Translations under genes and position numbers: made by a program
Shown here: in pieces, positions 1 through 36,983 of the stretch
How positions within the stretch are numbered: the first letter of the stretch is position 1
How the letters are laid out: each line of letters starts with the position of its first letter
From: Myxococcaceae bacterium
Lineage (GTDB): Bacteria > Myxococcota > Myxococcia > Myxococcales > Myxococcaceae
Length of the DNA: 36,983 nt
Assembly (NCBI GenBank): GCA_020247085.1
Contig: JADCJJ010000611.1
Location: 1-36,983, forward strand
Reading direction: 5' to 3'
The notes under the pieces: generated by a model
Told to the model about the DNA's origin: nothing
The model's input: the letters and a program-made list of their open reading frames with translations, nothing else
Databases searched by the model: none

Positions 1-284
1 CCCGGCGATGCGCGTCGGCTGCCGTGGATGCGCCGGCACGGCCTCGCGTCGGTCCTCGCGCCTTGCACCGAGCACACCCGGCGATGCGCGTCGGCTGCCG
101 TGGATGCGCCGGCACGGCTTCGCGCCGTTCCAGGGGCCCTGCGCCGAGCACCACCCGGCGACGCGCGTCGGCTACCGTGGGCGCGCCCGCACGGCCTCGC
201 GTCGGTCCCGGCGCCCCGCGCTGAGCCCCCAAATGATGCATGTCGGCTGCCACGCGCTCGTGCCGGTTGATTTCGCGGCGCCGA
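1..284. repeat. Decaying tandem repeat, ~77-bp unit
   Basis: Three clear copies begin at 1, 77 and 154 (unit lengths 76, 77 and 77). A degenerate fourth copy begins near 229-231 and fades by about 284. Each copy starts CCCGGCGAYGCGCGTCGGCT and carries a GCACGGC(C/T)TCGCG block about 35 bases in. Copies 1 and 2 are nearly identical over their first 42 bases, and divergence grows towards the right. The unit is not a multiple of three, so the reading frame rotates from copy to copy and open frames across it are not repeat proteins. The array probably continues left of the window. Function unknown. Confidence 0.8.
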
Positions 285-524
285 TGCGTCCGTTCCCCCG
301 TTCAGGCGCTGGCTCGGGGTCGCGTCGGTGTTGGTCTCTCGCGCTGATCGCCGCTGCGCGAGCGCTCGTGTGCGGAGCACAGGGTGCGCCGGGCACTTCG
401 TCTGCTCCACCCATCGTCCGCCGAGGGGCGCGCCGCACTCCCGTCGCCAGCGTCGAGGCGCGGCCAGGTGCCGACGGCTCGAGCGACTCCTGCGCCAGGG
501 CCAGTTGCTCCCGAGGACTCCGCT
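285..524. other. Non-coding stretch downstream of the MFS gene
   Basis: Together with the tandem repeat, this makes up about 520 bases without a convincing gene. The open frames here are by-products of high GC and lack domain or compositional signatures. I see no clear hairpin-plus-T-tract terminator for the leftward MFS gene. Confidence 0.5.
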
Positions 525-1736
525 TCAGGGCGCGGCCTCGCGCTCGGGCAGGGCCCCCACGACGCGGGTCAGCAGCGCGAGGGCCACGACGTTGGTCGCG
601 ACGATCGCGCCGATGGTGAGCGGAGCGCCATGCTCCAGGGCGGCCCCGAGCCCCACGCCGGACAGTACGAGCCCGACGCCTCGCAAGAGCGACAGCCACC
701 CGAACCCCAGCGCTCTCGCCGACGGCGACACGAAGCGCGACAGCGCCGCCTTCACGGTCGAGTCGAGGATGCCGTTCACAGCGCCCCAGAGCGCGACGCC
801 CAGCCAGACGAGCCCCGGCGCGTCGAGAAAGGCCAGGGCGGCGCCACAGGCGAGCGGCGGCGCCGCGAGCAGCACTGCGGGCCCGCGGCGGTCGTACCGG
901 TGGCCGAGCCAGAGCCCGGTCAGCCCTTCGATGAGCATCGCCACCGCGTACAGCACGGGCACCGTCGCGGCGGAGAGGAGGTGGCGCGACTGCGCGTGGA
1001 GGGCAAGCAGCGGGAACGAGGCCACGCCGCTCGAGAGCACGGCGATGCTGACCGCGTACCGCCAGAACGGCCCCGTCAGGGTCGGCGCCTCGGCCCCCGG
1101 GGCGCCTGCTGGCTCGTAGGCCGTCGGGTCGGGCGCGCACCGACGGAGCCACAGGAGCAGGGCGATCACCGCCGCGCCCGGCACGGCGAGCGTCGCGAAG
1201 GCCAGGCGGTAGTCATCGACGGTCGTCGCGAGCACCGCCGCCACCAGCAGCGGCCCGCAGACGGCGCCCAGTTGGTCCATGAACTGGTGAACCCCGAAGG
1301 CCTTGCCGCGGCCCGTGGCGGCCGACGCGAAGGAGAGCAGGGTGTCCTTCGCGGGCGCCCGAACCGCCTTGCCGAGCCGCTCCCCGGCGTAGAGGAACAT
1401 GGTCAGCGGCAGGCTGCCGGTGGCGCCGAGCAGCGGAACGGTGCCAACCGTCACCAGGTAGCCGGCGAGGGTCCAGGCCCAATACCGGCGCGTGCGCGTG
1501 ACGAGGTACGCCGAGCCCACCCGGAGCCCGTACCCGATGAGCTCTCCGGTGCCTGCAACCGCGCCGACCAGGGTGGCCGACGCGCCGAGCGTCGAGAGGT
1601 AGGGGCCGATGAGGCTCCGCGCGCCTTCGTAGACCATGTCGGCGAAGAGGCTCACCACCCCGAAGGTCAGCACGAACGCCCAGGGGCTGAGCCTGCGCTC
1701 ACCCGCGGCCGGCGCGCCGCCGTCGCTCGTCGTCAC
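525..1736 (-). CDS. MFS family transporter
   Basis: A 403-residue integral membrane protein of the major facilitator superfamily, which move small solutes across the inner membrane by proton coupling or facilitated diffusion. About twelve hydrophobic segments fall in two halves around a charged loop near residues 195-215. After the fourth segment the motif ERLGKAVRAPAKDTLLS matches the conserved cytoplasmic loop of an MFS subfamily often annotated as putative drug or sugar transporters. The substrate cannot be told from sequence. The start is GTG at 1736, preceded by GGGAGG a few bases upstream, so unlike several neighbours it has a usable ribosome binding site. It reads leftward, downstream of the gene ending at 1774 (37-base gap), and may be co-transcribed with it. 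Confidence 0.85.
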   Translation of the reverse strand: MTTSDGGAPAAGERRLSPWAFVLTFGVVSLFADMVYEGARSLIGPYLSTLGASATLVGAVAGTGELIGYGLRVGSAYLVTRTRRYWAWTLAGYLVTVGTVPLLGATGSLPLTMFLYAGERLGKAVRAPAKDTLLSFASAATGRGKAFGVHQFMDQLGAVCGPLLVAAVLATTVDDYRLAFATLAVPGAAVIALLLWLRRCAPDPTAYEPAGAPGAEAPTLTGPFWRYAVSIAVLSSGVASFPLLALHAQSRHLLSAATVPVLYAVAMLIEGLTGLWLGHRYDRRGPAVLLAAPPLACGAALAFLDAPGLVWLGVALWGAVNGILDSTVKAALSRFVSPSARALGFGWLSLLRGVGLVLSGVGLGAALEHGAPLTIGAIVATNVVALALLTRVVGALPEREAAP

Positions 1737-1773
1737 GGGCCTCCCGAAAGCATGTCGTGGTCCCCCTCGGGGG

Positions 1774-2421
1774 TCAGGCCGGGCGGCGCAGACGCATCAC
1801 CAGCAGGGCGGCGGCGATGACCAGGGCGCCCCCCGCGAGGGGGCCGAGGGCGAGCGGCTCGTCGCCGGGCGCGCGCTCGTCGTCGTCCGGCACGAGCGAG
1901 GCCGCGTAGTCCGCCAAGTCGACCGCGTCAGCGCCGTGCCCGACGACGAAGTCGACGACGCCGTTCTTTTCGACCCGGCGCACGTGGAGGTGCCGGGGAC
2001 CGTCGGCGAGGAGCAGCTCGGCGTCGGCTGGCAGCGAGCCGAGGACCCCGGGCGTCGAGGCCACCGAGGGGTCGATGACGACCGTCGCCTTTGGCCCCAG
2101 GGTCGCCGCGACGTGCGCCGCGTCGTCGATGACCTGCGGCGTGCCGGTGGCCTTCGCCAGCAGCAGCTCACCCCGGCTCGAGCGCGCGAGGTACCCGGCG
2201 CCGTCGACGGCCAGGCCACCGAGTGAGGCGGCGGCCCGCTCCGCCACCAGGGCCGACGACACGCCGGCCGCGAGCCTGCCCAGCTTCGCGCCTCGCGAGA
2301 GCTTCGCCGCCGCCGATGTCGCCTTGCCGGCCCGAGCGAGCCGCGCCAGCCCCGAGAAGAGCCCCGCCTCCGCCGCGGTGGGGACGAGCAGCACGGCCGT
2401 GACGACGAGGAGGGGTCGCAT
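1774..2421 (-). CDS. Exported, membrane-anchored protein of unknown function
   Basis: Not recognised. The 215-residue product begins with a signal peptide (MRPLLVVTAVLLVPTAAEAG). An Ala/Gly/Ser-rich helical stretch follows to about residue 75, then a mixed alpha/beta segment of about 100 residues, an acidic PDDDERAPGDE patch, and a C-terminal transmembrane helix ending in RLRRPA. This predicts a periplasmic domain tethered by its C-terminus. The frame stays open upstream to 2730, but that would run over accA. The ATG at 2421 gives a proper signal peptide, and it has a -10-like TACCGT exactly 8 bases upstream with no Shine-Dalgarno. It is divergent from accA with a 100-base gap. Confidence 0.6.
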   Translation of the reverse strand: MRPLLVVTAVLLVPTAAEAGLFSGLARLARAGKATSAAAKLSRGAKLGRLAAGVSSALVAERAAASLGGLAVDGAGYLARSSRGELLLAKATGTPQVIDDAAHVAATLGPKATVVIDPSVASTPGVLGSLPADAELLLADGPRHLHVRRVEKNGVVDFVVGHGADAVDLADYAASLVPDDDERAPGDEPLALGPLAGGALVIAAALLVMRLRRPA

Positions 2422-2482
2422 GGGTTGAGACGGTAGTCCAACGGGCTTCCGCTGGCAGCCGCGCGGCAGGCGACGACGAGGC

Positions 2483-2511
2483 TTGCCCGTCGGACGCCAT
2501 CGGGCGATACC
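2483..2511 (+). promoter_or_regulatory. Candidate housekeeping promoter of accA
   Basis: TTGCCC (2483-2488), a 17-base spacer and GATACC (2506-2511), then 10 bases to the accA ATG. The spacing is ideal for a sigma-70-type promoter and would start transcription at or within a few bases of the ATG. There is no Shine-Dalgarno. Prediction only. Confidence 0.4.
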
Positions 2512-2521
2512 AGCCGCCACC

Positions 2522-3490
<969 letters not shown>

Positions 3491-3497
3491 ACGCCCG

Positions 3498-4178
<681 letters not shown>

Positions 4179-4190
<12 letters not shown>

Positions 4191-4203
4191 CGCGCCCGGG
4201 CGG
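4179..4203 (+). terminator. GC-rich hairpin at the end of cmk
   Basis: CCGCCCGG (4179-4186) and CCGGGCGG (4196-4203) form an 8-bp stem around a 9-base loop holding the cmk stop codon. There is no T-tract, so this is at best a weak or Rho-assisted end of the accA-cmk unit before the kinase gene. Confidence 0.3.
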
Positions 4204-4283
4204 GGGTGTCGCAGCCTGTCGCACCGCGCGGTGTGAGCGCGAACTTCCCCGGAGCAGGGAGCGAGGTAGACTTTTCCCTTCGG

Positions 4284-6170
4284 ATGAAGCTGGTTCCTGA
4301 CGAGTTCACAGGCAGGCGCTACGGCAAATACGAGGTGCTGTGCCGCCTCGCCGTGGGAGGCATGGCTGAGATCTTCCTCGGCTTCGCCCTGTCAGGGCCA
4401 CTCCAGCGGCGCGCCGTGGTGCTCAAGAACATCCTCCCCGAGCAGCGGGAGGATCCCGTCGCGCTGCAGATGCTGCTCGACGAGGCGCGTGTGACGGCCA
4501 CGCTGGCGCACCCGAACGTGGCGCAGGTGGTCGATCTCGAGCGGGCCGCCGACGACGTGCTGATGGTGATCGAGTTCATCCAGGGTGCGAACGTCGAAGA
4601 GATCGTCGAGGTCTGGGGCCGGCAGGGTGAGGGGGTGCCGCTGGGGTACGCGCTGGCGACGATCCGCGAGGCGGCGCAGGGGCTGGCGCACGCCCACCTG
4701 CACAAGGACGCGAAGGGCGCGGCGCAGCCAATCGTTCACCGCGACGTCACGCCGCGGAACATCATGACCAGCTTCGACGGCGCCACGAAGGTGCTCGACT
4801 TCGGCATCGCGCGGGCGATGGGCACCCAGCGGCGCACCGTGGCCGGCATGGTGCGCGGCACGACCGCCTACATGTCGCCCGAGCAGGCCGTCGGGAAAGA
4901 CCTCGACCCCCGCAGCGACATCTTCTCGCTGGGCGTCATCTGCCACGAGCTGCTGACGGGGCAGCGGCTCTTCCTGCGGGGCAACCCCGGCGCCGAGATG
5001 GCGGCGGTCTACGAGGCCGAGATTCCCCTGCCGTCGAAGGTGAACCGGCGCGTGCCCAGGGCGGTCGACGCGGTGGTGATGAAGGCGCTCGAGCGCAACC
5101 GCGACAAGCGGTACCAGACGGCGACCGACCTCATCCGCGACCTGTCGCTGGCGGCGGGCTCGACGACGTGGAGCCGGGAGCGCTGCGCCGAGATGGTGCG
5201 AGCTCGCTTCGCCGACCGGCTGCGCGACCTCGAGCGGCTGCTCGTGCGCATTCCCCGGGACTCGGGCACCGACGCGCACCCGGTGCTCGAGCCGCCATCC
5301 GAGGGGAGAACGGTCATGGTGCCCAGGCCTCGCGACGATCAGCCGGTCGTCAGACCTCCGCGGCTCACCATCGAGCCTCCACCGGAGGACACCGAGGGCC
5401 GCGTCCGCATGCTGGCGGGGCTCGAGAGCACCGGCGAGCAGGAGGGGGCCGGGCTGCTCGACGAGCCGGCGACCGGAGAGGTCCCCGGGTTCCAGGCGAG
5501 CCGCGTGCCGCCGATGCCTGGCGAGCCCATCGAGGGGCGCCACAGGAGTTCCCCGTCGCAGGCGTCGCGGCTGTCGACGCCTCCGACCCAGCCGATCAAG
5601 CCGGTCGCGCCGGCGCCGCCACCCGCGCCGCGGCCCTCGACGCCTCCGCCCCAGCTGGCCCGGCCCTCGACACCCCCGCCCCAGCCCGCGCGCCCATCGA
5701 CGCCGCCGGCGCAGCCCGGGCTCTCGGTCGACAGCCTGTTCGGTGACGTCGAGTCGACGGGAAACCGCACGGTGCCTTCCCGGGCTTCAGCGCGGAACCT
5801 GCAGCCGGCCGGGCTCGTGGCGTCGCCCGCCGAGCTCGAGGAGCCGCCGAAGCGCTCGAGCGCCCCGGTGGTGGTGGCCTTGCTCCTCGCGCTCGTGCTG
5901 GGGGCTGGCGGCGGAATCGTCGTCTACTCGACGATGACGAAGCAGGCGGGCGTCGGCGGGCTGTCGCTCAAGTCCGATCGGCCCGCCACGGTGCTCCTGT
6001 CGGGCAAGGTGCTCGGGACGACGCCGCTCGTCTCGTGGCTCCCACCGGGGCAGCATGTGCTCACGCTCCAGGAGGCCGATGGCACGTCACGGGCCATGAC
6101 GGTGACGATCGAGCCCAGCCAGGTCGTCGAGACGGAGATCTCGCTCGACACGCTGCGCAAGGGACCGTGA
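4284..6170 (+). CDS. Membrane-anchored Ser/Thr protein kinase with PEGA-like tail
   Basis: A Hanks-type (PknB-like) kinase of 628 residues. In the kinase domain (about 16-300), VGGMAEIFL is the Gly-rich loop, K48 the ATP-binding lysine, E67 the alpha-C glutamate, H152-R153-D154 with N159 the catalytic loop (HRDVTPRN, a style common in myxobacteria), D172-F173-G174 the metal-binding motif and SPEQ the activation-segment end. A Pro/Ser/Thr-rich linker follows (about 330-530), with three RPSTPPxQ units near 5632-5720. Then come a single transmembrane helix (about 533-552) and an extracytoplasmic PEGA-like beta domain (SDRPATVLLSGKVLGTTPLV). The kinase faces the cytosol and the tail may sense the envelope. 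ATG 4284 is chosen over GTG 4206 because the family starts just before the YxKYEVL segment and a TAGACT lies 11 bases upstream. Target unknown. Confidence 0.9.
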   Translation: MKLVPDEFTGRRYGKYEVLCRLAVGGMAEIFLGFALSGPLQRRAVVLKNILPEQREDPVALQMLLDEARVTATLAHPNVAQVVDLERAADDVLMVIEFIQGANVEEIVEVWGRQGEGVPLGYALATIREAAQGLAHAHLHKDAKGAAQPIVHRDVTPRNIMTSFDGATKVLDFGIARAMGTQRRTVAGMVRGTTAYMSPEQAVGKDLDPRSDIFSLGVICHELLTGQRLFLRGNPGAEMAAVYEAEIPLPSKVNRRVPRAVDAVVMKALERNRDKRYQTATDLIRDLSLAAGSTTWSRERCAEMVRARFADRLRDLERLLVRIPRDSGTDAHPVLEPPSEGRTVMVPRPRDDQPVVRPPRLTIEPPPEDTEGRVRMLAGLESTGEQEGAGLLDEPATGEVPGFQASRVPPMPGEPIEGRHRSSPSQASRLSTPPTQPIKPVAPAPPPAPRPSTPPPQLARPSTPPPQPARPSTPPAQPGLSVDSLFGDVESTGNRTVPSRASARNLQPAGLVASPAELEEPPKRSSAPVVVALLLALVLGAGGGIVVYSTMTKQAGVGGLSLKSDRPATVLLSGKVLGTTPLVSWLPPGQHVLTLQEADGTSRAMTVTIEPSQVVETEISLDTLRKGP

Positions 6171-6261
6171 GCCCCCGCCCCAGCCGCGCGCTGACGACGC
6201 AGACGCCGAGCGGGCCGGTGGGTCGCGACACCGGCGCCGCTTCCGGGGTATGCCGCCGCGC

Positions 6262-8160
6262 ATGATCAACGCCCTCGCGCTCTCGTGCGCCCTCGTCGTG
6301 AGCAACGCCCCCACGTCACCCGGCAAGCCGGCCGCTGCTGCCGGGGCGGCGGCTGCGAAGGCAGATGAGGCCCGTGCCGCCGAGGCGAAGACCTTCGCGC
6401 TCTCGCTCAACGAGCAGCTGAAGAAGCTCTGGGTTCGCAGCGCGACCGCCGAGTGGATCAAGGCCACCCACATCACCGACGACACCGAGCGGAACGCCGC
6501 CGCGCTCAACGAAGACGTGATGGCCTTCATGAGCACAGCGCTCAAGCAGTCGGTCGCGTTCTCGGGCGCAAGGCTCGACCCAGAGACGGCGCGCTTCCTG
6601 TACCTGCTGCGGGTGGCCCAGTCGCTGCCGGCGCCATCGGACCCGGCCAGGCGCGCCGAGCTCGCCCAGACGGCGGCGAAGCTCGAGGGACTCTACGGCA
6701 AGGGCAAGTGGTGCGGTGAGGGTTACGTCGCTGGAAAAGATCCGAAGGCCGACGAGCTGAAGTGCCGCGACCTCGGGGCGCTCTCGAAGGTGCTGTCGAG
6801 CGTGGGTGACAAGAAGCCGCCGACCCCGGCGCAGCAGCTCGAGGCCTGGCGCGGCTGGCACGAGATCTCGAAGGACATGCGCCCGCTGTACACGCGCCTC
6901 GTCGAGCTCTCGAACGAGGGCGCCCGCGAGATCGGCGCGAAGGACCTCGGCGAGCTCTGGCGAAGCGCCTACGACATGAGCCCCGCCGAGTTCGAGGCCG
7001 AGACCGACCGCCTCTGGGCCCAGGTCAAGCCCCTGTACGATCAGCTCCACTGCTACGTGCGCGCGCGCCTGTCGCAGAAGTACGGGCCCGCGGTCGTCCC
7101 TGCGAAGGGACCGCTCCCGGCGCACCTGCTCGGCAACATGTGGGCCCAGGAGTGGAGCAACGTCTACCCGCTCGTCGAGCCGTACCAGAACCAGCCCAGC
7201 CTCGACGTCACCGCCGGGCTGCAGAAGCTCGCGAAGGCGAAGAAGCTCGACGAGCAGGGCCTCGTCCGCATTGGAGAGCGGTTCTTCACCTCGCTCGGCT
7301 TCGACCCGCTGCCGGCGACCTTCTGGGAGCGGAGTCAGTTCACCAAGCCGCGCGACCGCGACGTCGTCTGCCACGCCAGCGCGTGGGACGTGACGTACTC
7401 GAACGACCTGCGCATCAAGATGTGCATCAAGCTCGACGAGGAGGACCTCATCACGGTGCACCACGAGCTCGGGCACGACTACTACTTCATGTCGTACTGG
7501 CAGAAGCCGGTGCTCTTCCAGCAGGGCGCCAACGACGGGTTCCACGAGGCCATCGGCGACGCACTGACGCTGTCGATCACCCCCCAGTACCTCAAGGAGC
7601 TGGGCCTGCTCACCACGCTGCCGAAGGACGACAAGGGCCTCATCAACGTGCAGATGAAGGACGCGCTCGAGAAGATCGCCTTCCTGCCCTTCGGGCGAAT
7701 GATCGACCAGTGGCGGTGGGACGTGTTCGCCGGCAAGGTGCCGCCGTCGAAGTACAACGAGCACTGGTGGGCGTTGCGGCTCAAGTACCAGGGCCTGACG
7801 CCGCCAGCTGGGGCGCGCGACGAGGCGTTCTTCGACCCCGGCGCGAAGTACCACATCCCCGCGAACGTACCGTACATGCGCTACTTCCTCGCGCGCATCC
7901 TCCAGTTCCAGTTCCACCGCGCGATGTGCCAGCTCGCCGGCCACCAGGGGCCCCTTCACACCTGCAGCGTCTACGGGAACAAGGCCGCCGGCGCGAAGCT
8001 CAAGGCCATGCTCGAGCTCGGCGCCTCGAAGCCCTGGCCCGACGCCCTCGAGGTGCTCACCGGCCAACGCCAGATGGATGCCTCGGCCCTCGTCGAGTAC
8101 TTCCAGCCGCTCCAGACGTGGCTCGCTGAACAGAACAAGGGCCAGACCTGCGGCTGGTGA
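6262..8160 (+). CDS. Secreted M2-family (ACE-like) zinc metallopeptidase
   Basis: 632 residues, typical for a single-domain peptidase family M2 protein (angiotensin-converting-enzyme fold), which are zinc dipeptidyl carboxypeptidases. A signal peptide ([17 protein letters not shown]) predicts export. The zinc site is HHELGH (HExxH at 401-405) with the third ligand E429 in GFHEAIGD, the spacing expected for M2. Downstream, [15 protein letters not shown] and the Cys residues near 560-580 match the family's C-terminal half. Two in-frame ATGs exist at 6250 and 6262. I prefer 6262 because TATGCC lies 7 bases before it and it leaves a cleaner signal peptide. It stands alone between the kinase and cspA. 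The physiological substrate in bacteria is not established. Confidence 0.9.
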
Positions 8161-8300
8161 CGCTGGCAAACGTCAGCCTGGCGGCAGGCGGTCGCAGAAA
8201 AGACACAGGCAGGGGCTGGACGCAGGCTCGATCGTCTTTGTAGACACCGGTGACCCTTCCGAGGTGGGGGGGCGTTCAACGGAAGAAAGACGAGACAAAG

Positions 8301-8504
8301 ATGGCGACTGGTACTGTCAAGTGGTTCAACGACGCGAAGGGCTTCGGCTTCATCACGCAGGACGGCGGCGGTGAAGACGTGTTCTGCCACCACACGGCGA
8401 TCCAGATGGATGGGTTCCGCACCCTCCAGGAGGGTCAGAAGGTGGAGTTCGAGGTGACCCGTGGGCCCAAGGGCCTGCAGGCCCAGAACGTTCGCGCGGC
8501 CTGA
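8301..8504 (+). CDS. cspA: Cold-shock domain protein
   Basis: A 67-residue single cold-shock domain, an OB-fold RNA/ssDNA chaperone. RNP1 (KGFGFIT) and RNP2 (DVFCHHTAI, with C-H in place of the usual F-V-H) are both present, after [14 protein letters not shown]. The ATG at 8301 is the family start; the frame is open upstream but without homology. A purine-rich GGAAGAAAGACGAG segment lies 6-20 bases before the ATG. The 140-base leader (8161-8300) could act as a cold-responsive 5' UTR, as in other csp genes, but I cannot fold it reliably here. A strong terminator follows. Confidence 0.95.
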
Positions 8505-8532
8505 GTCTCGCACGAGAGAATCAGGGGGAGAG

Positions 8533-8558
8533 GCCCGGTGGCGTCACCGGGCTTTTTT
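8533..8558 (+). terminator. Rho-independent terminator of cspA
   Basis: A perfect 8-bp stem, GCCCGGTG (8533-8540) and CACCGGGC (8545-8552), with loop GCGT, is followed by TTTTTTC and TTTT. This is the best intrinsic terminator in the window. It ends only 24-30 bases before the moaC start. Confidence 0.9.
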
Positions 8559-8588
8559 CTTTTCCAAAAGCATGGTTCGACGGCGCCC

Positions 8589-9062
8589 ATGAAGATGGTC
8601 GACGTGGGCGGGAAGGAGAAGACCGAGCGGGTCGCGGTCGCCAGGGGGCGGCTGCGCATGTCGAGCGCGGCCCTGGCCGCCATACGTGAGCGGACGGTCG
8701 AGAAGGGCGACGTGCTGGCGGCGGCCCGACTGGCGGCCATTCTCGGGGCGAAGAAGACGCCCGATCTCGGGCCGTTGTGCCACCCCATCGCACTGTCAGG
8801 GGTCGAGGTCGACCTCGCGACGGGGGCCGAGGGCGTCGACATCAAGGTGACGGTGAAGACCGTCGACCGCACCGGCGTCGAGATGGAGGCCCTCACCGCC
8901 GTCTCTGCCGCCGCGCTCACCGTGTACGACATGCTCAAAGCCATCGACCGAGGCATGGTCATCGAGGCCGTGCAGCTCGAGCACAAGCGTGGCGGCCGCT
9001 CCGGCGCGTGGACGCGGCGCGAAGCTCAGGGGGCCCGGCCCCCGTCGCGGAGGAAGCCATGA
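8589..9062 (+). CDS. moaC: Cyclic pyranopterin monophosphate synthase MoaC
   Basis: 157 residues. With MoaA it converts GTP to cyclic pyranopterin monophosphate in molybdenum cofactor synthesis; MoaC cleaves the 3',8-cyclo intermediate. Family hallmarks are MVDVGGK, TERVAVARG, KKTPDLGPLCHPI, the VxTxxRTGVEMEALTAVS block and the K-D-M segment around TVYDMLKAIDRGM. The usual 8-12 residue N-terminal extension is missing. The only upstream in-frame start (8538) lies inside the cspA terminator, so ATG 8589 is used. I see neither a Shine-Dalgarno nor a -10 immediately upstream. It overlaps the WD40 gene by ATGA. No other molybdenum cofactor gene is in the window. Confidence 0.95.
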   Translation: MKMVDVGGKEKTERVAVARGRLRMSSAALAAIRERTVEKGDVLAAARLAAILGAKKTPDLGPLCHPIALSGVEVDLATGAEGVDIKVTVKTVDRTGVEMEALTAVSAAALTVYDMLKAIDRGMVIEAVQLEHKRGGRSGAWTRREAQGARPPSRRKP

Positions 9063-10003
9063 TCGCCCTCGTCGTCTCGATGCTGCTGTCGGGCCTGACG
9101 CCTGACCCGCTGCTCCCCGGTGCACCAGCAGTGCTGCGCGGCCACACCGACACGGTGATGTCGGTCGCCTTCAGCCCCGACGGCAAGGTGCTGGCCTCGG
9201 GGAGCCGGGACAAGACGGTGCGCCTGTGGAGCCTCGAGACGGGTGAGGCGCTGCGCGCGATTCCCGGCGCGCGGCAGCAGCCCGTGGCGCTCGCCTTCTC
9301 GAGCGACGGCGCGCAGCTGGCCATCGGCGACTCGGCCTTCGAGGTGCGCGTCGCCGAGGTCGCCACGGGGAAGATCCTGGCCACGATGCTGCACCCCGAC
9401 TCGATCTCGCAGGTCGCCTTCGACGTCTCGGGGAGCACGCTGCTCGTCACGGGCTACAACGGAAACGCAGCGCGCTACTCGCTCCCGGACGGAAAGACGC
9501 TGAAGGAGCTGCGGGGCATGTCCGTCGTCGTACTGCCAGAGGGGCGCGAGGTGCTGCTGTCGACCCCCGACCATGTCATCCGGCAGGTCGAGCTCAAGAC
9601 GGGCAAGTCGAAGAGGGACATCGCGACGCAGGCGCACGCAGCCATGCTGTTGGCCTCGCGCGACGGGAAGGCGCTCGTCACCTGGAGCCCCACCGAGCGC
9701 GACGTGCGGGTGTGGGACCGCGCGGGCGGCAAGGTGGTGGCGACGCTCAAAGGCCCCGCGCCCGACCTGACCGTGCCCGAGCGCGCGCTGTCGGCCGTCG
9801 TCGAGTCAGCCGCGCTGTCGGGCGACGGGCGGCTGCTGGCCATCAGCGCGGCCGACAAGTCGCTGCGCGTGTGGAACGTGCAGAAGGGCACGATCCTCGT
9901 CACCTTTCCGCTCCAGCAGCGGGCGGCGATCGCCTTCTCGCCCGACGGCGCGTACGTCGCCGCGGCTGACGCCGGGCTCATCAAGCTCTTCAAGGTGCCG
10001 TGA
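9059..10003 (+). CDS. Exported WD40-repeat protein
   Basis: 314 residues. A short hydrophobic N-terminus (MIALVVSMLLSGLTPDP) suggests export. WD40 beta-propeller repeats follow. The clearest are the first (GHTDTVMSVAFSPDGK...RLW, about 26-57) and the last two (SGDGRLLAISAADKSLRVW and AFSPDGAYVAAADAGLIKLF), with degenerate blades between. Such propellers are binding platforms and the partner is unknown. The start is the ATG that overlaps the moaC stop as ATGA, with a good Shine-Dalgarno (GGAGGAAG), so translation is probably coupled to moaC. The functional reason for pairing with moaC is unclear. Its 3' end overlaps the convergent NUDIX gene by 14 bases. Confidence 0.8.
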   Translation: MIALVVSMLLSGLTPDPLLPGAPAVLRGHTDTVMSVAFSPDGKVLASGSRDKTVRLWSLETGEALRAIPGARQQPVALAFSSDGAQLAIGDSAFEVRVAEVATGKILATMLHPDSISQVAFDVSGSTLLVTGYNGNAARYSLPDGKTLKELRGMSVVVLPEGREVLLSTPDHVIRQVELKTGKSKRDIATQAHAAMLLASRDGKALVTWSPTERDVRVWDRAGGKVVATLKGPAPDLTVPERALSAVVESAALSGDGRLLAISAADKSLRVWNVQKGTILVTFPLQQRAAIAFSPDGAYVAAADAGLIKLFKVP

Positions 10004-10553
10004 GGGCGCGCGGGCCGAGCGCGTCGTAGAGGAGCGCGGCCAGCACCAGCGCGTGGCTCAGCTGCCCCGAGGTCACGAGCCCGGGTACGTCCTCCCGCCG
10101 CACCAGCACCACCTCGAGATCCTCGCTCCCGTCCGGCCGGCCGCCGTGCACCTGCCGGCACCCCCGGGCGAGGAAGCTGTGGAGCCGGTTCGCCTGGAGC
10201 GCCGGGTTTGGGTGGCAGACGCCGAGGCGTTCGAGGGTGTCCGGCACGTAGCCGGTCTCTTCCTCGAGCTCGCGCAGGGCTGCCGCCTGCACGTCGGTCT
10301 CGTGCGGGTCGACGACGCCGCCGGGGATCTCGAGGCTGTTCGCCCAGGTGCCGAAGCGGAACTGCCGCACCAGCACCAGCCGCTGGTCCCGGGTGAGGGC
10401 GACGACGTTGACCCAGTCGGGGCAGTCGAGCACCGTGCGCACGTACTCGGTGCCGTCGCGGGGGTCGGCGACGTCGAGGGTCCGGGCGGTGAAGACGCGA
10501 AAGTCCCGCTCGGCCCGCGTTCGGAGCAACTTCCATTCGGATGGCGCCGTCAC
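9990..10553 (-). CDS. NUDIX hydrolase, ADP-ribose pyrophosphatase-like
   Basis: 187 residues. The order is an N-terminal beta segment, then VxVVALTRDQRLVLVRQFRFG, LEIPGGVVDP and the Nudix box (about 79-102) ending RELEEETGY with the metal-binding glutamates E95, E98 and E99. This layout is typical of ADP-sugar pyrophosphatases, which hydrolyse ADP-ribose to AMP and ribose-5-phosphate. The box has eight residues instead of seven between E85 and R94, a small departure from GX5EX7REUXEEXGU. GTG 10553 is the start. No Shine-Dalgarno is seen; GATACC lies 6 bases upstream. It converges on the WD40 gene with a 14-base overlap and diverges from the protease-like gene. Confidence 0.85.
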   Translation of the reverse strand: MTAPSEWKLLRTRAERDFRVFTARTLDVADPRDGTEYVRTVLDCPDWVNVVALTRDQRLVLVRQFRFGTWANSLEIPGGVVDPHETDVQAAALRELEEETGYVPDTLERLGVCHPNPALQANRLHSFLARGCRQVHGGRPDGSEDLEVVLVRREDVPGLVTSGQLSHALVLAALLYDALGPRALTAP

Positions 10554-10592
10554 CCCGCTGGTATCTCACAGCCGGGCGACGGGCAGGGGGCT

Positions 10593-10622
10593 TTGGCGCC
10601 GCCGGGGCTGCGGCGGTAGGGT
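10593..10622 (+). promoter_or_regulatory. Candidate promoter of the trypsin-fold gene
   Basis: TTGGCG (10593-10598), an 18-base spacer and TAGGGT (10617-10622), followed by 9 bases to the ATG at 10632. Transcription would begin within about 2-3 bases of the start codon. Prediction only. Confidence 0.4.
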
Positions 10623-10631
10623 GCAGCTGCG

Positions 10632-11588
10632 ATGGTTCCTGTCGACGCGGCGGCCTCGGTGGTGGTGCTCGAGTTCGAGCACGAGTTCGGGCTCGGCTTC
10701 GTCGCGCCCAACGGACGTATCGTCACCAACCTGCACCTGGCGTCGGACGAGCGGGAGATCGTTGCGCACCTGGCTGACGGCCGTCGCCTGCCGGTGCAGG
10801 GGGTGTGCGCCATCGACCCCAGGCGCGACCTCGTCGTGCTCGACGTGGGGCTCCTCGACGCGCCGCCGGTGCGGGGCGTTCCGGGGCGGGTTCCTGACGA
10901 GGGCGCGCCCGTGTTCGTGTTCAGCCGTGTACCCGAAGGTGACCGCTTGCGATGGGCGTGCGCCACGCTCAGCGGGGCCCAGGTGGTCGCGCCCGGGCTC
11001 ACCGTGCACCTGCTGCAGGGCACCGTGCCGCCCGAGGCGTCGGGGAGCCCGGTGGTGGCAGAGGACGGCGCCGTGCTCGGCATCGTCACGCTGGCCGAGG
11101 GCGACGAGGGGCCGTTGTCGCTGATGGTGCCGTGGCGCCACGTGGAGCCCCTGATGCCGCAGAACCAGCAGCTGCCGCTCTCGGCGCTCGAGCGGACCCG
11201 CCGTGGGCCTCGCCGCGAGATTCCCAACCACCCCCTCTCGCTGCTCGAGGGGTCCAACCTCGCCGGGCTCGAGGCCACCACCCGCGCCCTCACCGGCGCC
11301 ATCGAGGTCGGCGCGCCGGCCTACAACGAGGGCGACGTCGCCCGCTGCTACCGGGTCTACCGGCAGGTGGCGCGGCAGCTCATCGACGCCAGGGTCGATT
11401 GCCCCGGGGTGCAGACGGCCCTCCGCGACGGCCTCGAGCGCGCCCGAACGCTGTCGGACGTCGACCTCCAGGCCTGGGCGATGCGCGACACCTTCGACGG
11501 CCTGCTGTCGGTGATCGAGAAGTACCTGCGCACCCGGTTGGGGCTGGCGGTGGCGGTGACGCAGGGGAAGCCGACGATGCCCAACTGA
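10632..11588 (+). CDS. Trypsin-fold serine protease-like protein, cytosolic
   Basis: 318 residues. Residues 1-185 resemble a compact HtrA/trypsin-like domain. GLGFVAPNGRIVTNLHLAS supplies H35, DPRRDLVVLDV supplies D66 and EASGSPVV supplies S137 in the place of GNSGGP, so a His-Asp-Ser triad appears intact. No signal peptide, transmembrane segment or PDZ domain is present, which is unusual for this fold. The C-terminal 130 residues (from about 200) are helical and unrecognised; they could be a substrate or partner domain. It starts at ATG 10632, has no Shine-Dalgarno, and is convergent with the lipoprotein gene. Proteolytic activity is inferred from the triad only. Confidence 0.7.
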   Translation: MVPVDAAASVVVLEFEHEFGLGFVAPNGRIVTNLHLASDEREIVAHLADGRRLPVQGVCAIDPRRDLVVLDVGLLDAPPVRGVPGRVPDEGAPVFVFSRVPEGDRLRWACATLSGAQVVAPGLTVHLLQGTVPPEASGSPVVAEDGAVLGIVTLAEGDEGPLSLMVPWRHVEPLMPQNQQLPLSALERTRRGPRREIPNHPLSLLEGSNLAGLEATTRALTGAIEVGAPAYNEGDVARCYRVYRQVARQLIDARVDCPGVQTALRDGLERARTLSDVDLQAWAMRDTFDGLLSVIEKYLRTRLGLAVAVTQGKPTMPN

Positions 11589-11616
11589 CCCCCGGCTGGG
11601 CGAGGGGCACCGGGCA

Positions 11617-11637
11617 CGCCCCCTTGTTTCGGGGGCG
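11617..11637. terminator. Hairpin between convergent genes
   Basis: CGCCCCC (11617-11623) and GGGGGCG (11631-11637) pair around a TTGTTTC loop, in the 54-base gap between the protease-like gene and the leftward lipoprotein gene. It is placed to serve as a bidirectional terminator, but neither side has a T-tract. Confidence 0.4.
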
Positions 11638-11642
11638 AGCCG

Positions 11643-12629
11643 TCACGGCCAGGCGACCTCGACCGTGGAGCCGTCGGCCCGCTTCACCTCGAGCGTCGCC
11701 GGCACGCCCTTGAGCCGCAGCCGAGAGAGGCTCTGCGGGAGCGCCGGCTGCCGGTCGACGTTGAGCACCACGTCGCCCGCCGCGAGCTGGCCGTCGCGTC
11801 CGGAGAGGACCGCGGTGCCCGGCAGCGCACGGGCGAGCGTCGCGGCCTGCGCGTCGCTCACGCCCGGGGCGAGCACGCGCGCCCGGTTCTGGAGCGTGAG
11901 CTCCCGCTGGAGCGCGTCGGCGCCCTCGCTGGCGGCGCTGGCCGAGAAGAGGCTGGCGGAGGCGGGCGTAGCGACGAGGGTGAGGTTGCTCCGGGGCGCA
12001 GGGATCCGAGCGGCGGCGTGCTGGCGGGCGTGCTCGGCCGCCTGCGCCACCACCTTGTCGAGCAGCGCCGTGAGCGGCGGGGCCTCGTCCCACTCGGCCT
12101 CGGGTGAGGGCGCCTCGAAGGGGTCGACCGTCACCTGGCCGCCGAGCTCGACGAGCGTGGTGCGAGAGCTGGGGTGGGAGAGCTCAGCGCGCACCAGCCA
12201 GGTCGTCTCTTCGGTCGACGTCGAGCCGCGCGCCTGGCCGCTCGACGACTCGAGCTGCCGCACCGCGCTCGACAGGCGCCGCTCGATGAACAGCTCGAGG
12301 GTGGCGCCCTGGTCTGGCCGCGAGCCCGCCCGCACCAGCGTGGGGACGGCGTCGGTGGCGACCCACGCGTCGGGCACGCCGAGCTTGAGCACCTTGAACT
12401 CCGTCGGCCCGTAGACGGCGAGCACGTCGCCGACCTCGGAGACGACGCGGTCGCAGGCCCGCTGGGCGAGCTCGAACTGGCGGCCTCCGGTGACGTCCGC
12501 GCCCGAGAGGCGCGGCGGCAGCACGAAGAGCGTCGTCAGCTGCAAAGGCTGGGGCGGCGGCTTCACCACCTTCGACAGCCCCGAGCAGCCCACGGCACCG
12601 ACAGCCCACGTCACCAGGAGCGCGCGCAT
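11643..12629 (-). CDS. Putative lipoprotein of unknown function
   Basis: 328 residues, not recognised. The N-terminus MRALLVTWAVGAVGC ends in an AVGC lipobox-like site (C15), predicting a lipid-anchored envelope protein. Residues 25-190 read like a mixed alpha/beta domain of the sort seen in other lipoproteins. The C-terminal 80 residues include an LSGRDGQLAAGDVVLNVD segment followed by LRLKGVPATLEVKRADG, which resembles a PDZ ligand-binding fold, so protein or peptide binding is plausible. ATG 12629 has no Shine-Dalgarno but carries TAGCGT 9 bases upstream. It is divergent from the DUF2079-type gene across a 397-base gap. Confidence 0.55.
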   Translation of the reverse strand: MRALLVTWAVGAVGCSGLSKVVKPPPQPLQLTTLFVLPPRLSGADVTGGRQFELAQRACDRVVSEVGDVLAVYGPTEFKVLKLGVPDAWVATDAVPTLVRAGSRPDQGATLELFIERRLSSAVRQLESSSGQARGSTSTEETTWLVRAELSHPSSRTTLVELGGQVTVDPFEAPSPEAEWDEAPPLTALLDKVVAQAAEHARQHAAARIPAPRSNLTLVATPASASLFSASAASEGADALQRELTLQNRARVLAPGVSDAQAATLARALPGTAVLSGRDGQLAAGDVVLNVDRQPALPQSLSRLRLKGVPATLEVKRADGSTVEVAWP

Positions 12630-13026
12630 GCCCCCGAGACGCTACCGCCCGTTTCGTGGCCGGGCTCGGAGAAACCAACGGGAGCGCCGGCCTGTTCTGC
12701 TTTCCTCGCTCGAACACGCCCTCGGGGCCCCACCAGCGCACCACGAATCTTGTGTCGGGAGGGCGGCGAACAGGCCGGCACTCTCACCGGGTCGTAGCAC
12801 GCGGCCAGCGGGCTTCGCCAAAGCGCTCGTGTGACATTCCGATGGCCAGGAAAGATCCGTGAGCTCATGAGGTTACGAGCATGGGCGGGTGAGATGGTGG
12901 CCGCCGACAGGCCGTGGTGTCAGGCGCGCGCGCACCTCGTCAGGCCGCCCGGTGCGCCGTCGAAGAGCCCCCGAGGGCGCGGGCCCGCTTGCCTCGCTGG
13001 CGCATTTCGGTGACGAGGTGAGGCCG
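12630..13026. other. Long divergent intergenic region
   Basis: 397 bases between the leftward lipoprotein gene and the rightward membrane protein gene, with no convincing coding frame. It contains a nested inverted repeat (12686-12779), the likely promoter of the lipoprotein gene at its left edge (TAGCGT, 12639-12644 on the minus strand) and a Shine-Dalgarno (GAGGTGAGG, 13014-13022) for the gene at 13027. Confidence 0.6.
12686..12779. repeat. Nested inverted repeat (possible structured RNA or MITE-like element)
   Basis: The outer arms GCCGGCCTGTTC (12686-12697) and GAACAGGCCGGC (12768-12779) are perfect 12-base complements. Inside them CGCCCTC (12717-12723) pairs with GAGGGCG (12759-12765). 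The whole can fold into one 94-base stem with an asymmetric left bulge. It lies upstream of two divergent genes, so it is not a terminator for either. No transposase or target duplication is seen. Confidence 0.6.
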
Positions 13027-14535
13027 ATGAGCGCCCGTTGGACGAGCCCGAGCCGGCTGTGCGTCGTCACGGCGGTGGCGCTGGTTGTGGCCGCCCTCAC
13101 CGGGGTGTCTGGCGTCTGGCCGCTGGGCCTTACCGGCGCGGGCCTGCTGCTGGGCGCGTGGCGGCGTCCCCCGGACTTCTCGCTGGCGCCCGACCCTCGG
13201 GCGTGGCGCGCGTTGTCGGGCGCGGCGCTGGGGTGGCTCGTCGCGGTGGCGCTGACGCGCTTCGGGGCCTTCGCGCTCGAGGGCGTCACGCTCGGGGCGC
13301 TGGTGCAGGCCCTCGACAGCACCCACCACGGGCGCTTCGGGGAGAGCTCGCTGCTGGGCGGGAGCCTCTTCGCCTCGGCGCCGGCGCTCATCCTCCTGCC
13401 GCTGGTGGCGCTGCACGAGCTGTGGCCGACGCCGCTGTGGCCGGTGGTGGCGAGCGCGCTGGTCGTCTGGGCGGGGCTCTTCCCCGCGCGGCGCCTGGTG
13501 CGCCTCGCCAACGGTGGCCCACACGGCGCCCTCGAGCTGGCGGTGGTCCTGGCGTGGCTGGGAAACGAGCTGACGTCGAGGGCGCTGGCGCAGGGGGCGC
13601 TGCTCGAGCCCCTCGTCGCGCTCCTGTTCGCGTGGCTGGTCGTCGCCTGGGTGGAGCGCGACGACGAGCGCGCGGCGGCGCTGGCGGCGGCCCTGCTGGT
13701 GACGAAGGACGAGGCGGTGCTGCTGCTGCTGGGCTTCGTGGCGGCCGGCGTGGCCGTGGAGCGGTGGCGGTGGCGACAGGGGCTCCTGCTCACCGGGGCC
13801 GCCGGCGGCTGGCTCCTCTTCGTCGGCCGTGTCATCCGCCCGGGGCTGCTCGGGGCGGGGCAGGCGGGGCCCTGGGCCGGGTGGAGCGCGCCGACGCTGT
13901 GGCTGGCCCTCGGGCCCGTCTGGCGGGCGCCGCTCGACGCCCTGGCGCGCCTGGCGACGTCGGGGTGGTGGCGGGCGCTGCTGCCGCTGGCGCTGCTGCC
14001 GCTGGGCTCGGCGCGCGCGCTCGGCGCCACGCTGCCGTTCGCGGCGTTGGTGGCGCTGTCGGGTGACGACGCGGTGCGTGGGTGGGCCGCGCCGATGCTG
14101 GCCTCGGTCACCGGAGCGCTGCTCTTCGGGGTGCTCGACGTCTGGGCTCGCTGGCGCGCCGCCCCCGGCGCGCGGTGGCGTGAGGCCGTCGTCGTCGGGG
14201 CACTGGTGGCCTTTGGTGTGTCGACCCGGGCGCCGCTCCGCGTGCTGCCGGTCGACTTCGAGCGCCACCGTCACCTCGCCGCCGCCCTGGCCTCGCTCCG
14301 CGCCGAGGCGCCCGTCTGCCTCCAGCCCGCGCTGGTGCCGTACGCACAGCGCCCTCGAGACGTCAGGCCGCTGCTCGGGGAGCGCTGCCTCGCGCGCCCC
14401 GGCGCGGTGGGGGTGCTGCACCCGGCGCTGTCGCCAGCGCCCCTGTCCCGCGCGGCGCTGGAGCGGTGGACGGCGAGCGGCCGCGCCGAGGCGCTGCCGG
14501 GCGGCTTCCTGCTGCTGCGGCCTTCAGGGCCGTGA
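13027..14535 (+). CDS. DUF2079-type polytopic membrane protein
   Basis: 502 residues with about ten to twelve hydrophobic segments. The pattern resembles the DUF2079 family, predicted membrane proteins with a glycosyltransferase-C-like fold. Early on it has ALVQALDSTHHGRFGESSLL, then APALILLPLVALHELWPTPLWPVVASALVVWAG, LARRLVRLAN-like loops, and a soluble C-terminal tail of about 95 residues with paired Cys (CLQP and ERCLARPG). Biochemical role unknown; transfer of lipid-linked sugars is possible. The frame is open further upstream, but ATG 13027 has a clear Shine-Dalgarno (GAGGTGAGG). Its 3' end overlaps the convergent PilZ-receiver gene by 12 bases. Confidence 0.65.
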   Translation: MSARWTSPSRLCVVTAVALVVAALTGVSGVWPLGLTGAGLLLGAWRRPPDFSLAPDPRAWRALSGAALGWLVAVALTRFGAFALEGVTLGALVQALDSTHHGRFGESSLLGGSLFASAPALILLPLVALHELWPTPLWPVVASALVVWAGLFPARRLVRLANGGPHGALELAVVLAWLGNELTSRALAQGALLEPLVALLFAWLVVAWVERDDERAAALAAALLVTKDEAVLLLLGFVAAGVAVERWRWRQGLLLTGAAGGWLLFVGRVIRPGLLGAGQAGPWAGWSAPTLWLALGPVWRAPLDALARLATSGWWRALLPLALLPLGSARALGATLPFAALVALSGDDAVRGWAAPMLASVTGALLFGVLDVWARWRAAPGARWREAVVVGALVAFGVSTRAPLRVLPVDFERHRHLAAALASLRAEAPVCLQPALVPYAQRPRDVRPLLGERCLARPGAVGVLHPALSPAPLSRAALERWTASGRAEALPGGFLLLRPSGP

Positions 14536-15609
14536 GGGCGGCGGCCGACCGAGTTCCTGGGCGAGCCGGTCCGTGAGGGCGTCGATGGGGTCGAGCTTCG
14601 AGAAGACGGCGTCGGCGAGCTGTGAGTCCTCGAGGGCGGCCAGCTCCTCGGGGCTGGCCGCCGAGAAGAGGAACAGGCGCAGGCCCGTCTCGTTGCCATT
14701 CCGCCGGACTCGCTCGAGCAGCCCCCGACCGTCGAGGTGGGGCATGTGCAGGTCGAGCACCACCAGGTCGAGCTCGAAGAGCAGCTCGGTGAGCTTCGCG
14801 AGCCCCTCCCGGCCGTCTCTGGCGAGCACGACGTCGACGTTCATCGCCTGGAGCACCCGCGCGAGCGTCGACCGCCAGATGGCCTCGTCGTCGACGACGA
14901 GGACCCGCGGACGACGGACAGCGTACTCCCGGAGGAGCGCGTCGAGTGGCCGCAGCGACTCGTCCGTCGGGTCGATGAACTGCACTCCGACGCCCGGTGC
15001 CGGGCCCGAGTCGACGCGGTGCGCGACCCGCACCGGCACCTCGAGGGACTGACCCTCGGGGAGCGACAAGCGCAGCGGGAGCTCCTGCCCCACGGGCGGT
15101 TGCGGGGCGCAGGTGACGAAGAGGCCGCCGCGAGAGACGTCGGCGGCAAACTGCGGCGCGGAGGAGGGGACACCGGCGAGATGCGCCCCGAGCGCGGCCT
15201 CGTAGCGGTCCGCCTGCCGGGTGACGCCTCCGGGCTTGAGCACCGGCCGGCCGGCGTGACGCTCCCGCGCGTGGCGGGCGATGCAGATGAGCAGCGCCGG
15301 CGAGGGAAGCCACTCGACGACGGCGTTCGTGGGGTCGAGCGGAACCAGCCGCTGCGCCGGGAAGCGGTCGTCGCCGATCGTCACCGTCAGCGGGCACGGC
15401 GCGGCGGAGGAGGCCGGGAGCGGCGCGCTGAGCCGCAGGCAGCCGTCGGCGACGGCGTGCGCCCACGTCTCGGCGAACCCCTCCATCGTCGTGAAGCGCG
15501 ATGCCGCCGCACCGTCGTCACCGTACTGGACGGGCAGGGTGGCGCGAGGGGGGGAGCGACGGGCTCTGAGCACGGCCAGGGCCTGTCGGGAGACGGAAGG
15601 CGTTCCCAC
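14524..15609 (-). CDS. PilZ domain-response regulator receiver hybrid
   Basis: 361 residues, cytosolic. Residues about 20-105 form a PilZ-like beta-rich segment. Residues about 120-215 look like a second PilZ-type domain with DVSRGGLFV (157-165) and PGVGVQFID (205-213). Residues 235-358 are a CheY-like receiver: D240/D241 acidic pocket (VLVVDDE), phospho-acceptor D286 (VVLDLHMP), a Ser in LFLFSA and the Lys in VFSKLDP. PilZ domains often bind cyclic-di-GMP, but the RxxxR part of that motif is not obvious, so binding is uncertain. There is no output domain after the receiver. GTG 15609 is preceded by TACATC 7 bases upstream. No cognate kinase is adjacent. A link to motility is plausible but unproven. 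Confidence 0.8.
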   Translation of the reverse strand: MGTPSVSRQALAVLRARRSPPRATLPVQYGDDGAAASRFTTMEGFAETWAHAVADGCLRLSAPLPASSAAPCPLTVTIGDDRFPAQRLVPLDPTNAVVEWLPSPALLICIARHARERHAGRPVLKPGGVTRQADRYEAALGAHLAGVPSSAPQFAADVSRGGLFVTCAPQPPVGQELPLRLSLPEGQSLEVPVRVAHRVDSGPAPGVGVQFIDPTDESLRPLDALLREYAVRRPRVLVVDDEAIWRSTLARVLQAMNVDVVLARDGREGLAKLTELLFELDLVVLDLHMPHLDGRGLLERVRRNGNETGLRLFLFSAASPEELAALEDSQLADAVFSKLDPIDALTDRLAQELGRPPPSRP

Positions 15610-15616
15610 GAACGGA

Positions 15617-15645
15617 GATGTAGCGGGCGTCGTGGCGGCGCGAAA
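15617..15645 (-). promoter_or_regulatory. Candidate promoter of the PilZ-receiver gene
   Basis: On the minus strand TTTCGC (15645-15640), a 17-base spacer and TACATC (15622-15617) are followed by 7 bases to the GTG start. The same TTTCGC-N17 arrangement occurs before ffh. Prediction only. Confidence 0.35.
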
Positions 15646-15704
15646 GTGAGTCGGCGCGCAACCGGGTCATCGGCCGCTGCCGAGTCTTCGCGGCCCCACG
15701 TCAA

Positions 15705-15792
15705 TGCACGGGATGGGGCTCGAACCCATACGGCCCACCGAAGGACCTGCGGATTTTAAGTCCGCTGCGTCTACCAGTTTCGCCACCCGTGC
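15705..15792 (-). tRNA. tRNA-Leu (anticodon TAA)
   Basis: The minus strand folds as a class II tRNA of 88 bases. The 7-bp acceptor stem is GCACGGG/CCCGTGC with discriminator A. The D-arm is TGGCGAAACTGGTAGACGCA. The anticodon stem GCGGA/TCCGC carries loop CTTAAAA (anticodon TAA at 15756-15758). A long variable arm (GGTCCTTCGGTGGGCC) and the T-arm GGGTTCGAGCCCC follow. The long variable arm and anticodon identify a leucine tRNA reading UUA/UUG. CCA is not encoded. The 5' end is only 23 bases from the divergent ffh start. No integrase or attachment duplication is seen at its 3' end. Confidence 0.95.
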
Positions 15793-15798
15793 CATGTG

Positions 15799-15806
15799 GG
15801 TATACC
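15799..15806. promoter_or_regulatory. Palindromic -10-like box shared by tRNA-Leu and ffh
   Basis: GGTATACC is a perfect 8-base palindrome in the 23-base spacer. Leftward, TATACC ends 6 bases before the mature tRNA 5' end. Rightward, TATACC ends 9 bases before the ffh ATG, with TTTCGC (15778-15783) 17 bases upstream inside the tRNA gene. One box could therefore serve both directions, giving a nearly leaderless ffh mRNA. Inference from position and sequence. Confidence 0.45.
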
Positions 15807-15815
15807 GCACGGCCC

Positions 15816-17462
15816 ATGCTCGAGACTGTCTCCAAAGGGTTCAAGGCGGCGCGCAACCGGTTCCTCGGCAAGGCCGAGCTGACGCCCGACGTCGTCGACG
15901 AGTCGCTCCGTGACATCCGGGTGGCGCTGCTCGAGGGCGACGTCGCCTTCGACGTCGTGAAGACATTCGTCGCCCGTGTTCGCGAGAAGGCCATCGGCGC
16001 GACGGTGCAGACCACCCTCACCGACAAGGCCGGCAAGAAGGTGAAGGTTGCCCCCGGCGACCACTTCGTGAAGATCTGCCACGACGAGCTCGAGGCCCTG
16101 ATGGGCCCGGTCGACACCTCGATTCCCCAGAAGCACCGGGGGCAGGGCGTCAGCGGCATCATGATGGTGGGCCTGCAGGGCTCGGGCAAGACGACGACGA
16201 CGGGGAAGATCGCCAACAAGCTGAAGAAAGACGGGCGCAAGGTGCTGCTGGTGGCGGCCGACGTCTACCGGCCGGCGGCCGTCGATCAGCTCAAGGTGCT
16301 CGGGGCGCAGCTCGACGTGCCGGTGTTCTCGGAGCCGGGCCTCGCACCGCCCGAGCTCGCCAGGCGGGCTTACGAGAAGGCCGCCGCCGAGAAGATCGAC
16401 ACCGTCATCATCGACACCGCCGGCCGGCTGGCGATCGACGAGGCGCTGATGACCGAGCTCGAGGCCATCAAGGCCAATGTCAAGCCCGACGCGACGCTGC
16501 TGGTGTGCGACGCGATGATCGGCCAGGACTCGGTGCGCACCGCCGATACGTTCAACAAGCGCATCGGCATCGACGGCTTCGTGCTCACCAAGCTCGATGG
16601 TGACGCCCGCGGCGGCGCGGCGCTGTCGATCAAGGAAGTCACCGGCAAGCCGATCAAGTTCCTCGGCATGGGCGAGTCGCTCGACAAGCTCGAGGAGTTC
16701 CGCCCCGACGGGCTCGCGAGCCGCATCCTCGGGTTCGGCGACATCGTCGGCCTGATGAAGGACTTCGAGGGGGTCGTCGACGAGAAGAAGGCCGAGGAGG
16801 ACGCGAAGAAGCTCCTCTCGGGCAACTTCAACATGCGGGACTTCGTCGAGCAGATCCAGACGGTGCGCCGCATGGGGCCGCTGAAGGACCTGCTCGAGAA
16901 GTTTCCGCTCTTCGGCGACCTGACCGAGCAGATGAACCCCGACGAGAAGGAACTCGACAAGATCGAGGCGCTGTACAACTCGATGACCGAGCAGGAGCGG
17001 AAGGACCCGTCGCTCATCAAGGCCTCGCGCGTCGAGCGCATCGCGAAGGGCTCGGGCCGCAAACCGCAAGACGTGCAGGAGCTGCTGCAGAAGTTCACGG
17101 TGATGCAGCAGATGATGGGGTCGATCGGTCAGAACCCCGGGCTCCTCGGCAACATCCCTGGCTTCAAGCAGCTCGCCCAGATGTCGAAGCTGAAGGACAT
17201 GAACCTGGGTGAGATGTTCGCGAAGGACCCGCTCATGCAGCAGGCGCTCGGCATGGGGGCCCCGGGCCTGCCGATGCAGATGCCAGCGGGCCTGCCGCCC
17301 GGCTACACGCCCCCGATGTCGAAGGCGCAGCTCGCCCAGGCGCGGCTTCAGGGGTACTCGGCGGCACCCCAGGCGACGCGGCAGAGCGACGCCGAGCGCA
17401 AGGCGCTGAAGGAGCGCCGCAAGCGGGAGAAGGACGCGCGCAAGAAGAACCGGCGCCGCTGA
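15816..17462 (+). CDS. ffh: Signal recognition particle GTPase Ffh
   Basis: 548 residues, the protein subunit of SRP. It binds signal sequences of nascent membrane proteins and, with 4.5S RNA and FtsY, delivers ribosomes to the translocon. The N domain occupies about 1-100. The G domain has GLQGSGKTTTTGK (about 118-130), DTAGRLAIDEALM and TKLDGDARGGAALS. The Met-rich M domain from about 330 includes MGPLKDLLEKFP and RIAKGSGRKPQDVQELL. A long C-terminal tail (about 480-548) is rich in Met, Pro and Gln and ends in a strongly basic RRKREKDARKKNRRR segment, longer than in E. coli Ffh. ATG 15816 is the family start. It has no Shine-Dalgarno and a TATACC 9 bases upstream. Confidence 0.97.
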   Translation: MLETVSKGFKAARNRFLGKAELTPDVVDESLRDIRVALLEGDVAFDVVKTFVARVREKAIGATVQTTLTDKAGKKVKVAPGDHFVKICHDELEALMGPVDTSIPQKHRGQGVSGIMMVGLQGSGKTTTTGKIANKLKKDGRKVLLVAADVYRPAAVDQLKVLGAQLDVPVFSEPGLAPPELARRAYEKAAAEKIDTVIIDTAGRLAIDEALMTELEAIKANVKPDATLLVCDAMIGQDSVRTADTFNKRIGIDGFVLTKLDGDARGGAALSIKEVTGKPIKFLGMGESLDKLEEFRPDGLASRILGFGDIVGLMKDFEGVVDEKKAEEDAKKLLSGNFNMRDFVEQIQTVRRMGPLKDLLEKFPLFGDLTEQMNPDEKELDKIEALYNSMTEQERKDPSLIKASRVERIAKGSGRKPQDVQELLQKFTVMQQMMGSIGQNPGLLGNIPGFKQLAQMSKLKDMNLGEMFAKDPLMQQALGMGAPGLPMQMPAGLPPGYTPPMSKAQLAQARLQGYSAAPQATRQSDAERKALKERRKREKDARKKNRRR

Positions 17463-17480
17463 CCGCTGCCGCTGGCGACG

Positions 17481-19058
17481 TCAGCCCGCCCGGCGCAGGT
17501 AGTCACCGAGCCATGGGAACACCGCGCCGACGGCCGCCGAGTTCCGCGCGAAGGTCGTCAGCCAGTCCCGGTTCTCGCTCAGCAGCAGGGCGTCGACCCA
17601 GCGCCGCATCGACGCGTGCGCCGTCTCGGGTGTGAGATCGAGCTCGAGCGCCGTGTCACGGCCCTTCAGCAGGTCGAAGAGGAGCACCCCCAGCCCGGCC
17701 TCGGGCTCGGTCGCGACGAGGCCCCGGGTGAGGTTCTCGGCGGCTTCGAGCTGCCCATCGCACAGCAGTGCCTGTGCCAGGCGCAGGGCCGCCGGGCCGG
17801 AAGGGGGCACGCCCGCGGCCTGCCGCAGCGCGGGAATCGCCCGCTCGACCCGGCCCAGCGTGAGGGCCGCGTCGCCGACGGCCCACGCCAGCTCCGCCGA
17901 GGCGCCGTACCGCCTCGTGTGCTCAGCCATCCACGCATCGAGCGCCTCGCTGCCCTCGAGCTGGAGCTTCAGCGCCGCGGCGGCCACCAGCGCCGCGGGA
18001 TCTCGCGGCTGCCCGAGAAGCGCCTCGTCGACGGGGCCCATCGCCTCTGAGAAGCGCCCCGACATCAACGCCAGGCGCGCCAGCCCCAGGCGCGGGCGCA
18101 CGGTGCTGAGCTGCCGGTCGCCCAGCGGCGCCTCGAGCGCCAGGCACCGCTCGTAGTCCTCTCTCGCGCGCGCCAGGTCGCCCAGCGCCTCATGGTGCTG
18201 GGCTCGCCGATGGAAGAGCGGCGCGCCTGGCACCACGAGCGGCGCCCACCGGTCGAGCAGCGACAGCCCCGCGGCTGAATCGGCCTTGAAGAGGCCCTCG
18301 GCCATCAGGGCGATCAGCTCCGCGCCCCACAGGGCCTCGGCGAGCGCCGTCGGCCCCACATGGTCGAGCGCGTCGGCAGCGCGGCGCGCGGCCCTTCGCC
18401 ACAGCGCGCTGTCCCTCCAGAAGCGCGCCAGCTCGAGCAGCTTGAGGTGCGCGTAGAAGTCGAGCCGATCGGCCTTCAGGGCGCGCTGGAGCAGGTCCAG
18501 ATCCCGGCGCTTCTTGTGTCTGGCGGCGGCGCGCTCGCGCACGTATCCCAGGTGCTCCACCGGCGAATCGACGCGAGCGAGCCGCCGCTGGGAGGTAGCC
18601 AGCACGGTCGTGAGGCTGCGCGAGACGTCTTCGTGGATCACGTGCTCGAAGTGCACGCCGTCGTCCCGCCGCCAGGCGCGAATGATCCACGACTCGCGGC
18701 GATGGCCGAAGGGGAGCGGATTCGACAGGCGTATCGTCAGCGCGCCGATCGCCGGGTCCTCGCACCGGGCACGGAACTCCTCGATGAAGGCCGGCGACAC
18801 CCGCTCGTCGGCGTCGAGCACCAGCACCCAGTCGCCCCGCGCGTGCGAGAGCGAGACGTTTCGGGCCTCGGCGAAGTCGCGCCGCCAGGCGTGCTTGAAG
18901 ACCCGGGCCCCGGCCGCCGCGAAGAGCTCGGGCGTGCCGTCGGTCGAGCCGGTGTCGACCACCACCAGCTCGTCCCACAGGCCCACGGCCGCCTCGAGGA
19001 AGCCCTGAACCATCTCGGCCTCGTCCTTCACGATCATCACCACGCTGACGCAGGTCAT
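17481..19058 (-). CDS. GT2 glycosyltransferase with TPR-like C-terminus (candidate flagellin glycosyltransferase)
   Basis: 525 residues, cytosolic. The first 230 form a family 2 GT-A domain: VSVVMIVKDEAEM at the start, DTGSTDGT (35-42), the DxD-type DADER (82-86) and a downstream HFEHVIHEDV segment. From about 235 to 500 there are helical TPR-like repeats (PRDPAALVAAAALKLQ, ALRLAQALLCDGQLEAAENL). GT2-TPR fusions near flagellin genes are known or proposed protein glycosyltransferases. This gene ends the flagellar run, joined by ATGA to the 89-residue gene that follows fliS, so flagellin or another filament protein is the obvious acceptor. That is inference. ATG 19058 gives the canonical N-terminus; the open frame above it is unrelated. 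Confidence 0.8.
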   Translation of the reverse strand: MTCVSVVMIVKDEAEMVQGFLEAAVGLWDELVVVDTGSTDGTPELFAAAGARVFKHAWRRDFAEARNVSLSHARGDWVLVLDADERVSPAFIEEFRARCEDPAIGALTIRLSNPLPFGHRRESWIIRAWRRDDGVHFEHVIHEDVSRSLTTVLATSQRRLARVDSPVEHLGYVRERAAARHKKRRDLDLLQRALKADRLDFYAHLKLLELARFWRDSALWRRAARRAADALDHVGPTALAEALWGAELIALMAEGLFKADSAAGLSLLDRWAPLVVPGAPLFHRRAQHHEALGDLARAREDYERCLALEAPLGDRQLSTVRPRLGLARLALMSGRFSEAMGPVDEALLGQPRDPAALVAAAALKLQLEGSEALDAWMAEHTRRYGASAELAWAVGDAALTLGRVERAIPALRQAAGVPPSGPAALRLAQALLCDGQLEAAENLTRGLVATEPEAGLGVLLFDLLKGRDTALELDLTPETAHASMRRWVDALLLSENRDWLTTFARNSAAVGAVFPWLGDYLRRAG

Positions 19059-19324
19059 CGCTCCCCTCCGTACGCCGCCGCCGCCCTCGCCGAGACCGCG
19101 CTCCCGCGCAGCTGCTCGGCCAGCTGCCCCAGCCGCTCGACCGCGAGCCCCTCGCACCGCTTGAACAGCGCCACCACGTGCGCGTCGGCCCCTGCGCCTC
19201 CGTCACAGCGCACATCGGCGCCGAACGCCTCGAGCTGCGCGAGGGCCAGCTCGTCATCACCGGCCTCGAGCGAGGCGCGAATCGCCTCGAGCCTCGAGCC
19301 AAGCTCGGCCGCGCGCGTCGTCAC
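19055..19324 (-). CDS. Small protein in the fliT position
   Basis: 89 residues, not recognised by sequence. It is predicted to be largely alpha-helical, rich in Ala/Glu/Leu, with one short loop (GGAGADAH). It starts with GTG overlapping the fliS stop (GTGA) and its stop overlaps the glycosyltransferase start (ATGA), so it is translationally coupled on both sides. In many bacteria the gene after fliS is fliT, a small helical chaperone for FliD, and size, fold and position all fit that role. It could instead be an accessory subunit of the glycosyltransferase. Confidence is good that it is a real gene, low on function. Confidence 0.6.
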   Translation of the reverse strand: MTTRAAELGSRLEAIRASLEAGDDELALAQLEAFGADVRCDGGAGADAHVVALFKRCEGLAVERLGQLAEQLRGSAVSARAAAAYGGER

Positions 19325-19695
19325 CGGGCGCCCGCCTGCGCCACCGCGGCCTGGAACCCCTCGACCACCGGGGCGAAGACCCGCTCTGCCTCCCGCACCG
19401 GGGCCGCCGTCCTCGAGGTCGACGCCACCAGGAGGCGCTGCGAGACGAAGAGGTAGACGTCGCCCAGCAGCGCCGTGAGCTCAGGGGCGGCGGCAGGGTT
19501 CAGGGTGCTCATCAGCTCGGCGACGATGTCGGTGGCCTTGCCCAGGAGCGGCAGCGCCGGCGCGACGTCGCCAGCCTCGAGCAGCGTGGCGGCCGAGCGC
19601 ATGTGCTTGAGCGCCGCCTCGAGGAGGAGCACCAGCAGGCGCTCAGTCGAGGCGGTTTCGTTCGTGGCGCGGGCGTAGGCACGTGACGCGTTCAT
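19321..19695 (-). CDS. fliS: Flagellin export chaperone FliS
   Basis: 124 residues, cytosolic helical-bundle chaperone that binds the flagellin C-terminus and keeps it unfolded for type III export. The N-terminal ARAYxxA-like segment (MNASRAYARATNETAS), the LLVLLLEAALKHMRSA helix and the LMSTLNP motif match the family. Length is normal. It overlaps fliD upstream (ATGA, 19692-19695) and the small gene downstream (GTGA). The order fliC-fliD-fliS is classic. The C-terminal 20 residues are more variable. Confidence 0.9.
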   Translation of the reverse strand: MNASRAYARATNETASTERLLVLLLEAALKHMRSAATLLEAGDVAPALPLLGKATDIVAELMSTLNPAAAPELTALLGDVYLFVSQRLLVASTSRTAAPVREAERVFAPVVEGFQAAVAQAGAR

Positions 19696-21050
19696 TCCTT
19701 GCTCCCCTGCTTCTCCCTCGAGGTGAGGAAGTCTCCGATGCTCTTGAACTGCCCGACGACCTTCTCCATCGCCGTGAACTGCTTCACCAACCGCTCACGG
19801 AATGAATCGACACGAAGCTGCAGAGACTCAATGCGGGAATCGAGCTGCCGGATCGACCGGTCGAGCCCGGACTTCCGCAGCTCGAGGATGCTGTTCGAGC
19901 CAAGGGTGAAGCGGTCGACCATCGTCGTGGTGGCTGCGGCGATGCCCGTCGTCGCAGTCTGGAAGAGGGCGTTGACCGCTGACGGGTCGGCGGCGATGGC
20001 GCGCTCGAGGCGGGTGGCGTCGATGCTCAGGCTGCCATCGGTCTGCGTCTTGATGCCGACGTCGGCCAGGGTTCGAACCGAGCTGCCGGGGTTCGCCTCA
20101 CCAACGACCAGCCCCTGGAGCGCTGACTGGAGCCCACGGAGGGACGGATCACCCCCGAGCGTGCGGCGCCGATCGGTCTGCTCTCCGATCGCCAGCGCGC
20201 CGCGCACCACCTTCATGGCGTCGTTGTAGGCGTCGGTGAAGCGCTTGAGGGCGGCCTGGGTGTCGGTCGTGCTGGTCGCCAGCACGAGGTCCTCGGGGGT
20301 CGTCGTCTTGCGGCTCAACGAGATCGTCGTGCCGGGCACGACGTCGGCGATGACGTTGCCCCGCCGTTCGAAGGACAACCCATCGACCGTGACGAGTGCG
20401 TTCACCGCGGGCTGCGTGATGGCGAGGCCGAGCGGCTGGCCCATCGAGCCGCTCGAGATCTCGGCGATCTGCAGCGCGCTCGACGCCGGCTGTCCGACGA
20501 CGAAGCCGGTGTCGCGGCGGGTGACGCTGAGGAACGACTGGCCGTTGGTCTCGAGCACCGAGGCGCTCACCGCCGCGCCGGAGCGGTTGATGCGGTCGGC
20601 GGCCTGGGTGAGCGTCATGCCGTCGTCGAGCGTGACGCTGGTGGTGGCGCCGTCGATGGTGAGCCCGAGCGTTCCACCCGTCACCTGCGCCGTCGCTCCG
20701 CCGGCGAACGCCTGGCTCCTGCCGCGCGCCGCCTGCGCGAGCTCGTCGACCTGAAGCGAGTACCGGCCAGACGCGGCGGACGACGACGGGCTCGCGCTGA
20801 ACCCCGAGTTGGTGCTGCTGGCCCGAACCGCCAGGGCCCCGTTGGCGCCGAGCGCGCTGGCCGCCGTCCGGAGCGCCGTGAGCTTCGACATCACGTCACC
20901 GATCGACGAGACCTGCGCCTTGAACGCGTCCTGCTGCTTGCGGGTGAGGTCGATCGTCCGGCTCTCGATCTTGACGAGATCGTTGACGATGCTGGTGGTG
21001 TCGAGCCCCGAGGCGAGGCCCGAGGCGCGGAAGGTGGGGGTGGTCGGCAT
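19692..21050 (-). CDS. fliD: Flagellar filament cap protein FliD
   Basis: 452 residues, the hook-associated protein 2 that caps the growing filament and folds incoming flagellin. The N-terminal FRASGLASGLDTTSIVNDLVKIES is the family signature. The central beta-rich region includes SGRYSLQVDELAQAA. The C-terminal coiled-coil region (about 385-445) has LDRSIRQLDSRIESLQLRVDSFRERLVKQFTAMEKVVGQ. Secreted by the flagellar type III apparatus, so no Sec signal. ATG 21050 has a Shine-Dalgarno (AGGAG) 5 bases upstream. It is separated from fliC by 216 bases holding two hairpins, so full expression may need read-through or its own promoter. Confidence 0.95.
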   Translation of the reverse strand: MPTTPTFRASGLASGLDTTSIVNDLVKIESRTIDLTRKQQDAFKAQVSSIGDVMSKLTALRTAASALGANGALAVRASSTNSGFSASPSSSAASGRYSLQVDELAQAARGRSQAFAGGATAQVTGGTLGLTIDGATTSVTLDDGMTLTQAADRINRSGAAVSASVLETNGQSFLSVTRRDTGFVVGQPASSALQIAEISSGSMGQPLGLAITQPAVNALVTVDGLSFERRGNVIADVVPGTTISLSRKTTTPEDLVLATSTTDTQAALKRFTDAYNDAMKVVRGALAIGEQTDRRRTLGGDPSLRGLQSALQGLVVGEANPGSSVRTLADVGIKTQTDGSLSIDATRLERAIAADPSAVNALFQTATTGIAAATTTMVDRFTLGSNSILELRKSGLDRSIRQLDSRIESLQLRVDSFRERLVKQFTAMEKVVGQFKSIGDFLTSREKQGSKE

Positions 21051-21147
21051 GATGGCTCCTGTCGGTCCCGTGACGCGTGCGGCTCAACCCGCATGGTCTG
21101 CAACTTCGAGGCCTTCGGGCGGTGCGACGCGCCCGGAGAAACGACGA

Positions 21148-21168
21148 AGCCCCGTCACCGACGGGGCT
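21148..21168 (-). terminator. Terminator-like hairpin between fliC and fliD
   Basis: AGCCCCGTC (21148-21156) and GACGGGGCT (21160-21168) form a perfect 9-bp stem with a 3-base loop. In the direction of fliC transcription it is followed by TTCGTCGTTTC, a partial T-tract. It probably ends or attenuates the abundant fliC message before fliD. Confidence 0.6.
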
Positions 21169-21228
21169 CCGAGGTGCTGCCTCCGCTCCCGAGCACTCAC
21201 CGCCCCCACGCCACCGCCCTCGCGCCGG

Positions 21229-21252
21229 CCTCGCCGCCACGCGGCGGCGAGG
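21229..21252 (-). promoter_or_regulatory. Strong hairpin just after the fliC stop
   Basis: CCTCGCCGCC (21229-21238) and GGCGGCGAGG (21243-21252) form a perfect 10-bp, GC-only-plus-one-AT stem with loop ACGC, 14 bases past the fliC stop codon. There is no T-tract. An mRNA 3'-end stabiliser for the highly expressed flagellin is more likely than an intrinsic terminator. Confidence 0.5.
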
Positions 21253-21266
21253 ACCCATCGGCAGGA

Positions 21267-22091
21267 TCAGCCGAGCAGCTTGAGCGCGACCTGCGGCGAC
21301 TGGTTGGCCTGCGCGAGCACCGAGACACCGGCCTGCAACATCACCTGGCTACGGGCCAGCTTGCTGGTCTCCTCGGCCACGTCCACGTCACGGATGCGGC
21401 TGTTGGCGGCCGTCAGCGACTCGGCTGACTGCTGAATGGTCTGCACCACCGAGGCGATACGGTTGCCGGCGGCGCCGAACGAGGCGCGGGTCTGCGACAC
21501 GGTCTGGATGGCGGTGTCCAGGGCCGCGAGGGCCGCCTGAGCGCCACCCTGCGTCGACAGGTCGAGGGCGTTCACGCCGAGGGCGGTGGCGCGCGAGTCG
21601 ACCGTCGAGACGTCGATGCGGTCGTTCGCCGCCACGTTGCGGATGCCGACCTGGAAGGTGAGGGTGCTCGCGCTGTTCAGCAGCGCCGTGCCGTTGAACT
21701 CGGCGGCGTTCGCGATGCGGTCGATCTCGGTGATGAGCGCCGTGTTCTCGGTCTGGATGTAGCCGCGCTCGGTGTTGCCCACGCCGGCCGACGCCGACTG
21801 CATGGCGAGCTCGCGCATGCGGGTGAGCAGCTCGGTCGTCTGGTTCAGGTTCGCCTCGCCCGTCTGGATGAGCGACTGCGCGTCCTGCGCGTTGCGGTTG
21901 GCCTGGTTGAACGAGCGAATCTGCGCCTGCAGGTTGTTGCTGATACCGAGCCCGGCGGCGTCGTCACCGGCGCGGGTGATGCGCATGCCGCTCGACAGCT
22001 TGTTGAAGCTGTCGCTCTGCATCTGCGTGGTGTTGAACAGGTTGCGCTGCGCGTTGAGTGAAGCGACGTTGCTGCGAATCGTGAAGGACAT
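21267..22091 (-). CDS. fliC: Flagellin
   Basis: 274 residues, the filament subunit, secreted by the flagellar type III system. The N-terminal D0/D1 helices (MSFTIRSNVASLNAQRNL, LSSGMRITRAGDDAAGLGIS) and C-terminal D1/D0 (SRIRDVDVAEETSKLARSQVMLQAGVSVLAQANQSPQVALKLL) are textbook. The variable surface region (about 165-200) is very short, so this is a minimal flagellin of about the Bacillus/Caulobacter size class. Several Ser/Thr in the D1 surface could be glycan sites. A Shine-Dalgarno (AGGAGAGG) precedes ATG 22091, and a sigma-28-like element lies 58-85 bases upstream. Strong hairpins follow the gene. Confidence 0.97.
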   Translation of the reverse strand: MSFTIRSNVASLNAQRNLFNTTQMQSDSFNKLSSGMRITRAGDDAAGLGISNNLQAQIRSFNQANRNAQDAQSLIQTGEANLNQTTELLTRMRELAMQSASAGVGNTERGYIQTENTALITEIDRIANAAEFNGTALLNSASTLTFQVGIRNVAANDRIDVSTVDSRATALGVNALDLSTQGGAQAALAALDTAIQTVSQTRASFGAAGNRIASVVQTIQQSAESLTAANSRIRDVDVAEETSKLARSQVMLQAGVSVLAQANQSPQVALKLLG

Positions 22092-22148
22092 TGCCTCTCC
22101 TGAGTGGTGTTTGGTGAGGCGGTCGGTTGATGTCCGCCTTCAGTGAGT

Positions 22149-22176
22149 GGTTCGACACACGCCGTGGGCCCCTTAA
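22149..22176 (-). promoter_or_regulatory. Sigma-28-like promoter of fliC
   Basis: On the minus strand TTAAG (22176-22172), a 15-base spacer and GTCGAACC (22156-22149) follow the layout TAAAG-N15-GCCGATAA of FliA promoters. The match is four of five in the -35 and about four of eight in the -10. The transcript would carry a leader of roughly 50 bases with the Shine-Dalgarno. The presence of flgM upstream supports sigma-28 control of flagellin. The rest of the 22092-22318 gap holds nothing I recognise. Confidence 0.4.
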
Positions 22177-22318
22177 ATCAACGCCCGAAGCGCACCGACG
22201 CGTCAGAGAAACGTCGCGCAGCGCACGACGCAGACGTCACGCGCGCGCGTGAGGTGGGGTGCCGTGTGACGAGTGAGGCGCGCGGCTGCAGGGCCGAGGC
22301 GGTCGCCAAGGTGGCGCG

Positions 22319-24280
22319 TCACGCCGCTTCGAGCCGCCGGGCCAGGGAGCCGAGGTGGCACCAGAGGCGACGCAGCGCGCGAGAGCGCAGCGACAGCACT
22401 CCAAGCGGAGAGCCGGAGGTCTCTTGACCGTCCTCGAGGTGCACCGCGACGACGCGGATCCTGCCGCGAATTCCGGGCGGCCAGTGCGAGAAGATGGTCT
22501 CGGCGAGGGCCCGCCAGCCGAGGGCCTGCCGCGCGCCGAAACGCTCCTCGCCGAAGTCCACCACCAGCCCGGCCGGCGTCGCGGTGACGATCAGCGCGAC
22601 GGGCTCGACCCGCTCCTCTGGCATGCGCCGCGTGAACGACGACAGCTCGGGGCCCACGCTGAGCGAAAACGAGGCGCCGACCTGTTCGAGCAGCAGCCGC
22701 GTGTCGGCGACCCACCACTCGAGGTTCGGCCGCGGAAACGCCTCGGCGAAGAGGAGCCCGGTGTCGTCCACGAAGAGGGCGAGGGCCTCGCCGTCGAACC
22801 CCTCGTGCACCGTCGCCTGCACCGTCGGCCTGCCAGCGATGCTTCGCGGTGGGCGCAGCGCCGCGAACCACTCGGCGCGCTCCGGCAGCAGCGAGAGCCG
22901 GCGCGGGGCGCTCAGCGCGGCCAGCAGCGGGCGCTCACGCATCCGCTCTCCGACCGTCAGCATCACCCGCTTGTCGCGTTGGACCGCGAAGGTGGCGCCA
23001 GCCGTCATCTCGGTGACCGCCAGTTGCGCCAGCCGCGAGACGAGCTGCGGGTCGGCCCCCGGCCTGCCGACGAGCTCGAAACTCTGCCCGCTGGAGCGGA
23101 GCGCGACCGCCAACCGAACCAGCCTGTCGGCCTTGAGCCGCCGCGCCCTCAGGCGCCCGGAGCGGGTGGTGCGCAGCACCAGGTGCTGCAGGAAGCCCGG
23201 CTCGACCACGAGCAGAGAGCGGCCCGTGCGCTGCTGCAGCACCTTCTTCGCGCGCCTCCACTCGGGCTGGGCCGGCGCAAGCGCCGGTGACTCGGACACG
23301 GCCTTCGCGCGGAGTCCATCGAGCGTGGCCGCCTCGATCAACGTCGCCCCGTCGACGTCGAGGCACCACCGGCCGCCTCGCTGCAGCTCACAGGCGACGT
23401 GCCGGTCGAGCAGCGCCTCGAGCCGGGGGCGGAGCGCCGGGACGATCGAGGCGCCGAGCGCCCAGCGGCGAACGTCAGCCGAGAGCAGGGCGCGCTGCGC
23501 ACGGTCGCTCCGTTTCCAGCGGCGCAGCGCGTGCTGCCGCACGGCGCGGCTGGCCTGCTGCAGCTCGAGCAACGTCGGCTCGCGCTCGAGGCGTAGCGCG
23601 CGGTCGAGCAACTCGGGGTCGGCGGCGGCTGCTGCCGCGAACCGCTCCGGAGCGGCCAGCGCGATGCCCGGCAGGAGCCGTCCGGTCGGGCCCTGGTCGG
23701 AGACCGCCAGCACGAGCGTTCGCGACCAGGCCGTCGGCGCGGCACGAACCAGTGAAGGCACGTCGGGCGGCGCTTCGTCGTCGAGGTCGACGACGTCGCC
23801 CGCGACCAGGCCGGCGAAGAAGGCCTCGCGGGCGGGCAGGGCGCCGGCCTCGTGCACGACGATGGTCAGGCGCGGCGCCTGGCGCTCAAGGAGCATGCCG
23901 ATCATCTGCACCCGCTCGTCGAGGCGGCGGTGCTCTTCCTGAGAGCGCTCGCCTCCGGCGCGCACGATGATCGCCCACCGCTCGCCCTCCGCCTCGAGCC
24001 AGGCCGACTCGACGAGCGGGCGGGTGCTGCAGAAGGCGAGGGGCGGCGGGAAGTCGAGCAGCTCGCAGGCACGGCCCCACCGCCGCCGCATGGGCATGCG
24101 CTCCAGACCAGGCGGCTCCTTGTCGAAGCCCGGGCGGCGGAACCTGGCTGCGAGGAGCACGGGCAGCACGCGAATGACGGCGCGCTCCGTGGGCTGGAGC
24201 GCGCGCAGCAGGTGTGCGGTCCGCCGCCGGAAGAGCGGCGCCAGCGGGTGGTGCGCGCGACCGGGGCGAAGGCGGCTCAC
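22319..24280 (-). CDS. Large protein of unknown function inside the flagellar operon
   Basis: 653 residues, not recognised. It is a soluble, basic, Arg/Leu/Ala-rich protein with no signal peptide or transmembrane helix. A basic N-terminus (about 1-70) is followed by an alpha/beta segment (about 85-165, with WAIIVRAGGE and LTIVVHEAG strands), a long helical region (about 205-330) and a beta-rich C-terminal half (about 400-600). The order helix-rich start, IIV strand, regulatory half and a VDDTGLLFAEAFP element loosely recalls class I adenylate cyclases, but the GSxxSD-D-type catalytic signature is absent, so this is only a hint. It starts with GTG 11 bases after flgL, with GAGG upstream, so it is surely in the flgKL unit. 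A role in filament assembly or its control is inferred from position. Confidence 0.55.
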   Translation of the reverse strand: MSRLRPGRAHHPLAPLFRRRTAHLLRALQPTERAVIRVLPVLLAARFRRPGFDKEPPGLERMPMRRRWGRACELLDFPPPLAFCSTRPLVESAWLEAEGERWAIIVRAGGERSQEEHRRLDERVQMIGMLLERQAPRLTIVVHEAGALPAREAFFAGLVAGDVVDLDDEAPPDVPSLVRAAPTAWSRTLVLAVSDQGPTGRLLPGIALAAPERFAAAAAADPELLDRALRLEREPTLLELQQASRAVRQHALRRWKRSDRAQRALLSADVRRWALGASIVPALRPRLEALLDRHVACELQRGGRWCLDVDGATLIEAATLDGLRAKAVSESPALAPAQPEWRRAKKVLQQRTGRSLLVVEPGFLQHLVLRTTRSGRLRARRLKADRLVRLAVALRSSGQSFELVGRPGADPQLVSRLAQLAVTEMTAGATFAVQRDKRVMLTVGERMRERPLLAALSAPRRLSLLPERAEWFAALRPPRSIAGRPTVQATVHEGFDGEALALFVDDTGLLFAEAFPRPNLEWWVADTRLLLEQVGASFSLSVGPELSSFTRRMPEERVEPVALIVTATPAGLVVDFGEERFGARQALGWRALAETIFSHWPPGIRGRIRVVAVHLEDGQETSGSPLGVLSLRSRALRRLWCHLGSLARRLEAA

Positions 24281-24291
24281 GACGGCTGGCC

Positions 24292-25173
24292 TCAGAGCTT
24301 GTCCAGTAACGAGAGCCGGAAGCTCCGGGCCGCGGCCGACATCGAGGCCTCGAGCGCGCGCTCCGTGGCGGCGTAGCGGGTGCTGGCGTCGACCAGATCG
24401 ACGTCTTCGAAGCCCGAGCGGCCCTTCGTCGCGTCGTCTCGCGTCACCCGGGCGGCGCTGGCCGCCACGTCGAACACGTTCATCATGGCACCAGCCCTCG
24501 AGCGGGCTACCGACAGCTGCTCAGTCCCGTCGGCGAGCGCGCCCACTGCGCTCCGAATGCCGGTGGTGTCGTTCGTCGTCAGCGCCGTCGCGAAGGCCGA
24601 CAGCGAAGCCAGTACGTCGACGCCGCCGCCGGCCCCCTTGAGGGCGACGTCGGCCCGAATCGAGGCGTCCTGCAGGATGCCGGGCGCGATCTCGACCCGG
24701 CGCGTCGCGGCGTTCCCCAGGTAGGCCCCGGCCGCGTCGAACGGCGGCGCCTGGTCGGCCGTGCCGCCGAAGACGTAGCGGTCGCCGAAGCGCAGGTTCA
24801 GCGAGCCCACCACCTGCTGGAACAGCTGCTGGACCTCGGCCGCCGCGTTTCGCCGATCAGAGGGGCTGTAGGTGTCGTTCGAGAGCTGCACGGCCAACTC
24901 CCGCGCGCGTGACAGCGCGGTGGTCACCTGGTCGAGGGCGCCGTCGACGGCGGCGAGCTCGTCGCTCGAGCGGGTGGCGGCCGTCATCAGCGAGTCCTGC
25001 CGGGCGCGCTCCTGGGCGAAACGCGTGATGAGGCCGGCCGCAGCGGCGTCGTCCCAGGGCGCCTCGACGCGCTTGCCCGAGCTGATCTGATCGACGACGG
25101 CCGTCGACTCGCGCCGGGTGCGCATGAGCCGCGCATTCGCCAGGTCGAACACGTACGAGTCACTCACCCGCAT
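24292..25173 (-). CDS. flgL: Flagellar hook-associated protein 3 (hook-filament junction)
   Basis: 293 residues. FlgL forms, with FlgK, the junction between hook and filament and is exported by the flagellar system. The N-terminal MRVSDSYVFDLANARLMRTR and LISSGKRVEAPWDDAAAAGLI-like helix parallels flagellin D0/D1. The C-terminal FEDVDLVDASTRYAATERALEASMSAAARS is typical. A GTG at 25191 overlapping the flgK stop is possible, but the ATG at 25173 is favoured by GAGGGGAG about 10 bases upstream and gives the family N-terminus. The unknown 653-residue gene follows after 11 bases. Confidence 0.9.
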   Translation of the reverse strand: MRVSDSYVFDLANARLMRTRRESTAVVDQISSGKRVEAPWDDAAAAGLITRFAQERARQDSLMTAATRSSDELAAVDGALDQVTTALSRARELAVQLSNDTYSPSDRRNAAAEVQQLFQQVVGSLNLRFGDRYVFGGTADQAPPFDAAGAYLGNAATRRVEIAPGILQDASIRADVALKGAGGGVDVLASLSAFATALTTNDTTGIRSAVGALADGTEQLSVARSRAGAMMNVFDVAASAARVTRDDATKGRSGFEDVDLVDASTRYAATERALEASMSAAARSFRLSLLDKL

Positions 25174-25187
25174 GACACCCGCTCCCC

Positions 25188-26582
25188 TCACCGCAGCCCG
25201 AGCAACGTCTCGAGCATCTGGTCGGCGGTCTTGATCACCCGCGCGACCGCCTCGTAGGCGCGCTGAGACCGCTGCATGTTGACCAGCTCCTCATCGATCG
25301 ACACGCCCGAGGCCGACTGCCGCATCGTCTCGAGGTTCAGCTTGACCGCGCCGTCTCCCTCGGCCATTGCCATCGCGCGCGACGTGGCCGCGCCGTAGCT
25401 CGCAGTGAGGCTCGCCAGCTCGTCGCCGGGGCTCCTTCCCGACGAGAGCGCCTGCCCCTCGGTGTCGATGAGCCGCTGGGCGATGGTGGCATCGCCCGGC
25501 GCGCCAGCGACGCCGGCGGCGGGGAAGAGCGCCCCGTTGGCCGCGAGCGCCGCGTCGACCGAGAGGGTACGCGCTGCGCCAGCGACCGTCGCCTGCACGC
25601 TGAACACCTTTTGCCCAGTCGTCCCGGTGAGCGTGAAACCGGTCTGGGCGACGGCGTTCACCGCCCCGGCGAGATCGGAGGCGAGGGTATCGACGCGCTG
25701 CTGCGCCGTGCGCATCGCCCCGTCGCGCGCGTCGAGCATGCCGCCGAGCGTGCCGCCCGGCACCTCGCCCAGTTGCTTCGCCGCGATGGACGACGGCGAC
25801 CTGAGCCACAGGGCGAGGTTGCCGTTGTTCGCCGGGTCTGGCTGGGCGCTGAACGTCGCGGCCTTGTCGCCCTGCACGAGCGACGTGCCTCCGGGCAGCA
25901 CGAGGTTCGCGTCACCGACGTCGTTCTCGACCACCCGCGCGCCCGTGAGCGTCGCGACGCGATCGACGAGCCGGGCGCGCGCGTCGAGCAGATCGTTCGG
26001 CCTGCCCCCTGCGCCCGTTGCCTGGCTGATCTGCGCGTTGAGCTTCGCGACCTGAGCCAACGCCTCGTTGAGTTCGGGCAACGTGCCTTCGAGCCTCGCG
26101 TCGACGGCGCCACGAGCAGCGTCGAGGGCGCTGGCCGTCTGGTTGAACGAGGTCGCCAGGCGCTTCGCCGCGCTCACGGCCGCCTCTCGCACGCTCGCGC
26201 TCCCGGGGTTCTGCGCCAGCGCCCGGAGCTGCGAGTAGAAAGCCGCGAGCGAGTCGGAGAGCCCAGCGTCGGGGTTGAGGGCGCTGACGCCCTGGAGCAG
26301 CGTCGCCTGCGTCGACGAGCGCGCCTCGTTGCCCAGCGCCACCGGGACCTGTTGCTCGACGAAGCGGTCGCGCGACTGGGTGATGGCCTGCAGCATCACC
26401 CCCCGCCCGAGGAACGAGTTGCCGAGCTGGTCTGCGGGCACGACCGCCGCAAGCTCGGCGCGCTGGCGCGCGTACCCGGGGGTGTTGGCGTTCGAGAGGT
26501 TCTGGGCGACCGTCGAGCTGTACGCCTGCTGTGCTTGCAGGCTCTGCGCGCCTTGCCGGAGCACCGAGAGCAGGCCAGCCAT
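25188..26582 (-). CDS. flgK: Flagellar hook-associated protein 1
   Basis: 464 residues. FlgK is the first hook-filament junction protein. The N-terminal flagellar rod-type domain has LQAQQAYSSTVAQNLSNANTPGYARQRAEL, the ANxNTPGY motif of axial proteins. The C-terminal domain has SGVSIDEELVNMQRSQRAYEAVARVIKTADQMLETLLGL, also canonical. The middle is shorter than in enteric FlgK (about 550). The start codon shares one base with the flgN stop (TGATG), so translation is coupled to its chaperone gene. Confidence 0.95.
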   Translation of the reverse strand: MAGLLSVLRQGAQSLQAQQAYSSTVAQNLSNANTPGYARQRAELAAVVPADQLGNSFLGRGVMLQAITQSRDRFVEQQVPVALGNEARSSTQATLLQGVSALNPDAGLSDSLAAFYSQLRALAQNPGSASVREAAVSAAKRLATSFNQTASALDAARGAVDARLEGTLPELNEALAQVAKLNAQISQATGAGGRPNDLLDARARLVDRVATLTGARVVENDVGDANLVLPGGTSLVQGDKAATFSAQPDPANNGNLALWLRSPSSIAAKQLGEVPGGTLGGMLDARDGAMRTAQQRVDTLASDLAGAVNAVAQTGFTLTGTTGQKVFSVQATVAGAARTLSVDAALAANGALFPAAGVAGAPGDATIAQRLIDTEGQALSSGRSPGDELASLTASYGAATSRAMAMAEGDGAVKLNLETMRQSASGVSIDEELVNMQRSQRAYEAVARVIKTADQMLETLLGLR

Positions 26583-27052
26583 CAGACACGCTCCGATCGG
26601 GTCGAGGCCTCAGGCACCAACGTCACACCGCGCCGCCCGTACGCCGCGGGCCTCGGCGCGAGGTGCGTCACGTAGGCGCGCACGAAGGTCAGCGCCCGCT
26701 CGGCGAGCGCCTGGTTGAAGTCGTCGAGCTCCTGGAGCGCCGCCGTGAGCGCCCGCACTTCGGCGAACACCGACGCCAGCTGGGCTCCTTCGAACGGTGC
26801 CCACTCGGTGAGCTGCTGGAGCGTCACGTCCTTCAGGCCGCGGGAGGCCGCGACGTCGCCCAGCGCACGCGCCAGCACGTCGGACAGGTGGGCCGAGCGC
26901 TGGTTGAACTCCTCGCGAGCTGCTGCCTGCGCGAGGAGCGCGTCGATCTGCATGCCCTTGAGCACGGCGCGCGCCTCGCGTGAGCGCTTCACCTCGGCGG
27001 CGAGCGCGTCGCGGAGCTGGAGCGACAGCGAGATGGCGGCGGAGAGGCTCAT
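26582..27052 (-). CDS. flgN: Flagellar export chaperone FlgN
   Basis: 156 residues, helical, cytosolic. FlgN escorts FlgK and FlgL to the export gate. Sequence identity in this family is low. The call rests on the long amphipathic helices (about 5-135), the size and the position between flgM and flgK with a one-base overlap with flgK. The segment around ALLAQAAAREEFNQRSAHL resembles the FlgN core helix. No strong Shine-Dalgarno is seen. It lies 28 bases after flgM. Confidence 0.75.
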   Translation of the reverse strand: MSLSAAISLSLQLRDALAAEVKRSREARAVLKGMQIDALLAQAAAREEFNQRSAHLSDVLARALGDVAASRGLKDVTLQQLTEWAPFEGAQLASVFAEVRALTAALQELDDFNQALAERALTFVRAYVTHLAPRPAAYGRRGVTLVPEASTRSERV

Positions 27053-27080
27053 GGTGAGGGGCGATCGTCCCGGTTGGCCG

Positions 27081-27386
27081 TCACGAGAGCATCGCCCTGA
27101 GCTTCGCCGCGATTTCGGCCTCCGAGACGAGCTGGTTCGCGATCTGCTGAGGCGAGGGGTAGTACTGCCCGCTCTTGACTGCGCTGATGATCTCTTGAAC
27201 CCGCTGGGCCCGCGTCGAGGCCGCCGCGCTCTCGGCCGCGCGGACGACGCTCGTGTCGCTCGCGCTCGGCACCGAGATCCGCTCCCTGGGCTCCGTCGCC
27301 GACGCCTGCGCCTTGTCGTTGGTGCCCCCGGAGCGCTGCGGCCCCGCTGCGACGAGCTGCCCCAGTGCCGTGTCGTTCACTTTCAT
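27081..27386 (-). CDS. flgM: Anti-sigma-28 factor FlgM
   Basis: 101 residues. FlgM binds sigma-28 (FliA) and blocks late genes until the hook is finished, when FlgM is exported. The N-terminal half is polar and probably disordered. The C-terminal RAQRVQEIISAVKSGQYYPSPQQIANQLVSE is the sigma-binding signature. Its start overlaps the flgJ/M23 stop (ATGA) and has a Shine-Dalgarno (CAGGAG). Its presence predicts that a fliA gene exists elsewhere and that fliC is sigma-28 dependent. Confidence 0.9.
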   Translation of the reverse strand: MKVNDTALGQLVAAGPQRSGGTNDKAQASATEPRERISVPSASDTSVVRAAESAAASTRAQRVQEIISAVKSGQYYPSPQQIANQLVSEAEIAAKLRAMLS

Positions 27387-28024
27387 GGGCGTTCTCCTGT
27401 CAGGTTTTCGACACCAAGCCGGTATGACTTAAGGGCCTTGACGGGATCGACGGGGCGACCGCCCTCGCGGACCTCGAGGTGCAGGTGCGGCCCCGTGCTT
27501 CTGCCTGTTTGGCCGACCGATGCGAGCAGCGTGCCGGCGCTGACGCTCTGGCCTGGGGTCACGAAGACCTCCTTCGCGTGGGCGTAGAGCGTCGTCGAGC
27601 CATCGTCGTGGCGGAGCTCGACGGCGTTGCCGTAGCCCCCGCGCTCCCCGGCGAAGACGACGACGCCGTCGCGCGCCGCCGGAATGGGCGTTCCCTCGGT
27701 CGCCGGCAGGTCGACGCCGTGGTGGGCCGACGCCTGGTGATGCAGCGGGTCGAGGCGCGGGCCGAAGCCCGATGAGATCGGACCGAAGCCCTCGGCGTGC
27801 GCGCCCGGCGGCGCCTGGTCGGTGGGCGGCGCCGGGTCGGCCGTGAGGAGCTTCGCCAGGCCCAGCCCACCGCTCCTCGCTACCGCGTCGGCCAGCGACT
27901 CGGCGAACAGGTCGAACGCGTGCGCCGAGCCCGGGGAGTCGGTGCCCTTGAAGACGCCCGAGCTGTGCAAGAGCTGCTTGAGCAGTACGCCCTCGAGCTG
28001 CGTCGCCGCGTCCTGGAGCTTCAT
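27383..28024 (-). CDS. flgJ: FlgJ rod-cap domain fused to an M23 peptidase
   Basis: 213 residues. Residues 1-62 match the FlgJ N-terminal rod-binding domain (AATQLEGVLLKQLLHSSG then FDLFAESLADAVARSGGLGLAKLL). After a Pro-rich linker, residues about 80-200 form a LytM/M23 zinc peptidase: H101 and D105 in AHHGVDLP, a Tyr-Ala-His after TLYAH, and GPHLHLEV with the last zinc histidine. In enterics FlgJ carries a glycosidase instead. Here an endopeptidase would open peptidoglycan for the rod. The position between flgI and flgM is that of flgJ. No signal peptide, as expected for export through the rod. Both neighbours overlap by 1-4 bases. Confidence 0.85.
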   Translation of the reverse strand: MKLQDAATQLEGVLLKQLLHSSGVFKGTDSPGSAHAFDLFAESLADAVARSGGLGLAKLLTADPAPPTDQAPPGAHAEGFGPISSGFGPRLDPLHHQASAHHGVDLPATEGTPIPAARDGVVVFAGERGGYGNAVELRHDDGSTTLYAHAKEVFVTPGQSVSAGTLLASVGQTGRSTGPHLHLEVREGGRPVDPVKALKSYRLGVENLTGERP

Positions 28025-29109
28025 CAGAGCACCTCGATGTCGGCGTCGAGCGCTCCGGCGGCCTTCAGCGCCTGGAGGATGGCGATCAGATCTCTCGGCG
28101 GTGCCCCGATGGCGTTGAGCGCCGAGACCAGCTCGTCGACGGTCCCCGCCGGCGGCACCTTCACCGCCGAGCGCTCTTCTTCCTTCGCGTCGGCCTGCTG
28201 GTTGGGCACCACCACCGTCTGCGCCGAGTTCGCCAGGGGGCCCGGCTGCGAGACGCCGAAGCTGGTGGCGATTGACACCCGCAGGCCCCCGTGCGCGACG
28301 GCAGCCGGGCGCAGCCGCACGGCCTCGCCCAGCACCACCGTGCCCGTCCGCTCACTCACCACCACCTTCGCCCGCACGTCGGCGTCGATCTCGAGGGCCT
28401 CGAGGCGGGCGAGCAGCTCAGGCGCCGTCTGCCCCGCGGGCACCGCCACCTCGACCGCCGCCGCGTCGAGCACCGTCGCGCCCGTGCCGATGGCGCCGTT
28501 GATGGCCGCGGCGATGCGCGAGGCGTTGGTGAAGTCGGCCCGCCGCAGGCGGAGCGTCAGCGGCCCGCTCCCGAGCTGCGGGATGACGGCCTTCTCGATG
28601 GTGGCGCCGCCCGGCACCGTGCCGCTCGCCGGGCTGTTCTTTCGCACCGACGCGTACGTCGCCGCGACGTCGAACCCGCCGACCTGCACCGGCCCCTGGC
28701 CCACCGCGTAGACGACGCCGTCGGCGCCCGCGAGCGGGGTGAAGAGCAGCGTGCCCCCCTGGAGCGAGCGCGCGTTGCCCATGGCGCTCACCGTCACGTC
28801 GATGGCCGCGCCGGGGCGCCCGAAGGTGGGCAGCCTGGCCGTCACCATCACCGCCGCGACGTTCCGCGAGCGAATGTCACGAGGGTCGATGCGCACGCCC
28901 AGGCGCCCGAGCAGGCCCGCCATCGACTGCATGGTGAACAGCACCTGCTCGGTGTCGCCGGTGTTGGTGAGGCCGACGACGAGCCCGTAGCCGATGAGGG
29001 CGTTCTCACGAAAGCCCTGGACGTCGGTCAGCTCCTTGAGGCGGGTCCTGGCGGCGAGGGCCTGCGCCGATGCGACGAGGACGAGGCAGGTGAGCGCGCG
29101 AGTGAGCAT
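28024..29109 (-). CDS. flgI: Flagellar P-ring protein
   Basis: 361 residues, the periplasmic P-ring subunit in the peptidoglycan layer. A Sec signal peptide (MLTRALTCLVLVASAQALA) is followed by the family start RLKELTDVQGFRENALIGYGLVVGLTNTGD. Later blocks include GRPGAAIDVTVSAMGNARSLQGGTLL and the C-terminal VDELVSALNAIGAPPRDLIAILQALKAAGALDADIEV. The frame is open far upstream, but that overlaps flgH. ATG 29109 overlaps the flgH stop by one base (TGATG). Its stop overlaps flgJ the same way. Confidence 0.95.
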   Translation of the reverse strand: MLTRALTCLVLVASAQALAARTRLKELTDVQGFRENALIGYGLVVGLTNTGDTEQVLFTMQSMAGLLGRLGVRIDPRDIRSRNVAAVMVTARLPTFGRPGAAIDVTVSAMGNARSLQGGTLLFTPLAGADGVVYAVGQGPVQVGGFDVAATYASVRKNSPASGTVPGGATIEKAVIPQLGSGPLTLRLRRADFTNASRIAAAINGAIGTGATVLDAAAVEVAVPAGQTAPELLARLEALEIDADVRAKVVVSERTGTVVLGEAVRLRPAAVAHGGLRVSIATSFGVSQPGPLANSAQTVVVPNQQADAKEEERSAVKVPPAGTVDELVSALNAIGAPPRDLIAILQALKAAGALDADIEVL

Positions 29110-29816
29110 CAGAAGGGCCAGATCCAGTTGAAGAAGCGGGTCAGCAGGCCCGGCTTCTGGTTGTCGGACAGCACGCCCCGCCCGGTGAACTCGATCTCGG
29201 CGTCGGCGACGTACGAGCTGCGCACCGAGTTGTCCTGGGCGATGTCGATGGGCCGCACCACGCCCGAGATGTAGAAGTGCTGCTCCTCGGCGTTCACCAA
29301 CACCACGCGGTGGCCCTCGATGAAGAGGTTCCCGTTCGGCAGCACCTTCTTCACGATGGCCGGGACGGTGGCGGTGAGGCGCTCGGTTCGGCCGGTGCGG
29401 CCCTCGCCGGCGAAGTCGAGCCCGCTCTTCGCCGAGGCGGTGACGTCGAGCTGCGGGCTGGTGTTGGTGGTGGTGCCAGCAGCGCGCAGGAAGGCCTGCA
29501 GGGCGACGGTCAGCTCCGAGTCGCGGCTCAGGTTCGTGTCTGCCGAGCGTCGCGCGTCGGCCATCTCTTCGACCCGCACCACCACCAGGTCCTGCTCCCG
29601 GAAGGCGCGGTAGTCCGAGTAGAGCGCGGCGTTGCGCGCGTCGGGGCTCCACAGCCCGCCGGCCGAGTCGGCCGTCTGCGCCTGGTTCTTCGAGGCCACG
29701 GCGTCGTAGCTGCGCTGCTTGGGGACGTAGGCGTCGATGTGCGGAACGCCACAGCCCCAGAACAGCACCAGCGCCGCCGCAGCCAGGAGCCAGCGGGGCG
29801 ACACCGAGACGACCAT
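29109..29816 (-). CDS. flgH: Flagellar L-ring lipoprotein
   Basis: 235 residues, the outer-membrane L-ring subunit. The hydrophobic N-terminus ends LVLFWGC (C22), a lipidation site whose -3/-2 residues (F, W) are unusual for a lipobox. Family blocks are SLYSDYRAFREQDLVVVRV-like (LYSDYRAF), NLSRDSELT, FAGEGRTGRTERLTATVPAIVKKVLPNGNLFIEGHR, YISGVVRPIDI and the end RFFNWIWPF. A GTG at 29834 overlapping the flgA stop (GTGA) is an alternative start adding six residues. I chose ATG 29816, without strong ribosome-site support for either. Confidence 0.93.
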   Translation of the reverse strand: MVVSVSPRWLLAAAALVLFWGCGVPHIDAYVPKQRSYDAVASKNQAQTADSAGGLWSPDARNAALYSDYRAFREQDLVVVRVEEMADARRSADTNLSRDSELTVALQAFLRAAGTTTNTSPQLDVTASAKSGLDFAGEGRTGRTERLTATVPAIVKKVLPNGNLFIEGHRVVLVNAEEQHFYISGVVRPIDIAQDNSVRSSYVADAEIEFTGRGVLSDNQKPGLLTRFFNWIWPF

Positions 29817-29830
29817 CGAGGGGCTGCCGC

Positions 29831-30415
29831 TCACGTTCCACGCTCCGCGTTTGACACGAGGACACCGTCGCGCAGCACGCCGGCGACGCGGCGGCCCGAC
29901 GGCAACGTGGCGCAGACCTGCTGGCCACACGAGACGACGGTGCCGCGCTGCTCCACCGAGATGGTGTTGACGACGATGCGCACGACGATGGGCGTCCCCG
30001 GCGGGGGCCCGAAGCGCACGTCGACGGCCCGCAGCGGCTGCCCCGCGCGCAGCCGTCGCGCCGCCACGGCGCCCTCGAGGGCAGGAGCCACCTGGTCGCC
30101 GCGCCGCCAGGGGCGCTCCTCGACCCGCACGGCGCCCTCGATGCGCGCCCCCGCCTCGAGGTCCCGCGTCAGCACCGCCTGCGTCGAGAGCACCCGCACC
30201 GTCGCCCAGCCCCACGCCGCGCACCCCCGCCCGCTCACGCGCACCGCGACGCGCCCCGAGCCCTCGACCGGCTGCGGCTCGAATCTGCTGGCCACGCACC
30301 CCGGCGCGGTGAACCCGTCGACCTCGACCCGGGTCCCCTCGGGGGCGCGGGCCTGCAGCGCCTCGACGAGCGGCGCGGGGACTGCGGCGATGACGGCGAG
30401 CGCGAGCAGCGTCAT
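29831..30415 (-). CDS. flgA: Flagellar P-ring assembly chaperone FlgA
   Basis: 194 residues, periplasmic. A short signal peptide (MTLLALAVIAAVPAPLVEAL) leads to a weakly conserved domain with two cysteines (C40, C65). The SAF-type C-terminal domain begins at about 80: VLTRDLEAGARI, RRLRAGQPLRAVDV and the conserved VRIVVNTISVEQRGTVV run. FlgA helps FlgI polymerise around the rod. It starts 4 bases after the flgG stop and precedes flgH, the usual flgG-flgA-flgH-flgI order of many non-enteric flagellar operons. Confidence 0.88.
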   Translation of the reverse strand: MTLLALAVIAAVPAPLVEALQARAPEGTRVEVDGFTAPGCVASRFEPQPVEGSGRVAVRVSGRGCAAWGWATVRVLSTQAVLTRDLEAGARIEGAVRVEERPWRRGDQVAPALEGAVAARRLRAGQPLRAVDVRFGPPPGTPIVVRIVVNTISVEQRGTVVSCGQQVCATLPSGRRVAGVLRDGVLVSNAERGT

Positions 30416-30419
30416 GGCG

Positions 30420-31205
30420 TCACCGGACGTTCGTCAACCGCTGCAGCATCTGGTCGGCGGTCTGAATGACCTTCGAGTTCAGCTCGTAGGAGCGCTGCGT
30501 CGAGATCATCGCCACCATCTCTTCGACGGCCTTCACGTTCGAGGTCTCGACCATGCCCTGGGCCAGCGTGCCCAGCCCCAGCTCGCCCGGCCGGGCGAAC
30601 TGCGGCGTCCCGCTCGAGGCGGTCTCGACGAAGAGGTTCCCGCCGATGGCCTCGAGCCCGGCCGGGTTCTGGAAGAGGGTCAGCTCGAGGCGTCCGAGCT
30701 CGATGGGGTCGACGCGGCCGGTGACGCTGGCCGAGACCACGCCATCGGGTGAGATGGTGATGTTCTGGGCCTCGCGCGGCACGGTGATCTGCGGATCGAC
30801 CAGCTCGCCACGCTGGGTGACGAGGCGGCCGTCGGCGTCGACGCGGAACGCCCCGGCGCGCGTGAAGGCAAAGTCGCCGCTGGGCCGCTGGATGCGGAAG
30901 AACCCGGCGCCCTGGATCGCCACGTCGAGCGGGTTGCCCGTCTGAGAGAGGTCGCCCTGGCTGAAGCTGCGCGTCGTCGAGACGGTGCGCACGCCGAGGC
31001 CGACCTGGAGCGGCGCGGGCTGGCTCCCTCCCCGGGGGTCGAGCTGCTGCGGCGCGCGAATGGTCTCGCTCATGAGGTCCTCGAAGTCGGCGCGCGACTT
31101 CTTGAAGCCCGTGGTGCTCGCGTTCGCGAGGTTGTTGGCGATGGTGTCCATCCGCGTCTGCTGCGCGTCCATGCCGGTGGCGGCGGTGTAGAGCGATCGA
31201 ATCAC
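30420..31205 (-). CDS. flgG: Flagellar distal rod protein
   Basis: 261 residues, normal length. FlgG forms the distal rod. The N-terminus MIRSLYTAATGMDAQQTRMDTIANNLANASTTGFKK and the C-terminal VEEMVAMISTQRSYELNSKVIQTADQMLQ are the classic axial-protein signatures, and NPLDVAIQGAGFFRI is the FlgE/F/G core. The start is GTG at 31205, fixed by a consensus Shine-Dalgarno (AAGGAGGA) 6 bases upstream. The open frame further upstream overlaps flgF and is not used. It follows flgF by 14 bases. Confidence 0.97.
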   Translation of the reverse strand: MIRSLYTAATGMDAQQTRMDTIANNLANASTTGFKKSRADFEDLMSETIRAPQQLDPRGGSQPAPLQVGLGVRTVSTTRSFSQGDLSQTGNPLDVAIQGAGFFRIQRPSGDFAFTRAGAFRVDADGRLVTQRGELVDPQITVPREAQNITISPDGVVSASVTGRVDPIELGRLELTLFQNPAGLEAIGGNLFVETASSGTPQFARPGELGLGTLAQGMVETSNVKAVEEMVAMISTQRSYELNSKVIQTADQMLQRLTNVR

Positions 31206-31219
31206 GAGAGTCCTCCTTC

Positions 31220-31930
31220 TCAGCGGACGCGGCCCAGCTCGACCGCGCGTTCGTCCAGCTTCCGGTACGTCTGCAGCGCCTGCATCGAGGTGTCGAAGTG
31301 CCGCTGCGCCGAGACCAGCTGCACGGTGGCCTCGAGCGCGCTCGCGTTTCCCAGCTCGTACTCGCCCAGGCGCAGGGTAGCTGTCGAAGGCGCGACCTCG
31401 TCGGCGACCTGCGGGCGCAGGAGCGTCGGCGAGACGCGGTCGACCGAGCCCGTGAGCTCGAACAACCCGATGGTCGCGATGCGCTGGTTGTTGGCGAAGA
31501 CGTCGCCGTTCGGCTCGACCCGCACCACCGATTGCGGCGGCGCGACGATGGTCCCGCCCGCGCCGTCGACGAGCGGCTGTCCGTTGACCCTCAGCACGTT
31601 GTCTCCATCGAGCTGGATGCGGCCGTTGCGCGTGTAGGCGAGCCCGTCGGCGAGCTTCACCGCGAGGAAGGCCTTGCCCGTCGGCAGCACGTCCATCGGG
31701 TCTCCCGAGTGAACGACGGCGCCCTTCGAGAGGTCGAGCTGCGTCTGCACCGGGGCCGGGTAGACGAGCTCGGGCGAGGCGCCGGCCGACTGCGCGACGA
31801 AGGCCTCGAAGGCCGGCCGCGCTGCCTTGAAGCCGGGCGTGTTGAGGTTGGCGAGGTTGTCCGAGACCGAGTCGAGCTGGGCCATGCGGGCCGCCGCTCC
31901 ATTCATGCTCACGTAGATGCCGTCGGCCAT
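31220..31930 (-). CDS. flgF: Flagellar proximal rod protein
   Basis: 236 residues. FlgF is a rod protein between the proximal rod and FlgG. The N-terminus MADGIYVSMNGAAARMAQLDSVSDNLANLNTPGFK and the C-terminal ASALEATVQLVSAQRHFDTSMQALQTYRKLDER are characteristic. ATG 31930 has a GGAGG ribosome site 8 bases upstream. It is the first gene of the leftward flagellar run, and a near-perfect sigma-54 element lies 24-39 bases upstream. flgB, flgC, flgE and the basal-body genes are not in the window. Confidence 0.95.
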   Translation of the reverse strand: MADGIYVSMNGAAARMAQLDSVSDNLANLNTPGFKAARPAFEAFVAQSAGASPELVYPAPVQTQLDLSKGAVVHSGDPMDVLPTGKAFLAVKLADGLAYTRNGRIQLDGDNVLRVNGQPLVDGAGGTIVAPPQSVVRVEPNGDVFANNQRIATIGLFELTGSVDRVSPTLLRPQVADEVAPSTATLRLGEYELGNASALEATVQLVSAQRHFDTSMQALQTYRKLDERAVELGRVR

Positions 31931-31953
31931 CGTTCGCCTCCGCCGCCCGGTTA

Positions 31954-31969
31954 AGCAGCGGCCGTGCCA
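31954..31969 (-). promoter_or_regulatory. Sigma-54 promoter of the flagellar operon
   Basis: The minus strand reads TGGCACGGCCGCTGCT, matching the RpoN consensus TGGCACG-N4-TTGCW at all defined positions but one (C for the first T of the -12 element). The start would lie about 13 bases before flgF, leaving room for its Shine-Dalgarno. An enhancer-binding activator of the FleQ/FlrC type is expected elsewhere. Confidence 0.8.
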
Positions 31970-32153
31970 CCGGCACGCGGCAACTTCGGCCGGGCGCAGG
32001 GCCCGGGCGGCCGATTTCGCCCGGCAGGGTTCGCCGGCCTCTGCCAGCGCCATGACAGTGAGGAGCGACCCAGGCGGTCGCCGCGGACCCGCCACGGCCG
32101 TCGCGGTTTCAAGGACCTGGCCGGGGCGCGACCCCTGCAACTGGGTTCGTTTG

Positions 32154-32570
32154 ATGCGGACGAGGCTCGATGCGGTGGTGACGGTGCGGGAGCGCGGGGA
32201 AGAGAAGGCGCTCAAGCAGGTGGTGGAGGCCGAGGCCCGGGCCCAGGCCGCGGCCGAGCGGGCAGAGGCGCTGCGGCAGGCGTCGCGGGTCGATCACCGG
32301 AGGAAGGGCAGCGTGGCGACCTGGGAGCTGACCGAGCTGGCGCACGTGCGCGCCGTCGGCGAGGCGCGGCGGGCCGAGCAGGAAGCGGAGCACGCCAGGC
32401 GCCAGGTCGCGAAGGTGCGCGTCGTTTACACCGCAGCGCACCAGCAGGCCGAGGTGGTGCGCCGGGTGGCCGAGGCGCGCCGCGACGAGCAGCGCAAGGC
32501 GCTCGAGCGCGCCGAGGACAAGCAGCTCGACGAGGTCGCCTCGCTGCTGTGGTACCGGAAGGTGGGCTGA
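32154..32570 (+). CDS. fliJ: FliJ-like flagellar export protein
   Basis: 138 residues, almost entirely coiled coil. The start MRTRLDAVVTVRERGEEKALKQVVEAEARAQ and the Arg/Glu/Ala heptads match FliJ, the soluble stalk protein that couples the FliI ATPase to the export gate (family length about 140-150). FliJ sequences are poorly conserved, so the call rests on length, N-terminal pattern and location. It diverges from flgF, away from the usual fliH-fliI-fliJ cluster. The open frame extends upstream to 31917, but ATG 32154 gives the family start. No good Shine-Dalgarno is seen. It could be another coiled-coil protein. Confidence 0.6.
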   Translation: MRTRLDAVVTVRERGEEKALKQVVEAEARAQAAAERAEALRQASRVDHRRKGSVATWELTELAHVRAVGEARRAEQEAEHARRQVAKVRVVYTAAHQQAEVVRRVAEARRDEQRKALERAEDKQLDEVASLLWYRKVG

Positions 32571-32592
32571 GGCGTAGGGCCGCCGGCGCTCG

Positions 32593-34743
32593 TCAGCGGC
32601 GCCACGAGGCCAGCAGCGCGACGAGGCCCAGGGTCGAGAGCGCGAGCCCGACGAGGAAGCTCGCCGGCAGGTAGTCGAACGAGACCTCGTGGACGCCAGA
32701 GGGAATGGCCACCGCCCGCACCAGGTGGTTCGCGCGCAGCACCGGCGCCTCGACGCCGTCGATGGTGGCCCGCCAGCCCGGGTACCAGGCGTCGGTGAGC
32801 ACCAGGAACCCGGCCCTGCACGAGCGCGTCTCGACGACGACGTGGCGCGGCTCGTCCTTCACCACCGACGCGGCCCGCTCGGCACACCCGGCGCCGCTGG
32901 CGGCGGCGACGCGCCCGCTCACGAGCACGTGGTCGCGAAGGCGCTCCGAGGGGCCCCGCAGCGCCGCCGCCGCCTCGTCGTCGCGCACCTCGCGCGCCTC
33001 GTGCACCACGAAGGCCCGAGGGAAGGCCGAGCGGGCGCGGTACAGCCGGGGCGCCTCGAGCGGCGTGGGCACCGGCTCGAGATCATCGAAGGGCGCCGCG
33101 CCCGCTCGCACGAAGTACTCGACGCCAGCGAGGTCGAACGCCGCCCGGCCGCCGGCGGCGAAGGCCTCGTCGACGCGCAGCGGCTCCGGGGCTCCGTAGC
33201 CCTCGACGGCTCGAAGGTGCTCCTCGACGAACCGGAGAGGGACGAGCGCCGCCCGGCTGCCCTCGACGAAGCCCGGCGCGTCACGGGCGTCACCGTCGGG
33301 TCGCGTGCTGATGCGACCCTTGAACGAGGGCCCGATGGCGGCGGCGAGCGGTGAGGGCGCCTCGAGCCTCGCTCCCTCACGCCAGAACGGCTGGCCGAAC
33401 AGGGCATCGGCCGCGGCGAGCTCGAGCGCGGCCGCGCCGAACACCGCCACCCGTACCTTCACCGCGCGCAGGGGCCGGCCCGGGAGCGCCCACCCGAGCA
33501 GCGCGAGGCCGCCCCAGCAGCCCCCCAGCGCGAGCCCGGCGCCGCCGCCCGCCCGCGCCACGCCCTGCCACCACGCGACGCCGGCCATGGCTGCCGCGAA
33601 GGCGGCGAGGCCAAACGCCCTCAGCCACCGGGCTTGAGGCGGTCGGCCGCGCCGGGCCCTGGCCGAGACGGCGTCGAGCCCGAGGGCCGAGAGCACCGCA
33701 ACGGCGAAGGCGAAGGCGACGAGGTACTTCGCGGGGTAGCGGAAGTGCGAGAGCGGGGGGAGCGACAGGAGCCACCGCGAGGGCGCGAACGAGGCGCCGA
33801 GCGAGAGCGCCGCGAAGGAGAGCCCGAACCACGCGAGCCCGCGCCCCTGCCGGCGCGTCAGCCCGAGCCCAGCGAGCGCCACGACGATGGTCCCCACGAA
33901 GACGGTGGGGAGGAAGTTCTGCTCCCCGCCCCAGTACTCGGGCCGGGGCAGGTCGGCGTTGAGCCACGCCGTCGCCAGCAGCCCGAGCGGCGGTGTCGAC
34001 CAGGCCAGGGGCTCAGGCTCGAGCCCGGCCGCCCGCCTCGAGTGAAGGACGAACTCGAGGGCCGGCGCGAGCGTCGCTCCGACCAGCAGCAGGCTCACCC
34101 CGCCCGCGACCGCGCCGAAGTGCCACGGCGCCCGGCGCCGGCCGAGCAGCACGCCGGCGAGGACGAGCTCCCAGAGGAGCGTCTCGGGAGAGCCCCCGAG
34201 GAAGGCGAGCGCGAGGGCGATGGCGAGGGCTGCGGCAGCCCGGCCCGAGGGGGCGCGGCGCAGTCGCAGGGCCGCGGCGCCCACCCAGCCGGCCCAGGCG
34301 GCCGTCGACACGACGTTCTGTTGAATGGCCAGCTGCGTGAAGAGCGGTCCGAGCCCGAACGCCGCGCCCGAAAGCGCCGAGGCCCAGCGCGTTCGGCCCA
34401 GCGCGCGCGCACACCGCCAGGCCCCCGTCGCGGCGACGGCGGCGTGCAGCACCTGCTCCAGCGACACGGCGCGCGCTGGCGTGCCGCCCAGCATCGCGAC
34501 CCAGCGAACCGGGTAGAAGGCCTGCGCCTGCAGCGTCGCCGCGAAGGGCTGGCCGAGGCGCTGCCACGGGTTCCACAGCGGCCAGTCGAGCGCGCGCGCC
34601 GCGTCGAACAGGAACGACGCGTCGGGGATGAAGAGCTGGAAGGCGTCGCGCCCGGCGAGCACCCGCCCCGCGAGGAGCGGGTGATAAAGGAAGAGGAGCG
34701 CCCCCAGCAGGCCCAACAGCCAGGGAAGCGAGCGCCGTCTCAC
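32593..34743 (-). CDS. YfhO-like polytopic membrane protein
   Basis: 716 residues. About a dozen transmembrane helices occupy residues 1-430, followed by a soluble C-terminal domain and a final helix. Early loops RDAFQLFIPDASFLFDAARALDWPLWNPWQRLGQPF and, in the middle, SHFRYPAKYLVAFAFAVAVLSALGLD match the YfhO (PF09586) family. The ending DAWYPGWRATIDGVEAPVLRANHLVRAVAIPSGVHEVSFDY is also typical. Members are GT-C-like and linked to glycosylation of lipoteichoic acid or other envelope polymers; the substrate here is unknown. GTG 34743 is preceded by TAGAAC 8 bases upstream with no Shine-Dalgarno. It converges on fliJ. Confidence 0.85.
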   Translation of the reverse strand: MRRRSLPWLLGLLGALLFLYHPLLAGRVLAGRDAFQLFIPDASFLFDAARALDWPLWNPWQRLGQPFAATLQAQAFYPVRWVAMLGGTPARAVSLEQVLHAAVAATGAWRCARALGRTRWASALSGAAFGLGPLFTQLAIQQNVVSTAAWAGWVGAAALRLRRAPSGRAAAALAIALALAFLGGSPETLLWELVLAGVLLGRRRAPWHFGAVAGGVSLLLVGATLAPALEFVLHSRRAAGLEPEPLAWSTPPLGLLATAWLNADLPRPEYWGGEQNFLPTVFVGTIVVALAGLGLTRRQGRGLAWFGLSFAALSLGASFAPSRWLLSLPPLSHFRYPAKYLVAFAFAVAVLSALGLDAVSARARRGRPPQARWLRAFGLAAFAAAMAGVAWWQGVARAGGGAGLALGGCWGGLALLGWALPGRPLRAVKVRVAVFGAAALELAAADALFGQPFWREGARLEAPSPLAAAIGPSFKGRISTRPDGDARDAPGFVEGSRAALVPLRFVEEHLRAVEGYGAPEPLRVDEAFAAGGRAAFDLAGVEYFVRAGAAPFDDLEPVPTPLEAPRLYRARSAFPRAFVVHEAREVRDDEAAAALRGPSERLRDHVLVSGRVAAASGAGCAERAASVVKDEPRHVVVETRSCRAGFLVLTDAWYPGWRATIDGVEAPVLRANHLVRAVAIPSGVHEVSFDYLPASFLVGLALSTLGLVALLASWRR

Positions 34744-34801
34744 GGCCGTGCGTTCTACCGCATCCGTCGAGACGCACGGGCGCCGTTCCCGGCGCCCCGG
34801 G

Positions 34802-35092
34802 TCACTCGCGCGCTGACCGGGTCCGCCAGCGCCACGCCCCGCGCGCGCCGCGGGCCTCCCCGCCTGTACCAGCGAAGGCGATGAACCACGCCACCACGCA
34901 CAGCACGGGGTCAGTGCTCCAGTAGCGGCTCGTCGCCAGCACCGCGACGAGCAGGTGCGGCGCGAAGAGCCACCCCAACCAGTGCAGCACGCCGAAGGGG
35001 CCGCCGACGAAGAGCAGGGTGAACCGCGGGAACACCGCCAGCCCGAGGATCAGCAACCACGCGGTGCCCGGGTGCGCCTGGAAGAAGTCCAT
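34802..35092 (-). CDS. Small membrane protein of unknown function
   Basis: 96 residues with two or three hydrophobic helices: AWLLILGLAVFPRFTLLFVG, FGVLHWLGWLFAPHLLVAVLA and DPVLCVVAWFIAFAGTG. The pattern MDFFxAHP, FPRxTLLF, LGWLFAP and YW-DPVL recurs in small conserved proteins of many proteobacteria, function unknown. The tail is Arg-rich. ATG 35092 matches the MDFF start; ATG 35110 would add six residues. No ribosome site is visible for either. Confidence 0.6.
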   Translation of the reverse strand: MDFFQAHPGTAWLLILGLAVFPRFTLLFVGGPFGVLHWLGWLFAPHLLVAVLATSRYWSTDPVLCVVAWFIAFAGTGGEARGARGAWRWRTRSARE

Positions 35093-35583
35093 GGCGTCGG
35101 AGAAAAGCATGGAGCGTGCCCGGCGAACTGGAAGGACGGCCGCGATGGCTCCAGCCCCTGCGTCCGGGCGCCGGTGCTCGAGGCCGCGCGCCCCCTCGCG
35201 GCCGGAGCCGTCGAGGTGCACGGATGACCGCGGCGCGGGGGCGCAACCGACGGTGCACGCCGGCCTTCCCGCGCAGGCGTTGCGCGGCCCCGAGGAGCGG
35301 CGCGCCATCGGTGGTGAGGCCCCCGCCGTGCCGCCCCCAGCACCGGTGCCCACCTGACTCCTGGCTTGCCTCCCGAAGCAGGGGGGCCGCGGTCGGCGCG
35401 GCCCGGCCGCCGCGGTGCGCTCGTCACGGCCTGAATGACGGCGAGGCCGACCGACCTGGCTTCATGGTGGCGCGTCGGGCTTGCCGGTCGCGGCGGTTGA
35501 GGCTGGCCCAGGCCCTGCCGCGGGAAGTCTTCGCGGCCCCGCCGGTGGCGATGCTGAAGGACCCGGCGCTATCGTCCATCGAC
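35093..35583. other. Divergent intergenic region without recognised features
   Basis: About 490 bases between the small membrane protein gene and the DUF3592-like gene. It is open in one plus-strand frame, but the translated stretch is Arg/Ala/Gly/Pro-rich and lacks any domain, typical of GC-rich non-coding sequence. Only the TATCGT at its right edge (35570-35575) stands out, as a probable -10 for the gene at 35584. Confidence 0.5.
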
Positions 35584-36330
35584 GTGCAACTCGCCATTCC
35601 CCGCGCGCCCAGAGCCGTTCGACTTCATCAGGTGCCGGGGGCGATACGCCGCGTCGGCCTCGTCGCCGTCATGTGCTTGACGGGGGGCGCGCTGTTGACG
35701 GGCGTGGCGTGGCTCGCGACGCGCTGGCTCACCGATGACGCGCGGTTCCTGCGCGAGGCCGTTCCCGTCGAGGGGGTGGTCGTCGCGGTGACGCCTGCGG
35801 GCGCGACGCGGACGGTGCATGTGATCTACCGCTTCGACGGGCGCCAGCACGCCGGCGCCGTGGCGATGGACGCGGAGCGGGCCAGCGGCCTGGGGAAGGG
35901 TGCGTCGATCGCCCTGCTGGTGAGCGTTGACGCCCCCGCGCACGCCCGGGAGCGAGGCACCATCGAGGCTGGCGCCCGGCAGGGGCCGCTGCTGGGCGCG
36001 GTGCTCGCCGTCGGGCTCGTCATGGCGACGCTCGTGCTGTTGCGAGAGGTGCGCCGGGCGACACGGCGCGAGGTCGAGCCGCTGCGCACCGGGGCTCTCG
36101 TCTGGCTCACGCCCGATGCTGCGCTGCCACAGGGGGGCCGTGAGCTCGCCTTCGCGGCCCACTTCCACCGCGACGACGTTCGGGTCGACGTCACGGCGCG
36201 GCTGGCCGGTGCGCGGCGTCCCGTGCGCAACGGCGACAAGCTGCTCGCCGCGGTGGCCCCCCGAGAGCCCACCTGGGTGCGGGTGGTGGACGAAGAGGTG
36301 GCCCTCGCGCTCGGGTGGTACCGGGCCTGA
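35584..36330 (+). CDS. DUF3592-like membrane protein
   Basis: 248 residues. Two transmembrane helices (about 22-47 and 139-158) flank an extracytoplasmic segment of about 90 residues with VEGVVVAVTP, VHVIYRFDGRQHAGAVAM and GLGKGASIALLVSVDAP, the layout of DUF3592 proteins. The C-terminal 90 residues repeat a similar beta-rich pattern in the cytosol. Function unknown. Start choice is uncertain. GTG 35584 has TATCGT 8 bases upstream, like the other leaderless-looking genes. ATG 35551 would add 11 residues. It converges on mutY with a 13-base gap. Confidence 0.6.
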   Translation: MQLAIPRAPRAVRLHQVPGAIRRVGLVAVMCLTGGALLTGVAWLATRWLTDDARFLREAVPVEGVVVAVTPAGATRTVHVIYRFDGRQHAGAVAMDAERASGLGKGASIALLVSVDAPAHARERGTIEAGARQGPLLGAVLAVGLVMATLVLLREVRRATRREVEPLRTGALVWLTPDAALPQGGRELAFAAHFHRDDVRVDVTARLAGARRPVRNGDKLLAAVAPREPTWVRVVDEEVALALGWYRA

Positions 36331-36343
36331 CGTGGCCCGGGCG

Positions 36344-36983
36344 TCAGCGCGCGCGGGCGGCGCGGCGGGGCCGCTTCGGCGTCGATGGCGCAGGCGGGAG
36401 CGCCTCGTCGAGGGCCGTCTCCATCGCCGAGCTCATCCCCAGGTGCCGGGTCTCGGCGCGCGGCACCCAGCGCCACTCGACGTAGCCGTCCGGCGGTGCC
36501 TTCAGCCGCGGTGGCAGCGCCACCGGGAAGAGCCGCAGCACCAGGTCACGGTGAGTCAGCGTGCGCTCGAGCACCAACATCTCGGGCCCGATGGTGGCGC
36601 GCTTGCCGAACAGCTTTCGCAGGCTCGCGTAGGCGTTGTCGCCGCGCTCGAGCGGGAGCGAGGGCAGCTCCCACAGCCCGCCGAAGAGGCCCCGCTCGGC
36701 CCGGCGTGCCAACAGCACCAGCTCGCCCCGCTGGGCGAGCGCGACGGCGAGCTCGAGCCGCTTGCGGGGCGGCTGCTTCTTCGCGGGTGGCACCTCGGCC
36801 TGCCGGCCCCGCGCCTGCGCCCGGCACCAGGCGCGCACGGGGCACAGCAGGCACGTCGGTGACGCGGGCGTGCAGACGGTCGCGCCGAGTTCCATCAGCG
36901 CCTGGTTGAAGTCGCCAGGCCGCTCGCCGCGCACGAGCGTCGCCGCGAGCTGCCACAGGAGCGCCTCACGGGCCTTGTCTCCC
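36344..36983 (-). CDS. mutY: A/G-specific adenine glycosylase MutY (partial, N-terminus missing)
   Basis: The C-terminal 212 residues of MutY, which removes adenine mispaired with 8-oxoguanine. The reading frame runs off the right edge of the window. The end of the catalytic domain (RPGDFNQALMELGATVCTP) is followed by the [4Fe-4S] cluster loop C-X6-C-X2-C-X5-C (CTPASPTCLLCPVRAWC). The NUDIX-like 8-oxoG recognition domain (ALAQRGELVLLARRAERGLFGGLWELP to WRWVPRAETRHLGMSSAM) comes next. The helix-hairpin-helix and catalytic Asp lie outside. A basic tail (KRPRRAARAR) ends the protein. Confidence 0.93.
   Translation of the reverse strand, partial: GDKAREALLWQLAATLVRGERPGDFNQALMELGATVCTPASPTCLLCPVRAWCRAQARGRQAEVPPAKKQPPRKRLELAVALAQRGELVLLARRAERGLFGGLWELPSLPLERGDNAYASLRKLFGKRATIGPEMLVLERTLTHRDLVLRLFPVALPPRLKAPPDGYVEWRWVPRAETRHLGMSSAMETALDEALPPAPSTPKRPRRAARAR

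Follow-up and report, generated by a model that had tools for sequence, protein, structure and literature searches.

A predicted pseudoenzyme of the class I adenylate cyclase line encoded in the flgL-fliC interval of a late flagellar operon in a Myxococcaceae bacterium

What is the large protein whose gene separates flgL from fliC within the late flagellar operon of a Myxococcaceae bacterium, from which enzyme line did it come, and what might it do there? The window, the whole stretch of DNA analysed here (36,983 nucleotides, forward strand of contig JADCJJ010000611.1, assembly GCA_020247085.1), contains this gene, designated X653, and its family is named X here. The features concerned are listed below in transcriptional order, with E values of the Pfam matches.

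27081..27386, minus strand: flgM (anti-sigma-28), Pfam FlgM 6.1e-7
26582..27052, minus strand: flgN (export chaperone), Pfam FlgN 2e-10
25188..26582, minus strand: flgK, Pfam FlgK_D1 3.2e-53
25191-24292, minus strand: flgL, Pfam Flagellin_N 9.8e-19 and orthologues; 11 nt upstream of X653
22319..24280, minus strand: X653 (family X), predicted pseudoenzyme resembling class I adenylate cyclases, 653 aa
23777..24253, minus strand: N-terminal nucleotidyltransferase-like (Adenyl_cycl_N-like) domain of X653, residues ~10-168, from hhalign and the AlphaFold2 model; approximate
23963..24001, minus strand: site of the lost catalytic loop of X653, residues 94-106 (WLEAEGERWAIIV), from the alignment of 21 X and 17 cyclases
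22319..23200, minus strand: C-terminal half of X653, approximately residues 361-653, collinear with flagellar-locus cyclases
22091-21267, minus strand: fliC (flagellin), Pfam Flagellin_N 1e-31; 227 nt downstream of X653
19692..21050, minus strand: fliD (filament cap), Pfam FliD_C 1.1e-45
19321..19695, minus strand: fliS (flagellin chaperone), Pfam FliS 9.9e-21

X653 starts with a GTG codon at 24280 (minus strand), 11 nt after the end of flgL, and ends 227 nt before the start of fliC; its G+C by codon position (0.79, 0.54 and 0.91) has the pattern usual for coding frames in a window of 72% GC. The original prediction, made from the DNA alone, had described an open reading frame of 653 residues at 22319-24280, 11 bases after flgL; this was matched exactly, and the strand, not stated then, is minus. 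The location inside a late flagellar operon was likewise confirmed, with flgH, flgI, flgJ, flgM, flgN, flgK and flgL upstream and fliC, fliD and fliS downstream. The protein had also been called soluble and basic and devoid of any recognisable motif, and this description holds: X653 has a pI of 11.2, 92 arginines and no transmembrane-like stretch (max KD19 1.5), and Pfam, NCBIfam and PDB sequence searches with X653 gave no match. A single-sequence scan of the genome contigs with query P0001 gave no match either, and a profile match of X to acRAF (E 0.04) was set aside as chance.

The gap between X653 and fliC (22092-22318, 227 nt) is much longer than that between flgL and X653, and it also exceeds the roughly 38-100 nt seen in most relatives. 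It contains neither a sigma-28 nor a sigma-54 consensus site; over the whole window, matches to the sigma-54 consensus were not above chance and a sigma-28 site was not found. A family 2 glycosyltransferase gene with TPR repeats follows fliS (17481-19157, minus strand), is operon-adjacent in many relatives and is a candidate for flagellin glycosylation.

Of 195 Myxococcota genomes surveyed, 27 carry family X (7 from the same genus, 10 more from the same family, 9 more from the order, and G171 from another family of the phylum), as proteins of 640-760 aa. The original prediction had proposed a survey of flgL synteny, and the linkage is present in every relative: within the reach of the contigs, X adjoins both flgL and fliC in each of the 27. 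The single exception to flagellar linkage is a second X paralogue in G171 (L119 7215-10985, minus strand; 1256 aa), which lies outside the flagellar locus and combines a zinc ribbon, a Ser/Thr kinase and a C-terminal X domain. Orthologues of X653 keep their position at 23-62% identity. Two length classes occur, of about 650 aa (the window clade) and about 750 aa; a PPxDPLNRG motif is present in the longer forms, and DPLNRG has been lost in the short subclade, which includes X653. For the closest pair, dN/dS (Nei-Gojobori) is 0.11 for X, 0.10 for flgK and 0.07 for flgL, and the value for X shows purifying selection; with position also kept, X653 is therefore a conserved gene and not a chance reading frame. 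A 146-bp fragment of an X gene, 94.5% identical and with an in-frame stop, was seen in an intergenic region elsewhere in one genome (G006, L083 4754-4898).

Descent of X from class I (CyaA-type) adenylate cyclases is well supported by profile similarity, by the predicted fold as far as the superfamily, and by a gene slot that X has in common with true class I cyclases. Single sequences remain below the usual thresholds: the best Pfam match of the family is that of one member to Adenyl_cycl_N (PF12633) at E 0.035, X lies below the gathering scores of PF12633 and PF01295, X653 itself has no Pfam family, and PF12633 or PF01295 was not matched anywhere in its own genome. In profile-profile comparison (hhalign), 17 X aligned with four class I cyclases at P 9.2e-6, and 21 X with 17 class I cyclases at P 4.8e-8 over the N-terminal domain; among the 26 controls, the alignment with columns reversed gave P 0.65 and none of the 25 column shuffles fell below 0.28. 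The C-terminal half of X is collinear with that of cyclases from flagellar loci (P 3.7e-4 over 284 columns), and in this alignment DPLNRG of the long X forms falls on WDLLDYG of the cyclases. When all frames of the Myxococcota genomes were searched with the X profile, a 28th genome (G147) was matched only at a flagellar-locus cyclase (E 4.6e-4) and, being a cyclase genome, was left out of the 27; this same cyclase (L093) was the best of 17 cyclases against the profile (23 bits). In the reverse search with the cyclase profile, X-family reading frames took ranks 1-13 of 1,298, with low individual scores. No confident match to a family unrelated to flagella appeared, and the original suspicion, that the layout is of the class I adenylate cyclase kind but lacks the catalytic residues, is well supported by profiles, predicted fold and gene position. 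Like the class I cyclases (E. coli CyaA; PF12633 and PF01295), X has a helical N-terminal extension, a core predicted to be nucleotidyltransferase-like and a long C-terminal part; unlike CyaA it is shorter, stays under the Pfam cut-offs, is without the GS...SDxDxW loop in 21 of 21 members and is located in a flagellar operon.

The fold was predicted with AlphaFold2 from the X alignment only (pLDDT 85.7 over the full length and 88.3 for residues 1-172), so that the model of the N-terminal domain was built without any cyclase sequence. Nucleotidyltransferases account for 10 of the 12 top PDB matches of this domain (AadA, AAD(9), HI0073, an archaeal nucleotidyltransferase, an MNT antitoxin and ANT-3,9), at Z 5.0-6.2, a middling range that common arrangements reach too; AadA is the best (Z 6.2, 102 residues, 2.8 A), and the top Foldseek match is MNT. 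Middling Z scores of about 6 were counted because the model is free of cyclase sequence and the highest-ranked matches all point to a single superfamily. Class I cyclases are absent from the structure matches, an absence that proves nothing either way, and the fold comparison therefore reaches the superfamily only. The aminoglycoside and MNT nucleotidyltransferases (AadA, AAD(9), HI0073, MntA) are thus the best structural matches at fold level only, and differ from X in that X is without the catalytic residues. Matches of the full-length model (pantothenate kinases, HIV RT, TolR) were dropped, with Foldseek E >0.008 and low TM-scores, as were the VIA rows of the full-length comparison, which covered mostly residues 337-423.

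That the structure matches are to other nucleotidyltransferases, and that pairwise identity between X and the cyclases is low, would also fit an origin of X independent of the class I cyclases, with only the general nucleotidyltransferase fold in common and a flagellar position by coincidence. This reading is very unlikely: within the Adenyl_cycl_N match, the alignment also spans the helical extension that precedes the nucleotidyltransferase core, collinearity extends to the C-terminal half, and the gene slot is identical to that of intact cyclases.

These intact class I cyclases were found in the flgL-fliC slot of three genomes of another Myxococcota family (f11; MAG contigs QMME01000012, JAAZNF010000012 and JALVPF010000223), with the gene order flgL-csrA-fliW-cyclase-fliC, and match PF12633 (E 5e-47 to 4e-43) and PF01295.

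L092 7278-9437: f11 flagellar-locus cyclase, in two pieces of 719 and 156 aa
L093 8378-11161: f11 flagellar-locus cyclase
L094 8059-10842: f11 flagellar-locus cyclase

The f11 cyclases resemble X in the slot before fliC and in collinear N- and C-terminal regions; they keep the full catalytic loop together with csrA and fliW, whereas X genomes are without csrA and fliW. At 13 class I cyclase loci of other phyla (Desulfovibrio, Spirochaetes, Nitrospinota, others) no flagellar neighbours were found, and linkage of cyclases to flagellar genes is therefore not general. In two other flagellated Myxococcota, response-regulator/histidine-kinase proteins fill the flgL-fliC interval (L148 6706-8637; L151 7028-8470), in place of X or csrA-fliW; interval proteins of this type in G159 and G187 were rejected as unrelated to X, as were genes of glycosyltransferase and sulfotransferase type that precede fliC in G193.

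Has X kept the chemistry of its presumed ancestors? The class I cyclases carry GSxxxxxQxxxSDxDxW at the loop site, which, by what is known of the nucleotidyltransferase superfamily, is their catalytic metal/nucleotide site. The loop is kept in 17 of 17 cyclases and missing from all 21 aligned X, in which the site is a short beta-hairpin and the glycine, serine and first aspartate are gone. In some long X forms the second Asp position is still acidic (GLDVHV, GFDAWV), as would be expected of descent with loss; in X653 neither Asp position is acidic. Because the loop is lost throughout, X is regarded as a putative pseudoenzyme of the cyclase line and is not called an adenylate cyclase; judged from its sequence, it is a conserved pseudoenzyme in which cAMP synthesis is predicted to have been lost.

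Loss of the loop, and in the short subclade with X653 also of DPLNRG, might be taken as decay of a former flagellar cyclase into a pseudogene; 17 aligned full-length members have uninterrupted frames, the gene is kept in 27 genomes and its closest-pair dN/dS is like that of flgK, which together make decay extremely improbable. A second possibility is that X has remained a sensor of a nucleotide (cAMP, ATP or c-di-GMP), through which it sets late flagellar gene expression or motor output, and that it has nothing to do with flagellin homeostasis. Its descent from a nucleotide-using enzyme and the acidic second-Asp residue retained by several long forms (LDV, FDAWV) would suit such a sensor, but the deletion of the loop in 21 of 21 members and the want of an acidic residue at both Asp positions of X653 speak against it, and we consider it unlikely.

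The preferred reading is that X is a catalytically dead class I cyclase descendant of the late flagellar operon that now acts as a binding regulator of flagellin production or export, which we hold to be probable. The sequences show a late flagellar operon protein, conserved under purifying selection, that has lost the catalytic loop; it would work by binding and not by catalysis, as a cytoplasmic protein-protein and possibly nucleotide-sensing regulator, and would keep flagellin production or export in step with completion of the hook-filament junction. The same job would be that of CsrA-FliW in bacteria that retain those genes. In the systems described so far, FliW and CsrA couple flagellin translation to export (PMC6070490, PMC6529632).

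In the survey of 195 genomes, 9 have FliW, and these 9 also have CsrA, for which a marginal match under the cut-off turned up in one more. FliW and CsrA are absent from all 27 X genomes, and none of the 9 FliW/CsrA genomes has X; a regulatory role for X is supported by this, as is a regulatory module by the fusion of the X domain to a Ser/Thr kinase in G171. Of the 48 genomes that have at least one of FliD, X and FliW, none has X and FliW together (Fisher P 1.8e-4, uncorrected for phylogeny), an exclusivity that involves few clades and is confounded by phylogeny. CsrA-FliW resembles X in that the pair lies in the flgL-fliC interval, in f11 and f20 genomes; CsrA and FliW differ in being much smaller and of different families, and no similarity to X was seen. 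The f11 loci hold FliW, CsrA and a cyclase together, and an active cyclase alone therefore did not replace FliW/CsrA there. X and FliW are both missing from twelve Myxococcota genomes that have FliD, three of them (G068, G084, G086) with flgL and fliC adjacent; the proposed job is therefore not universally needed, and flagella can be built without either. Swimming has been observed in an A. dehalogenans strain (PMC2330069).

X might instead be an accessory of assembly or export, such as an escort that binds FlgL or FliC, with the cyclase scaffold as no more than a binding platform. It would agree with the position between flgL and fliC, with an operon that contains the chaperone genes flgN and fliS, and with the soluble and very basic character of X653; against it, flgN and fliS are already in the operon, and X, at 650-760 aa, is far above the size of the known flagellar export chaperones. 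We regard this role as improbable, about on a par with nucleotide sensing.

Under the preferred reading as a binding regulator, the part in flagellin production or export is one that we infer, and takeover by X from CsrA-FliW serves as a working model. Control of the hook-to-filament switch, as first suggested for X653, is plausible and fits both the position and the absence of CsrA/FliW; flagellin supply would be indicated equally. The full scenario, in which the late flagellar operon of Myxococcota recruited a class I cyclase that, after losing catalysis, turned into a regulator of flagellin homeostasis of a new kind and replaced the CsrA-FliW checkpoint, is put forward tentatively, with rather less than even confidence.

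We know of no description of pseudoenzymes in the class I (CyaA) line or of class I cyclases inside a flagellar operon, and a literature search outside which most subscription papers lay returned none. Intact and dead cyclases in one slot of related lineages form a natural series, in which it may be asked whether cAMP once controlled filament assembly. For the X-bearing bacteria, in which CsrA and FliW are absent, X would offer a single testable candidate for the balancing of flagellin production with export.
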